Shown: piece by piece, positions 1 to 53,604 of the stretch | How positions within the stretch are numbered: the stretch's first letter is position 1 | Layout: the number at the start of each line of letters is the position of its first letter | Source of the DNA: Burkholderiaceae bacterium | GTDB lineage: Bacteria; Pseudomonadota; Gammaproteobacteria; Burkholderiales; Burkholderiaceae_F | Length of the DNA stretch: 53,604 nt | Assembly (NCBI GenBank): GCA_017646335.1 | Contig: JAGCMT010000074.1 | Location: 1 to 53,604, forward strand | Direction: 5' to 3' | The notes under the pieces: generated by a model | What the model was told of the DNA's origin: nothing | What the model saw: the letters and a program-made list of their open reading frames with translations, nothing else | Database searches by the model: none | Translations under genes and position numbers: made by a program

Positions 1-936
1 CAACCGCGTGACTATTTGAGCATGTTCTTGCTCTTGGGCATGATCTTGGGCGGTGTGATCGGCGTGTTCGTGAAGAACCCCTCGATCAACATGCCGGCTT
101 TCGTCGGTTGGAACGTCAAGGGAATGGACCTCTTCCCGATGCTCTTTGTGACGATTGCTTGCGGCGCCGTGTCCGGTTTCCATAGCCTTGTCTCTTCCGG
201 TACATCCTCCAAGATGGTTGCCAACGAACAAGACTGCCGCTTAGTCGGTTACGGTTCCATGTGTGTGGAAACGGTCTTGGGCGTTGTGGCTTTGATCGTG
301 GTCTGTGCTGCCGCTTCCGACGGTGTGTTGCCCAAGGGTACGCCCTTCCAACTCTTCTCGGGTTCGATCGCCGGCTTCATGACTGAAATCTTCGGCTTCT
401 CCACCAATGTGGCCGCTTGCGTGATGACGATGTGCGTGTCCGCTTTGGCATTGACGAGTGTGGACGCTGTGGCTCGTATCGGTCGCATGAGCTTGCAAGA
501 ACTCTTTATGCCGGCTCCGGGCGTTGAAAAGACGGCCGTACAAAAGCTCTTTACCAACCCGGTGTTCGCAACGGTTTTGACGCTTGGTTTGAGCTACTGC
601 TTGTGCTTGGCCGGTTACATGAACATTTGGCCGCTCTTCGGTTCTGCCAACCAATTGCTTGCCGCCTTGGTCTTGACCGCCATGGCAGTCTTCTTGAAGG
701 CAACGGGTCGCAAGGGCTGGATGCTTTACGGTCCGATGACGATCATGTTCTGCGTGACGATGACGGCTATCGGCATGACGGTCTTGAAGATCTTCGGTCG
801 TATCGGTGACGGTTCCTTCGTCTTCATGGTCGACGGTCTTCAATTGATCATCGCCGCCGCTTTGGTTGCATTGGCTATCTTGGTGGTCTACCACGCCGTG
901 GTAAAGCTCTCCGCTAAGGAAACGCCGAAAGCCTAA
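1..936 (+). CDS. cstA: CstA-family peptide/pyruvate carrier, C-terminal part (5' end outside window)
   Basis: Integral membrane carrier of the carbon-starvation CstA family, whose members take up peptides or pyruvate across the inner membrane. The frame is open from base 1, and its first codons read QPRDYLS, a conserved CstA segment. The motif FHSLVSSGTSSK follows near residue 55, also typical of the family. About eight hydrophobic segments are visible, ending in a short basic tail (AKETPKA). The N-terminal half, including the true start, lies upstream of the window. A strong hairpin terminator follows at once, so this is the last gene of its transcript. Substrate cannot be told from this fragment. 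The family assignment is firm; the symbol is by family only. Confidence 0.85.
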   Translation, partial: QPRDYLSMFLLLGMILGGVIGVFVKNPSINMPAFVGWNVKGMDLFPMLFVTIACGAVSGFHSLVSSGTSSKMVANEQDCRLVGYGSMCVETVLGVVALIVVCAAASDGVLPKGTPFQLFSGSIAGFMTEIFGFSTNVAACVMTMCVSALALTSVDAVARIGRMSLQELFMPAPGVEKTAVQKLFTNPVFATVLTLGLSYCLCLAGYMNIWPLFGSANQLLAALVLTAMAVFLKATGRKGWMLYGPMTIMFCVTMTAIGMTVLKIFGRIGDGSFVFMVDGLQLIIAAALVALAILVVYHAVVKLSAKETPKA

Positions 937-954
937 AACCCTTCATCGGTAATC

Positions 955-998
955 AAAAAACGGCATCGATTTTCTGTTAGGAATCGATGCCGTTTTGT
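955..998 (+). terminator. Rho-independent terminator after the CstA-type gene
   Basis: A perfect 10-bp stem (961-970 with 983-992, arm CGGCATCGAT) is preceded by six A and followed by TTTT. It ends the cstA transcript before nadX. Confidence 0.85.
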
Positions 999-1111
999 TT
1001 GAGGTTAATTTTTCACAAATATATACAAATGGGTCGTGTACATTCGCCAAACGAGTGATCTAAAATCAAAATACGACGTATAGCGTTTATTTGTAAGGAC
1101 ACAGCAATATT

Positions 1112-1912
1112 ATGAAAAATCTTGCCATTATCGGTTGCGGCGCACTCGGCAAAATCCTCGCTCGCAACCTCTCCCGTGCCGTGCCCAACAGTTACTACAT
1201 TACTTGCGTGATGGCAAAAACCAAGGCCCATGCTCAAGCATTGGCCGATGAAATCGACTGCGCTGCAACCACTAATATCGAAGAGCTTCTCGACTACTCT
1301 CCCGATATCGTCGTTGAAATTGCCAGTCACGAAGCCGTTCACCAATATAGCGAACGCATTTTAGAAAGCGGGGCCGACTTGATCGTGGTTTCCGTGGGAG
1401 CCTTGGCTGAAGACGACTTCAAGGAACATTTGATGGAAGTCGCTCGCACTTATAACCGCAAAATCTATGTGGCCAATGGCGCAATCGGTGGCTTTGACTT
1501 GATGCAAACGGTCTCGTTGATGGGAGCCGAAGAAGTCACGATCAATACCTACAAAGAGCCGGAAAGCTTAAACGGCGCTCCGTATTTGAAGGGTCAAGTG
1601 TTGCCGCAGGATCACGAAGAGGTCATTTTTGAAGGTGATGCCGTTGACGCCATTCATGGCTTCCCCAACAATGTGAACGTCGCCATTGCGACTTCGTTGG
1701 CTAGCCGATTCCCGAAAACCAAGGTCGTTATCCATAGCGTGCCGGGTTTGACGGAAAATCGTCACACGATTGAATTGGGTTGCGATCACTTGCATGCCAC
1801 CATCTCGGTTCGTTCGTTCCCCAATCCCGAGCATCCGATCAACAGTGAAGCCACGGCTTATAGCGTGTTGGCTATGTTGCGCAACATCGCTTCGACCATT
1901 CACTACTTCTAA
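1112..1912 (+). CDS. nadX: L-aspartate dehydrogenase
   Basis: NAD(P)-dependent aspartate dehydrogenase (DUF108 family). It converts L-aspartate to iminoaspartate for quinolinate and NAD synthesis, or releases ammonia and oxaloacetate when run catabolically. The 266-residue protein opens with the Rossmann dinucleotide motif IIGCGALG. It carries the conserved GAIGGFDLMQ segment near residue 128 and the C-terminal catalytic region PGLTENRHTIEL, as expected for the family. Length is normal. It stands alone between two terminators, not next to nadA or nadC, so a role in aspartate catabolism alongside the fumarate and aspartate genes of this window is possible (inference). Confidence 0.88.
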   Translation: MKNLAIIGCGALGKILARNLSRAVPNSYYITCVMAKTKAHAQALADEIDCAATTNIEELLDYSPDIVVEIASHEAVHQYSERILESGADLIVVSVGALAEDDFKEHLMEVARTYNRKIYVANGAIGGFDLMQTVSLMGAEEVTINTYKEPESLNGAPYLKGQVLPQDHEEVIFEGDAVDAIHGFPNNVNVAIATSLASRFPKTKVVIHSVPGLTENRHTIELGCDHLHATISVRSFPNPEHPINSEATAYSVLAMLRNIASTIHYF

Positions 1913-1930
1913 CTCGTTGAAGTATTAACA

Positions 1931-1959
1931 AAAATGGCGCCAATCGGCGCCATTTTTTG
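1931..1959 (+). terminator. Rho-independent terminator after nadX
   Basis: The stem TGGCGCC / GGCGCCA (1935-1941 with 1946-1952) has a 4-nt loop and is flanked by A4 and T6. The flanking A and T tracts may let it act in both directions, since the next gene converges on it. Confidence 0.85.
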
Positions 1960-1965
1960 TAACCA

Positions 1966-2187
1966 TCATTGCTTTTCTTTCTTGTCGAAAATCATCAAGA
2001 AAATACAGCAGACAATCAACGGGAAAAGGTAATTCAGACCCGGGAAGATCAAACCGTAATACCAGTGCGAGGCATAGCCCGACTGGATGATTTGAAAGAT
2101 TTCAAAGGCCGTGTGACCGAGACCGATATAGCAAATCACACGCATGATCTTTTTGATCATGTTGATCGAAGAAGGATTAAATCGCAT
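1966..2187 (-). CDS. Small two-helix membrane protein downstream of relA
   Basis: Unrecognised 73-residue protein. Two hydrophobic stretches (about residues 9-30, IKKIMRVICYIGLGHTAFEI, and 45-65, GLNYLFPLIVCCIFLMIF) suggest a hairpin in the inner membrane, followed by a charged tail DKKEKQ. I chose the ATG at 2187 over an upstream start inside relA. It lies one base after the relA stop and has a GGAG about 8 nt upstream, so it is probably translationally coupled to relA. A terminator follows. No function is proposed. Confidence 0.6.
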   Translation of the reverse strand: MRFNPSSINMIKKIMRVICYIGLGHTAFEIFQIIQSGYASHWYYGLIFPGLNYLFPLIVCCIFLMIFDKKEKQ

Positions 2188-2188
2188 C

Positions 2189-4315
2189 TTAAGCTCTCCG
2201 TGCGTTGTAAACACCCGGGAGATCCTGGATGTTATTTAAAGTTCTCGTTAATGCTTCGGTCGAGGAAATCTCAACCTTAAAGCGCATGTGGACATCACCA
2301 CGAACCATTTGTGAGCTCATCCCCACAATGGCTTCTTTTTCGCGCATAAAGATTTCACTGATGTCCTTCAAAAGCGAGGGCGAATTTTGCGCAATGACCA
2401 ACACTTCCACCGGATAGACGGCCCCATCGACCTTACCCCAACTGACTTCGATCAATCGCTCCTGACCCTTTTCGTCCAAACCGCGAATATTCGGGCAATC
2501 ATGACGGTGAATCGTCACGCCGCGACCGCGCGTCACAAAACCCACGATTTTATCGGGCGGAGCCGGATGGCAGCAACGTGCCAACTGCGTCAACAAGGAG
2601 TCCACTCCAACCACGAGCACTTGGCTCTTGGAGTTGTCGGCTTTGGACTTCGACATGTAGATTTCGTCGCGCTTTTCTTCCTCTTGTTGAGGACGAACGA
2701 CTTTCTCAACAGCCTTGACGCCAAATTCGTCCTTGCTTGCGCCCACGAACATATCGTCAACCGTGGTATAACCCAAGCGCTTAGCGAGCTCTTCAAGCTT
2801 AAATGCCGTCTTACCCAAACGAGCCAAGAATCGTTCGACCAATTCACGGCCTTCGGTCAAACTCAATTGCAAGGCTTCGGCATTGAACCATTGACGAACT
2901 TTACTACGAGCACGGTTGGTCGCCACAAAACCCAATTCCGGATTGAGCCAATCGCGACTCGGGCCACCCACCTTCGTCGTCACGATTTCGACCGTTTCAC
3001 CCGTCTTTAATTGGTAGTCCAAGGGAACCATCACACCGTTGGCTTTGGCGCCGCGACAGCGGTGACCCAATTCACTGTGTAAGTGATAAGCAAAGTCCAC
3101 GGGCGTTGCACCGTTGGTCATTTCCACGACGCGACCTTGCGGGGTCAAAACATAAATGTGATCATCCTCGACCTTACCCGACGTTTCGGGCTTCACATCG
3201 CTACTCCAGGCCAAGAGTTGACGCAACCAAGCAACCTTTTGGTCTTCGGCGCTATCACCCTTGTTGGAATTACCCGACTCTTTGTAGCGCCAGTGAGCGG
3301 CCACACCGAGTTCGTTGTAGTCGTGCATTTCACGAGTACGGATCTGAACTTCAATCGGGCGCTGACGACTATCTAAAATCACCGTGTGAAGCGATCGGTA
3401 ACCGTTTGGCTTCGGGTTGGCAATGTAGTCGTCGTACTCAGAACTCACACCGGCAAAGGTGGCATGGATAATGGAGAGCACTTCATAGCACTCTTCCAAG
3501 GTTTGCACGATGATGCGAAGCGCACGAACGTCAAAGAGCTGATCGAATCGCAAATGCTTGCGTTCCATCTTTTTGTAGATGGAATAGATATGCTTGGGAC
3601 GACCGGAGACTTCGGCTTGGATACCGCGCTCGGCAAGCATCCCACGAATCTTTTCCACAGCATCACGCATGAAGGCCAAACGCGCTTCACGACTTTCATC
3701 GAGTTGCTTGGCAATTTCCATATAGACGTCTGGCTTGGTAAAGCGAAGCGAGAGATCTTCCAATTCCCACTTCACCTGCCAAATACCCAAACGATTGGCC
3801 AACGGCGCATAAAGCGCCAACGTGTCGGCACCGTATTGGCTTGCGCCTTCAACGTCGTCTTTCTTCAATGCATACCAACGAAGCGTTTGCAAACGACTGG
3901 CCAAACGAAGAATCACCACACGAAGGTCTTTACACATGGCCAAGACCATCTTACGCAAGAGCTTATCTTGGGACTCCAAAAGCATCTTGTCAGTCTGCTT
4001 GGTGATGACTTCGCCCGAAGAGGTATGAGCCTTCGAATGCAATTCGATCAAACGATGCAATTCCGCAACGAGCGCGGCCACGGTCGGACCGAAATTCGTC
4101 TTCAACCATTCATCAGGATTGGGAACGCAATCGTAAATCGCAAAAAGATAGGTGGCACTCAACAAATCTTCATCGTCGCGAATACTGCGAACGATATTGG
4201 CCATCCCGTCGGCGTGCACGAGGCACGATTCACCTGTGTATAAAACCTTACCTTGATAGAGCGCTTGCACCTTTTCACGCGCAAGACGACTATCGGCTAC
4301 TTTGATATCCGGCAT
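2189..4315 (-). CDS. relA: GTP pyrophosphokinase RelA, (p)ppGpp synthetase I
   Basis: Ribosome-associated alarmone synthetase of the stringent response, transferring pyrophosphate from ATP to GTP or GDP when amino acids are short. The 708-residue protein has the long RelA/SpoT layout. Its N-terminal hydrolase-like domain lacks the catalytic His-Asp pair (residues 58-60 read FAI), so hydrolysis should be lost. The synthetase domain follows at about 220-345 with EYDD at 293-296, the acidic signature of RelA-type rather than SpoT-type synthetases, and IEVQIRTREMHDYNELGVAAHW. A TGS domain (about 388-450), a Cys-rich segment (CCHPAPPDK) and a C-terminal ACT domain complete it. A second, SpoT-type enzyme is expected elsewhere in the genome. 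Confidence 0.93.
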   Translation of the reverse strand: MPDIKVADSRLAREKVQALYQGKVLYTGESCLVHADGMANIVRSIRDDEDLLSATYLFAIYDCVPNPDEWLKTNFGPTVAALVAELHRLIELHSKAHTSSGEVITKQTDKMLLESQDKLLRKMVLAMCKDLRVVILRLASRLQTLRWYALKKDDVEGASQYGADTLALYAPLANRLGIWQVKWELEDLSLRFTKPDVYMEIAKQLDESREARLAFMRDAVEKIRGMLAERGIQAEVSGRPKHIYSIYKKMERKHLRFDQLFDVRALRIIVQTLEECYEVLSIIHATFAGVSSEYDDYIANPKPNGYRSLHTVILDSRQRPIEVQIRTREMHDYNELGVAAHWRYKESGNSNKGDSAEDQKVAWLRQLLAWSSDVKPETSGKVEDDHIYVLTPQGRVVEMTNGATPVDFAYHLHSELGHRCRGAKANGVMVPLDYQLKTGETVEIVTTKVGGPSRDWLNPELGFVATNRARSKVRQWFNAEALQLSLTEGRELVERFLARLGKTAFKLEELAKRLGYTTVDDMFVGASKDEFGVKAVEKVVRPQQEEEKRDEIYMSKSKADNSKSQVLVVGVDSLLTQLARCCHPAPPDKIVGFVTRGRGVTIHRHDCPNIRGLDEKGQERLIEVSWGKVDGAVYPVEVLVIAQNSPSLLKDISEIFMREKEAIVGMSSQMVRGDVHMRFKVEISSTEALTRTLNNIQDLPGVYNARRA

Positions 4316-4435
4316 TGCAGAACACTCCTAAGCCTTTGCTTTTATCCTAAAAACCCAAACAGCTCCCTGATACAGAAGAGAAGTTCACGGGCATAGACAG
4401 TGCTTAATGATTAATGTTACTTATTGTAGCTAAGC

Positions 4436-4466
4436 CAAAATAAAAGAGCCCCGAAAACGGGGCTCT
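4436..4466 (-). terminator. Terminator of the DEAD-box helicase gene
   Basis: On the minus strand the stem AGAGCCCC / GGGGCTCT (4459-4466 with 4445-4452) is followed by TTTTATTTT. It lies just after the helicase stop and upstream of relA. Confidence 0.8.
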
Positions 4467-4503
4467 GGCGTACCTAAATTCTGTGACAACTTGTTAGTTT
4501 TGC

Positions 4504-5892
4504 TTACTTTCGAATGAGTCCGCCCAAAAGTGCTGCCACCGGTGCCTTACGTTTAGCCGGTGTGGCACTCGACTTCGAGCTGCTTAAGCTCTTCGAAGGC
4601 GTTTGCGGACGGCTCAACGCTTCTTCGCTCGGTTCATACGGTTGGTTAAAGAACGGATCGGAACTCACGGGCGAAACGGGAGGCGGCGTGTATGTTTTAC
4701 GCGGACCGCGCGCGGGCGAGCGACGATGCGGCATCACGTCCAAACGGATGCGATGGAATTTTTCCTTGATCAAGTGCTCAATGGCAGAGACGTTTTTATC
4801 ATCGGCACCGGCCGTCACCAGCATCAATGCCACGCCCTTCGCGCCGGCACGACCCGTACGACCGATACGGTGCACATAGTCTTCGGCATTAAAGGGCACA
4901 TCAAAATTGATCACGACCGGCAACTCAGCGATGTCCAAACCACGGGCGGCCACGTCGGTTGCCACCAGCACTCGAACTTCTTCGTGTTTGAAAGCTTCCA
5001 AGGTCTTCGTGCGTTCTTCTTGATTCTTATCGCCATGGATCGAATCGGCTTTGATGCCTTCTTTTTCCAACGCACGAGCCAAGCGACGACACGTGATCTT
5101 CGAATTCACGAAGACCAAAATTTGTTTGGCATCTTCACAATCGTCATCATCCAAAAGACTCAAAAGCGCATCCATCTTTTCAGAATCATGCACTTCATAA
5201 ACCTTTTGGGTAATCGTACGAGCGGTGGAATTTTCTCGAGCGACTTCGATCAACTTGGGAGAACGCAAGAAGTTGCCGGCCAACGCTTTGATCTCAGGCG
5301 AAAAAGTGGCCGAGAACATCAAACTTTGTCGCGATTGCGGCAACAACTTCAAAATGCGGGAGATGTCGGGCAAAAAGCCCATGTCAAGCATGCGGTCGGC
5401 TTCATCCAAAACCACCACTTGCACTTGAGAAAGATTGGTATTGCGCGATTCGATGTGGTCAAGCAGACGACCCGGTGTGGCAATCAACACTTCAACGCCA
5501 CGACGCAACGTCTCGGCTTGGGGCTTGATATCGACGCCACCGTATACCACGGCCGTACGAAGACCCGTGTACTTGGCGTAATCGCGAATGTTGTCATGAA
5601 CTTGGTCGGCCAATTCACGCGTCGGCGTCAAAACCAAAGCTCGCACCGGGTGACGAGCCGGCGACATGCTCGTATTGGCTGTCGGAACGAGTCGTTGCAA
5701 AAGCGGCAAACCGAAACCGGCCGTCTTGCCCGTCCCCGTTTGCGCCGCACCCATCACATCACCACCGGCGATGACTTGAGGAATCGCTTGGGCTTGAATC
5801 GGGGTCGGCTTTTCGTAACCCATTTCATCGATGGCTCGCATGATCGAATCATCGAGACCAAAAGCGGCGAAAGATTGGATTTTGACAGACAT
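4504..5892 (-). CDS. rhlE: DEAD-box ATP-dependent RNA helicase, RhlE-like
   Basis: Cytoplasmic RNA helicase for ribosome assembly or mRNA turnover. All motifs are present in order: Q motif region (FAAFGLDDSI to KPTPIQAQAIP), Walker A AQTGTGKT, PTRELA, DEAD, SAT, and the C-terminal RecA motif HRIGRTGR. The core ends near residue 380. A basic, proline- and serine-rich tail of about 80 residues follows, ending in APVAALLGGLIRK, and probably binds RNA. At 462 residues it is the size of RhlE-type proteins. The exact subgroup (RhlE or another) is less certain than the family. It is monocistronic, with a terminator behind it. Confidence 0.88.
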   Translation of the reverse strand: MSVKIQSFAAFGLDDSIMRAIDEMGYEKPTPIQAQAIPQVIAGGDVMGAAQTGTGKTAGFGLPLLQRLVPTANTSMSPARHPVRALVLTPTRELADQVHDNIRDYAKYTGLRTAVVYGGVDIKPQAETLRRGVEVLIATPGRLLDHIESRNTNLSQVQVVVLDEADRMLDMGFLPDISRILKLLPQSRQSLMFSATFSPEIKALAGNFLRSPKLIEVARENSTARTITQKVYEVHDSEKMDALLSLLDDDDCEDAKQILVFVNSKITCRRLARALEKEGIKADSIHGDKNQEERTKTLEAFKHEEVRVLVATDVAARGLDIAELPVVINFDVPFNAEDYVHRIGRTGRAGAKGVALMLVTAGADDKNVSAIEHLIKEKFHRIRLDVMPHRRSPARGPRKTYTPPPVSPVSSDPFFNQPYEPSEEALSRPQTPSKSLSSSKSSATPAKRKAPVAALLGGLIRK

Positions 5893-6036
5893 GGATATGA
5901 CTCTTCCGTGTACTAAACAAATAACAACATTAAAAGTTAAGTGTACCTCAAACCTCTTTGATCCATCGGCACACGGTAAGCCAATCCTTAGTGAAAAAAG
6001 CGCAAAGTTACGCTTTTTCGTGAGCTAAAACAAAAA

Positions 6037-6065
6037 AGACGCCACTTTTGTCAAAGTAGACGTCT
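6037..6065 (-). terminator. Terminator of the CAU tRNA gene
   Basis: The minus strand shows the interrupted stem AGACG..ACTTT / AAAGT..CGTCT (6037-6065) followed by TTTTTTG. It sits just downstream of the tRNA 3' end. Confidence 0.7.
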
Positions 6066-6073
6066 CTTTCGTT

Positions 6074-6149
<76 letters not shown>

Positions 6150-6280
6150 TAAGAACCGCTCATTTTACAAAAAATCAGGAATTATTTCTTCGAGAAAGAT
6201 GACCCACGGTAGAAACAATTTTCTTTTCGATAACCCCCTATAATTGACTCCAATCGTATCCATTCATCTTCAGTTTTTTT

Positions 6281-7312
6281 ATGAATCGTTACTTGATTAC
6301 GGGCGGTGCCGTTGCTCTGATGCTGGCTTCTCACGTTGCCTTGGCTACTAGCCCTTCCACCCCGATTTCGGTTCCCAAAGGGGCAAAACCCATTGCCGAG
6401 AATCAGACGATCACGAATTTCCGCACCGGGGTTCATCTTTTCACCGATCAACACCACAGTCGTTTTGAGGCTATGAAGCGAGGCGGCTCGAACTTCAGTC
6501 TCAAAAACGAGTTTTCATCCAAATCTCCGAAGGCCTTTTCTTACGGTGGCAGTACCGACTATGTCGTCCGAAGCGGTGCATTGGCTAAGGCCGGCGAACC
6601 GCGTACCCTTCGCTCGGTCAAAGGCAATAAGGTGTTATTAACGACCCCTGGCATCCAAAGCACTTTATCCGTGAAATTTGACGCCTATGATGTCAGCGGC
6701 GAACGCATTGTCAATTATTTACGAAGCGTCAACAATCGCCCGAGTAAACGTGCCGATCGTATGAGCGACGACATTCGCTTCCCGAAGGGCTCCGTCGCTT
6801 ACGTGCCTACGATGCAAATGCAAAAGACCGAAGTCGTGATTCCGACCACCGACATCATGACCGGTCAAAAGACGTTGGAGCAATTCGTACAAACGTTTTC
6901 CGGCAAGATTCCCAACTGCTTGCGCTACGAACGTCATTCGGCCTCTCAACCCTATGCGATCCGATTTAGCAAAATCGGCAAGCAAAAAGGTGAAATCGAA
7001 ATCTTTGAGGCTAAACGTCGCAGTGCGGTTTGCGAAGCTGAAGGAGGCCCGGTTGCCAAAGGTGCCTATCAAATCCAAACGATTAACGGCACACGCGTGA
7101 TGGCTCTCACATTCCCCAAACATCTCGATAGCCGTGATGTCGGCATCAAGGAAAGCGAACGTCAAGCCATGCAGTTGGCTTTCGTCGAAGTCACCAGCCC
7201 CTCGAAAAAGGTGCTTCCCGGTCGTATCGTTCATGCTCAACGAGACTTCCATGACTTCCAGTTCCGCTTTAACGATACGGCTGCCGCCGCCATCCTAAAA
7301 GCCTCGCACTAA
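6281..7312 (+). CDS. Exported protein of unknown function
   Basis: Unrecognised 343-residue protein. It begins with a signal peptide (MNRYLITGGAVALMLASHVALA, cleavage likely after ALA near residue 22), so it is probably periplasmic. No lipobox Cys is visible. Only two Cys occur in the mature part (PNCLRY and SAVCEAEGG, about 50 residues apart) and could form a disulfide. The sequence is basic with beta-rich spacing and no known catalytic motif. It is monocistronic, starts about 130 bp after the divergently transcribed tRNA, and is closed by a strong terminator. Confidence 0.75.
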   Translation: MNRYLITGGAVALMLASHVALATSPSTPISVPKGAKPIAENQTITNFRTGVHLFTDQHHSRFEAMKRGGSNFSLKNEFSSKSPKAFSYGGSTDYVVRSGALAKAGEPRTLRSVKGNKVLLTTPGIQSTLSVKFDAYDVSGERIVNYLRSVNNRPSKRADRMSDDIRFPKGSVAYVPTMQMQKTEVVIPTTDIMTGQKTLEQFVQTFSGKIPNCLRYERHSASQPYAIRFSKIGKQKGEIEIFEAKRRSAVCEAEGGPVAKGAYQIQTINGTRVMALTFPKHLDSRDVGIKESERQAMQLAFVEVTSPSKKVLPGRIVHAQRDFHDFQFRFNDTAAAAILKASH

Positions 7313-7313
7313 C

Positions 7314-7347
7314 AAAAAAATCCTGATCCAAACGATCAGGATTTTTT
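7314..7347. terminator. Bidirectional terminator between convergent genes
   Basis: Perfect stem ATCCTGATC / GATCAGGAT (7320-7328 with 7334-7342) flanked by A7 and T6. It serves the exported-protein gene on the plus strand and the membrane-protein gene ending at 7361 on the minus strand. Confidence 0.85.
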
Positions 7348-7360
7348 CTTTTTCCAACAA

Positions 7361-8134
7361 TTACTTCTTAGCGATCATCTTCGTTCGAAGTACAAACAGT
7401 ACCGATAAGGTGAGCGCCATCAACGTCGCCAATCCGAAACTCATTGCCAACGATGCTCGCGGCAACATCACCACAAGCGTCAACATAAAGATCCAACCCG
7501 TAAACATCCCGATGAAGGTTCCCTTCACCAACGTGATGGTGGCATTGATGTAACCGGCTTTCAACATAAACATCCCCAAAATACCGCCGATTACCGGAAA
7601 GAACATCAACACGCCGCTAAAGGTCGGACCGACCACGGTTGCCAACGACGTGATGATAAACATCAATGTGGCCCCGCAAACCATTTGCAAATAGGGTCGA
7701 GACTTCTGAGCGGTGGGCATCTGACGACCGTCAGGCAAAGGCGCCGGAATCAATTTCAGACCAATCAAAATGGCGATCGCGCCAACCACGGGCCACATGC
7801 CCACCGGTAACGTCACATTCCCCATCAAAAGCGCCACGACGGCATAAACCAAAAGGGTTGTGATTACCGTGTTAGCCCAGTGCCAACGCTTACCCAAATA
7901 GCAATAGCAAAGACCAAAGATCACAAAAGTGACTTGACCGGGATAAGCCCCCAATGCCGTCTTTTGGGCGAAATCCACCCCTTGCTCAAGGGCCACGTAA
8001 AAAGTGATGGGACCGGAAATCAACGGCAAACCGTTGACGACGCCACCCACCAACGGACCGAAGCGACGAGCGATTTCATAAACGAGCCACAAAAGAATCG
8101 GGATCGTCAGAATTTTGATAATGGCCAAAGTCAT
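7361..8134 (-). CDS. Integral membrane protein of unknown function with repeated halves
   Basis: A 257-residue protein that is almost all hydrophobic, with roughly eight predicted membrane helices. The N-terminal half contains RRFGPLVGGVVNGLPLISGP and the C-terminal half TVVGPTFSGVLMFFPVIGG. These share the order GP..(G/S)GV....P and sit at matching positions, which suggests an internal duplication like that of many small transporters. A loose likeness to the single-repeat GlpM pattern is noted but not verified. It is monocistronic between clpB's terminator and a shared terminator. Transport is likely; the substrate is unknown. Confidence 0.7.
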   Translation of the reverse strand: MTLAIIKILTIPILLWLVYEIARRFGPLVGGVVNGLPLISGPITFYVALEQGVDFAQKTALGAYPGQVTFVIFGLCYCYLGKRWHWANTVITTLLVYAVVALLMGNVTLPVGMWPVVGAIAILIGLKLIPAPLPDGRQMPTAQKSRPYLQMVCGATLMFIITSLATVVGPTFSGVLMFFPVIGGILGMFMLKAGYINATITLVKGTFIGMFTGWIFMLTLVVMLPRASLAMSFGLATLMALTLSVLFVLRTKMIAKK

Positions 8135-8174
8135 AAAAAGTAACTCTCATTCGAATTGCGCTCATTCTAAACAC

Positions 8175-8206
8175 AAAACCGCAGCCTTGGAAAAGACTGC
8201 GGTTTT
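8175..8206 (-). terminator. Terminator of clpB
   Basis: The arms AAAACCGCAG and CTGCGGTTTT (8175-8184 with 8197-8206) pair, and on the minus strand the stem ends in TTTT. It follows the clpB stop by about 25 bp. Confidence 0.8.
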
Positions 8207-8232
8207 ACTTTTGCTAGAAGTTCTGAATTCGC

Positions 8233-10821
8233 TTAAGCGGACTTCACCTCGAAGGTGAATTCACCGTTTTCGGCACCGACAACGATTTCATCCTTCGGCT
8301 TGACTTGGCCGGCCAAGAGCAAACGAGACAAACCGTTTTCGATGTGATCTTGGATGGCACGCTTTAAGGGGCGAGCACCGTAAAGTGCATCGAAACCCAC
8401 CGTGGCAATTTCATCCAAAGCGGCATCTTGAACCGTCAACACGATATCCTGAGCGGCAACGCGCTTGGCCAGCTTAGCCAATTGGATCTTGGCGATGTCC
8501 TTGATCGCCTCATTACCCAAGGCGTTAAAGACCACAATCTCATCGATACGATTGATGAATTCCGGGCGGAAATGCTCACGCACTTCTTCCATCACGGCAT
8601 CTTTGACCACACGAGATTCTTCACCGATCAAGCGTTGGATCTCTTGCGAGCCCAAGTTACTCGTCATAATGATCACCGTGTTCTTGAAGTCCACCGTACG
8701 GCCTTGACCGTCGGTCATGCGACCGTCATCGAGCACTTGCAAAAGCACATTGAACACATCGGGATGCGCCTTTTCCACTTCGTCCAAAAGGATCACGGCG
8801 TAGGGCTTACGACGAACGGCTTCGGTCAAATAACCGCCTTCTTCATAGCCTACATACCCCGGAGGTGCACCGATCAAACGTGCAACCGAGTGCTTTTCCA
8901 TGAATTCGCTCATATCGATACGAACCATGGCATCTTCCGTGTCAAAAAGAAACTCTGCCAACGCCTTGGTCAATTCCGTCTTACCGACGCCCGTGGGGCC
9001 TAAGAACAAGAAGGAGCCGTAGGGACGATTCGGATCGGAAAGACCGGCACGAGAACGAAGGATCGTATCTTCCACGGCCTTGACCGCTTCCAACTGACCG
9101 ACCACACGCTTTTTGATCGCTTCACCCATATGAAGCAATTTTTGGCGTTCTCCTTCCATCATCTTGGCAACCGGAATACCCGTTGCACGAGAAACGAGTT
9201 CGGCAATCTCTTCACTACCCACGCTCGTACGGAGCAACTTAGGAGCCGTCTTTTCGCTCTCTTTACGGGATTCTTCCTTACGAAGCTTTTCTTCCAACTT
9301 CGGCAAAACACCGTATTGGAGTTCGGCCAACTTCTCAAACTGACCTTGGCGACGCAACTCTTCCATTTGTTGCTTGGTCTTATCAATCTCGTCGCGGACC
9401 GTTTGAGCGCCCAATGCTTCGACCTTTTCCTTCTTCCAAATTTCTTCCAAATCGGCGTATTCCTTGGAAAGCTGGTCGATTTCTTCCTCGATGACGCTCA
9501 AGCGTTTGATGCTCGCCTCATCCTTTTCTTTCTTCATCGCTTCGCGTTCGATCTTCAATTGGATCAGGCGACGATCAAGCTTATCCAATGCCTCAGGCTT
9601 GGAGTCGATTTCCATCTTCACACGAGCGGCCGCCTCGTCAATCAAGTCAATGGCCTTATCGGGTAAGAATCGATCGGTAATGTATCGATTGGAAAGTTCG
9701 GCCGCAGCCACGATTGCCGGGTCGGTGATTTCAACGCCGTGGTGCACTTCATACTTTTCTTGAAGACCGCGCAAAATGGCGATCGTGTCTTCCACGGTCG
9801 GCTCTTCCACCATCACCTTTTGGAAACGACGCTCAAGCGCGGCATCCTTTTCCACATACTTACGGTATTCGTCTAACGTTGTGGCACCGATCACGTGCAA
9901 TTCACCGCGAGCCAAAGCGGGCTTGAGCATATTGCCCGCATCCATGGAGCCTTCGGTCTTACCGGCACCCACCACCGTATGAAGCTCATCGATAAAGAGA
10001 ATGATTTGACCGTTAGCCTTAGTCACTTCCTTGAGAAGCTTCTTTAAACGCTCTTCAAATTCGCCGCGATACTTCGCACCGGCAATCATGCCGGCCATAT
10101 CCAAACTCAAAATACGCTTACCCTTTAAGGTATCGGGCACTTCGTTATTGACGATACGTTGAGCCAAACCTTCAACCACGGCCGTCTTACCGACGCCCGG
10201 CTCACCGATCAACACGGGATTATTTTTGGTGCGACGTTGCAAGATTTGCATGGCACGGCGGATCTCATCATCGCGACCGATCACGGGATCGAGCTTGCCG
10301 GCGCGAGCGCGATCCGTTAAGTCGATCGTGTACTTCTTGATGGCCTCACGTTGATTTTCAGCGTCGGCATTATCAGCCGTATCGCCGCCACGAACTTCGG
10401 CAATGGCCGCTTCCATGACCTTACGAGTCAAACCACAACGCTTGGCAATACGACCGGCTTCGCCACGGTCTTCACACAAAGCAAGCAACAGCATGTCGAC
10501 CGAAATGTATTGGTCGCCGCGAGCCATGGCTTCTTTTTCCGTCAAATTAAGCAAATTGATGAGGTCACGACCGGGTTGGACATCGCCGCCCGTACCGCTT
10601 ACCTTCGGCAAACGCTTGACGGCTTCTTGGGTTTCTTGTTGAAGCTTGGCAACGGCCACCCCGGCACGCTCCAAGAGCGCCTTGGTAGAAGCGTCTTCAT
10701 CTTGCAAAAGAGCCAACAACAAATGCACGCCTTCCATAATTTGGTTGTCGTGAGCCAAAGCCAAGCTTTGTGCATCGGCGAGCGCTTGTTGGAATTTCGT
10801 CGTTAATTTGTCTTGTCGCAT
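8233..10821 (-). CDS. clpB: ATP-dependent disaggregase ClpB
   Basis: Hexameric AAA+ chaperone that pulls polypeptides from aggregates together with DnaK. The 862-residue protein starts [18 protein letters not shown], matching ClpB N-termini. I use this ATG at 10821 instead of one eight codons upstream, which lacks family support. In order: the N domain (1-145), AAA-1 with Walker A GEPGVGKT, the long coiled-coil middle domain (about 410-525) that distinguishes ClpB from ClpA/ClpC, and AAA-2 with Walker A GPTGVGKT and LLDEVEKAH. No ClpP-binding loop is expected. A near-consensus sigma-32 promoter lies upstream, so heat-shock control is well supported. Confidence 0.97.
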
Positions 10822-10879
10822 GACTTTATTCCCTTTACGGTCCAAATCTGTTGGGACCTTTTCGTTGTTACTACGTCCT

Positions 10880-10907
10880 ATATGGGGCGGATTTTCGCAA
10901 TTTCAAG
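10880..10907 (-). promoter_or_regulatory. Sigma-32 heat-shock promoter of clpB
   Basis: Read on the minus strand: CTTGAAA (10907-10901), a 13-nt spacer, then CCCCATAT (10887-10880). Both match the RpoH consensus (CTTGAAA and CCCCATnT) with the preferred spacing. The predicted start lies about 50 nt upstream of the clpB ATG. Confidence 0.88.
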
Positions 10908-11112
10908 GGTAAAATGTTTTTCCAAAAGTTATCAATAAAAACAATATGTTGCTCACAAAATCGAAGAATCATCACGCTTGAAGTAGCAATGAGCAAGAAT
11001 ATTTTTCTCAGCCGTTCGTTTGCCTCAAGCGGAGTCATTCGTCTTAACAATTGCGCTCGGTACAATGACCCGATCGATTTTTTACACCCGAATAAGTTTT
11101 TGAGAGGCTGAG

Positions 11113-12351
11113 ATGTCCAAGCTTTTAGAACGTTTCTTGAATTACGTCGCGTTTGATACGCAATCGGCTCGCGACAGCGATGAAACCCCGTCGTCAGCCA
11201 AGCAATTGCGTTTGGCCGAATTCTTGGTTGAGGAATTGCAAGGGATGGGCATTGCCAATGCACACGTTGGTAACGGTGGTGTGGTGTACGCCACGCTGGA
11301 TGCAACGCCCGGCTATGAAAAGTGCCCCGGTATGGCTCTTTTAGCCCATATGGATACGTCGCCCGATGCGTCCGGCGCCGACATCAAGCCGCAAGTCATT
11401 CACTACGAAGGCGGCGATGTCGTTTTAAACACTGAAAAGAACATTGTCTTGACCGTCGCCCACACGCCGGAATTGGCCAAGTACGCCGGCCAAGACATCG
11501 TCTTTACTGACGGCACGACCCTTTTGGGTGCCGACGACAAGGCCGGCATTGCCGAGATCGTCGACATGGCCGCTTACCTTTTGGAACACCCGGATGTGCC
11601 GCACGCCAAAGTGGTGTTGTGCTTTACGCCGGACGAAGAAGTCGCTCGTGGTACCGATAACGTTGATATTGAAAAATTGGGTTGCCAATACGGCTACACC
11701 TTTGACGGCGATGAAGTCGGCGTTTTGGAATATGAAAACTTCAATGCCGCCACGGCCCACGTCACGATCCACGGTGTTGGCGTACACCCGGGCTTAGCCA
11801 AGGACAAAATGGTTAACTCCGCTCGTATCGCCGCCAAATTCTTGGATCGCTTGCCGATGGCTCAATCGCCCGAATGTACCGACGGCCATGAAGGCTTTAT
11901 GCATCCGAACCACATCGAGGGCGATGTCGTGAAATCGTATATCCGTATCTTGGTCCGCGACCACGACATGGCTAAATTCGAGGAAATGAAGCGTTTCTTG
12001 ATGGATTTGGGTAAGGAATTTAACGAAACCTACGGTGATGGGACTTGTGAAGTTGTCGTCAAGGACAGCTACTACAACATGCTTGAAAAAGTGAAGTTGG
12101 TTCCGAAAGTGTTGGATGTCGTTCGCAACGCCTACCATGACTGCGGTTTGACGCCTTTGGAAAAGCCGATTCGTGGCGGCACCGACGGCGCCGTTTTGAC
12201 CGATATGGGTTTGCCCTGCCCGAACGTCTTTACGGGTGGCTTTAATTTCCACGGCGTTTACGAATTCTTACCCGTCCCGTCGATGGAAAAGGCTCGCGAC
12301 GTTGCTATCGCTTTGGCCAAACGCTCGGCTGAAATTGAATCCTTAAGCTAA
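11113..12351 (+). CDS. pepT: Peptidase T (tripeptide aminopeptidase)
   Basis: Dinuclear zinc M20B aminopeptidase that removes N-terminal residues from tripeptides in the cytoplasm. At 412 residues it has the usual PepT length. Metal and catalytic motifs are visible: AHMDTSPDASG near 78, GADDKAG near 141, FTPDEEVARG near 175, DGDEVGVLEYENF near 198, and a late metal-ligand region FNFHGVYEFLPVPSM near 380. The start has AGAGGCTGAG close upstream. It is monocistronic and terminated. Peptide use suits an organism without visible sugar uptake. Confidence 0.95.
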   Translation: MSKLLERFLNYVAFDTQSARDSDETPSSAKQLRLAEFLVEELQGMGIANAHVGNGGVVYATLDATPGYEKCPGMALLAHMDTSPDASGADIKPQVIHYEGGDVVLNTEKNIVLTVAHTPELAKYAGQDIVFTDGTTLLGADDKAGIAEIVDMAAYLLEHPDVPHAKVVLCFTPDEEVARGTDNVDIEKLGCQYGYTFDGDEVGVLEYENFNAATAHVTIHGVGVHPGLAKDKMVNSARIAAKFLDRLPMAQSPECTDGHEGFMHPNHIEGDVVKSYIRILVRDHDMAKFEEMKRFLMDLGKEFNETYGDGTCEVVVKDSYYNMLEKVKLVPKVLDVVRNAYHDCGLTPLEKPIRGGTDGAVLTDMGLPCPNVFTGGFNFHGVYEFLPVPSMEKARDVAIALAKRSAEIESLS

Positions 12352-12373
12352 ACGCTTGGAGCTCAACTAGAAC

Positions 12374-12402
12374 AAAGGCCATCACGCTGTGATGGCCTTT
12401 TA
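12374..12402. terminator. Terminator shared by pepT and the fluC-like gene
   Basis: A perfect 12-bp stem (12374-12385 with 12389-12400, AAAGGCCATCAC / GTGATGGCCTTT) with a 3-nt loop. It lies between the convergent stops of pepT and the crcB-like gene. The T tract is better on the plus strand. Confidence 0.8.
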
Positions 12403-12419
12403 AGTTATCTATCAAATAG

Positions 12420-12827
12420 TTACAAATGACCTCGAATCGTCAGCACGCCGCAAACGAGGGCCAGGAAGCTGCCGCCGATATGCAAGAAAAAATGAATGGC
12501 AGCCGAAATCCATTGACCGGTCAACATAAAGTGAAGATTCTCACCCAACACGGCCGTTAATGTCGAAAAAGCCCCTAAGAATCCCGTGATCACAAACAAA
12601 CGGAAATTGGGACCGATTTCAGGACGACTGACTAACCACGCAAGCGCCATCCCCATCAAAAAAGCAGCACAAAGGTTGGCAATCAACGTCCCCATCGGAG
12701 CCGTGAAGAACCAACTTTTTTCATTAAAGAGATAGGTCAAGGTCCAACGGATCATCGCCCCCATGGCTGCGCCAGAGGTCACCGACAAAATCACCATCCA
12801 AAGCGGACCGTCACGTGTGATCATCAT
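12420..12827 (-). CDS. crcB: FluC/CrcB-family fluoride channel-like protein, altered Phe box
   Basis: Small four-helix membrane protein of the dual-topology fluoride channel family, which exports fluoride as a dimer. The 135 residues contain the family marks GAAMGAMIRW (residues 19-28) with the conserved Arg, GTLIANLCAAFLMG with Asn51, and GFLGAFSTLTAV (82-93). In typical FluC the last motif reads GFCGG.TTFSTF, and its two Phe line the fluoride path. Here those positions are Leu90 and Val93. The protein may therefore be impaired, need a partner subunit, or carry something else. It shares a terminator with convergent pepT. I saw no fluoride riboswitch upstream. Confidence 0.8.
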   Translation of the reverse strand: MMITRDGPLWMVILSVTSGAAMGAMIRWTLTYLFNEKSWFFTAPMGTLIANLCAAFLMGMALAWLVSRPEIGPNFRLFVITGFLGAFSTLTAVLGENLHFMLTGQWISAAIHFFLHIGGSFLALVCGVLTIRGHL

Positions 12828-12935
12828 GAAAAGAAAACTGTAACCATTGATTTATGAAGAGTCGGCATTATAGGCTTTTCTCTACAATATGGAATATCAA
12901 GAATCAGTTTTTCCTGTTAGGGAAAGGTCTTTGCG

Positions 12936-13397
12936 ATGACGGAAACCAAGAAACTCGCTCCGACATTCGTCGCTCAATCAACCGCGGGCCCCATTGATCT
13001 CGTCTCACTTCGAGGCAAAAAGGTCGTCCTCTATTTCTACCCCAAAGACAACACGAGCGGTTGTACGTTAGAAGGTCAACATTTCACTGCGTTGTATGAC
13101 CAATTTGTCAAGAACGATTGTGTCGTCATCGGCGTATCACGCGACTCCCTCAAGAGTCACCAAAATTTCTGTTCGAAACAGGGGTTCCCCTTTGCGCTGA
13201 TATCGGATCCCAACGAAGCGTTGTGCCAAGCCTACGATGTCATGAAACTCAAGAAAATGTACGGCCGAGAATACATGGGGGTCGAGCGCAGTACGTTTTT
13301 GATCGACCGCGATGGTTATCTCGCCCAAGAGTGGCGCAAAGTCAAAGTCCCCGGTCACGTTCAAGCGGTGCTTGACGCGGTCATCGCTCTCGGTTAA
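12936..13397 (+). CDS. bcp: Thioredoxin-dependent peroxiredoxin, Bcp/PrxQ type
   Basis: Cytoplasmic thiol peroxidase reducing hydrogen peroxide and organic peroxides. The 153-residue protein carries the peroxidatic motif YPKDNTSGCTLEG with Cys43. The resolving Cys found five residues later in Escherichia coli Bcp is replaced by Gln48, so it is either a one-Cys enzyme or uses Cys62, Cys79 or Cys95. The later Arg (GVERSTFLIDRDG) is kept. The start follows AGGGAAAGG. It is the first gene of a two-gene operon: the phoH-like gene starts 15 nt after the stop. Confidence 0.92.
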   Translation: MTETKKLAPTFVAQSTAGPIDLVSLRGKKVVLYFYPKDNTSGCTLEGQHFTALYDQFVKNDCVVIGVSRDSLKSHQNFCSKQGFPFALISDPNEALCQAYDVMKLKKMYGREYMGVERSTFLIDRDGYLAQEWRKVKVPGHVQAVLDAVIALG

Positions 13398-13412
13398 TTG
13401 ATTGGAGTTCCT

Positions 13413-15053
13413 ATGCCTTTACCTCCTTTACCTAAAAAACGCGGCACGATTTTAACGGACATGACCGCAACGGAACCCCTTGTTGAAACGCCGCTTGAGG
13501 TGGCTTCAGCCGTGACCGAAACGGTGGGAAAGCCCGTCAAGAAAGTTGCAACCAAGCGCGCTGCCCGAGTGAAAAAAACAGATGCGCTTGCCCAAACGCA
13601 CAATGCCATCACCGAACTCGCTCCTGCCACCTCCGGTACGGCCAAACATTCCACTTTGGGCGGTCATCGTCGTAGCAAGGGCAAAAAGTTGTTTGTCTTG
13701 GACACCAACGTGCTCATGCATGACCCGAGCTCCATTTTCCGTTTCGAAGAGCACGATATTTTCTTGCCGATGGTGACGTTGGAAGAGTTGGACGGTCACA
13801 AAAAAGGCATGAGTGACGTCGCTCGTAATGCTCGCCAAGTCTCCCGAAGCATCGATCAGCTGCTTGGCCACAGCATGAATCAAATCGAAGAAGGGATTCC
13901 ATTGAATGCTTTGGGCAATACCGAAGCAGAAGGCAAGCTCTTTTTCCAAACGGAAACGTTGGTTGCCGAACTCCCCCAAGGTTTGCCACAAGGGAAAGCC
14001 GACAATCAAATTCTCAGCATCGTTTTGGCCTTAAAGGATCAAGAAAAAGAACGAGCCGTCGTTTTGGTCTCCAAAGACATCAACATGCGCATCAAAGCCA
14101 CGGCCATGGGACTGGAAGCGGAAGATTACTTTAACGACAAGACGATCGACGACACCGATATGCTCTATTCGGGCCGAATGGAGTTACCGGCCGACTTCTG
14201 GGAAACTCACGGCAAGAAGATGGAAAGTTGGAAAGAAGACGGTCAAACGTTGTACCGCATCTCCGGTCCCTTGGTCTCGCAGATGTTCGTCAATCTTTTC
14301 GTCTTTTTACCTGACGACAGCTTTATGGCACGCGTCAAAAAGATCGAAGGGAAGACGGCTACGCTTTGTGTCGTTCGAGACTACATGCAAAGTAAACATT
14401 CCGTTTGGGGCATCCACGCTCGAAACCGCGAGCAATGCTTTGCCTTGAATCTCATGATGGATCCCGAAATCGACTTTGTGACGCTCTTGGGGCAAGCCGG
14501 TACCGGTAAAACGTTGATCACGTTGGCCGCCGCTTTGAGTCAAACGATGGACATGCGTCGATTTGCCGAAATTATCTTTACGCGTGCCACGGTGAGTGTG
14601 GGCGAAGAAATCGGTTTCTTACCCGGTACCGAAGAAGAAAAGATGTTACCGTGGATGGGAGCTCTTGAAGATAACCTTGAGGTACTCAACAAAATCGAAG
14701 GCGGAAATGATTGGGGTCGTAGTGCCGCCAACGACTTGATTCGTAGCCGAATCAAGGTCAAGAGCATGAGTTTTATGCGAGGTCGCACGTTCTTAAACAA
14801 GTTCGTGATTATCGACGAAGCCCAAAATCTTTCGCCCAAACAAATGAAGACATTGATCACTCGTGCCGGCCCCGGCACCAAGATCGTCTGTTTGGGCAAC
14901 ATCGCTCAGATCGATACGCCCTATTTGACCGAAGGGTCATCGGGTTTGACTTACGTCGTCGATCGCTTCAAGGGTTGGACGCATGCCGGTCACGTCACCC
15001 TGCAACGCGGTGAACGCTCTCGATTGGCAGACTTTGCCACCGATGCACTCTAA
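13413..15053 (+). CDS. PIN-domain plus PhoH-type ATPase
   Basis: A 546-residue fusion of a PIN ribonuclease-fold domain and a PhoH NTPase, the PhoH2/YlaK arrangement linked to RNA unwinding and cleavage. The ATG at 13413 is chosen because GGAG lies 5 nt upstream; an earlier TTG abutting bcp has no support. About 85 low-complexity residues rich in Thr, Val and Lys come first. The PIN domain starts at LFVLDTNVLMHDP, with acidic metal ligands and LEELD. The ATPase has Walker A GQAGTGKT, EIGFLPGTEEEKM, Walker B FVIIDEAQNLSP and GDI-like GNIAQID. It is co-transcribed with bcp. Confidence 0.9.
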   Translation: MPLPPLPKKRGTILTDMTATEPLVETPLEVASAVTETVGKPVKKVATKRAARVKKTDALAQTHNAITELAPATSGTAKHSTLGGHRRSKGKKLFVLDTNVLMHDPSSIFRFEEHDIFLPMVTLEELDGHKKGMSDVARNARQVSRSIDQLLGHSMNQIEEGIPLNALGNTEAEGKLFFQTETLVAELPQGLPQGKADNQILSIVLALKDQEKERAVVLVSKDINMRIKATAMGLEAEDYFNDKTIDDTDMLYSGRMELPADFWETHGKKMESWKEDGQTLYRISGPLVSQMFVNLFVFLPDDSFMARVKKIEGKTATLCVVRDYMQSKHSVWGIHARNREQCFALNLMMDPEIDFVTLLGQAGTGKTLITLAAALSQTMDMRRFAEIIFTRATVSVGEEIGFLPGTEEEKMLPWMGALEDNLEVLNKIEGGNDWGRSAANDLIRSRIKVKSMSFMRGRTFLNKFVIIDEAQNLSPKQMKTLITRAGPGTKIVCLGNIAQIDTPYLTEGSSGLTYVVDRFKGWTHAGHVTLQRGERSRLADFATDAL

Positions 15054-15078
15054 AACGTTTTTTCTTTACGCAAACCTC

Positions 15079-15104
15079 GGGAGAGCCGAATGACTCTCCC
15101 TTGT
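15079..15104 (+). terminator. Weak terminator after the PhoH-type gene
   Basis: Stem GGGAGAG / CTCTCCC (15079-15085 with 15094-15100), 8-nt loop, followed by TTGTTAATT. The T tract is poor. Confidence 0.5.
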
Positions 15105-15110
15105 TAATTA

Positions 15111-15149
15111 AAAAAAACGGCCTATGCTCTTTTTATCGAACATAGACCG
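15111..15149 (-). terminator. Terminator of the first dcuC-type gene
   Basis: On the minus strand CGGTCTATG / CATAGGCCG (15149-15141 with 15126-15118) pair with one U-G pair, followed by eight T. It lies about 20 bp after the carrier's stop. Confidence 0.75.
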
Positions 15150-15171
15150 CCGAGGGGGATTTTTCTAATTT

Positions 15172-16425
15172 TTAGAGAAGTAACCAAGCCATCACAATCG
15201 TCGCCAAAATGGTCGGAAGCGCATTGCGCTTGGCCAATTCCATCGGATTGACACCGGCCAATTTTGCGCAAATCACGGCGCCGGCTGCCACCGGCGACAT
15301 CGAGCGACCGATAGCGCCGGCAATTTCAGCCATACCGCCCAACTCGATAATCGTGTAACCGAACTCTTCGGCGTGAGGGACCACCGAGCCGATGAACGCC
15401 ACGCCGGCGGCGTTACCCGAACCCGAAACCATGGCCATCGTAAAGGGACCGGCTGCTGCAGCTACTTGAGCAATCGACTTTGATTCTTTCATCATGTCGA
15501 TCATCGCATCGGTTAAACCGATCGATTGCATACCGGCGCAGAACGTAGCGGCTGCCGCCATCAAACCGACCACATCACAGAAACCGTCACCGGCACCGCG
15601 GAAAAACTTTTTAGAACCTTCGCCCGGACTCTTGCGCGTCAAAACCAACCCCACGACCGTCCCACAAATCATGGCTTGCGGCACACTCACGTATGGAATC
15701 CAAGCCACTTGTTCGGAACTGATCACCAAGAGCACCAACGGCAACACCGGCACCATGGCGTAGAGATAATTGACCTTCAGGCCTTCGGGCAATTGCACGT
15801 TGAGTTCGCCTTGATAGGATCCAGCCCCTTCTTTCAAGACAAAGCAAATCAACGTGAGCATCCCGACGGCAACGAGCATACCGACCATCACGCTCGGCGC
15901 AATCGAAATAATGACGCTCATCACGTCGGTTTGGGCCATTTCTGCAATCATCGGATTGAACATCAAACCGGGCGACAGTACCGAGCCCCAAGTACCCAAG
16001 AAAACGGCCGAACCGGCCATGGCAGGCGTCACACGCATTGCCAACAATAACGGGATTAACAACGTCCCGACAGCAGCAGACACGCCGGCCGCGGACGGCA
16101 AAGCAATGTTCAAGCAAAAGGTCACGATCATCGCTGCGGGCACAATCACAAAGCGACAATGTTTCAACACGCCCGTCACCACGGCGATTAAGTGATCGGC
16201 ACACTTCGTGTAGCTCATCACATAGGAAAAACCCAACACCGTACAAATGGTGTTGACCAAACCCACGTTATTGAATTGTTTGATGAACGCATTAATTGCG
16301 GGAATCAACTCCCCGCTAATCGTGGCCATTAAAACGCCCGATAAAAAGAGCACCATGCGCGTTTCGTAGTTCTTGATGATGAACCAAAAGGTAACCACCA
16401 CGATAAGAAGACCAAGCCAAATCAT
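15172..16425 (-). CDS. dcuC: DcuC-family C4-dicarboxylate carrier (module A)
   Basis: Inner-membrane carrier of the DcuC family, which exchanges or exports C4-dicarboxylates such as succinate and fumarate during anaerobic growth. The 417-residue protein starts MIWLGLLIVVVTFWF, aligned with the second carrier at 17730-19052. I chose the ATG at 16425 (AAGGA 6 nt upstream) over a start 19 codons earlier. Matching segments include LPSAAGVSAAVGTLLIP, FLGTWGSVLSPGLMFNP and SGSGNAAGVAF. About twelve hydrophobic segments. It is divergent from the LysR gene at 16674 across a 248-bp regulatory gap, the usual sign that this regulator controls it. True substrate unknown. Confidence 0.85.
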   Translation of the reverse strand: MIWLGLLIVVVTFWFIIKNYETRMVLFLSGVLMATISGELIPAINAFIKQFNNVGLVNTICTVLGFSYVMSYTKCADHLIAVVTGVLKHCRFVIVPAAMIVTFCLNIALPSAAGVSAAVGTLLIPLLLAMRVTPAMAGSAVFLGTWGSVLSPGLMFNPMIAEMAQTDVMSVIISIAPSVMVGMLVAVGMLTLICFVLKEGAGSYQGELNVQLPEGLKVNYLYAMVPVLPLVLLVISSEQVAWIPYVSVPQAMICGTVVGLVLTRKSPGEGSKKFFRGAGDGFCDVVGLMAAAATFCAGMQSIGLTDAMIDMMKESKSIAQVAAAAGPFTMAMVSGSGNAAGVAFIGSVVPHAEEFGYTIIELGGMAEIAGAIGRSMSPVAAGAVICAKLAGVNPMELAKRNALPTILATIVMAWLLL

Positions 16426-16541
16426 AAAATTCCTTTCGTGAACGATCATACCGACCAAAGGTATGAACGCCTCGCCAAACACAACAAAAACATTATAGAG
16501 TTGAAACTGTCACCCATTGCATCCATTTAATAGACCATTAC

Positions 16542-16559
16542 CGTGTATTTTTAGACACG
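16542..16559. promoter_or_regulatory. Candidate LysR operator, module A
   Basis: The divergent 248-bp gap holds CGTGT-N8-ACACG at 16542-16559. A second inverted repeat, GTGC-N8-GCAC, lies at 16642-16657 close to the lysR start. LysR proteins bind such interrupted palindromes. Assignment is by position only. Confidence 0.4.
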
Positions 16560-16673
16560 ATAACCATTACTATCTATTTGATTATTATATTAATCAGAAA
16601 ATCATTGGACTTTTATCGAGACAAAATAAGCTTTATAATAAGTGCATATTTAAGCACATTAGGGTAAATTCCT

Positions 16674-17636
16674 ATGCAATCCCTTTTTAATCGCAAAACA
16701 CACAATTTGGGCTTGTGGGAACTCTTTTTTAAGGTGATGGAAGAGGGCTCTTTTTCTCGTGTGGCAGACCAACGAGGTTTAGAACGCACGCAAGTCTCTC
16801 GAATGATCAAAACATTGGAAGCGGAAGTCGGTCATGAGTTATTGGTAAGAAACGGTCCTAAGATCGTTCCGACTCACGTGGCATTGGAAGCCAAGCGACA
16901 CATTGCCCCGTTACTGAAAGCGTTTGATGAGGCGCTTTTAATCACCAAGGCTTCCGGTCAGGAAGAATCGGGAACGATCCGTATCGGTGCTCGCCCCGGA
17001 TTGATGCAAGCGCACCTTGTGCCACTCTTGAAAGAGTTTCAATCGCTTTATCCGCAAATTACGTTTGACATCATTGCCGATGATGATTCACGTGCGTTTA
17101 TGCGTGGACAAACCGATTTGATGCTCTATTACGGCCCCGTTAATAATCCCAATCTGATCGAAACGTGGATCACACGTTCAGCATTGATTCCTTGTGCCGC
17201 ACCGGCTTATATCGAAGCCGAAGGCATGCCGATGCATCCGAAAGATTTGAGCGGGCATACCGGCATTATTTACACAGGACGCGCTCGAAAGCCTTCCGAG
17301 GTGCTGGAGATGAGCGGCCAACAAACGGCTTACCGTTGGAAGTCGACAATGCGATTTAACAATATTCTGGCCGCCAAAGCCGCCGCCATTGCCGAAGCCG
17401 GGATCATTTTGGATATGCCGATGCATCACTGCTTTAAAGAAATTGTTCGAGGCGAACTGGTACCGGTTTTAAACGGCTGGCATGTGCCGCAGTTGGATAA
17501 CTACATTGCTTGCACGGTGGAGTCGGCCAAAATCAAACGCGTACAACGGTTTCTAGAATGGTTCGTGCAACGACGCCGAGAAATTGAAACGGAAATGAGA
17601 CATCGTTTGCAACAAGAATTCGGACTAAAAATCTAA
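16674..17636 (+). CDS. LysR-family transcriptional regulator (module A)
   Basis: DNA-binding regulator with an N-terminal winged helix-turn-helix (about residues 14-72, VMEEGSFSRVADQRGLERTQ to LLVRNGPK) and a periplasmic-binding-protein-like effector domain. At 320 residues the length is normal for LysR. It is a close paralog of the regulator at 20787-21752: both share segments such as RGQTDLMLYYGPV and LDMPMHHC..EIVRGELVPV, with a similar basic C-terminal tail. It is divergent from a dcuC-type carrier, so it probably controls that gene in response to the transported acid or a breakdown product (inference). Confidence 0.88.
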   Translation: MQSLFNRKTHNLGLWELFFKVMEEGSFSRVADQRGLERTQVSRMIKTLEAEVGHELLVRNGPKIVPTHVALEAKRHIAPLLKAFDEALLITKASGQEESGTIRIGARPGLMQAHLVPLLKEFQSLYPQITFDIIADDDSRAFMRGQTDLMLYYGPVNNPNLIETWITRSALIPCAAPAYIEAEGMPMHPKDLSGHTGIIYTGRARKPSEVLEMSGQQTAYRWKSTMRFNNILAAKAAAIAEAGIILDMPMHHCFKEIVRGELVPVLNGWHVPQLDNYIACTVESAKIKRVQRFLEWFVQRRREIETEMRHRLQQEFGLKI

Positions 17637-17647
17637 CGCTCATTTGA

Positions 17648-17686
17648 AAAAAACGGGCCTATCCCGCAGGATAGGCCCTTGCTTTT
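17648..17686. terminator. Bidirectional terminator between lysR and dcuC genes
   Basis: Perfect 10-bp stem GGGCCTATCC / GGATAGGCCC (17655-17664 with 17669-17678), A tract before and T6 after. It serves the LysR gene and the convergent carrier gene. A second small hairpin, ACTCAGG / CCTGAGT followed by T5, lies at 17697-17719. Confidence 0.85.
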
Positions 17687-17729
17687 TTCTTCAGTCACTC
17701 AGGTTGCCCTGAGTTTTTGCATTACGATA

Positions 17730-19052
17730 TTAACCGAACACAAACATACCGACAGCCATGACGATCACGGCAGCGATACACGGAAGAGCAGTGCGCTTAG
17801 CCACTTCGATCGGGTTCACACCAGCGATACCGGCCAAGATGATGACACCACCGGCGATCGGGGACATCGTACGACCGATACCGGCAGCCATTTGAGCCAC
17901 GGCACCCAATTGAACGACCGTCAAACCGAAGTCAGCAGCGTACGGCGTGATGGCTTCGTTGAAAGCCAAAGCAGCAGCGTTACCGGAACCGCAAACGGTA
18001 GCCATAATGTACGGACCGATCACAGCGGAGAACATAGCGACTTCTTGAGAGCCCTTCATGGCATCAACGATAGCGCCCGTCAAACCGATGGACTTCATAC
18101 CGGCAGCAAACATAGCAGCAGCAGCCATCAAGACGACCACGTCGCAGAAACCGTCACCGGCACCGCGGCAGAACTTCTTGGAAGCTTCGCCGACGCTTTG
18201 CTTACGAACCAAAGCAACGATCATACCGAGAGCCGTACCGATCAACATGCAGATAGGCACAGAGAACGTCTTGGTGGGCAACCAACCGACTTGCTTGGAA
18301 GCGATCACGAGCAAGAAGAGCGGAACGACCGGGATAAGGGCCATAATCGGGTTGACCTTGAAGTTCTTCAATTCTTCGTCAGAAGCAACATTGTCGTTAG
18401 CCGTCGAGCCGACACCTTCCTTCAAGAACATGCAAAGCATGGCCAAGACGATAGCGGCGACCACAGCACCGGCAGCAGCCGGAACGGCTTCAGCCATAAT
18501 CACGATCATGGCGTCAGGCGAAGAGATTTCACCGGCCTTGTGAGCGATTTGTGCAACTTGCGGGTTGAACATCAAACCCGGGCTGATGACGGAACCCCAC
18601 GTACCGAGGAACACGGCAGCGGCAGCCATCACCGGACGGACCTTCAAAGCGATCAAAGCAGGAATCAACAACACACCGACAGAAGCGGCAATACCGGCTG
18701 CAGACGGCAAGATGATGTTCAAAACCCACGTGATCATCACGGCACCCGGGATCACGACCATCGGAACCTTGGTCAACGGACGGACCAAAGCGTGGACCAA
18801 GTGATCAGAGCACTTCGTGTACGTCATCACATAACCGAAACCCATCACGGTCACGATCGTGGTAACGAGAGAACCACCAACCAATTGCTTGATGAAGGCA
18901 TTTGCTGCCACTTCAAGCGTGGTGGAAGAACCGACGCATTGACCAAGAATGGTCATCAAAACGCCGGAGATCACGAGCACGAGACGTGCTTCGTAGTTCT
19001 TATAAATAAACCAGAACGTCAAAATGACGATGGCTACACCAATCCATAACAT
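17730..19052 (-). CDS. dcuC: DcuC-family C4-dicarboxylate carrier (module B)
   Basis: Second DcuC-type carrier, 440 residues, paralogous to the one at 15172. Shared segments are WFIYKNYEARLVL, LPSAAGIAASVGVLLIPALI, FLGTWGSVISPGLMFNP and CGSGNAAALAFNEA. The ATG at 19052 has a strong AGGAGG 7 nt upstream. It lies 34 bp downstream of the lyase-like gene in the same orientation, so the two form an operon under the divergent LysR gene at 20787. Codon choice is strongly biased (Ala mostly GCT or GCA, Lys AAG), as in the ribosomal protein genes here. This suggests high expression and differs from the first carrier. Confidence 0.88.
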   Translation of the reverse strand: MLWIGVAIVILTFWFIYKNYEARLVLVISGVLMTILGQCVGSSTTLEVAANAFIKQLVGGSLVTTIVTVMGFGYVMTYTKCSDHLVHALVRPLTKVPMVVIPGAVMITWVLNIILPSAAGIAASVGVLLIPALIALKVRPVMAAAAVFLGTWGSVISPGLMFNPQVAQIAHKAGEISSPDAMIVIMAEAVPAAAGAVVAAIVLAMLCMFLKEGVGSTANDNVASDEELKNFKVNPIMALIPVVPLFLLVIASKQVGWLPTKTFSVPICMLIGTALGMIVALVRKQSVGEASKKFCRGAGDGFCDVVVLMAAAAMFAAGMKSIGLTGAIVDAMKGSQEVAMFSAVIGPYIMATVCGSGNAAALAFNEAITPYAADFGLTVVQLGAVAQMAAGIGRTMSPIAGGVIILAGIAGVNPIEVAKRTALPCIAAVIVMAVGMFVFG

Positions 19053-19086
19053 ATAAAGCCTCCTATGCTAGGACCAAGAGAGAGTT

Positions 19087-20571
19087 TTACTTCATCAATG
19101 CGGCAAAGAGTTCATCGAGACGCTTATCGCAAGCATCCAAATGAGCACGTTTGTCGTTCAACCATTGATGATCGGCTTGCAGACGCTTTTCAGAATCGGC
19201 AAGACCGTCGCGAACACAGTCCGGAGCGGGCGAACCCGTACCGACGCGAGTACGAACCACGTATTCTGCACCGAGCGTTTCACGCAATTGAGCTTCATTG
19301 AGCGGCAATTCGCATTCGGCCCAACCGAAACGTTCAGCCACTTCACGATAGATTTCGACTGCCTTGGCATACGGGAAGGTCTTCGGGAGATAGCCTTCAC
19401 GACGAGCCACGGTCACGATACCGCTAGCGAAGTTATGACCCACACGGAACGGCACGGCATGTTCGTGTTGCAACGTTTCTGCCAAAGCCATCGTGCAAGT
19501 CCAGTCATTATCGAGCTCTTCAAGGGCACGTTCGCGGTCGACCTTCAACATTTGGAAGGCCCAACGAGCCAATTGCAACATGTGTACGCCTTGAACAAAG
19601 ACGGCAGCGTTGTCTTCCGACACGCTTTCTTTGTTGTCATACATACCCAATTGCAAGTTGTGTGCGCGGATATAAGCCGTTTGAGCGGCACCGATCACGT
19701 CACCGGCTTTCGCACGGGTCTTATTGACGATACCGGGGTTACGCTTTTGCGGCATAGCCGACGAACCGTAAGCGGCCGAAGAGTCCAACAACAACCAAGG
19801 ACGGGTTTGAGAATACTGTTGAGCAAGATCTTGCATCAACGTCGTGATACGAACAGCGATGTTCGAAGCAATACTGGCAGCTTCCAAGGGAACGTCAAAA
19901 AGGCTGACTTGAGAGCTATCCAATGCATTTTTAATCGGTGCATCAAAACCTAACAAGTCGGCAAGGCGTTCACGAGAGAGCGGCCAGCTGGAATTAGCCA
20001 AAACGGCTGACCCCAAAGCCGACTGATTCACACGGCCCCATGCACTTTGGATACGATCGAAGTCGCGTTCGAAAGATTCCAAGAATGCCCAAAGATAAAA
20101 ACCTAACGTGATCGGCATGGCCTGAACCCCGTTGGTATAAGCCGGCATCCACGTTTCAGTATGTTCTTTAGCAAGAGCCATGAGCTCATCGCGGAATTCA
20201 TTCAATGCTTGAGTGAAGTCCAAGAACGACAAACGAAGACGGGCTTGATTGAGCGTTGCGAAGATATCTTGACGAGAGCGACCCGTATGGATGAGCGAAG
20301 CTTTCGGGCCACACTCTTCAATAAGGATCTTTTCCAGCGGCATGATGTCGCTAATCGGTTCGACACCGGGTTGCGAGAGTCGATGTTCGGCTGCTAGCTG
20401 TGCGCGAGCGATCATATCAGCATCTTCAGGGCTGACAATCCCTTCTTCCGTGAGCATCACCAAGGATGCACGGTTGATTCGGTTTTGCCAATAACCCCAA
20501 TTTTTTTCTTCTGCTTCACGGCTCGTGGCAGGCGGCCAATCATGACCCCAAGGAATCGTAGAAATAGCCAT
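19087..20571 (-). CDS. Argininosuccinate lyase-like enzyme, fumarase/aspartase superfamily (module B)
   Basis: Cytoplasmic lyase of the superfamily that eliminates fumarate from succinyl-amino or similar substrates. The 494-residue protein (ATG at 20571, GGAG 6 nt upstream) has the three active-site regions. The first is HTGRSRQD (95-102), where argininosuccinate lyase has SRND. The second is AYTNGVQAMP (144-153), where that enzyme has YTHLQ with an active-site Thr-His. The third is the mobile loop GSSAMPQKRNP (269-279), which is intact. The Asn-to-Gln and His-to-Asn changes recur in the paralog at 51971-53383, so they define a subgroup. ArgH function is unlikely. A C-terminal helical extension (about 455-494) is extra. 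It is in an operon with a DcuC carrier. Confidence 0.82.
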   Translation of the reverse strand: MAISTIPWGHDWPPATSREAEEKNWGYWQNRINRASLVMLTEEGIVSPEDADMIARAQLAAEHRLSQPGVEPISDIMPLEKILIEECGPKASLIHTGRSRQDIFATLNQARLRLSFLDFTQALNEFRDELMALAKEHTETWMPAYTNGVQAMPITLGFYLWAFLESFERDFDRIQSAWGRVNQSALGSAVLANSSWPLSRERLADLLGFDAPIKNALDSSQVSLFDVPLEAASIASNIAVRITTLMQDLAQQYSQTRPWLLLDSSAAYGSSAMPQKRNPGIVNKTRAKAGDVIGAAQTAYIRAHNLQLGMYDNKESVSEDNAAVFVQGVHMLQLARWAFQMLKVDRERALEELDNDWTCTMALAETLQHEHAVPFRVGHNFASGIVTVARREGYLPKTFPYAKAVEIYREVAERFGWAECELPLNEAQLRETLGAEYVVRTRVGTGSPAPDCVRDGLADSEKRLQADHQWLNDKRAHLDACDKRLDELFAALMK

Positions 20572-20651
20572 AGGGAACTCCTTCGGGCAAAAATACCCTA
20601 ATGTCATTTTAACCCTGTCGCAAAAAATAAACGGGCATTTTTGTCATTATT

Positions 20652-20758
20652 ATTCGTGATAAAATTGCATCAATAAAACTGAGATTCGCAACAATCACCC
20701 ACCATTTTGTAGGCTTTTCACGATTTTTCGTGCGATTTAATCCCGAATATTCGTGATA
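20652..20758. promoter_or_regulatory. Candidate LysR operator region, module B
   Basis: The 215-bp divergent gap holds ATTCGTGATA twice in direct orientation (20652-20661 and 20749-20758). Between them is the near-palindrome TCACGA-TTTT-TCGTG at 20718-20732. All three share the core TCGTG or its complement, consistent with multimeric LysR binding over both promoters. Confidence 0.5.
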
Positions 20759-20786
20759 CTTTCTCAACAAAATAGGGAAAATACCA

Positions 20787-21752
20787 ATGACGAAATCGTT
20801 ACACACCGGACGAGCCATGAATCTGGCGTTATGGTCACTATTCTTCCAAGTGTTAGAAGAGGGTTCTTTTTCTCGTGTCGCGGACCAGCGCGGCATCGAT
20901 CGTACGCAAGTGTCTCGAATGATCGCCACGTTAGAAGAAGAAATCGGCCACGAATTACTCATTCGTAACGGTCCCCGTATCCAACCGACGCAGATTGCCT
21001 TGGAAGCTCGTCAACAAATCGCTCCGTTGATTGAAGAGATGCATGATGCCTTGGCGATTGTGACGGCCAGTACCGAAGGCGAATCGGGAAGCATCCGATT
21101 CGGTGCCATGCCCGGTTTTATGCAAAATCAAATCGTGCCGCTTTTGGTGGAATTTCAACGCATTTATCCGCACATCACGTTTGACGTGACTGCCGACGAC
21201 GATCCGCAAGCGTTCATGCGCGGTCAAACCGACTTGATGCTCTACTACGGCCCGGTTCACAACCTCAATTTGGTCGAACACTGGGTAACGCGTGCCATCT
21301 TTATTCCTTGCGCTTCCCCCAAATACCTTGAGATGATGGGAACACCGAAAACGCCGGCCGATTTGGCTCAACATAACGGTATTCTTTACACGGGTCGTGT
21401 TCGTCCTCACTCCGACATCGTGGAAAAAGCCGGCTCTCAAGTGCATTACAAGTGGAAGTCGATGATTCGCTTCAACAACATCTTGTCGGCTAAAGCCGCC
21501 GCAGTCGCCGGTGGCGGCATCGTGCTCGACATGCCGATGCATCACTGCTATAACGAAATCGTTCGTGGCGAATTGGTTCCCGTCTTAAACGGCTGGCATG
21601 TCCCCAACTTGGACAATTACATCGCCAGCACCGTTGAAGCTGCCAAGCTCAAACGCGTTCAGATCTTCATCGACTGGTACATCCGTCGACGCCGAGAGAT
21701 CGAAGGCGAATTCCGCCGAACGCTCCAAGAAGACTACAACGTCCCAATCTAA
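20787..21752 (+). CDS. LysR-family transcriptional regulator (module B)
   Basis: A 321-residue LysR protein, helix-turn-helix in the first 75 residues (FSRVADQRGIDRTQVSRMI) and a C-terminal effector domain. It is strongly similar to the regulator at 16674-17636 along its whole length, so the two arose by duplication. It is divergent from the lyase-dcuC operon and likely regulates it. The start at 20787 follows AGGGAAAATACCA. It is closed by a perfect terminator shared with the convergent ZIP gene. Confidence 0.88.
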   Translation: MTKSLHTGRAMNLALWSLFFQVLEEGSFSRVADQRGIDRTQVSRMIATLEEEIGHELLIRNGPRIQPTQIALEARQQIAPLIEEMHDALAIVTASTEGESGSIRFGAMPGFMQNQIVPLLVEFQRIYPHITFDVTADDDPQAFMRGQTDLMLYYGPVHNLNLVEHWVTRAIFIPCASPKYLEMMGTPKTPADLAQHNGILYTGRVRPHSDIVEKAGSQVHYKWKSMIRFNNILSAKAAAVAGGGIVLDMPMHHCYNEIVRGELVPVLNGWHVPNLDNYIASTVEAAKLKRVQIFIDWYIRRRREIEGEFRRTLQEDYNVPI

Positions 21753-21787
21753 AAAAAGCTCAAACGAATCAATCGTTTGAGCTTTTT
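21751..21787. terminator. Bidirectional terminator between lysR and the ZIP gene
   Basis: An 11-bp stem AGCTCAAACGA / TCGTTTGAGCT (21757-21767 with 21773-21783), A7 before and T5 after. Confidence 0.87.
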
Positions 21788-21803
21788 CGTCACATCAGCA
21801 ATA

Positions 21804-22601
21804 TTAACCGAGCGCGCAGTCCAAAATCATCATAACGAGGAAACCCGCCATCACCGACAGCGTCCCGATATTGGAGTGCTCCCCTAGATTGGCTTGCGGA
21901 ATCAACTCTTCAACAACCACGTACATCATGGCTCCGGCACTAAAGGCCAAAAGCCACGGCATAAAGGGCGTGATCCAAGAAGCCATCAAAACGACCAAGC
22001 AACCGAAGACGAGTTCTGCCAAACCCGAAACGGCACCCATCGTAAAGGCCTTGCGAGGCGTGGCTCCCTCTTGCAAAAGCGGCAACGAAACGGCCGCACC
22101 TTCAGGAATATTTTGAATCCCCATACCGAGTGCCAATGCAACGGCAGCGGACATTGCTCCCGGATCCCCCGTTTGGGCGGCGATTACAAACAGTAAACCC
22201 ACGGACATCCCTTCCGGAATATTGTGAAGGCTTACTGCAAAGAAAAGCAGTGTCGAGCGAGACATCTTCGACTTCGGACCTTCCGGCTGATTGGACCCCG
22301 GGTGTAAGTGGGGTAACAGTTCATCCAAGCCCAAAAGGAACAAAACACCTAAAAGAAAACCGCCCGCGGCCGGAATCCAAGCAATATTGCCCGCTTCTTC
22401 AGCCGCATCCATCGCCGGAATGAGCAAACTCCAAACACTGGCGGCAATCATGATGCCTGCAGCCAATCCCAAAGCCATACGGTGATAGTTGGGATTCATG
22501 CGTTTACCAATTAAGAAAACCGAAGCAGCCCCCAGAGCCGTCATCGCACTCGTAAAACCGGTCCCCGTGGCAACCCAACCGAGTGTCGTTGTTAAATCCA
22601 T
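21804..22601 (-). CDS. ZIP-family divalent metal transporter
   Basis: Inner-membrane metal importer of the ZIP family (ZupT/GufA type), expected to take up zinc, iron or manganese. The 265-residue protein has eight hydrophobic segments. It has the two metal-site motifs of the family: FFAVSLHNIPEG near residue 123 and MGIQNIPEGAAVSLPL near 160. A histidine-containing loop, ELLPHLHPGSNQPEG, lies between helices 3 and 4. The second motif begins Gln-Asn rather than His-Asn. Monocistronic. Metal preference cannot be read from the sequence. Confidence 0.88.
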   Translation of the reverse strand: MDLTTTLGWVATGTGFTSAMTALGAASVFLIGKRMNPNYHRMALGLAAGIMIAASVWSLLIPAMDAAEEAGNIAWIPAAGGFLLGVLFLLGLDELLPHLHPGSNQPEGPKSKMSRSTLLFFAVSLHNIPEGMSVGLLFVIAAQTGDPGAMSAAVALALGMGIQNIPEGAAVSLPLLQEGATPRKAFTMGAVSGLAELVFGCLVVLMASWITPFMPWLLAFSAGAMMYVVVEELIPQANLGEHSNIGTLSVMAGFLVMMILDCALG

Positions 22602-22688
22602 AGTGAAAATCCTGTCTGCAAAATCTGATACTAATTATTCTATGCGCGAAGTTTAAGACCGTCTTAACGAGTTGCACTTAGAGGCAAA

Positions 22689-22725
22689 GAAAAAGGCTGC
22701 TAATCCACAAAAGACTCGCAGCCTT
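22689..22725 (-). terminator. Terminator after the DUF456 gene
   Basis: The arms AAGGCTGC and GCAGCCTT (22693-22700 with 22718-22725) pair. The minus strand continues TTTTTCTTT. It ends the dnaB-DUF456 transcript. Confidence 0.75.
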
Positions 22726-22744
22726 GATTTGGAACAGCGGATGC

Positions 22745-23239
22745 TCAAACGAATCGAACCGTGATCATCACGCCCAACATAATAAAGGCAATGGCCACTT
22801 TCAAAGCGATACCGGCCATCATACCGACCCAAGTGGCCCAACTGACTTTCGTAGCCAAACGCATGTCACGATGACCGATCATTTCGCCGATAAAGGCACC
22901 GATGACCGGGAATAAGAAAATACCGATAAGCCCAAACGGAATCCCCAAAATCGTACCGACAAAAGCTCCGGTTAATCCTAACTTGGTCGCACCGGCTCGC
23001 CCGGCTCCCATCGATTGACTGACCCAATCGATCACGATGGAAATCACCGTCAAAACGGCCAAAGATACCAACGTCCAAAAACCAATGTGCTCAAAGTTCT
23101 CGACATAACCGATGACCCAGGCGCCGGCAAAAATCATCGGGATACCGGGCAAGGCCGGAATAATCGTTCCCGCCAATCCACAAAGAATCAGCAAGACGGC
23201 CACCGTGTAGAGACCATAAGTAAACAAATATTCCATCAT
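22745..23239 (-). CDS. DUF456-family membrane protein
   Basis: A 164-residue membrane protein with about five hydrophobic segments. It has the Gly- and Pro-rich family pattern GLAGTIIPALPGIPMIFAG near the N-terminus and the glycine-zipper-like stretch KLGLTGAFVGTILG to GLIGIFLFPVIGAFIGE. DUF456 has no established function. The ATG at 23239 lies 2 nt after the dnaB stop, so the two genes are co-transcribed and probably coupled. Another ATG follows directly, so the start is uncertain by one codon. Confidence 0.78.
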   Translation of the reverse strand: MMEYLFTYGLYTVAVLLILCGLAGTIIPALPGIPMIFAGAWVIGYVENFEHIGFWTLVSLAVLTVISIVIDWVSQSMGAGRAGATKLGLTGAFVGTILGIPFGLIGIFLFPVIGAFIGEMIGHRDMRLATKVSWATWVGMMAGIALKVAIAFIMLGVMITVRFV

Positions 23240-23241
23240 AA

Positions 23242-24612
23242 TCAATAACGTGCGCGATTCTTAAAGTGAGTGTATTCGCCAAAGAACGTCAAATCGATCG
23301 TACCGATCGGACCGTTACGTTGCTTACGAACGATGGCTTCGGCATTGCGTTCTTCGTCCGTCCCCTTGATTTCTTCGTTATAGACCACATCACGGTACAA
23401 GAAGATAATCACGTCGGCGTCCTGTTCGATTGCACCGGATTCACGCAAGTCACTCATCACCGGTCGCTTATCCGGGCGGCTGTCGACACTACGATTCAAT
23501 TGAGACAAACCGATGATGGGACAACCCAATTCTTTTGCCAACAACTTCAAACCACGCGAAATATCGGAAATTTCACTGGCGCGGTTATCGGATTTACCTT
23601 CGCCGCTCATCAATTGGATGTAGTCAACAACGATCAAACCCAATTGCTTCACTTCACGAGAGAGGCGGCGAGCACGGGAACGAACGTCAGAGATACGAAG
23701 ACCGGCCGAATCGTCAATGAAGACATTCTTCGAATTGGCGATATCCGTCACGGCTTCACCCATGCGTTGCAATTCATCACCTTTTAATTGACCGTCACGA
23801 AGATTACCCAACGGGATGCGCTTGTAGGAGCTGATCAAACGCATGGCCAATTGCTCGGCCGGCATTTCCATGGAGAAAATGGCAACAGGCATTCCGGCAC
23901 GCAAAGCCACGTGCTCGGCAATGTTCATGGCAAACGTCGTTTTACCCATGGCCGGACGACCGGCCACCACGATCAATTCGCCGGGGTGCATCCCCTTCGT
24001 CAAGTGATCAAGATCGGTAAAACCGGTCGGCACACCGGTCACGATGTTGGCACTCTTGGAATTAAAGAGCTTCGTGACTTGATCGTTCACGGCAATCAAC
24101 GCATTCTTAACGGGCTTCAAACCTTCATTGGCCGTTTGTGCTTGTTCACTGATACCGAACACGGCTTTTTCAGCCATGTCCAAAATATCCTTCGTTTCCA
24201 AACCCTTCGTATCCAAAGCCGAATCCACAATGGCCGAACCGGCAGACACCAACGAGCGCAAGATGCTTCGATCACGAACGATTTCAGCGTAACGACGAGC
24301 GTTGGCAGAGTTCGGCGTATTCATGGCCAACGAATTCAAGAAGCTCTTCGTGCCTTCTTGACCCAAACCCACTGCCACCATCGAATCGTGCACGGTCAAC
24401 ACGTCAGCCGGACGACCTGAGGTGATCAAATTGGAGATGTGCTCATAGATACGACGGTGGTCACCGCGATAGAAATCTTCGGCTTGTACGACGTCATTGA
24501 CCATGTCATAGACACGGTTGTCGATCAAAAGACTCCCCAAAAGCCCTTGTTCGGCTTCAGTCGAATGCGGGGGCAATCGTACGGTTTCGGTTTTTTCAAG
24601 CTCTTCGGCCAT
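23242..24612 (-). CDS. dnaB: Replicative DNA helicase DnaB
   Basis: Hexameric 5'-3' helicase of the replication fork. The 456-residue protein begins MAEELEKTETVRLPPHSTEA. I start at the ATG at 24612, because the 35 codons upstream look unlike DnaB. The N-terminal domain (about 15-120, LPPHSTEAEQGLLGSLL) interacts with primase. The RecA-type motor follows, with Walker A GRPAMGKT, FSMEMPAEQLAMRL, Walker B LIVVDYIQLM, and QLNRSVDSRPDKRPVMSDLR. Size is normal with no intein. It sits downstream of the rpsF-rplI block, as in many proteobacteria, but azlCD and a terminator lie between. Confidence 0.96.
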   Translation of the reverse strand: MAEELEKTETVRLPPHSTEAEQGLLGSLLIDNRVYDMVNDVVQAEDFYRGDHRRIYEHISNLITSGRPADVLTVHDSMVAVGLGQEGTKSFLNSLAMNTPNSANARRYAEIVRDRSILRSLVSAGSAIVDSALDTKGLETKDILDMAEKAVFGISEQAQTANEGLKPVKNALIAVNDQVTKLFNSKSANIVTGVPTGFTDLDHLTKGMHPGELIVVAGRPAMGKTTFAMNIAEHVALRAGMPVAIFSMEMPAEQLAMRLISSYKRIPLGNLRDGQLKGDELQRMGEAVTDIANSKNVFIDDSAGLRISDVRSRARRLSREVKQLGLIVVDYIQLMSGEGKSDNRASEISDISRGLKLLAKELGCPIIGLSQLNRSVDSRPDKRPVMSDLRESGAIEQDADVIIFLYRDVVYNEEIKGTDEERNAEAIVRKQRNGPIGTIDLTFFGEYTHFKNRARY

Positions 24613-24735
24613 GATGTATCTGCTCGTCAAAATTCGTGTAAGACGAATTATTGTAGCAGACCACAAAGGGTAGAAAAGCACCAATCGAAAATCTAGAAAT
24701 AGTATTTTTTGGACCACAAAATATCGTGGTAGAGG

Positions 24736-25056
24736 TTAGAAGAAATGGTGAAGTAGGCCATTGAGAACCACGGCAAAAATCACCGTGATCGGCATACTCT
24801 TGGTCTTGAGAGCCACTGCAACGGTTAAAAGCAGCGTCGCGAGATCTCGAATATCGGTGGTCATAAAAGAAGGCGCCACAATGGCCATCATCACGCAAGC
24901 GGGCGCCGCATCCAATACGCGCGCCAAACGAGGAGAAACCTCGCGATCACGCAAAAGTAACCACCCGATTACACGCGTTGAATATGTGGCGATAACCATC
25001 GCGGCAATCACCATCAATTCACTGGCACCGGGCCAAGCCAAGAAGTCCAAACTCAT
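24736..25056 (-). CDS. azlD: AzlD-family branched-chain amino acid exporter small subunit
   Basis: A 106-residue membrane protein with about four helices (MVIAAMVIATYSTRVIGWLLL, then LARVLDAAPACVMMAIVAPS). It is the small partner of AzlC. AzlCD/YgaZH pairs export branched-chain amino acids. Its ATG overlaps the azlC stop by 4 nt, so the two are coupled in translation. The last gene of the pair. Confidence 0.85.
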   Translation of the reverse strand: MSLDFLAWPGASELMVIAAMVIATYSTRVIGWLLLRDREVSPRLARVLDAAPACVMMAIVAPSFMTTDIRDLATLLLTVAVALKTKSMPITVIFAVVLNGLLHHFF

Positions 25057-25772
25057 CGTTCACCCCCTTGGACGTAGACCCAAAAAAGCGAGGCGGCAAT
25101 GGCAAGCATCACGGCGTAGTGGGTGGGAAAGAAAAGACTGGCAATGGCAGAAACGATACCGGCAACCACAACAGGAGACCATTGTTTGATACCACGACTC
25201 ATCATTGCCAATAGGGCAATGAAGGTAGCAGGAAACGCCATCATAAAGCCGTACTGCGTCATATCACCTACAGACTGCCCGACAAGAGCCCCCACGGCTG
25301 CGCCCATCCACCAGACGATCCAAAGCGTCAGCGCTAAAGAAAAATAGAAGGTCGGACAAAGAAGCTTTTCGGTAGCAATCCCCGCTTGCTTTCGACGATC
25401 GATCTCGTTCATGGCCAATGCCCACGTTTCGTCGCACATGAGGAAAAAAATCGTCAGCGCCGTGGGATTGGAAAGACCGGCCTTTTGAACGTAAGGCGTT
25501 AAAGCGGCACCCATCACAATGTGGCGAGAATTAATAAGCCACGTTGTCATCGCGATGAGAAGAAGCGGAGGGGTAGCACTCCAAAGGGAAACGGCAGCAA
25601 ATTCACTACCGCCGGCCAAATTCAAACCGCACATGATCGCCATGCCCAAAGCGCTCAAACCGTGTTGAGAACCTTGGACACCCAAAATGAAGGCGAGCGG
25701 TAAAAAGCCCAATGCGACGGGAAGCGCCATGACCATGCCGCGTCGAATCGAGGTGTGCGTAGAATCGAGCAT
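25053..25772 (-). CDS. azlC: AzlC-family branched-chain amino acid exporter large subunit
   Basis: A 239-residue membrane protein with the AzlC pattern RGMVMALPVALGFLPLAFILG near the start, then LAGGSEFAAVSLW and LINSRHIVMGAALTPY, and FFLMCDETWALA. It is the large subunit of a two-part exporter with AzlD, expected to move branched-chain amino acids out of the cell. The ATG at 25772 is chosen: AGGGA lies 9 nt upstream, while the ATG eight codons earlier has no ribosome binding site. It lies between rplI's terminator and dnaB, apparently as its own operon. Confidence 0.87.
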   Translation of the reverse strand: MLDSTHTSIRRGMVMALPVALGFLPLAFILGVQGSQHGLSALGMAIMCGLNLAGGSEFAAVSLWSATPPLLLIAMTTWLINSRHIVMGAALTPYVQKAGLSNPTALTIFFLMCDETWALAMNEIDRRKQAGIATEKLLCPTFYFSLALTLWIVWWMGAAVGALVGQSVGDMTQYGFMMAFPATFIALLAMMSRGIKQWSPVVVAGIVSAIASLFFPTHYAVMLAIAASLFWVYVQGGER

Positions 25773-25864
25773 AAGAAAAAATCCCTGTATGCCCATCTTA
25801 CTGCAAAGCCATCAGTTAGGCATACAAAGATTGCCGTAGTCTTCATCCTTTTTGTACGGACAAA

Positions 25865-25900
25865 GAAAAACGGGTTACCTGCAACCGGCAGGTAACCCGT
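25865..25900 (-). terminator. Terminator of the rpsF-rplI operon
   Basis: A perfect 13-bp stem ACGGGTTACCTGC / GCAGGTAACCCGT (25870-25882 with 25888-25900), followed by TTTTCTTTG on the minus strand. It separates the ribosomal operon from azlCD. Confidence 0.88.
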
Positions 25901-25922
25901 TTAAATCGATCGAAAACGTCGA

Positions 25923-26375
25923 TTAGGCAGCTTCAGCAACGACCTTGACCGTGATGTCGGCGACGATTTCGCCCAACAAACCGATCGTGAGCGTGTATTC
26001 GCCAACAGCCTTGATAGCGCCGAGCGGCGTACGGACTTGAGACTTCTTGATTTCGAAGCCTTGAGCCTTGAGGGCTTCAGCGACGTCAGCGTTCGTAACG
26101 GAACCGAAGAGGCGACCGTCAACACCAGCCTTGCTCGTGATTTCCACAGCAACGCCGTTCAACTTGCCAGCCAATTCTTCAGCAGCAGCGATACGTTCAG
26201 CTTGAGCACGTTCCAATTCAGCACGGCGAGCTTCGAATTCAGCGATAGCAGCTTCCGTAGCACGCTTTGCACGCTTCGTCGGGATCAAGAAGTTACGAGC
26301 GTAACCGTCCTTAACCTTGACGATGTCACCCAAATCACCGAGGTGGTTAATCTTTTCAAGAAGAATAACTTGCAT
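25923..26375 (-). CDS. rplI: 50S ribosomal protein L9
   Basis: A 150-residue L9 with the typical start [20 protein letters not shown] and the N-terminal rRNA-binding domain ([13 protein letters not shown]). A long connecting helix rich in Ala, Glu and Arg spans residues 40-75, followed by the C-terminal domain (DGRLFGSVT). It is the last gene of rpsF-priB-rpsR-rplI, 18 nt after rpsR, with a strong terminator behind. Confidence 0.97.
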
Positions 26376-26393
26376 TTGATTACTCCCTGGTAA

Positions 26394-26666
26394 TTATTGG
26401 TTGTCCGTGTACTGCAACAAAGCCAAGAAGCGAGCGCGCTTGATAGCCGTGTCGAGTTGACGTTGATAGATTGCCTTCGTGCCCGTCAAACGAGCCGGCA
26501 TGATCTTGCCGTTTTCTTGGATGAAGTCACGGAGCGTGTCGACATCCTTGTAGTCGATCATTTCGACGTTTTCAGCCGTGAAACGGCAGAATTTCTTACG
26601 CTTGAAAAGCGCATTTTGTTGGTTGCCACGGCGCGGCTTACCCTTGCCCTTTGCACCAAAAGCCAT
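26394..26666 (-). CDS. rpsR: 30S ribosomal protein S18
   Basis: A 90-residue S18 with the core [26 protein letters not shown] and [25 protein letters not shown]. It binds next to S6 on the 30S platform. The N-terminal extension [17 protein letters not shown] is basic and a little longer than in Escherichia coli. It lies between priB and rplI with short gaps. Confidence 0.97.
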
Positions 26667-26677
26667 TTTTAAACTCC

Positions 26678-26962
26678 TTATGAGTATTGCGTTATATGAA
26701 CGATCAATTGTCGAGTACGAGCTGAGCGAGGAGCGATAAATCCGGTCACTTGTAAAGATTTTCCTAAAGGTTCTTTATCGAGTGCCGTTGCGATCTCTCC
26801 GATCGCGATCGCGGGGAAGTCGAATGTGAGCTTTCGTTTGGCTCCGGCTTCCATCACTTCGCCTTGGTGGTGAAAAACACCTTCTAAAACTGCCAACCCG
26901 GCGGGGGTGTAGCGCATCGGCGCTTTTTGTGTGAACTCACCGTTTAAGGAAATTTCGTTCAC
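26678..26962 (-). CDS. priB: Primosomal replication protein PriB
   Basis: A 94-residue OB-fold single-stranded DNA-binding protein that bridges PriA and DnaT in replication restart. The sequence shows the PriB pattern ([20 protein letters not shown], then [17 protein letters not shown] and [23 protein letters not shown]). Its position between rpsF and rpsR is diagnostic for beta- and gammaproteobacteria. The gene ends 11 nt before rpsR. Confidence 0.92.
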
Positions 26963-26996
26963 GGCAGTCTTCGTATCTCGAACTAGTTAATGAAAA

Positions 26997-27374
26997 TTAA
27001 GCAGCAGCTTCTTGGGAAGCGACTTCTGCAGCAGCCTTCTTAGCTTCTTCCTTTTCGACGACCTTCATCATCGGAGAAGCAGCCGTTTCAGCCTTCTTCA
27101 TCTTGACCGTCAAGTGACGCAAAATAGCATCATTGAAACGGAAGCCGTTTTCGATTTCAGCGAGCGTTTCGAAAGAGCACTCGATGTTCATCAAAACGTA
27201 GTGAGCCTTAACCAACTTTTGGATCGGATAAGCCAATTGACGACGGCCCCAGTCTTCGACGCGATGCATCTTGCCGCCTTGTTCAGCGACGAGAGCCTTG
27301 TAGCGTTCGATCATAGCGGGAACTTGCTCGCTTTGATCCGGGTGCACAATAAAGCAAATTTCATAATGACGCAT
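26997..27374 (-). CDS. rpsF: 30S ribosomal protein S6
   Basis: A 125-residue S6 starting [20 protein letters not shown] chose the ATG at 27374 (GGAG about 8 nt upstream) over a start 14 codons earlier. The core has [26 protein letters not shown]. The tail from residue 100 is Ala- and Glu-rich ([21 protein letters not shown]) and has no glutamate-only repeat as added by RimK in some species. It is the first gene of the operon with priB, rpsR and rplI. Confidence 0.96.
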
Positions 27375-27389
27375 TGGAATTGTCTCCTT

Positions 27390-27435
27390 ACGGAAAAAGC
27401 CACCTAGAGCGTCCATTTCTAGTGTGGCAAGGACA
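27390..27435 (-). promoter_or_regulatory. Candidate S6:S18 autoregulatory hairpin in the rpsF leader
   Basis: Upstream of rpsF the minus strand folds as GCCAC-A-CTAG ... CTAG-GTGGC (27428-27419 with 27407-27399), followed by TTTTTCCG just before the ribosome binding site. The known S6:S18 leader motif also places a CCG near a hairpin by the rpsF start. The match is by eye and incomplete. Confidence 0.35.
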
Positions 27436-27569
27436 TGAAAAAAGGCGATTCTAACTAAAATACCTTAGTTGTGCAACACCTAAATCAAAAAAATTTCAAT
27501 CTTTTTTTCGTTTTTCTTCTCCGAGCCTCTAAACTCATAGAAGATATTGTTTTCTAAAGGATGTTTTTC

Positions 27570-28382
27570 ATGATTCGCGCCACGATCGTTGTCGAAAACA
27601 TGTGCCAACAACAAGGTTTGTATGCAGAGTGGGGGTATAGCGTTTATCTCGAGACCCCGGCGGGCAATCTTCTCTGGGATACCGGTGGATACCTGCACGT
27701 TTTGGAACACAACCTTCGCTTTTTAGGAATCGATCCCAATCAAATCGCCCACGTGGCTCTGTCTCACTCACACTTTGATCATACGGCAGGCCTCATGGAT
27801 GTCTTGCGCCTTTGCCCTCGCGCTCGCTACTGGGGAGCTGAAGGGTTAAAACTTCAACGTTGGGCCGATGCCGATCAAGCACGCAACGGCGGTGGCGGTC
27901 CGCTTTTTGAAAAACTCCCCTACACGCCCGTCGATCCGTGGCGTGAAATCATGCCCGGCATCATCGCATTTACCGTCCCGCAACAAGAACGAGACCCCCG
28001 CTTCGTCAACAGCAAAAACATGTGGGAAGAAACGCCTGACGGTCAAATCGTCCCCGACACCTTCCAAGACGATGTCTCTTTATTAGTCAAGGGGGATCGC
28101 GGTTATTCGTTGGTCTTAGGCTGTGCTCACGCCGGACTGCCTAACATCATGCAGTATGCTGCCAAGACATTCGGCATCGATCGATTTGATACCGTGATGG
28201 GCGGCACTCACCTCGTGGCCGCCAGCGATGAGGCACTCCCCGTTTGGATGCAAGCTTTAGAAGCGATTCCGGTTACTCGCTGGCGACCGAACCATTGCAC
28301 GGGCTTTAAGGCCGCCGCCCATTTGGCCAAACGATTCGATGACGTCCTCTGGGCCGGTGCCGGTTATCGCATCGAATTTTAA
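27570..28382 (+). CDS. Metallo-beta-lactamase-fold hydrolase
   Basis: A 270-residue cytoplasmic MBL-fold protein. The metal motif HSHFDHTAGL lies near residue 69. Later ligand regions are GCAHAGLPNIM near 187 and GGTHLV near 211, with a His in PNHCTG near 237. The second motif and length resemble the MBL subgroup often annotated near dihydropteroate-synthase-like or RFAP-synthase-related proteins, but substrate is unknown. The ATG at 27570 is used because AAGGA lies 8 nt upstream; the ATG at 27561 overlaps that site. It is monocistronic and divergent from rpsF. Confidence 0.82.
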   Translation: MIRATIVVENMCQQQGLYAEWGYSVYLETPAGNLLWDTGGYLHVLEHNLRFLGIDPNQIAHVALSHSHFDHTAGLMDVLRLCPRARYWGAEGLKLQRWADADQARNGGGGPLFEKLPYTPVDPWREIMPGIIAFTVPQQERDPRFVNSKNMWEETPDGQIVPDTFQDDVSLLVKGDRGYSLVLGCAHAGLPNIMQYAAKTFGIDRFDTVMGGTHLVAASDEALPVWMQALEAIPVTRWRPNHCTGFKAAAHLAKRFDDVLWAGAGYRIEF

Positions 28383-28400
28383 AAAGTCAATACATAGCTA

Positions 28401-28437
28401 AAAAGCCTTTGAGCACTTTCCTACTCAAAGGCTTTTT
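28401..28437. terminator. Bidirectional terminator between MBL gene and endA
   Basis: A 13-bp stem AAAAGCCTTTGAG / CTCAAAGGCTTTT (28401-28413 with 28424-28436). It lies between convergent genes. Confidence 0.85.
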
Positions 28438-28459
28438 CTTTCGTTTATATATTAGAGGA

Positions 28460-29239
28460 TCACCAAAGACCGGCCTTCACGCATTGGGCCTTGACGATCG
28501 GATTTTCATTACCTTGAATCTTTTCGATTCGCTTGGCGCGAGTGCATTCCCAGCGATCGACCGGATGAGCCGTATCCCAAGCATCCATCAATTGCTTTTG
28601 AGCTCGACTCATTTTGTAAGCCGGATACACAGCATCCATATATTTATAAGTGCGAGCAATCACACCGCGTGCTCGAGCGGGCGGCTCGGCCTTTTTATCA
28701 ACAATCTTCATTTCACAGGACCCGAACGTCGAAGGCGTTGTCGGATCGAGCATCTGGAAGTTGTAATTCGAGCGCAAGGCATTCACAGCACCAATGGCCG
28801 GATACAAGTTATACATATCAGCTTGCATGAATTGGAACTGACGGTTAGCCTTCTCGGCACACTTACGGCCCTTAAAGCTCTTACCCTTTTCCACGCACGA
28901 CGGATGACCGTCGCGCCATTCGGCAAAGGCTCGACCGAAGTTCTCAGCCGGCACCACATGCTCCCACTCAATGCGACGAGCACGCTTTTCATGGATAGGT
29001 TTTCCGTCACGATTTAACGGTAAAGAAAATCCCGAGGGACGCTTAACGTTTTTACGCTCATCGTACTTTGCCGCACAATAAAGCGTCACGCGCGTAGCAC
29101 TTTCCGTATAGACCTGATTTTCTAACTTTTTCTTAGCATCGGAAAAACTGTCAATACGCTCATTGCCGGCAGCCCAAGCGCCGGTCATCGTCGCCAAAAT
29201 CATCACACCGGCAACAACGGGTTTCATAAACTTTTCCAT
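28460..29239 (-). CDS. endA: Secreted or periplasmic endonuclease I
   Basis: Non-specific DNA endonuclease of the EndA family (His-Me finger fold). The 259-residue precursor starts MEKFMKPVVAGVMILATMTG with signal cleavage likely after AWA. I chose the ATG at 29239 (AGGT 6 nt upstream); the longer open frame upstream is non-coding. The catalytic motif RRIEWEHVVPAENFG lies near residue 86, followed by NRQFQFMQADMYNLYPAIGAVN with conserved Asn and Asp. Several Cys may form disulfides in the periplasm. Monocistronic. Confidence 0.93.
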   Translation of the reverse strand: MEKFMKPVVAGVMILATMTGAWAAGNERIDSFSDAKKKLENQVYTESATRVTLYCAAKYDERKNVKRPSGFSLPLNRDGKPIHEKRARRIEWEHVVPAENFGRAFAEWRDGHPSCVEKGKSFKGRKCAEKANRQFQFMQADMYNLYPAIGAVNALRSNYNFQMLDPTTPSTFGSCEMKIVDKKAEPPARARGVIARTYKYMDAVYPAYKMSRAQKQLMDAWDTAHPVDRWECTRAKRIEKIQGNENPIVKAQCVKAGLW

Positions 29240-29520
29240 GTTTGACCTATTAATTCTGTAACTCATCCAAAACCATATATTCAGGATAGAAATCTTGCTT
29301 GTCAAGCAAAAAAACAATGAGGCGATTGCCTTTGATACCCTGAAAAATAAGCGCTCAAACAGGGATTGCTTAACATTTAAGCAAATGGGTAATCCGTGCG
29401 GATGATAGGGGTTAACATCAAAGGGAAAAACGAGTATCCTTGCGATATCAGTATGCCTTCGAGGCAGGAATATTTGCGACTTTACCAATCGTGGATTGGT
29501 TGATTACAGGATATATAAAA

Positions 29521-31386
29521 ATGGCTTTACCCTCTTTGGAAGCAACGCAAGAAAAGAATGCTGACATTTTTGCTTTGCGTGTTTTGCCTGAAGTGTTGAC
29601 TCACAACATCGGCCGCAATGATGACAAGCCCGCATTAACTCAGTGGTTCAGTGCCGAAAAGCAATGGAAGACCTTGACGTACAAGGATCTCCATGAGTAC
29701 GTCTGCCGTTGGCAACGTGCCTTTATGAAGATGGATTTGGAACGCGGTTCTCGCGTGGCCATGTTGTTGCCCAACTGCATCGACGCCGTTGCTTTTGACT
29801 TGGCCGCATTGTCTTGTGCTTTGGTCCCTGTTCCCTTGCATGCGATCGACACGCCGGGGTCTTCCGCTTTCATTTTGAATGACAGTGAAGCCCGTGTGCT
29901 TGTGACCGCAAAGTCCCTCAAATGGAAGGGTATCCGCGAAGCTGACAACCTCCCGCATTTGAAGACGGTCATCATCACCGATGATGAGTTGCCCGAAGGT
30001 GAAGTCTCTCAAAACGCCGGCATCACCGTGACGAAGTTAAATGACTGGTTGGCCGATGCCGAAGGTTTTGAATACACGCCTGCCGAACTCAATGATGAAG
30101 ATTTGGCCGCTTTGGTTTACACGTCCGGTACGACCGGTCGTCCGAAGGGTGTGATGCTCACGCACAAGAACATCATGTCCAACATGAAGGGCATTTTGAG
30201 CAACATCCAACCGACGCGCGACGAACGTTGGTTCTCTTTCTTGCCGCTCTCTCATACGTTTGAACGTACGACGACGATGTATTTGTCTTTGGCAATGAGC
30301 AATCGCGTGTATTTCAACCGCAACATCTTGCAAATCGTTGAAGACTTGAAGATTGCCAAACCGACGGTGATGATGAGCGTGCCGCGTATCTACGAACGCA
30401 TTTACGCTCGTATCCAAGAAACGTTGGCTAAGAAGCCCGCTGTTGCTCGTTACATCTTTGACTGGGCCGTTGAAAGCGGTTGGCGTCAATTCTGTAAGGC
30501 CAATAAGCTTCCGGTCGAACACACGTGGCGTGAATTCTTGGATCCGCTCATGGCCGGCTTCTTCGATAAGAAGGTCCGCTCCGTGATCCGTGACATCTTC
30601 GGTGGTGCCAAGCCCCATGCTTACATCTCCGGCGGTGCCGCTTTGAACCAAACGGTTGCCCGCTTCTTTATCGGTTTGGGTTTACCCCTTTACCAAGGCT
30701 ATGGCATGACGGAAACAAGCCCGGTGATGACGGTCAATTCCGAATTCGGTGAAAATAACCCGGCCACGGTCGGTACCAAGTTGCCGAACGTTGAATTGCG
30801 TTTGGGTGAAAACGACGAGCTCCAAGCCAAGGGCCCGACGATCATGAAGGGTTACTGGAAGCGTGAAGCCGATACGGCCGATATGTTCACGGCTGACGGT
30901 TGGTTAAAGACCGGTGACCAAGCCGAACAATTGCCGAGCGGTCACTTCAAGATCACGGGTCGAATCAAGGAAATCATCGTGACGAGCACGGGCGAAAAGA
31001 TTCCGCCGGCTGACCTTGAAATGGCGATTGAAGTCGATCCGCTTTTCTCTCAAACGATGGCGATCGGTGAAGACCTCCCCTACATCAGCGCTTTGCTCGT
31101 GTTGGAAGAAAAGGAATGGAAGAAGGTTGCCGAAGAGTTGAAGTTGGATCCGACCGATCCGGCCAGCTTGAAGACGAAGGCCGCCACGACCTACGTTCTT
31201 CGTAAGGTCAAGAAGCTCACGCGCGGCTTCCCGCAATACGGCGTTCCGCGTGCAGTGGCTTTGACCCTTGAACCGTGGACGATCGAAAACGGCATGTTGA
31301 CGCCGACCTTGAAGTTGAAGCGCCGCGTGATCCGCGCTCGTTATCAAGACGATATCAACGCCCTTTACGATGACCAACGCGCCTAA
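29521..31386 (+). CDS. Long-chain acyl-CoA synthetase-like AMP-forming ligase (copy 1)
   Basis: AMP-forming ligase that activates a carboxylic acid, probably a long-chain fatty acid, to its CoA ester. The 621-residue protein starts at the ATG at 29521 (AGGA about 10 nt upstream). It shows the P-loop-like motif YTSGTTGRPKGVMLTHKN near 200, SFLPLSHTFERT, YGMTETSP near 400, GWLKTGDQ near 460, and the late catalytic Lys region STGEKIPPADLE. Size and motifs place it in the FAA1-type group. It is a paralog of the enzyme at 38971-40794. Monocistronic with a terminator. Substrate is inferred from family only. Confidence 0.87.
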   Translation: MALPSLEATQEKNADIFALRVLPEVLTHNIGRNDDKPALTQWFSAEKQWKTLTYKDLHEYVCRWQRAFMKMDLERGSRVAMLLPNCIDAVAFDLAALSCALVPVPLHAIDTPGSSAFILNDSEARVLVTAKSLKWKGIREADNLPHLKTVIITDDELPEGEVSQNAGITVTKLNDWLADAEGFEYTPAELNDEDLAALVYTSGTTGRPKGVMLTHKNIMSNMKGILSNIQPTRDERWFSFLPLSHTFERTTTMYLSLAMSNRVYFNRNILQIVEDLKIAKPTVMMSVPRIYERIYARIQETLAKKPAVARYIFDWAVESGWRQFCKANKLPVEHTWREFLDPLMAGFFDKKVRSVIRDIFGGAKPHAYISGGAALNQTVARFFIGLGLPLYQGYGMTETSPVMTVNSEFGENNPATVGTKLPNVELRLGENDELQAKGPTIMKGYWKREADTADMFTADGWLKTGDQAEQLPSGHFKITGRIKEIIVTSTGEKIPPADLEMAIEVDPLFSQTMAIGEDLPYISALLVLEEKEWKKVAEELKLDPTDPASLKTKAATTYVLRKVKKLTRGFPQYGVPRAVALTLEPWTIENGMLTPTLKLKRRVIRARYQDDINALYDDQRA

Positions 31387-31404
31387 TTTTTAGACGTTTC
31401 TCTC

Positions 31405-31438
31405 AAAAGATCTCGGCCTCAAAACCGAGATCTTTTTG
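31405..31438 (+). terminator. Terminator after acyl-CoA synthetase copy 1
   Basis: A 12-bp stem AAAAGATCTCGG / CCGAGATCTTTT (31405-31416 with 31425-31436). Confidence 0.85.
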
Positions 31439-31566
31439 CATCCAAAATCGCTGTTACAAAAAAAATAAAATTAGGGAAAATCACCACATCTTCGTTTTTC
31501 CCAATAACGGCAAGCACCTAGCGGATTCACCCCCTTTTATGCCCAAAAATTGAGCAGCACTTGTGC

Positions 31567-31596
31567 TTGACAAGGGGGGCAAACCCGCTATATATT
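31567..31596 (+). promoter_or_regulatory. Candidate sigma-70 promoter of the nrd operon
   Basis: A perfect TTGACA (31567-31572) is followed after 18 nt by TATATT (31591-31596). The -10 lies inside the first NrdR-like box, so NrdR binding would block it. Confidence 0.6.
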
Positions 31597-31631
31597 GCAA
31601 ATCACCGAATTTCAAACCCTACATAATGTGT
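31585..31631 (+). promoter_or_regulatory. Tandem NrdR-like boxes upstream of nrdD
   Basis: Box 1 has the core CTATATATTG at 31588-31597, matching every position of the NrdR core CWATATATWG. Box 2 has CTACATAATG at 31619-31628, matching 8 of 10. Their cores are 31 bp apart, three helical turns, as in known NrdR pairs. A 7-bp hairpin (TGTGAGC / GCTCACA, 31629-31635 with 31647-31653) follows in the leader. Confidence 0.65.
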
Positions 31632-31679
31632 GAGCAGTTGTTCTAGGCTCACATATACCCCAACCTATTGGACCCAACC

Positions 31680-33965
31680 ATGATTCATAGCGTAACCAAG
31701 CGCGACGGTCGTGTCGTGCTTTTTGACCAAAACAAGATTGCCTCTGCAATCCTCCGTGCATTGGAAGCCTCTGCCGACGGTAATGCTGCCGATGCCGCTT
31801 GTGTTGCCAATGACGTGCAACGTGATTTGGAAGCTCGCTTTGCCGGTGGCGCCGCCCCGAACATTGAAGCGATCCAAGACGCTGTTGAACAACAGTTGAT
31901 GAACCACGGTTTCAACCGTGCTGCTAAGGCTTACATTCTTTACCGCGCTAACCGCACGCGCGCTCGCGAAGCCAGCACTTCTTTGATGAAGACCATCGAC
32001 GAAATCACCAATATCGATGCTCGTCAAAGCGACATGAAGCGTGACAATGCCAACATCGACGGCAATACCGCCATGGGTAGCATGTTGCAAATCGGTTCTG
32101 CCGGCGCTAAGTCCTATAATGAGTTGTACTTGTTGCGCCCGGAACACGCCCAGGCTTACCGTGAAGGCGACATCCACATTCACGATTTCGACTTCTATTC
32201 TTTGACGACGACGTGTTGCCAAATCGACATCCAACGCTTGTTTGCCGGTGGTTTCTCCACGGGTCACGGCTATTTGCGTGAACCCAACAGCATTCAAAGC
32301 TATGCTGCATTGGCTGCCATTGCGATCCAAGCCAACCAAAATGACCAACACGGCGGTCAATCCATCCCGAACTTCGACTACGGTATGGCCGACGGTATCC
32401 GTAAGTCTTACCGCAAGGCTTTCACGCGTCGTTTGAAGGAAACGTTGGAAGACCAATTGGAAATGCAAGAAGAGTTGCTCAATGCAACGACACTCGTTGA
32501 AACGGCTGAAGCCGCATCGGGTGAAAAGGTCCAGTTGGAAAATTCCGAATGCTTCAACAACGCCTTGGTTGACGCAATCGTTGCCGCTCATTGCTTGCCC
32601 GTCGAACAAGTTCAAAAGTTGATCGCTCGCGTTCAACTTCGTGCAACGCAACAAGTCGAACGTGACACGTTCCAAGCCATGGAAGGCTTCGTACACAACT
32701 TGAACACCATGCACTCCCGTGCCGGTGCTCAAACGCCGTTCTCTTCCATCAACTACGGTACCGATACGACGCCTGAAGGCCGTATGGTCATCCGTAACGT
32801 GTTGCTTGCCTTGGAAGCCGGTCTCGGTCATGGTGAAACCTGCATCTTCCCGATTCACATCTTCAAGGTCAAGGAAGGCGTTAACTACAACGAAGGTGAC
32901 CCCAACTACGACTTGTTCCGCATGAGCATGAAGGTCAGCGCCAAGCGTCTCTTCCCGAACTACGTGTTCTTGGATGCTCCGTTTAACCTCCAATACTATG
33001 TGCCGGGTCGTCCGGAAACGGAAGTCGCTACGATGGGTTGCCGTACGCGTGTGATCGGTAATGTTTATGATCCGACGCGCCAAATCGCTTACTCTCGCGG
33101 TAACTTGTCCTTTACGTCCATCAATTTGCCGCGTTTGGCATTGGAAAGTAAGGGCGACGAAAAGGTCTTCTTCGAAAAGCTTGAAGCCATGATGGACTTG
33201 GTGAGCCAACAATTGTTGGACCGCTTCGAAATTCAAGCCAGCAAGCACAACTACAACTACCCGTTCTTGATGGGTCAAGGCGTATGGTTGGACTCTGAAA
33301 AGTTGACCTACAGTGAAGATCTCCGTGAAGTGCTCAAGCACGGCACGCTCTCGATCGGCTTTATCGGTTTGGCAGAAACGTTGACGGTTCTCTATGGTGA
33401 ACATCACGGCCAAAGCGAAGCCATGCAAGAAAAGGGCTTGAAGATCATCGGCTTCATGCGTGACTACTGTGACGCCAAGTGCGAAGCGTTGAAGATGAAC
33501 TTCTCGTTGCTTGCCACGCCGGCCGAAGGCCTCTCCGGTCGCTTCATCCGTATGGACCAAAAGCGCTACGGCAAGATCAAGAACGTGACGGATCGTGAGT
33601 ACTACACGAACTCCTTCCATGTTCCGGTTTGGCACGAAATCTCCATCGTGGACAAGATCCGCACGGAAGCTCCGTACCACGCTCTCTGTAATGCCGGCCA
33701 CATCAGCTACGTTGAATTGGACGGTGACACCGCCATGAACGTGGAAGCTTTCGAGGCAGTCGTTCGTTGCATGCACGACAACCATATCGGTTACGGTAGC
33801 ATCAACCACCCGGTTGACCGTGACCCGATTTGCGGCTACGTCGGCATCATTGGCGATACGTGCCCGCGTTGCGGTCGTCGTGAAGGCGAAACGATTCCGC
33901 AAGAAAAGCTTGAGGATTTGAAGCGTATGTTCCCCGAAATGCCTGCATTCCGAGGCCTTGAATAA
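31680..33965 (+). CDS. nrdD: Anaerobic ribonucleoside-triphosphate reductase, catalytic part without glycyl-radical motif
   Basis: Large subunit of class III ribonucleotide reductase, which makes deoxynucleotides without oxygen. The 761-residue frame (ATG at 31680) begins with an ATP-cone (VTKRDGRVVLFDQNKIASAI) for allosteric control. The barrel follows with HIHDFDFYSLTTTCCQIDI and NLSFTSINLPRLAL. It ends with a Cys4 zinc site (PICGYVGIIGDTCPRCGRRE) and a 26-residue tail. Standard NrdD continues from this zinc site into a C-terminal RxxGYL glycyl-radical loop; here the frame stops first. The missing motif is encoded by the next gene. Reading through the TAA meets a TGA within four codons, so a simple stop error does not explain it. 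The operon continues to nrdG. Confidence 0.93.
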   Translation: MIHSVTKRDGRVVLFDQNKIASAILRALEASADGNAADAACVANDVQRDLEARFAGGAAPNIEAIQDAVEQQLMNHGFNRAAKAYILYRANRTRAREASTSLMKTIDEITNIDARQSDMKRDNANIDGNTAMGSMLQIGSAGAKSYNELYLLRPEHAQAYREGDIHIHDFDFYSLTTTCCQIDIQRLFAGGFSTGHGYLREPNSIQSYAALAAIAIQANQNDQHGGQSIPNFDYGMADGIRKSYRKAFTRRLKETLEDQLEMQEELLNATTLVETAEAASGEKVQLENSECFNNALVDAIVAAHCLPVEQVQKLIARVQLRATQQVERDTFQAMEGFVHNLNTMHSRAGAQTPFSSINYGTDTTPEGRMVIRNVLLALEAGLGHGETCIFPIHIFKVKEGVNYNEGDPNYDLFRMSMKVSAKRLFPNYVFLDAPFNLQYYVPGRPETEVATMGCRTRVIGNVYDPTRQIAYSRGNLSFTSINLPRLALESKGDEKVFFEKLEAMMDLVSQQLLDRFEIQASKHNYNYPFLMGQGVWLDSEKLTYSEDLREVLKHGTLSIGFIGLAETLTVLYGEHHGQSEAMQEKGLKIIGFMRDYCDAKCEALKMNFSLLATPAEGLSGRFIRMDQKRYGKIKNVTDREYYTNSFHVPVWHEISIVDKIRTEAPYHALCNAGHISYVELDGDTAMNVEAFEAVVRCMHDNHIGYGSINHPVDRDPICGYVGIIGDTCPRCGRREGETIPQEKLEDLKRMFPEMPAFRGLE

Positions 33966-33976
33966 GGAGAAGGCTG

Positions 33977-34138
33977 ATGACAGTGAAAACCGTCAATGAA
34001 AAGTTGGGCCAAGGCGTTAGCTTTGAACGTATCCGTCGCATCACCGGCTACTTGGTCGGTACGATGGACAAGTGGAATAACGCCAAGCGCGCTGAAGAGC
34101 GCGATCGTGTCAAGCACGGAGCCATGAAGCGTGATTGA
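33977..34138 (+). CDS. Free-standing glycyl-radical domain of class III ribonucleotide reductase
   Basis: A 53-codon gene between nrdD and nrdG. Its product runs [12 protein letters not shown], then [16 protein letters not shown] (about residues 14-29), then [18 protein letters not shown]. This is the C-terminal glycyl-radical segment of NrdD, with Gly24 as the expected radical site. It has a perfect Shine-Dalgarno (AAGGAG, 33964-33969) 7 nt before its ATG, lies 11 nt after the nrdD stop, is in a different frame, and overlaps the nrdG GTG by 8 nt. It should be activated by NrdG and dock into NrdD, as GrcA/YfiD does with pyruvate formate-lyase. Its first 13 residues have no counterpart in fused NrdD and may be a docking arm. 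Confidence 0.88.
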
Positions 34139-34643
34139 TCTTTCTTCGATCGTCCCCGATAGCATCGTCGACGGCCCCGGCATTCGAGTTACCATCTTCT
34201 GCCAGGGCTGTCCGCATCGTTGCAAGGGCTGCCACAATCCCAAAACGTGGAAGTTCGGCAGTGGTACACCCACAAGTGTCGAACGAATCGTTGAGATTGT
34301 TCGTCAAAGTCCTTTGGCTCGCGGTGTTACGTTCTCGGGTGGTGAACCCTTCTCTCAAGCCGCGGGTTATGCCAAGTTGGCTCGCCTTTTGAAGGCGCAG
34401 GGCTATGAAGTCGCCTCCTATTCGGGATACACCTTCGAAGAAATTTTGGCCGGTGACGATGATCAACGTGCACTTCTCAAGGAACTTGATGTCTTGATCG
34501 ACGGTCGATTCGTTTTAGAGGAACGCTCGTTAGATACGCCCTTCCGTGGCAGTCGCAACCAACGTTTGATCAACGTTCAAGAAAGCTTGAAAACGGGCAT
34601 CCCCGTTGAAATTACGACCGGTCGATGGGTCGGACAATACTAA
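34131..34643 (+). CDS. nrdG: Anaerobic ribonucleotide reductase-activating protein (radical SAM)
   Basis: Radical S-adenosylmethionine enzyme that generates the glycyl radical on the reductase. The 170-residue protein starts at a GTG at 34131 overlapping the previous gene by 8 nt, with GGAG about 9 nt upstream. It has the cluster motif CPHRCKGC (CxxxCxxC) near residues 27-34 inside [19 protein letters not shown], then [20 protein letters not shown], the SAM-binding GGE. Its target here would be the separate 53-residue subunit. Last gene of nrdD-glycyl domain-nrdG, followed by a terminator. Confidence 0.95.
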
Positions 34644-34656
34644 AACGTTCACACAA

Positions 34657-34692
34657 CAAAAATGGCTGTTCAAAAATGAACAGCCATTTTTG
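34657..34692 (+). terminator. Terminator of the nrd operon
   Basis: A 14-bp stem AAAATGGCTGTTCA / TGAACAGCCATTTT (34659-34672 with 34677-34690). Confidence 0.87.
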
Positions 34693-34714
34693 TATCTGGC
34701 GAATACTTAACAGA

Positions 34715-34762
34715 AAAAAAGTGAGCCGAAGAATTTTCATTCTTCGGCTCAAGCTTTTTTCT
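34715..34762. terminator. Second, bidirectional hairpin terminator
   Basis: Stem GAGCCGAAGAA / TTCTTCGGCTC (34723-34733 with 34740-34750). The minus strand continues ACTTTTTTT and the plus strand AAGCTTTTTT, so it can end the DASS gene and back up the nrd terminator. Confidence 0.8.
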
Positions 34763-34887
34763 CTAACGTCGCTAGAGATCGTTTGGATCGGATTTCCGAG
34801 GCGCTCAACTCAAATTCTCAAGAGTCCCAACTTTCTTGATGGTTGAATCAATCGACCTCGAAAAATCCTTTCTCATTCTTTACCGGA

Positions 34888-36414
34888 TTAGAAGAAACCC
34901 GGGCAAACGCCCAACCAGCTGAAGTACGTACCGACGCAGACCATCAACATAGCCCAGTAGAGGACAGACATCGTGAGACCGTACTTGAAGGATTCACCCA
35001 TCGTGTACTTGTTCGTACCGTAGAGCATTGCGTTCGGCTTAGCGTTAAACGGCAAGGACCAGCAGCAGTTGATACACAAGAGGATCGGCAAGCCCAAGGT
35101 CATAACGTCCATCTTCAACGTTTGTGCCACACCGATAACGATCGGCATGAAGATCAACGTACGCATGTTCTTGGATTGGAAGATGAAGTGGCTAGCAATG
35201 AAGATAGCCGTCAAGGTACCGACCAACGTCATGTAAGACATCGTGTGCATACCGAGAGCGTCCATCAAGTGCGTCGTCAAAACGTTCATCAACTTCGTAG
35301 CATTCAAGCCACCGCCCAAAGCGTAAGCACCAGCAGAGAACAACATGAGGTGCCACGGCACGTCGACGTCGTTCCAGTTAAGGAGCTTGAATTGCGGCAA
35401 GAGCATCACGATAGCGCCCAACATAGCGACGACCGTGGAGTTCAAACCGTGGAGCTTGTCCGTTGCCCAAACAGCCAACACGATCAAGAAGACGATAGCA
35501 GCCTTGACTTCGTTCAACTTGATAGCGCCGAGTTCGTTGTAAGCACGAACCAAAGCTTCGCGACCACCTTCCAACTTCGGTTGCTTGTCTTCTTCCGTCA
35601 AACGGAAAACGAACTTAACACCGATCACATAGGAGAGGATACCGAAGCCCAAAACGAGCGGGAAACCAGCCATGAACCAGTCGAAGTAGTAGACCGTAGC
35701 GCCAGCACCAGCCAAGATTGCAGCACCCAAGAGGTTAGCACCGGAACCCGTCATGAACGTGTTGCAGGATGCGTTAATCATCAAGAGGTTGTGCAAAACG
35801 AGGTTACGAGCGAAGTTGTTCGTCGTGTCCGTACCCGGAGCGCCATACACAGCGGAAACCACCATGAAGAGCGGCATCATCAAAGCGGCCTTAGCAGCCG
35901 TGGCGTTCACGAAAGCGGCCAAGATGATGTTGATGGCCAAGAACGTCAAGAAGATGGAACCGGCGTTACGACCGAACTTAATGATCAAGGCCAAAGCAAC
36001 GCGCTTAACCAAGTCCGTCTTCACCATAGCAGAAGCCATAATAAAGGCAGAGACGTTCAACCAAATCGTCGGGTCACCCAAGTTAGCCATGGCAGCCTTA
36101 GCCTTCAACGTACCCGTCAAGATCAAGCCGCAGATGAGCAACATGGAGGTCACATAGTTGGGAACCGTTTCAGAGATCCACAAGAACAAAGCCGTAGCGA
36201 ACAAAGCGAACATCACTTGTTGCTTAGCGTTGAGGATCGGGAATTGGAAAACGTAACCGAGGAGAACGAAGAGGATTGCAGCGATCGGCAAACCCCAAAC
36301 TTGGAAGAACTGGCTGACCTTCGTCGGGGGACGCTTCGGCAACTTGTTCAAAGAGTAGCTGTTCATATCCAACGGATCAAAATGATCCTGAGCAGCCTTC
36401 GTATTGGTAGTCAT
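34888..36414 (-). CDS. DASS/SLC13-family sodium:dicarboxylate (or anion) symporter
   Basis: A 508-residue inner-membrane transporter of the divalent anion:sodium symporter family, which takes up dicarboxylates, citrate or sulfate. A 35-residue polar N-terminus is followed by about twelve hydrophobic segments. The paired family motifs appear as LLMINASCNTFMTGSGANLL and, later, ILLCINCCWSLPFNAKPNAM, with the SNT/SNA-like sites altered to SCNT and NAKPN. Codon choice is strongly biased as in ribosomal protein genes, which hints at high expression. Upstream are two CYTH-type genes in the same direction, separated by a long hairpin. Substrate is unproven; a C4-dicarboxylate fits the window. Confidence 0.82.
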   Translation of the reverse strand: MTTNTKAAQDHFDPLDMNSYSLNKLPKRPPTKVSQFFQVWGLPIAAILFVLLGYVFQFPILNAKQQVMFALFATALFLWISETVPNYVTSMLLICGLILTGTLKAKAAMANLGDPTIWLNVSAFIMASAMVKTDLVKRVALALIIKFGRNAGSIFLTFLAINIILAAFVNATAAKAALMMPLFMVVSAVYGAPGTDTTNNFARNLVLHNLLMINASCNTFMTGSGANLLGAAILAGAGATVYYFDWFMAGFPLVLGFGILSYVIGVKFVFRLTEEDKQPKLEGGREALVRAYNELGAIKLNEVKAAIVFLIVLAVWATDKLHGLNSTVVAMLGAIVMLLPQFKLLNWNDVDVPWHLMLFSAGAYALGGGLNATKLMNVLTTHLMDALGMHTMSYMTLVGTLTAIFIASHFIFQSKNMRTLIFMPIVIGVAQTLKMDVMTLGLPILLCINCCWSLPFNAKPNAMLYGTNKYTMGESFKYGLTMSVLYWAMLMVCVGTYFSWLGVCPGFF

Positions 36415-36446
36415 AGTAAGTTATCACTCAAAAGTTAAAACGCCAA

Positions 36447-36511
36447 AAGTGACAATCGAGAACGATGCGGTAAAGGAGATTAGAAAGCCGCGTCGTCCTC
36501 GTTTGTCACTT
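36447..36511 (-). repeat. 24-bp imperfect inverted repeat between CYTH-like and DASS genes
   Basis: Arms 36447-36470 and 36488-36511 match at 21 of 24 positions around a 17-nt loop. On the minus strand the hairpin follows the CYTH-like stop and ends in CACTTTTGGCG. It may be a terminator, an RNase processing site or an mRNA stabiliser. The short T run argues against a simple strong terminator. Confidence 0.6.
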
Positions 36512-36531
36512 AAAAGCAGGTAAAAAACCTA

Positions 36532-37167
36532 TTAGAAGCCAACCACCTTCTTAGCGGCCTTCAAATAGTTGGTGTTCGGCATTTCTGCCAAGCCCAAAGC
36601 TTCAACAGCGCCCTTCATGGAGGCGTAGTCTTCGCTTTCGCAGCAAGCCGTTTCAACCAAAGCACCGTTCATCCAAACATAAGCGTATTCGCAGATAACG
36701 CCATTGACGGAGAAACCGAAGCGCTTCTTTTCAACCGTGACCAAAGCCAAGTCGCCGTGAGCGCGGGCCATGTCACAGAATTCGTCGAACGTGTATTCGT
36801 CCTTGTCCAAAGCGATTTCGACTTGGAGGTTTTCGAGGATCGTAGCCAATTCTTCCTTCTTGACCGGGAATTGGAACTTACCGCGCGGTTGGAAGATTTC
36901 GTAACCTTCTTCCGTTTCACCAACCTTGGTCTTGATGTCGAGCAAGCCGTCGCGAACCTTCACGTTAGCTTCGTTCGTCTTCTTGGACAAGATATACGTT
37001 TCAGCCGGCATCACGCGAGCCTTGAAGAGAACTGCCTTGCAGTTCCACATGTGTTCGATAACGCCATTGATGATGTCCTTACCGAAAACACGGAATTCAG
37101 CACGCGGCGTCAACTTAGCAGCGTCAGCTGCGGAGACAGCGGTGTTCTTTGCAAAAACGTCAGCCAT
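36532..37167 (-). CDS. Divergent CYTH-like protein, signature degenerate
   Basis: A 211-residue cytoplasmic protein I place tentatively with the CYTH triphosphate-tunnel fold. Support is its layout: EFRVFGK (24-30) where the ExExK motif would be, YILSKKTNEANVKVRDGLLDIKTK, then GYEIFQPRGKFQFPV, and a C-terminal CEYAYVWMNGALVETACCES followed by an ALGL...NYL tail. It lies directly behind a clear CYTH gene. Only the first acidic residue of ExExK remains, so catalysis may be altered or lost. GGAG lies upstream of the ATG at 37167. GCT-rich Ala codons suggest high expression. It is 34 bp downstream of the CYTH gene, likely one operon. Confidence 0.6.
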   Translation of the reverse strand: MADVFAKNTAVSAADAAKLTPRAEFRVFGKDIINGVIEHMWNCKAVLFKARVMPAETYILSKKTNEANVKVRDGLLDIKTKVGETEEGYEIFQPRGKFQFPVKKEELATILENLQVEIALDKDEYTFDEFCDMARAHGDLALVTVEKKRFGFSVNGVICEYAYVWMNGALVETACCESEDYASMKGAVEALGLAEMPNTNYLKAAKKVVGF

Positions 37168-37201
37168 TTTCTAATACTCCTAAAACTTGATGACTAAAAG
37201 A

Positions 37202-37672
37202 TTACTTTTCCCACGTGGTGTACGGGTGGTTCACCAAGTTGGAGTTGAAATAGCGCGGATCGCCAGAAACTTCTTCACCGACCCATTCCGGCTTCACGAA
37301 TTCTTGATCTTCGCTTTGAAGTTCGACTTCAGCAACGATCAAACCTTCGTTCACGCCGAAGAATTCGTCGACTTCCCAAACCAAACCGTCAGCAGCGATC
37401 TTGTAACGTGCCTTTTCGATGATCGGTTGTTCAGCCAAGTGCGTGAGCATTTCAACGCATTCAGCGTGCGGGATTTCATATTCAAATTCCATACGCGTGA
37501 GACCAACCGTCGGGCCCTTGATCGTCATAAAAGCCTTGTCGTCGATCGTGCGGATACGAACCGTACGTTCCTTCATGCTGTTGAGGTAGCCTTGACGATA
37601 GTGCGTACCCTTAGCCAATGCACGCCATGCATCACCAACCACTAAAAACTTACGTTCAATTTCCTTTGCCAT
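37202..37672 (-). CDS. CYTH-domain triphosphate tunnel protein
   Basis: A 156-residue member of the CYTH/TTM family, close in size to bacterial inorganic triphosphatases of the NeuTTM type. The defining ExExK motif is intact at residues 4-8 (EIERKFLVV). Other tunnel residues are visible in RTVRIRTIDDKAFMTIKG, TRMEFEYEIP, VWEVDEFFG and IVAEVEL. Likely reaction: metal-dependent hydrolysis of triphosphate; this is from family, not shown here. The ATG at 37672 has AAGGA 9 nt upstream. First gene of a possible operon with the divergent CYTH-like gene. The 287-bp gap to the divergent LysR gene is AT-rich and holds both promoters; I could not place them. Confidence 0.85.
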   Translation of the reverse strand: MAKEIERKFLVVGDAWRALAKGTHYRQGYLNSMKERTVRIRTIDDKAFMTIKGPTVGLTRMEFEYEIPHAECVEMLTHLAEQPIIEKARYKIAADGLVWEVDEFFGVNEGLIVAEVELQSEDQEFVKPEWVGEEVSGDPRYFNSNLVNHPYTTWEK

Positions 37673-37959
37673 TTTGAAATGTCCTTAAAAAGGTTTGACT
37701 TAAAAATGTGTTGCTTTTTTCTACAGGAAAGGGATATTTACAACAACCCCCACACCCGTTTGCGGTTATTGTCCGCCTCTCTATTTCAAATTAACAATGA
37801 ATTATTAGCATCGTTGTCATAAGCAATTTTAATAATTCATAAGTACCTGTTTTTATTGACATTAGATACACTTGTAGTCTCTTTTCCTTAGATTTATTTC
37901 CAAAAATTTTTGGTAAATTTCGTATTGGCTTATCGTTGGGGTCAAATCAGGAGCAAATC

Positions 37960-38868
37960 ATGAATTTAGATCATTTAAAAACGTTTCACTACGTGGCTCG
38001 TTTACGCAGCTTTACCAAGGCTGCGCATGAGTTGTTCCTCACGCAACCGGCCGTCAGTCTTCAAATCCAAGGGCTTGAACATTCCCTCAAAGCCACCTTA
38101 TTCGATCGCCGTAAAAAGAAGATTGAATTGACTGAAGAAGGCCGAATTCTGTTTGGCTACACCCAACGACTTTTCGGTCTTTTCGATGACATCGAAAATG
38201 CATTCCAAGATTTGAGCCAATTACAACTCGGTCATTTAGAGATTGCCTCTTCGGCTGTGGTTGGCACGTATTACCTTCCTGAAGTCCTCGCCACGTTCAA
38301 AAAACGCTATCCCAAAATCAAATTGAATCTTCGTATCGGCAACTCCGAACAAGTCGCCGAATGGGTCATGAATCGTGACGTCGACTTAGGTCTTTGCGCC
38401 CGTATCGTCGGCAAGTCCGGTTTGGTTCAATACCAAATCCTCAACGAAGCCTATCGCCCGGTCGTCTCCCCCTTCTCTCCTTGGGCACAATTGGGTCGCC
38501 CGCTCACCGCTTCCGAATTTGTCAAAGCGTCGATCGTTACGCGCGAAAAAGGCGCTCGTTCGCAATCCAAGCTTGACACGTGGTTAAAAGAACAAGGTTT
38601 GGATAGCTTCAACGGCGGTTTTACGGTCAACAACATGACCGTTGCCAAGTACCTCGCCATGAGCGGCCTCGGTATCGTGACGTTGCCTGAAATGGTGACT
38701 CGAAAAGACGTCGAGACCGAACATTTGGTCTACCTTGACGTCGAAAACTTCAATTTGCACACGGGCTATTACGTCAATTACCTCGAAGACACGAATCTGT
38801 CGCCTGCCGCTTTGAAGTTCTTGATGCTTCTTAAAGAAAATCGTCGAGACTTTTTAGCCATCATCTAA
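37960..38868 (+). CDS. LysR-family transcriptional regulator
   Basis: A 302-residue LysR protein. The ATG at 37960 is chosen (AGGAG 7 nt upstream); an earlier start adds eight unlikely residues. The helix-turn-helix spans about 3-62 (LDHLKTFHYVARLRSFTKAA, TQPAVSLQIQGLE, ATLFDRRKKKIELT). The effector domain has QLGHLEIASSAVVGTYYLPE and LAMSGLGIVTLPEMV, a pattern like CbbR/CysL-type regulators. It is unrelated in detail to the module regulators. Divergent from the CYTH-DASS genes, which it may control, and upstream of acyl-CoA synthetase copy 2 in the same direction. Confidence 0.87.
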   Translation: MNLDHLKTFHYVARLRSFTKAAHELFLTQPAVSLQIQGLEHSLKATLFDRRKKKIELTEEGRILFGYTQRLFGLFDDIENAFQDLSQLQLGHLEIASSAVVGTYYLPEVLATFKKRYPKIKLNLRIGNSEQVAEWVMNRDVDLGLCARIVGKSGLVQYQILNEAYRPVVSPFSPWAQLGRPLTASEFVKASIVTREKGARSQSKLDTWLKEQGLDSFNGGFTVNNMTVAKYLAMSGLGIVTLPEMVTRKDVETEHLVYLDVENFNLHTGYYVNYLEDTNLSPAALKFLMLLKENRRDFLAII

Positions 38869-38970
38869 AGGGGCCCATTCCCCGCAAATTGGCGTTTTTC
38901 AGGGTGATTTTCCCCTAAGCAATTAGGGTAAAATACCTTGTTTACTATTTTTGTATGTACTGGATATCCT

Positions 38971-40794
38971 ATGACGACAGTCGACTTCAAGACCTTGCCG
39001 GAATTGCTCGTCAATGCCGTAGCCAACTTTGGTGACAAAGAAGGCTATCGCTACTTTGACCATCAGCAAGCGCAATGGGTAAGTGTTACTTGGAAGGAAT
39101 TTCACGCTCGAGTGATGCGTTGGCGTAAAGCTTTCGCCGCCATGGGCCTTCAACGCGGCGATCGCGTGTCCATGCTTTTGGTCAATAGCCTCGATGCATT
39201 GACCTTCGACCAAGCCGCCTTGGCCAATGCCTTGGTGCCGGTCCCCTTGCACTCGATCGATACGCCCGACTCTTCGGCTTACATCTTGTCCGACAGCGGT
39301 AGTAAGTTCTTGGTGACAACGACCCGAGCTCGTTGGAACGCCATTGCCGCCACGACTTCCTCTGACATTTCGGGTATCCAGCAAGTCGTCTTTACGACCG
39401 AAGATGAAGAAGGCATGTCGGGCAATACGCCCTACTGCTCCGCAGAAAGTTGGCTTCAAAAGGCCGCCGACTTCCCGGAAGAAAACCTCCCGGCCGGCCC
39501 CAATGAAACGGATTTGGCTGCCATCATCTACACCTCCGGTACGACGGGTCGTCCTAAGGGTGTGATGTTGACGCACAAAGCTATTTTGAGCAACGTGCTT
39601 GATACGCACGATCGTTACCCGTTGTTGGCCGACGATGTCACGTTGTCGTACTTGCCGCTTTCTCATAGCTTCGAGCGTACGGCAACGTACTACAACTCCA
39701 TCCTTTGCGGTACGACCTTGGTCTTCTCTCGCGGTGTGATGTCTTTGATGGATGACTTCCGTGATGCACGTCCGACCAAGATGTGTTCCGTGCCGCGTGT
39801 TTTCGAACAATACTTCACCAAGCTTCAAGTACAAATCGCCAATAGCGATGAAGAGCACAAGCGCATCGCTCAAGGGGTTTTGGATGCCGGTTGGCGTCAA
39901 TTTGCTCGTCGCAACGACATCGCTGTCGAAGAAGGTTTTACGGCCGAAGAAGACCAAGCCTTCTTGGACGAACACTTTGAAGCCGTTGCCCGACCGATTC
40001 TTGACATGTTCGGCGGTCGACTCGAACGCGTCATCATCGGCGGCGCCGCTCTTAATTACAGCGTTGCCAAATTCTTCTGTGCGTTGGGCATCAACACGAC
40101 CCAAGGCTACGGTTTGACCGAATACTGCCCGATCATCTCGATTTCGCACTGTGAAGGTAACCATCCGGAAACGGTCGGTTTGCCGATTCGTAACTGCGAA
40201 GTGCGTGCCGGCGAAAACGACGAATTGCAAGTTCGTGGTCCGTCTGTGATGAGTGGTTATTGGAATAAACCCAAAGAAACGGCCGAAACGTTTACAGCTG
40301 ACGGTTGGTTAAAGACCGGTGACCAAGTCGATTTGAGCGACGGCGGTCGTGTGCGCATCAAAGGTCGTATTAAAGAGATCTTGGTGACGAGCACGGGTGA
40401 AAAGATTTATCCGGTGGATTTGGAATTTGCTATCCAAGAAGATCACATCTTTGATCAAGTCATGATCGTCGGTGAAGCTCGTCCGTACATCACGGCATTG
40501 GTCGTGGTCAATGAAACGCTCTTTACACAATTGTGCGAAGAAGTCGGTGTTGACCCCAAGGCCGAAAACGTCAACGGCATTCGCGACCTCCGTGCTCGAC
40601 TCGTTAAGCGTATTCGTCATGCCGCCAAGCATTTCCCGCAATACGGTGTACCGCGAAACATCTACATTTTGCGTGAACACTGGACGTCGGAAAACGGCTT
40701 ATTGACGCCGACAATGAAGATGCGTCGTCGCCAGATCCTTGAACGATTTGCCGACGAAATCGAATCGCTTTACGCCGCGCCGACAAAGCGTTAA
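38971..40794 (+). CDS. Long-chain acyl-CoA synthetase-like AMP-forming ligase (copy 2)
   Basis: A 607-residue AMP-forming ligase, paralog of the enzyme at 29521-31386. The ATG at 38971 starts MTTVDFKTLPELLVNAVANF. Motifs in order: YTSGTTGRPKGVMLTHKA near 190, YLPLSHSFERT, QGYGLTEYCPI near 385, GWLKTGDQVDLSDGGRV near 450, and STGEKIYPVDLEFA. Most of the sequence aligns, but the acid-binding region differs, so the two may prefer different chain lengths. A TAAAAT -10-like element with AGGG before it lies at 38924-38935. A terminator follows. Confidence 0.87.
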   Translation: MTTVDFKTLPELLVNAVANFGDKEGYRYFDHQQAQWVSVTWKEFHARVMRWRKAFAAMGLQRGDRVSMLLVNSLDALTFDQAALANALVPVPLHSIDTPDSSAYILSDSGSKFLVTTTRARWNAIAATTSSDISGIQQVVFTTEDEEGMSGNTPYCSAESWLQKAADFPEENLPAGPNETDLAAIIYTSGTTGRPKGVMLTHKAILSNVLDTHDRYPLLADDVTLSYLPLSHSFERTATYYNSILCGTTLVFSRGVMSLMDDFRDARPTKMCSVPRVFEQYFTKLQVQIANSDEEHKRIAQGVLDAGWRQFARRNDIAVEEGFTAEEDQAFLDEHFEAVARPILDMFGGRLERVIIGGAALNYSVAKFFCALGINTTQGYGLTEYCPIISISHCEGNHPETVGLPIRNCEVRAGENDELQVRGPSVMSGYWNKPKETAETFTADGWLKTGDQVDLSDGGRVRIKGRIKEILVTSTGEKIYPVDLEFAIQEDHIFDQVMIVGEARPYITALVVVNETLFTQLCEEVGVDPKAENVNGIRDLRARLVKRIRHAAKHFPQYGVPRNIYILREHWTSENGLLTPTMKMRRRQILERFADEIESLYAAPTKR

Positions 40795-40801
40795 ACTCAT
40801 C

Positions 40802-40828
40802 AAAGGGCCTTCCTCCGAAGGCCCTTTT
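40802..40828 (+). terminator. Terminator after acyl-CoA synthetase copy 2
   Basis: An 11-bp stem AAAGGGCCTTC / GAAGGCCCTTT (40802-40812 with 40817-40827), 4-nt loop. Confidence 0.85.
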
Positions 40829-40843
40829 CGATTGGAACGAATT

Positions 40844-41614
40844 ATGTTTTTTGATACCCACTGCCACATCCATATGGAACGCTTTGCCGGCGAAGAGGCT
40901 GCGCTCATCGAACGGATGCGCGCCGCACAAGTCTCACGTGCCGTTGTCGTGGCAACCGACGTTGATGAGATTGCTCAAGTTCAGACTCTTTTAGATCGCT
41001 ATCCTGAACTTTACGGTGCATTTGCATTAAGTCCACAAGATGAAACATTGACCGATTTGAGTGCCGAAGCCATCGCTCAATACGTCCAAGGGGATCGTTG
41101 GGTCGCCGTCGGCGAAACGGGTATCGATTATCACTATTGCACCGAACCGTTGGATTGGGCTCGCAATCGCTTTGCAACGCACATTGCAGCAGCCCGCTTG
41201 GCCCAAAAGCCTTTGGTCATCCACTCGCGTGATGCTGCCGATGACACCATTGCCATCTTGCGCGAAAACGGCGCCGACGAAGCCGGTTTCGTTTTGCATT
41301 GTTTCTGCGGCGATTGGGACTTTGCTCGCCGAGCATTGGATTTAGGGGCTTACCTCTCTTTTTCCGGCATCGTGACCTTTAAAACCGCGCTTGATCAACA
41401 AGACGTGGCACGTCGCGCACCGATGGACCGTATTTTGATTGAAACGGATAGTCCTTATTTAGCACCCGTACCTTTGCGAGGTAAACGCAACGAACCGTCG
41501 TTCGTTCCCCATGTGGCCAATTATTTGGCACAGCTTCGCGGTATGACACTTGAAGATGTGGCCCGTCAAACCACTCAAAACGCTTTACGTTTCTTCAAGA
41601 TTAAGGGTGAATGA
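40844..41614 (+). CDS. tatD: TatD-family metal-dependent hydrolase/DNase
   Basis: A 256-residue TIM-barrel metal hydrolase of the TatD/YcfH family, related to 3'-5' DNases. The ATG at 40844 is used; an open extension upstream crosses the preceding terminator and is rejected. Metal and active-site motifs: DTHCHIHMERF (4-14), GETGIDYHY near 92, HSRDAADD near 127, VLHCFCGDW near 150, and ETDSPYLAPVPLRG near 202. The subgroup (TatD, YcfH or YjjV) is not resolved. Overlaps the next gene by 4 nt, so it forms an operon with the ankyrin gene. Confidence 0.88.
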   Translation: MFFDTHCHIHMERFAGEEAALIERMRAAQVSRAVVVATDVDEIAQVQTLLDRYPELYGAFALSPQDETLTDLSAEAIAQYVQGDRWVAVGETGIDYHYCTEPLDWARNRFATHIAAARLAQKPLVIHSRDAADDTIAILRENGADEAGFVLHCFCGDWDFARRALDLGAYLSFSGIVTFKTALDQQDVARRAPMDRILIETDSPYLAPVPLRGKRNEPSFVPHVANYLAQLRGMTLEDVARQTTQNALRFFKIKGE

Positions 41615-42357
41615 TCGTGAAAAAGTTATGCTTGACACTCATAAGCTTGATGGCGATAGCCGGTCACGCTCAAGCGGCGGAACCGACGCTAGACGATTTT
41701 CAAAAGGCGATTGAACTCAATGACGCTGCTCAAGTGGCCTATCTTTTGCGAGAAAAGCGTTTCGATCCGAACTTTTATTTACCGAACGGTGATACGCCCC
41801 TTGTTTACGCCATCCGCACGGATGCTATGAAAACCGTCAATCTCGTGCTTTTGCGTCACCGTGCATTAAATGTCAGGATCCCGAGTTTACGAGGTGAAAC
41901 GCCCTTGATGCTCGCAGCAATCAAGGCGGATGTGGACTTGGCGCAAACGCTCTTATTCATGGGGGCCGATGTCAATGTCAATTTCGGTTGGACGGCGCTC
42001 CACTACGCTGCCGCTTCGGGTCAAAAGGCGATGATCGATTTATTGATCAAAAACGGAGCCGAAGTCAATGCCGTGACCGAACGCCAAGTGACACCACTTT
42101 ACATGGCTGCCCGCTCAGCCTCTTCAGAAGCCGTTGATGCATTGCTGGTCGCCGGTGCCGATCAAACGATTTGCAACGACCAAGGCATCAGCCCCTCGGC
42201 CGTCGCTCGTCAACGCGGCAATCGTGCTTTAGCCGACCGCTTGGCCATTAAAGCCTGTAAGATGGAGCAAGAAGAACAATCCATCGTCGATTTAACTGAA
42301 TTCATCAAGTCGCTTGAACAAGGAGAACCGGCAAATGCCCAAAATCCAGCCCCTTGA
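41611..42357 (+). CDS. Exported ankyrin-repeat protein
   Basis: A 248-residue protein with a signal peptide (MIVKKLCLTLISLMAIAG.., cleavage likely after AQA) and at least four ankyrin repeats over about 30-215. Repeat cores include GDTPLVYAIRTDAMKTVNLV, RGETPLMLAAIKADVDLAQT, GWTALHYAAASGQKAMIDLL and VTPLYMAARSASSEAVDALL. It is probably a periplasmic protein-binding module. The C-terminus is acidic. It starts 4 nt inside tatD and overlaps the U32 gene by 23 nt, so the three are coupled. Partner unknown. Confidence 0.85.
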   Translation: MIVKKLCLTLISLMAIAGHAQAAEPTLDDFQKAIELNDAAQVAYLLREKRFDPNFYLPNGDTPLVYAIRTDAMKTVNLVLLRHRALNVRIPSLRGETPLMLAAIKADVDLAQTLLFMGADVNVNFGWTALHYAAASGQKAMIDLLIKNGAEVNAVTERQVTPLYMAARSASSEAVDALLVAGADQTICNDQGISPSAVARQRGNRALADRLAIKACKMEQEEQSIVDLTEFIKSLEQGEPANAQNPAP

Positions 42358-44263
42358 GCTATTGGCCCCTGCAAAGAATGCCGACATCGGTATTGAAGCC
42401 ATCAATCACGGTGCGGATGCCGTTTATATTGGCGGACCAAGCTTTGGCGCCCGCGTGGAAGCGGCCAATGCCTTTGCCGATCTTGACCGTTTAACGAATT
42501 ACGCTCATCGCTACGGTGCTCGTGTTTTCATGACACTCAATACGATCGTTGCCGATCACGAAATGGATGACGCCGTGAAGGCCGCTTGGCAAGCCTATGA
42601 AAGCGGAGTGGATGCATTGATCGTGCAAGACATGGGGCTTCTCGAGGCCGACTTGCCGCCGATTCAATTGCATGCCTCAACCCAATGCGATGTACGTACG
42701 CCGGAAAAAGCTCGATTCTTGGAATCGATCGGTTTTTCTCAAATCGTGTTGGCTCGTGAACTGTCTTTGGATGCCGTTCGCGCTTGCTACGGTGCGCTCA
42801 AGGATGCACGTATCGAACACTTTATCCACGGTGCGCTTTGCGTATCCTATTCGGGTCAATGCTATGCGAGCTTTGCTGCCAACGGCCGTAGTGCCAACCG
42901 CGGTGCTTGTGCACAATTGTGTCGACTCCCCTACTCGGTCTTTACGGAGACTGGAGAAGTCTTGGTGCGTGAAAAACACGTCTTGTCATTAAAGGACAAC
43001 AATCAAACGGATCACTTGGCCGCTTTGATTGAAGCCGGTGTGCGTAGTTTCAAGATCGAAGGTCGATTAAAAGACATGGGCTACGTGAAAAATATCACGG
43101 CTCACTATCGCCAACGACTCGATGCCTTCTTAAACGAGCATCCTGAATTTGCGCAAGCCAGTGACGGTCATTGCACCTACACGTTTGAACCGGCTCCGGA
43201 AAAGAGTTTCAATCGCGGTTTTACGGATTACTTTACGATCGATCGCCGTCATGATTTGGCCGTTTTTGATACGCCGAAAAACACGGGCCCTCGTTTGGGC
43301 ACCGTTGTGCGCGTCAATGCCGACACGATTGATATCAAAACAGTTGAAGCCATGAGCAATAGTGACGGTTTAACCTATTTGACTCGCGAAGGCGAATTGG
43401 AAGGTTTTGCGGTCAATCGTGCGGAGAATATCGGTAAGAATCTCTGGCGTTTGACGTTGCGCGATCGTCCCATTTGGCGTCGCCATCCGCAATTGGCTCC
43501 GGGTATGACGCTTTATCGCAATCGCGACAAACTTTGGGACGATTTGCTCGAACGAGCGTCCGCCGTTCGTAAAATCCCGGTGAAAGCTCATTGGATGGCC
43601 AATGAAACCTCGTTTGCGTTGACGCTTACGGATTGTCGTGGTACCAGCGTCACCGTCACGCAAACGCCGGAAAAGATCGAAGTGGCCGGGAACATTGAAC
43701 GCAACCAACAAAACTTGACGACTCAAATCAAAAAGATGGGGAACACCCTCTTTGAGGTCACGCAATTGCGCATCGATGGCGGTGAATTCTTTGCACCGAC
43801 CGGTTTTATCAACCAAATGCGCCGAGAGGCTGTGGAAGCATTGGATGCCAAGCGTGTTGCCGAGCTTCCGAAATTGATGCCTCGAGCCAAAGAAAACGAC
43901 GTTCCCTATCCGGACGCTTGCGACTTCCGTGCCAATGTGTTGAATGAACAAGCCATTCATTTCTATAAGAAACACGGCGTCAGCATCACTGAGGGTGCTT
44001 TTGAAACGGGAGAAATCCATCGCGAAGTGCCGGTGATGCTCACCAAACATTGCGTACGTTTTGCCTTGGGTCGTTGCTTGAAAGACAACATCGACAAGGT
44101 AAAAGCCGATCCGAATTCCAAGGAAATCTATCGCCCGGATCCGCTGATTTTGAAGACTGCCAACCGTACCTACCGCGCAACCTTTGATTGCAAGGCTTGC
44201 GAGATGACGCTTTGGGGAAAGCGTATGACAAACGAATCGCTGGGCAAAATGAAAATCAAATAA
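42335..44263 (+). CDS. rlhA: U32-family protein, 23S rRNA 5-hydroxycytidine synthase-like
   Basis: A 642-residue U32 'peptidase' protein matching the long RlhA (YdcP) type, which in Escherichia coli hydroxylates C2501 of 23S rRNA using prephenate. It starts at the ATG at 42335 (AAGGAG 9 nt upstream), inside the ankyrin gene. The N-terminal barrel has ELLAPAKNADIGIEAINHGA and DAVYIGG. The U32 signature is HGALCVSYSGQCYAS..RGACAQLCRLPY near 170-205, with its Cys set, followed by SFKIEGRLKD. The C-terminal part (PVKAHWMANETSFALTL) matches the extension of the long type, which the short YegQ type lacks. More Cys occur near the C-terminus (DCKACEMTLWGK). Confidence 0.85.
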   Translation: MPKIQPLELLAPAKNADIGIEAINHGADAVYIGGPSFGARVEAANAFADLDRLTNYAHRYGARVFMTLNTIVADHEMDDAVKAAWQAYESGVDALIVQDMGLLEADLPPIQLHASTQCDVRTPEKARFLESIGFSQIVLARELSLDAVRACYGALKDARIEHFIHGALCVSYSGQCYASFAANGRSANRGACAQLCRLPYSVFTETGEVLVREKHVLSLKDNNQTDHLAALIEAGVRSFKIEGRLKDMGYVKNITAHYRQRLDAFLNEHPEFAQASDGHCTYTFEPAPEKSFNRGFTDYFTIDRRHDLAVFDTPKNTGPRLGTVVRVNADTIDIKTVEAMSNSDGLTYLTREGELEGFAVNRAENIGKNLWRLTLRDRPIWRRHPQLAPGMTLYRNRDKLWDDLLERASAVRKIPVKAHWMANETSFALTLTDCRGTSVTVTQTPEKIEVAGNIERNQQNLTTQIKKMGNTLFEVTQLRIDGGEFFAPTGFINQMRREAVEALDAKRVAELPKLMPRAKENDVPYPDACDFRANVLNEQAIHFYKKHGVSITEGAFETGEIHREVPVMLTKHCVRFALGRCLKDNIDKVKADPNSKEIYRPDPLILKTANRTYRATFDCKACEMTLWGKRMTNESLGKMKIK

Positions 44264-44320
44264 ATTTTGTTAATCGATTTAATCGAAATCATAATTCACT
44301 AGGTAAAAACCTTAGGCGTT

Positions 44321-44409
44321 TATGCTAAAGTTCGTCCTGTGAGGGGTAACCCATTTTCCCCAATCGAAAAAAAGTCGAGGTAACATTCGGTCCGTGCCAC
44401 GATTTTTTT
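44321..44409 (+). ncRNA. Possible short transcript in the gap after rlhA
   Basis: The 196-bp gap has an extended -10-like TATGCTAAAGT (44321-44331). Then comes a G4/C4 hairpin (44343-44346 with 44358-44361) and an AATCG / CGATT closing stem (44362-44366 with 44400-44404) running into T7. This looks like a roughly 70-nt transcript with its own terminator. No known RNA family is recognised and no -35 is clear. Confidence 0.3.
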
Positions 44410-44416
44410 AACCAAT

Positions 44417-44453
44417 AAAAAAGCGAATCGTTTTTAAGCGATTCGCTTTTTTT
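44417..44453. terminator. Terminator after ccmD, bidirectional
   Basis: A 12-bp stem AAAAGCGAATCG / CGATTCGCTTTT (44419-44430 with 44439-44450), with A and T tracts on both sides. Confidence 0.85.
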
Positions 44454-44459
44454 CTTGCT

Positions 44460-44651
44460 TTAGTCGATCAGCAAGTTCATTTCGCTTCGGCGTGCTCGCG
44501 CCTCACGAATCAGGGTTTGATAAGCCCGACGACGACGGTTCTTCAAACTGAAAAGCTCAATGATCACGATCGTGACCGCCAGAATCGACGTCAACAACAC
44601 GTACCAACCGGCTTCGCCCAAATGCAAGACGTTAACCAGATCCAGCCACAT
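44460..44651 (-). CDS. ccmD: CcmD-like small heme exporter protein
   Basis: A 63-residue protein with one N-terminal membrane helix (GWYVLLTSILAVTIVIIELFS) followed by a strongly basic stretch (LKNRRRRAYQTLIREARARR), the CcmD pattern. CcmD helps release holo-CcmE in cytochrome c maturation. It starts at the ATG at 44651, which shares one base with the ccmC stop (TGATG), so translation is coupled. Assignment rests on pattern and on position after ccmC. Confidence 0.75.
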   Translation of the reverse strand: MWLDLVNVLHLGEAGWYVLLTSILAVTIVIIELFSLKNRRRRAYQTLIREARARRSEMNLLID

Positions 44652-45385
44652 CAGAGAACCCCTTCCAAAGCATCTTCTTGAGCCCAAACGGCACGGTGCT
44701 CGCGTTCCAAAATAACCGTACGCGTACGAGCCAAAATCATGGCTGTCGTGTACATCACGAACATTGCCATCATCATGGCAATCAAAATCGGCGCGTCCTG
44801 ACCGCTCGAGCGACCCAAACTATTGCCCAAATCATGTTGCATGGGCGTGACAAAATCGAAACCAAAGTAGGCACCCGGCAACAACACGGCCCCTAAAATC
44901 GCGACCCAACCGGCACGGACATCATTTTGACGTTGGAAACTGATACCCGGCGTATTGGCGATCGTGATAAAAGCAAAAAACAGGAGCATCTGAATCAAAA
45001 GCCCCGTCAAACGCAAGTCCCAAACCCAATAAACACCCCAAAGCGTACGACCGAAAAGGGCCCCGGCACCGATGGCGAAAACCGTCATCAAAATCCCGGT
45101 CGGAGCAATGGCCATGGTCAACGAGGCCACCAACGTACTGTCTTTACGAAGAATCATCAAAAGGCTCATCAGGGCGAGCATAAAAAAGCTGCCCACCGAC
45201 ACGACGCTTGCAGCCAAATGAGCGTAGAACACCCAATAGATGTCCGCCGTACCAATGGCCGTCGTCGACGAAAAACCGAACATCCACACGACGCAGGCAA
45301 TCAAAAGCCCACTCGCGAGCCACAGCAATTTCGGGATCACGGAACCGGCAAATAAATAGAAGTTTTTGGGTTCACTTAAATACAT
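44651..45385 (-). CDS. ccmC: Heme exporter / heme-handling protein CcmC
   Basis: A 244-residue inner-membrane protein of cytochrome c maturation System I, loading heme onto CcmE. Six hydrophobic segments are visible. The heme-binding tryptophan-rich motif appears as WGVYWVWDLRLTGLL near residue 117, one position different from the common WGTWWVWDARLT. Periplasmic His residues lie in YWVFYAHLAA and TPMQHDLGNS. Followed at once by ccmD. No ccmA, ccmB, ccmE or ccmF is present on either side, so the pathway genes are scattered. Confidence 0.9.
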   Translation of the reverse strand: MYLSEPKNFYLFAGSVIPKLLWLASGLLIACVVWMFGFSSTTAIGTADIYWVFYAHLAASVVSVGSFFMLALMSLLMILRKDSTLVASLTMAIAPTGILMTVFAIGAGALFGRTLWGVYWVWDLRLTGLLIQMLLFFAFITIANTPGISFQRQNDVRAGWVAILGAVLLPGAYFGFDFVTPMQHDLGNSLGRSSGQDAPILIAMMMAMFVMYTTAMILARTRTVILEREHRAVWAQEDALEGVL

Positions 45386-45452
45386 AACAAATTATCAGTC
45401 GTACGTTCGGCTTAATTGTACGCAACCGAACGCTGTCACGCCCGTCAAAGGT

Positions 45453-46028
45453 TTATGCGACGTGAATCGCCTCACCGATACGGTAGAAATGACCGCCTGC
45501 CACATAGTGCAACGTTCGAAGCGCATCATCAGCCGCCTCAAAATGCCAATGACCGTCGGTAAACACACGCGAGTCCGCCCAAGCGGCAACGGCCTCTCCG
45601 ATAAAGAGGTCATAACGTTGTTCATTATGAAACTCCGGAATCACTTTGAAGACCACCCAAGCCACACAACCTTCGACCATCGGGATGGGCGAATCAGGAA
45701 CTTTGATCAACTTCGCCCCGCTTTTTGCGATTTTATCGGCCTCATCAAACTTGGATACGCTACCCAAATACAGCGTTTCTTTCACAATGCCGGCACCGGG
45801 CAGTCCAATGGCAAAATAGCCGCTTTGCTCAACCAACTTGCGCGTGTAATGGGTCTTGTCAATCACGGCCGTCACTTTTGCCGGTACCAGATCCAATGCG
45901 CACACCCAACTGGCGGGCATCACATCGACATCGCCCTGAAACTCAGCGGCAACCAAGCCCGTCGCACCGATATTGAAAAGTCGGTAAATCTTGTCTTGTG
46001 CAACCGAAATCATCGTGTCAGGTAACAT
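45453..46028 (-). CDS. Flavin reductase-like FMN-binding split-barrel protein
   Basis: A 191-residue flavin reductase-like protein. Pattern: VMPASWVCALDLVPAKVTAVI near residue 40, where FMN binds in the family, then KTHYTRKLVEQSGYFAIGLP and GCVAWVVFKVIPE. It probably reduces FMN with NAD(P)H for a partner or acts as a small oxidoreductase. The ATG at 46028 is used, with GGAG 6 nt upstream. Monocistronic and downstream of no clear partner. Confidence 0.82.
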   Translation of the reverse strand: MLPDTMISVAQDKIYRLFNIGATGLVAAEFQGDVDVMPASWVCALDLVPAKVTAVIDKTHYTRKLVEQSGYFAIGLPGAGIVKETLYLGSVSKFDEADKIAKSGAKLIKVPDSPIPMVEGCVAWVVFKVIPEFHNEQRYDLFIGEAVAAWADSRVFTDGHWHFEAADDALRTLHYVAGGHFYRIGEAIHVA

Positions 46029-46171
46029 TTCTTTCTCCAATCTTTCTTCGAGACTACAACCATCTTACGGCAATCCAGCAAAAAAATCCCTTCTGAGCAA
46101 TTTGATGTAGGCAGCAACATTTGCTTGCACTTTTTTACGGACGGATACCCAGGATTTGGGATACGATAACC

Positions 46172-46270
46172 CTAACAAGCCAAGCTTGATCACTCTCCCA
46201 AGAGAGTCCATACCCTAGAAAGAAAGACTTGTAGCCTGCGTTAGTCATCCGTGCTTTCGCAGGTTCTTTT
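46172..46270 (+). ncRNA. Structured RNA candidate upstream of the response regulator gene
   Basis: The 288-bp gap between the flavin reductase and response regulator genes folds as an ordered structure. ACAAG / CTTGT (around 46174-46178 and 46228-46232) encloses the hairpin ACTCTC-ccaa-GAGAGT (46192-46207). A terminator-like hairpin CCTGCG / CGCAGG follows (46235-46240 with 46258-46263), running into TTCTTTTTC. It ends about 47 nt before the response regulator ATG. It could be a free small RNA or a transcription attenuator for that gene. Not recognised as 6S or 4.5S RNA. Confidence 0.45.
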
Positions 46271-46316
46271 TCTATACAATTTGGCTTTGTAAATGACGAC
46301 TTTTTGAAAGACCAAT

Positions 46317-46976
46317 ATGCAATTTCTCATCGTTGACGACCATTCCATCGTAACCATGGCCCTGAGCCTTTTGCTCAAGGACTTTGACGGTCAAACCAAC
46401 ACGGTTTATACCGCCAATTCCAAAGAGGATGCCTTGGTATTGGCCGATCAATACGGTGACACGGCAGATTTGATGATTTTGGACTTATCGATGCCCGGTG
46501 TGGAAGGCACGAGCTTGATGGAAGAAATCGTTCAACGTCATCCGACTATGAAAATTTTGGTCATGTCGGGCTTGACCGATCAACACAGCATCCTCAAAGT
46601 TTTGCAAATGGGTGCCGCCGGTTTCATCCCGAAGTCTTTGGACGCCGGCCTTCTAACGGCCGCCATTCGATTCGTTTTAAACGGCGGAGTCTACATTCCG
46701 GTCAAATTGTTGGCCGAAGCTCAACGCTCCACCTTCTTATCGGCTCGTGAAATCACGCGACCGTCGTTGGAGTCCGTGCATTTGACCGAACGCCAAAAAG
46801 ACGTTTTGGCATTGTTAGCCAAGGGTGCTCCGATCAAACGAATCTGTAAGGAACTCAACCTTTCCGAAGGCACCGTCAAGACGCACGTGACGGCCATCTA
46901 TCGCGCCTTTAATGCCAGTAACCGTACCGAAGCGCTCTTGGAAGCCCGTCGACACGGTTTTGACGTTGCGCTCTAA
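46317..46976 (+). CDS. NarL/LuxR-family response regulator
   Basis: A 219-residue two-component regulator. The receiver domain has acidic pocket residues Asp7 and Asp8 (FLIVDDH), the phosphorylation site Asp56 (LMILDLSMPG) and the conserved Lys in GFIPKSLD. A short linker leads to a C-terminal LuxR-type helix-turn-helix (TERQKDVLALLAKGAPIKRI, LNLSEGTVKTHVTAIYRAF). Its stop overlaps that of the convergent hybrid kinase gene by 4 nt, which points to a functional pair. A structured leader or small RNA lies upstream. Confidence 0.92.
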   Translation: MQFLIVDDHSIVTMALSLLLKDFDGQTNTVYTANSKEDALVLADQYGDTADLMILDLSMPGVEGTSLMEEIVQRHPTMKILVMSGLTDQHSILKVLQMGAAGFIPKSLDAGLLTAAIRFVLNGGVYIPVKLLAEAQRSTFLSAREITRPSLESVHLTERQKDVLALLAKGAPIKRICKELNLSEGTVKTHVTAIYRAFNASNRTEALLEARRHGFDVAL

Positions 46977-48880
46977 TTATTCTTTTTAGCCATTCGAATC
47001 TCGGCTTCGGTAACCGCCGCATGCAATGCTGCATTGAGCGTCTCACCCGAAGCCGGTTTTTGTAAGATTTGCGGCATGGCAAATAAAGCCGCTTCTTGCG
47101 CATTCAAAAGTGCCAACTCACGCATGTATTGCGTGCGGATCTCATCGTTTGAAACCGCCGTCAACAAAATCGACGGTACTCGATAACCGATCAGTCGCGT
47201 CATGGCCGGAATCAATTGCAAACCGGTCAAGCGATCGTCTCCCAAATTAAAGTCACAGACAATCGCATGAATCAGCGTCTTACTTCGAATCGCTTCCACG
47301 GTCTCATCATCCAAATAATCGGATGCAATGACATGCGCACCCCAACTCTCAAGTAACACTTTCAAACTGTTGCGCACAATGGCGTTATCTTCGATCAAGA
47401 CAATCGTTGCCGGAAGGTCTTCGAAGGTACTCTTTTTCAAATGAGCTCGAGTAAAAATCTCCGCTTGTTGCTGCTCATGAACGGGCAATTCCAAACGGAA
47501 AACGGAACCTCGACCGACACGAGAGCCCAGGCTTACACGCAAATTGAGCATTTCACCGATAATGCGTACGATCGACAACCCCAAACCGTACCCTTCGGTC
47601 GTATTTCTCGTCGTCTCGGCTCGGAAAAACGATTCAAAAATTCGCTTTTGGTCGGCTTTGTCAATCCCCGCCCCACTATCGACCACGCAAATGCTCACGC
47701 GTTTGTGACCTAAAAGACGAGCCGCCAAAACCACTTCACCCTCTTTGGTATACGCCAAGGCATTGGTAAGCAAGTTACGAAGTGCACGCATCAATAGTTG
47801 CGGATCCGTATGAACGATAACGTCCAAATTTTTCAAGCGGAAATTCAAACCTCGTTGTTGTGCCAAGGGCTCAAATTCAAAAGCCAAGTCTTCCAACAAG
47901 GACTTTAAATGCACCGGTTTGGCATCCACCGTCATATTGCCCATCTCGAGTCGGGACACTTCCAAAATCTGGCCGACCAAATCTTGCAAGGTATGCGTCG
48001 TTTTACTCAACTGCTCAACCACCACTTTCATTTGCGGGTCTTGAACACCTTGCAATAACTGCATGTAGATACCAATGGCTTGCAACGGTTGACGAATATC
48101 GTGATTGGCCGCCGCAAAGAATCGCCCGTGTTTACGGCTTCGCTCTTCGACATCGCGACGCACGCGGTCTGCCAACTTTTTCTCTAACGTGAGACGTTTG
48201 ACCAATTGCGCATTTTCTTGGTCATTGCGCACAGCTGCTTTCACGATGTCATTGAATCGGCGACCCGAATAGAAAATGAAAATCATGATCGCAACGAGCA
48301 CCAAGGCGATGGCCATACGAGAGACACCGAACATCAACGCCAATCGTAAGATCAAAGGAGTGACACTCAAAAGCGTAAAGACAAAAAGACTCGGCAACCA
48401 ACAAGCGTAGACCGGCCAAGAAGCAAAACTCACGGACAAAATCAGCGAAAGCATCAGCACGAGCTCAAAAGTGAGTTCCGCATGATCGACGGAAAAACTG
48501 GCACCGGCCACAGCCCAAATCAAACCGGCCACCACCGAAATCACCATCCAAACGCGAACCCACAATGCAATACGAGCATGACGGTGACGATCGGCCCAAA
48601 AACGACGCGTAAATTCAAGCGACGCATAAATATGAACGCCTACTAGAACGAACCACGTGATCAAAAAAATGTGGTTAACCTCTTTCCACATCAAAAAGAG
48701 TAAACCCAATGCGCTACAAGCCTCAACGGCCAAAGCCACCGGTTGAAGCTGCAAAGAGCTTTGGATTTGACGAACCAAAAGACGCGAATCTCGACGAAGC
48801 GATTCGGAAGAAGCTTTCGAGAACGAGGCCTCCAAGCTTTGAACACATCGATTGATAAGTTGGAAAAAACGCGCAATCAT
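46973..48880 (-). CDS. Membrane hybrid sensor histidine kinase
   Basis: A 635-residue inner-membrane kinase. About six helices fill residues 45-205, with no large periplasmic domain, so it may sense a membrane or quinone-related cue. A coiled-coil (210-250) leads to the phosphoacceptor His260 (AANHDIRQPLQAIG). The ATPase domain has the N box (Asn373, LLTNALAY), DSGAGID at 401 and EGYGLGLSIV at 429. A C-terminal receiver domain (492-610) has IEDN and the acceptor Asp543 (VCDFNLGDD). The layout matches hybrid kinases paired with NarL-type regulators. Convergent with that regulator, stops overlapping by 4 nt. Confidence 0.92.
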   Translation of the reverse strand: MIARFFQLINRCVQSLEASFSKASSESLRRDSRLLVRQIQSSLQLQPVALAVEACSALGLLFLMWKEVNHIFLITWFVLVGVHIYASLEFTRRFWADRHRHARIALWVRVWMVISVVAGLIWAVAGASFSVDHAELTFELVLMLSLILSVSFASWPVYACWLPSLFVFTLLSVTPLILRLALMFGVSRMAIALVLVAIMIFIFYSGRRFNDIVKAAVRNDQENAQLVKRLTLEKKLADRVRRDVEERSRKHGRFFAAANHDIRQPLQAIGIYMQLLQGVQDPQMKVVVEQLSKTTHTLQDLVGQILEVSRLEMGNMTVDAKPVHLKSLLEDLAFEFEPLAQQRGLNFRLKNLDVIVHTDPQLLMRALRNLLTNALAYTKEGEVVLAARLLGHKRVSICVVDSGAGIDKADQKRIFESFFRAETTRNTTEGYGLGLSIVRIIGEMLNLRVSLGSRVGRGSVFRLELPVHEQQQAEIFTRAHLKKSTFEDLPATIVLIEDNAIVRNSLKVLLESWGAHVIASDYLDDETVEAIRSKTLIHAIVCDFNLGDDRLTGLQLIPAMTRLIGYRVPSILLTAVSNDEIRTQYMRELALLNAQEAALFAMPQILQKPASGETLNAALHAAVTEAEIRMAKKNN

Positions 48881-49794
48881 TTTTTAATAATCGGATGATC
48901 AGTAGACGATAGCGTAACACGATGAGAACGCATCGTCAGAGTCGTTTGGGCACCGACCGGCATCGTTACACGCTCGGCAACGTGCCCGAAAGGTAAGCCT
49001 TCAATAATCGGAATTTCCGGAAGACGAGCACGCAAATACTCGATTGCATCTCGCCAAGCAAATTCATTCTCAGCCAATTCACCTCGACCGTCTGCCCCGC
49101 GGAAGTCTCCTAAAAGAATCGCCTTTTGTTTTTGAAGAACGCCGCTCATCTCCAATTGCAACAGCATGCGCTCAAGTCGATAAGCCCGCTCATGCACATC
49201 TTCCAAAAACAAAATGCCTCCCTCAATCTCGGGGAAGTGTGAGGTGCCTAAAAGGGAGGTCACCATGGAAAGATTGCCTCCCCATAGCACGCCTTCGATA
49301 TCCAAATTAAAGAGTTGTGGGGAATCAAACTCAACGCGCCATTCCGAGTCGAGCACGGCATTTAAAAAACTGTTTTCGGTGATTTCCGGCACGTCCGTCG
49401 CATAAGAAACTCCGGTCGGGCCTTGATAAGAAACTTTTCCCGTATGTGCCAAGTACGCCAAATTCAAAGCGGTAAAGTCTGAAAAACCGCACAGTATCGG
49501 ATCATGGGCAGCAATCGCCTGAAAATCGATCGAATCGAGCAAGCGAGACAAGCCGTAGCCACCACGAATGGGCATCACCACATCCACCGTCGGATCCGCG
49601 ATAAGACACATTAAGGCACGAAGTCGCTCTGCCTCCGTCCCGCCAAACTGTTTGACGGGATGGAAAACCGTTTCATCAAACGTCAATTGAGCACCACGCT
49701 CCAATAACGAGGCGCGAATCGAATCCATTTTCGCGCAATCGTCAACGGTGCGAGAAGGTGCACAAAAACCTATATGAAACGGATACTTAGCCAT
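48877..49794 (-). CDS. ldcA: LD-carboxypeptidase (S66 family)
   Basis: Serine peptidase that removes the terminal D-Ala from murein tetrapeptides in cell-wall recycling. The 305-residue protein starts at the ATG at 49794, 8 nt inside the tadA stop region; a TTG five codons earlier lacks support. Motifs: GFCAPSRTVDD near the N-terminus, MPIRGGYGLSRLLD, and the nucleophile region GFSDFTALNLAY (Ser near 108). The catalytic Glu/His part follows in WGGNLSMVTSLLGT, LFLEDVHERAYRLERML and GLPFGHVAERVTMPVG. The gene overlaps the kinase gene start by 4 nt, so tadA-ldcA-kinase may be one transcript. Confidence 0.9.
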   Translation of the reverse strand: MAKYPFHIGFCAPSRTVDDCAKMDSIRASLLERGAQLTFDETVFHPVKQFGGTEAERLRALMCLIADPTVDVVMPIRGGYGLSRLLDSIDFQAIAAHDPILCGFSDFTALNLAYLAHTGKVSYQGPTGVSYATDVPEITENSFLNAVLDSEWRVEFDSPQLFNLDIEGVLWGGNLSMVTSLLGTSHFPEIEGGILFLEDVHERAYRLERMLLQLEMSGVLQKQKAILLGDFRGADGRGELAENEFAWRDAIEYLRARLPEIPIIEGLPFGHVAERVTMPVGAQTTLTMRSHRVTLSSTDHPIIKK

Positions 49795-50647
49795 GTCGTT
49801 TTTTATCAAAAAAGTCCGTCAGCAACGTCGCAGCTTCCTCTGCCAAAAGGCCGCCCTCAACTTGCGGGCGATGATTGAGTTTGGCAACCGTCCCCAAATC
49901 CACGGCGCTACCATAAGCGCCGGTCTTGGCATCCTTTGCCCCATAAACCACACGATCGATACGTGCATGAGCGATCAGACCCGCACACATCGCACAAGGC
50001 TCTAGCGTCACATAAAGTGTGCAACCCTTCAAACGATAGTTTTCAAGCGCACGAGCGGCCTTACGAATGGCAACGACCTCGGCATGAGCACTCGGATCGT
50101 GCGTGGCGATACTCATGTTATGACCGACACCGATGATTTCACCGTCCTTAACGATCACGCAACCGACCGGAATTTCACCCAGTTTCCCTGCTTCTTTGGC
50201 GTATTCCAACGCTTCGCGCATGAATCCCATGTCATTGGCGTGTTGGATGCGACGACGACCGTTGATTTCTCGATTTTGCTTTTGAAGCACTTGACGCATG
50301 TTGTGGCGGAAATTGTCCCGGCGCTCTTCTTCAGCCAAAACCCCCGCTTCCAATTGCTCTCGAGTGAAGGCATCGGGATTGGTCTTCAAATAGCCCACCG
50401 TCGCTTCGTAAATCAGCCCTTTTTTCAAGGTCTGCAACAGCAACGTCGTCGGTTTTTCATTGAGCCAATTACCGGCATGATTGAGAAATTCGACCGCACT
50501 TTTCAATGCCATTTCGGCCGTAATCATATCGTTGGGTAAATAGCTGGCAAACCCTTGGAGTACCACGATCAAATCCTGCGGATCGTGGCGTTCTAGCGAG
50601 GCTAACGAACTGCCTCTGCGAATGGTCAATTCAATAAATCGCTGCAC
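49787..50647 (-). CDS. tadA: tRNA adenosine deaminase TadA with extra N-terminal domain
   Basis: Deaminates adenosine 34 of tRNA-Arg(ACG) to inosine. The C-terminal 150 residues are a normal TadA: FMREALEYAKEAGKLGEIPVG, the zinc-site HAEVVAIRKAA, and TLEPCAMCAGL with PCxxC. Usual length is near 165, but this frame has 286 residues. About 135 residues precede TadA and look helical and soluble (LKSAVEFLNHAGNWLNEKPTT, NPDAFTREQLEAGVLAEEERR), ending in a basic linker. The start is a GTG at 50647 with GGGAG 7 nt upstream, so the extension is probably translated. I do not recognise the added domain. Overlaps ldcA by 8 nt. Confidence 0.88.
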   Translation of the reverse strand: MQRFIELTIRRGSSLASLERHDPQDLIVVLQGFASYLPNDMITAEMALKSAVEFLNHAGNWLNEKPTTLLLQTLKKGLIYEATVGYLKTNPDAFTREQLEAGVLAEEERRDNFRHNMRQVLQKQNREINGRRRIQHANDMGFMREALEYAKEAGKLGEIPVGCVIVKDGEIIGVGHNMSIATHDPSAHAEVVAIRKAARALENYRLKGCTLYVTLEPCAMCAGLIAHARIDRVVYGAKDAKTGAYGSAVDLGTVAKLNHRPQVEGGLLAEEAATLLTDFFDKKRHG

Positions 50648-50714
50648 GGTAGACTCCCGAAAATGTACTCTTTGATTTTACTAGTGAAGAACGTCACGGG
50701 TACGGAAGAGCGCA

Positions 50715-50750
50715 AAAAAGAAAGCCTTCTTTGACATTGGCAAAGAAGGC
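50715..50750 (-). terminator. Terminator of the module C lysR gene
   Basis: A 10-bp stem GCCTTCTTTG / CAAAGAAGGC (50724-50733 with 50741-50750); on the minus strand it is followed by TTCTTTTTTG. Confidence 0.8.
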
Positions 50751-50770
50751 CTCAATTGGAATTACATCGT

Positions 50771-51766
50771 TTAACTTCGCTTGGTTTGGAAGACTTCCCC
50801 AATCGTATTATTTTCATAAGGAGGCAAGCCGACGATCCCGGAAACCGCGCGCTCGTAACTGGTGAATTCGTTGTACATCTCGCGTGCGTACCATTCAAGG
50901 AACAAACGCACACGGCGGATATGCCAATTGTTTTTCGTCGTGACCACAAAACACTCTTCCGGTCGACGCATCCATCCGGGAAGAATCGGCACCAATCGAC
51001 CGGCCGTAATGTCTTCGTAGACCTGAACGAGCGGCATATCCACCGCCACCCCCATGTGATTGAGCAATGCTTCTCGAATCGCCATGATATCGACGATACG
51101 AGTCACTCGATTCAGTTGGAGCGACACTTCTTGATCACCGCGAGCCATCGAGCGGGTTTCTTCTCGTACGGGCCCGGAATAAAGATAGACGTTATGGTGG
51201 ATCAAATCTTGCGGTTGCAAAGGCATCCCGTGCTTGGCGACATACTCGGGCGAAGCAACCGGCACATACACATTACGGCCTCGACTCATATAAACCAAAC
51301 CGGGTAACGTCGGACGCCCCGTCAAAGCACCGACGTCACACAAACCTTTGGCAATTTCCGCCTCTTTATAACCACCGACGATGTCGACCGAAATGTTGGG
51401 ATACAGCTTTTGATAACGTGCCAAAAACGGTGTCAAACGTCGCGTTGCAAAACCCAATGCCGCCGAGAAACGAATATGACCTTCCATGGCCGCCGTGTCA
51501 GAGGTCAACGAGTCGATCAATTGTTGATGAGCACGCAAAACCGGCTCCATGCGAGTGAGCGCTTTTTTGCCGGCATCGGTCAATTCCATCGGGCGAGAAT
51601 TGTGGCGAATCAGCGCTTGGCCAAGCCCTTTTTCTAACGATGCGATGGCACGAGAAATCGACGACGGTTCCAAATTCATGACCTGTCCGCACAAACTCAC
51701 GGAGCCCGTTTTGGCAAAGGTGACAAAAATGCGCCAGGCAAACAAATCGTCCAAACGCGAAGACAT
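50771..51766 (-). CDS. LysR-family transcriptional regulator (module C)
   Basis: A 331-residue LysR protein with helix-turn-helix in the first 70 residues (FAKTGSVSLCGQVMNLEPSS, SRAIASLEKGLGQALIRHNS) and an effector domain. It shares the general layout, including a late AVDMPLVQVYEDITAGRLVP..LPGW segment, with the two module regulators at 16674 and 20787, but is more distant from them than they are from each other. A C-terminal tail of about 35 residues is extra. Divergent from the lyase-dcuC pair at 51971 across 204 bp holding a perfect inverted repeat, so it probably regulates that pair. Confidence 0.87.
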   Translation of the reverse strand: MSSRLDDLFAWRIFVTFAKTGSVSLCGQVMNLEPSSISRAIASLEKGLGQALIRHNSRPMELTDAGKKALTRMEPVLRAHQQLIDSLTSDTAAMEGHIRFSAALGFATRRLTPFLARYQKLYPNISVDIVGGYKEAEIAKGLCDVGALTGRPTLPGLVYMSRGRNVYVPVASPEYVAKHGMPLQPQDLIHHNVYLYSGPVREETRSMARGDQEVSLQLNRVTRIVDIMAIREALLNHMGVAVDMPLVQVYEDITAGRLVPILPGWMRRPEECFVVTTKNNWHIRRVRLFLEWYAREMYNEFTSYERAVSGIVGLPPYENNTIGEVFQTKRS

Positions 51767-51849
51767 ATGGAAAACCCTAAATATCCTAATAAACAGATAC
51801 TTAGAACTATATCACGCAGTTTCAAGCACTTTCCTTAGTTTGCGTCAAG

Positions 51850-51866
51850 TGCAAATAAAATTTGCA
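51850..51866. promoter_or_regulatory. Candidate LysR operator, module C
   Basis: Perfect 7-bp inverted repeat TGCAAAT-AAA-ATTTGCA in the divergent gap between lysR and the lyase gene. It contains the T-N11-A spacing liked by LysR proteins. Confidence 0.55.
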
Positions 51867-51970
51867 TATTTCCCCTTTAATTCTATCGTGCAAAAGTGAG
51901 AGACTTTACCCTGAGAATTAGCATCGACGTCTTGCGTCTAGCAAGAGGTCATCATCATAGGAGAATCATC

Positions 51971-53383
51971 GTGCGCGACGAATTTTTCTGGCTTGGTCAA
52001 ATGAACAAAGCCACCATCGTAACGAATACGAAGATCGGTCTCTTGTCCGAAGAGTTGGCCAAGAAGGCCGCCAAGGGTGTCCAAGCCGTTTTGGATGCCG
52101 GCGTTGATCCTGCCAATCGCGTTTCTCGCGTTATTCAATTCGAACCGAAGCTCATCGCTGCTGCCGGTCCGGAAGTCACCGTGATCCACGTGGGTCGTTC
52201 GAGTCAAGATATGCACTCGACCTACCGTGCCACGATGATGCGCGACAACGTGTTGCATTTGGCTCGTCATTTGGAAACCACCATGGCTAAGCTCGTTGAG
52301 TTGGCTGAGGAACACAAAGACACGATCTTGCCGAGTTACACCAACGGTGTGGCCGCACAACCCACTACTTTCGCCCATCACATCTTGGGCTTCTTGGCCG
52401 GCTTCAAGCGCGACCACGAACGCCTTTGTGAGTTCTACGAGCGTTTGAACGTTTGCCCGATGGGTGCATGCGTTTTGAACGGTACGGGTTGGCCTTTGGA
52501 TCGTGATGGCATGGCCGAACGCTTGGGCTTTGAACGTCCGACGCGCAACGCTTTCGATGCCACCCAAATCTCCATGACGGACCTTCCGGTGGAATTGGCT
52601 CAAGTGCAATCGAGCATCGGTTTGCACGTCGGTCACTTCATCGCCGATATCATGACGCAATATGCTCAACCGCGTCCCTGGATCCTCTTGGCAGAAAAGA
52701 ACACGTATGTGTCTTCCGCCATGCCGCAAAAGCGCAATCCGGGTCTCATGATCAGCGTTCGCGGTTATGCAAGCGACGTGGTCAGTAACGCCATGGCCGT
52801 TTTGACGCGCGCGCACAACACCAACACGGGCATGATCGACGGCAAGAGCACGAAGATTCACGCCGGTCTTATCAATGATTCCGTGAAGATGTTGGAAAAC
52901 TTTATGAAGGTTTTGGACTCCTTGGTCGTCAATAAAGAACGTGCCTTGGAAGAACTTAGCCTCGACTGGACGGCTAGCCAAGAAATTGCTGACCGTCTTA
53001 TGCATGATCACAAGCTGCCTTTCCGTATCGGTCACCACGTGGCCAGCAAGATGGTGGGCTTTGCTCGTGCCAACGGCATCTTGCCGTTGACGTTCCCTTA
53101 CGAAGAAATGAAGCGAATTTACACGGAAGTGATCGACACGGAATTCCCGGAAGGCGATCGCAACTGCCCGATGAGCGAAGACGAATTCAAGGCTGCGCTC
53201 GATCCGCGTGAAATCCTCAATCGTCGTAAGACCTCCGGTTCCGCATCGCCTGCTGAAAATGCAGCGATGATCGCTGAGATGAACGCCAGCGTTGAGCAAT
53301 TCAAGAACTGGACCGCAGCAAAAGCCGCCGCGATCGAAGCTTCGATCGAAAAGCTTGAATGCGAATTTAAATCCTTTCTCTAA
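51971..53383 (+). CDS. Argininosuccinate lyase-like enzyme, fumarase/aspartase superfamily (module C)
   Basis: Paralog of the lyase at 19087-20571. The 470-residue protein starts at a GTG at 51971, with AGGAGA 6 nt upstream; the open frame 25 codons further up has no ribosome binding site. Active-site regions: HVGRSSQD (73-80), SYTNGVAAQP (122-131) and SSAMPQKRNP (248-257). As in the paralog, the Thr-His pair of argininosuccinate lyase is Thr-Asn and the SRND Asn is Gln, so a different substrate or mechanism is likely. It is followed 19 nt later by a DcuC-type gene, giving the same lyase-carrier pairing as module B but in a separate locus. Confidence 0.82.
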   Translation: MRDEFFWLGQMNKATIVTNTKIGLLSEELAKKAAKGVQAVLDAGVDPANRVSRVIQFEPKLIAAAGPEVTVIHVGRSSQDMHSTYRATMMRDNVLHLARHLETTMAKLVELAEEHKDTILPSYTNGVAAQPTTFAHHILGFLAGFKRDHERLCEFYERLNVCPMGACVLNGTGWPLDRDGMAERLGFERPTRNAFDATQISMTDLPVELAQVQSSIGLHVGHFIADIMTQYAQPRPWILLAEKNTYVSSAMPQKRNPGLMISVRGYASDVVSNAMAVLTRAHNTNTGMIDGKSTKIHAGLINDSVKMLENFMKVLDSLVVNKERALEELSLDWTASQEIADRLMHDHKLPFRIGHHVASKMVGFARANGILPLTFPYEEMKRIYTEVIDTEFPEGDRNCPMSEDEFKAALDPREILNRRKTSGSASPAENAAMIAEMNASVEQFKNWTAAKAAAIEASIEKLECEFKSFL

Positions 53384-53402
53384 CCCTTCGGAGTGATTAA
53401 CT

Positions 53403-53604
53403 ATGTTAGCTTTATTTGCTGTCATCGTTACCTGTATCGCGGGTTGGGCGTTGATTAAACGTTACCAAACGCATATGGTGCTCTTATTTGCAGGCTTGGC
53501 CATTTTCTTGGTTGCAATCGCCATGGGTGAAACGTCGTTCTTGCCCAAGGGCGTCAAGCCGTCCGGTTTCCTCGGCTTTGATATCTTTGCTCTCTTGAAG
53601 AACA
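53403..53604 (+). CDS. dcuC: DcuC-family carrier, N-terminal part (3' end outside window)
   Basis: The frame starts at the ATG at 53403 (GGAG 9 nt upstream) and is open to the window end, 67 codons. The product begins MLALFAVIVTCIAGWALIKR, then THMVLLFAGLAIFLVAIAMG, then a loop with TSFLPKGVKPSGFLGFDIF. The topology and the loop fit the N-terminus of DcuC-family dicarboxylate carriers, and the lyase in front matches the lyase-dcuC operon at 17730-20571. Only about one seventh of the gene is visible, so the call leans on context. Confidence 0.65.
   Translation, partial: MLALFAVIVTCIAGWALIKRYQTHMVLLFAGLAIFLVAIAMGETSFLPKGVKPSGFLGFDIFALLKN

Follow-up and report, generated by a model that had tools for sequence, protein, structure and literature searches.

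Results

A three-gene operon with a break inside the reductase

The window, by which we mean the whole 53,604-nt stretch of DNA that was analysed, contains a three-gene operon in which nrdD, a 53-codon open reading frame (ORF), and nrdG all lie on the (+) strand (Table 1). The small ORF begins 11 nt after the nrdD stop in a frame that differs from that of nrdD, and the nrdG start overlaps the end of the small ORF by 8 nt. Because the nrdD stop overlaps the Shine-Dalgarno sequence of the small gene, translation of the two is likely coupled. The promoter-like site upstream of nrdD is one of 4 such sites in the region, where 2.4 are expected. Terminator-like sites number 7 against 5.0 expected, so the hairpin that follows nrdG is weak evidence when taken alone; it likely marks the end of the operon.

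Table 1. Features of the split nrdD locus (window positions)
Feature	Position	Strand	Basis or remark
Promoter-like site, TTGACA-18-TATATT	31567..31596	+	Upstream of nrdD; 11/12 consensus positions; consensus match only
nrdD alternative start	31668	+	In-frame TTG
nrdD, 761 aa	31680..33965	+	ATG 31680, stop TAA 33963-33965; catalytic subunit without glycyl-radical segment
ATP-cone domain, residues 4-93	31689..31958	+	PF03477, 75.5 bits, cut-off 25.8
N-A-N, residues 123-125	32046..32054	+	Resembles NxN flap of P. copri NrdD
C454 in MGCRTR, finger loop	33039..33041	+	Cys invariant in 23/23 aligned rows
Predicted metal-site motif, D715-x2-C718 ... C728-x2-C731	33822..33872	+	Three Cys, one Asp
C-terminal NrdD tail, 29 residues, candidate docking extension	33876..33962	+	Conserved in near split loci
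Shine-Dalgarno AAGGAG	33964..33969	+	Overlaps nrdD stop; ends 7 nt before small-gene ATG
Free-standing glycyl-radical gene, 53 aa	33977..34138	+	ATG 33977; NRDD match and PRK14704 match
Gly24 in RITGYLVGT, predicted radical glycine	34046..34048	+	Aligned to 8p23 radical loop
nrdG, radical-SAM activase, 170 aa	34131..34643	+	GTG start; TIGR02491 141.8 bits, cut-off 126.1
13-bp hairpin with T-run on both strands	34722..34751	.	Candidate operon end

The large chain has the catalytic domain of a class III ribonucleotide reductase, as it matches PRK07111 with 1050.7 bits (cut-off 764) and Pfam NRDD (PF13597) with 605 bits over profile positions 1-531 of 562. Its N-A-N triplet recalls the NxN flap described for P. 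copri NrdD in the portion of PMC11226230 consulted, and by homology with known NrdDs C454 is likely the thiyl-radical cysteine. The class III reductases in the portions of the literature consulted carry the radical glycine on the catalytic chain; here no glycyl-radical motif was found in the nrdD frame (31680-33965). The remainder of the NRDD profile, positions 533-562, matches the small ORF with 34.6 bits (cut-off 26.2), and PRK14704 matches it over model positions 585-617 with 56.2 bits, far under the cut-off set for that whole protein. Since profile positions 1-531 fall on the large chain and 533-562 on the small one, NrdD is cut inside its glycyl-radical domain, with the metal-site half staying on the large chain and the radical loop on the small chain. 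In the solved P. copri NrdD (8p23), the counterpart of the small protein by alignment is residues 707-738, the stretch that holds the radical glycine, given as Gly711 in the same partly consulted source (PMC11226230). Neither the small protein nor any other part of the window genome (G000) gave a match to PF01228 (Gly_radical). The adjacent NrdG of a class III reductase is present, as identified by its TIGR02491 match.

The original prediction, made from the letters of the window, was that nrdD lacks the radical motif and that the motif sits on a separate 53-codon gene 11 nt on, in another frame, behind an AAGGAG and overlapping nrdG; the coordinates and NRDD matches confirm all of this. The Cys4 zinc site that it placed at the end of NrdD has to be corrected, as the motif reads Asp715 followed by C718, C728, and C731, with metal binding only predicted; Asp also occupies this position in the fused relatives. 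Its estimate that about 26 residues had been added to NrdD and about 13 to the small protein is about right against the tails of fused relatives, and its suggestion that the additions serve for docking gains support from the tail of the large chain. Among loci L075-L135, the set for which tail lengths were read, the tail after the metal site is exactly 29 residues long in 59 of 60 readable cases, with the consensus RrEGE.i..er..EL...YPemPaFqGie, and the window tail fits its EL...YPEMPAFQGIE-like end. This 29-residue tail is absent from fused relatives, where about 9 residues separate the metal site from the radical loop, and more distant split loci (L138, L140, L149, and L154) have tails of other lengths.

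The break is shared by relatives

The closest relative, G007, breaks at the same point as the window genome; apart from these two, no genome of the genus was found to carry the window's NrdD lineage. Between the two genomes, 128 synonymous and 25 non-synonymous codon changes are seen among the 762 codons of nrdD; the small ORF has 8 and 4 among 52 codons, a ratio that rests on 12 codons.

To look beyond the genus, named genomes were scanned with three radical proteins, and the best 80 of 493 relatives, ranked by similarity to the free-standing proteins, were classified. The radical segment is separate in 73 of these 80 and fused to NrdD in 7, numbers that are not population frequencies because the queries were split small proteins and so favour separate copies over fused ones. 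All 7 fused loci were placed in Christensenellaceae, and in 5 of the 73 separate loci no NrdD was seen beside the radical ORF. The split is thus far from unique to the window genome and seems common. Across the best 80, the small ORF is offset from the NrdD frame by 0, 1, or 2, with gaps of a few to hundreds of nt. In 16 of the 80 loci the two ORFs are in the same frame and only one stop separates them, and in 12 of these 16 the stop runs directly into GGAGG. Given that frames and gaps vary in this way among loci, frameshifting or read-through cannot be a general rule.

For a tree, NrdD ORFs were sought in 160 loci; 90 were found and 4 short ones dropped, with none found in 8 of the 80 genome loci. 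The resulting tree of 87 NrdD cores was built by a quick method and has several long branches. The window and G007 sit in a clade of 58 rows, all split, whose remaining members are Bacillota except for two viral contigs. The smallest well-supported sets that contain both (2, 3, and 4 rows) have SH-aLRT values of 100, 95, and 97 and add one Lachnospiraceae row and one Oscillospiraceae row. The split or fused label needs 5 changes on this tree, at least 3 of them forced by well-supported branches. Since the window copy nests among split Bacillota, it was probably acquired already split, and a gut Bacillota donor is the probable source.

Of 9 genomes of the genus, one (G005) has a match to the large subunit of class I/II reductases (PF02867); G000 and G007 gave none, and the one candidate raised in G000 did not score. 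Apart from an extra radical gene in G000, the split pair accounts for all NRDD matches in G000 and G007, which are 82.8% and 93% complete. Given that no class I/II reductase was found in either, the split enzyme may be the only reductase of both genomes and hence essential, with the qualification that at 82.8% completeness a second reductase of G000 could have been missed.

A second split lineage in the same family

NRDD matches occur in 43 of 67 genomes of the window's family, and 37 of these 43 carry the C-terminal part of a second NrdD type (CPKHGY...CPxC). Most relatives at the family loci belong to this second lineage, whose motif is EVWTRVMGYHRP. Its radical segment lies in the same uninterrupted frame in none of the 37 genomes, within 400 nt in 34 (in G003 in frame after a TAA), and only elsewhere in 3 (G033, G043, and G046). 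Full-length matches (about 345-377 bits, one open frame, query about 1-560) form another, fused NrdD lineage and are omitted from the count of 37, as is G019, which has no match of any other kind; partial matches at contig ends (G011 and G013) were counted neither as split nor as non-adjacent. Many second-lineage genomes also hold other full-length NrdDs, and many relatives hold two NrdD lineages.

In G043, nrdG directly follows nrdD, and about 1.3 Mb of the same contig separates them from the sole free radical gene; if this split enzyme works, its radical has to act in trans. The split enzyme is not the sole reductase of G043, which additionally encodes a full-length NrdD from another lineage.

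The Cupriavidus necator H16 megaplasmid carries a split enzyme of type B, with an NrdD of 676 aa that lacks the motif, a gap of 142 nt, and a 66-aa radical protein, and Bradyrhizobium has the same architecture. In both, the small ORF is called 'nrdD' in public annotation. The part of PMC2864759 consulted cites work in which complete denitrification by C. necator requires nrdDG. That same part lists CH34 nrdDG as Rmet_5137 and Rmet_5139, skipping the gene between, which we infer to be the radical gene.

Extra and viral copies of the radical protein

The window genome has a second radical gene on another contig (G000:C90:224-385), with 53 codons, a GTG start, and its own Shine-Dalgarno sequence, and a 14-bp hairpin terminator (z-score -4.6) lies directly 3' of it. 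As with GrcA/YfiD, the gene is thus separate from its enzyme, the window copy being adjacent and the second copy on another contig. No extra copy was found in G007. All 7 second-lineage genomes of the genus carry, on another contig, an extra copy that matches their own type, and in all 8 genomes with an extra copy its type is that of the resident split NrdD. The extra copy adjoins an ORF that, read by eye, resembles adenine phosphoribosyltransferase in five of them (G001, G003, G005, G006, and G008). Eleven genomes of the family combine an adjacent second-lineage copy with an additional one, and some extra copies have phage genes nearby (a phage lysozyme in G063 and G064, an integrase in G056). 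Genomes of the wider scan carry an extra copy in 2 of 50 cases in one set and 9 of 20 in another (20 of the 30 remaining loci), with one genome, G401, common to both. In G401 the extra copy stands where a contig begins, with an nrdG-like ORF (read by eye) after it, and may thus be part of a second operon, and in G436 and G443 the extra copy is near Mu GemA or a phage integrase. Similar free-standing radical tips occur in many gut bacteria and in phages.

Relatives of the window type were found on 104 contigs listed as viral, and of the best 80, again ranked by similarity to free-standing proteins and so biased towards separate copies, 61 have no NrdD core within up to 4 kb on each side; the same search found the NrdD core in 8 of 8 control loci. 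Motifs were readable by script in 58 of the 61 (51 distinct sequences), and 37 of these 58 have at least 2.5 kb on both sides. Of the 61 NrdD-less viral type A loci, 60 have glycine at the radical position, and for L164, the last of them, the sequence is RRITGYLVG. Whole records, which may themselves be fragments, were searched for 20 of the 61, and in all 20 the radical segment is the only NRDD match (over the family cut-off in 17). For the second type, all of the best 80 of 128 viral relatives are without an NrdD core in the flanking stretch; they comprise 64 distinct sequences, with at least 2.5 kb on both sides in 41 of the 80. On one viral contig (L160) the radical gene lies among ORFs that look phage-like by eye, and in another viral copy, L199, a stop interrupts the motif region. 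The cultured Eggerthella phage EL753P1 has an annotated nrdD without the motif and was not counted as a split example.

A different arrangement was seen in Christensenellales, where 20 of 59 genomes (G438 and relatives) encode a free-standing radical protein of about 88 residues with an added N-terminal part. In 18 of these 20, a radical segment is also present in a long open frame, that is, in a fused NrdD. In 11 of the 20 loci a flavodiiron gene comes immediately after the free-standing gene, and in 16 a divergent Crp/Fnr-type regulator is beside it. Among 104 other orphan and viral loci, a flavodiiron-like match was found in 1 (L245, 28% identity) and a Crp/Fnr-type regulator in none; the orphan gene of the window genome has neither as a neighbour. 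A free radical domain beside an oxygen-reducing enzyme, in cells whose NrdD is already complete, hints at a repair part, this being an association only.

Discussion

A probable two-subunit enzyme and its proposed mechanism

We conclude that the locus likely encodes a real, working class III ribonucleotide reductase made of two subunits. NrdD would contribute the ATP cone, the metal site, and the catalytic barrel that bears the cysteine, and the 53-residue protein would supply the radical-loop half of the glycyl-radical domain. From the sequences, the small chain is expected to dock on NrdD, probably aided by the NrdD tail, and NrdG would then install the radical on Gly24 of the small chain, from where it would pass to the NrdD cysteine as in fused enzymes. 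Since the break falls within the radical domain, a cut made by oxygen at the glycine would cost the enzyme only its 53-residue chain, and a new copy from the operon or from the genome's second gene could take its place. An oxygen spare-part role for the separate chain is plausible, although unproven, and the separate tip together with similar free tips in gut bacteria and phages suggests a replaceable part.

More broadly, free-standing class III glycyl-radical proteins may form a widespread, exchangeable, and mobile spare part, a proposal that we regard as evenly balanced. Such proteins would serve the split NrdDs of two lineages, act from extra and non-adjacent chromosomal copies, travel with many phages that have no nrdD nearby, and, in Christensenellales, rescue oxygen-cleaved fused NrdD from a gene beside that for a flavodiiron protein; the window operon would represent the split-enzyme end of this range.

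It is quite possible, if short of probable, that the split enzyme works and the separate chain reflects neutral gene fission, with the extra and viral copies doing something else, such as regulation or interference with the host enzyme, and with no exchange at all. That 48 of 50 scan genomes lack an extra copy fits this reading, as does the single flavodiiron neighbour among the 104 other orphan and viral loci. It accounts less well for the glycine kept at the radical position in 60 of 61 NrdD-less viral type A loci and the RRITGYLVG of L164, for the match between extra copy and resident split NrdD in 8 of 8 genus genomes, or for the 11 of 20 Christensenellales genes placed directly before a flavodiiron gene.

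We rejected the three remaining explanations. We consider it very unlikely that the pair is a degrading pseudogene with another reductase serving the cell, as might be imagined for an incomplete MAG with many relatives that hold two NrdD lineages, because nrdD has changed mostly at synonymous positions between G000 and G007, the catalytic motifs are intact, the split is deeply conserved, and no other reductase was found in G000 or G007. Production of a single polypeptide by programmed frameshifting or stop read-through is just as improbable. The 16 in-frame loci, 12 with GGAGG right after the stop, could be read as favouring it, but the stop and GGAGG are explained as a Shine-Dalgarno site, the offsets and gaps vary as described above, G033, G043, and G046 have no adjacent radical gene, and most of the best 80 viral copies of each type have no NrdD beside them. 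An assembly or sequencing error in a truly fused gene is least credible of all: adding a single base between 33962 and 33965 would fuse the two frames of the window, but the closest relative keeps the break, so a single extra or missing base is not the cause, other relatives break there too, in different frames and with different gaps, and fused relatives lack the 29-residue tail.

The original prediction had named three findings that would overturn it, and they did not appear. Within the genus a fused form at this locus was not seen, as G007, the only further genome found with this lineage, is split, and the check that it proposed, whether the split is conserved, turned up the same break in G007 and 73 separate loci among the best 80 of 493. 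Its suggestion, by analogy with GrcA/YfiD, that the separate radical subunit could be swapped after oxygen cleavage gains indirect support from the extra copies. A second complete nrdD was not found in G000, a MAG that is 82.8% complete. As for its statement that no split of this kind had been described, no description was found in the literature searched, and the small ORF already bears the annotation 'nrdD' in C. necator and Bradyrhizobium; few subscription journals were covered, so any claim of novelty is limited to the literature searched.

The surprise lies in the apparent commonness of the split more than in its presence in the window genome. Apparently truncated NrdDs can be whole enzymes in two parts, and a small gene whose product fits into the host's DNA-precursor enzyme may be present in many phages. 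With the radical glycine on a tiny, duplicable protein, apparently in the cell's only reductase, this is a natural system in which to study radical transfer across a non-covalent interface.

Comparison with known systems

Compared with the fused NrdDs of P. copri (8p23) and phage T4 (1h78), the window enzyme has the same catalytic domain, radical cysteine, NxN motif, RITGYLVGT loop, and NrdG partner, and it shares the ATP cone with P. copri. It differs in carrying the radical loop on a 53-residue protein of its own, in the additional tail of NrdD, and in an Asp that replaces one metal-site Cys. Coding sequences in pieces, at least one of them functional, are known from phage nrdD and nrdA genes broken by introns, inteins, and homing endonucleases (PMC3653736), but the part of that source consulted attributes these breaks mostly to mobile elements and describes no separate radical subunit. 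The split class II reductase NrdJa/NrdJb of Pseudomonas aeruginosa is likewise a reductase in two chains, but of another class and chemistry, according to the portion of PMC4520616 consulted.

Parallels in outline are the pyruvate formate-lyase spare parts, YfiD/GrcA of E. coli and Y06I of phage T4, which are also small free-standing glycyl-radical proteins, one of them in a phage. The window protein belongs to the NRDD family and not to PF01228, and it is the partner of a split enzyme, unlike these repair copies of a fused one. In the part of PMC8683613 consulted, YfiD and Y06I are the only validated cases and spare parts for other glycyl-radical enzymes are considered possible, and the split system described here allows a test of that question, namely whether spare parts extend beyond pyruvate formate-lyase.

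Radical genes apart from nrdD in bacterial genomes

The genome of the window carries a second free-standing glycyl-radical gene, which is monocistronic and has its own terminator. On the strand opposite this gene, a response-regulator gene starts ~800 nt away. In G043, a genome with a split second-lineage NrdD, nrdD and the sole free radical gene are separated by ~1.3 Mb on one contig (L043/L030). In Christensenellales loci L248-L258, a flavodiiron protein gene lies directly 3′ of the gene for the free-standing radical protein, and a divergent gene for a Crp/Fnr-type regulator lies alongside the pair. In genome G401, the extra radical ORF sits at the start of its contig with an nrdG-like ORF after it, and this is perhaps a second split operon that is truncated by the contig end.

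Features in the window and at radical genes elsewhere
Feature	Location	Strand	Remark
Second free-standing glycyl-radical gene	G000:C90:224-385 (L002/L034)	minus	genome of the window
Extra radical ORF, then nrdG-like ORF	L247 1-871 (G401)		contig start
745-codon open frame antisense to nrdD	window 31665-33902	minus	
Putative acyl-CoA ligase	window 29440-31386		upstream neighbour; read by eye
Putative anion transporter	window 34888-36414	opposite	downstream neighbour; read by eye

Surroundings of nrdD in the window

The long open frame antisense to nrdD most probably arises as a side effect of codon usage.

Viral copies

Among the viral loci with the window-type radical protein (L155-L234, best 80 of 104) and those with the second type (L268-L347, best 80 of 128), many IMG/VR contigs carry a radical-subunit ORF without a nearby nrdD, as in L160, where the ORF is flanked by phage-like ORFs. 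The radical ORF of viral locus L199 (~1846-1974) has an in-frame stop within the motif region, reflecting either decay or a sequencing error. In Eggerthella phage EL753P1 (L235), the gene annotated as nrdD has no radical motif; 3′ of this gene, a stretch without annotation matched the window's radical protein.
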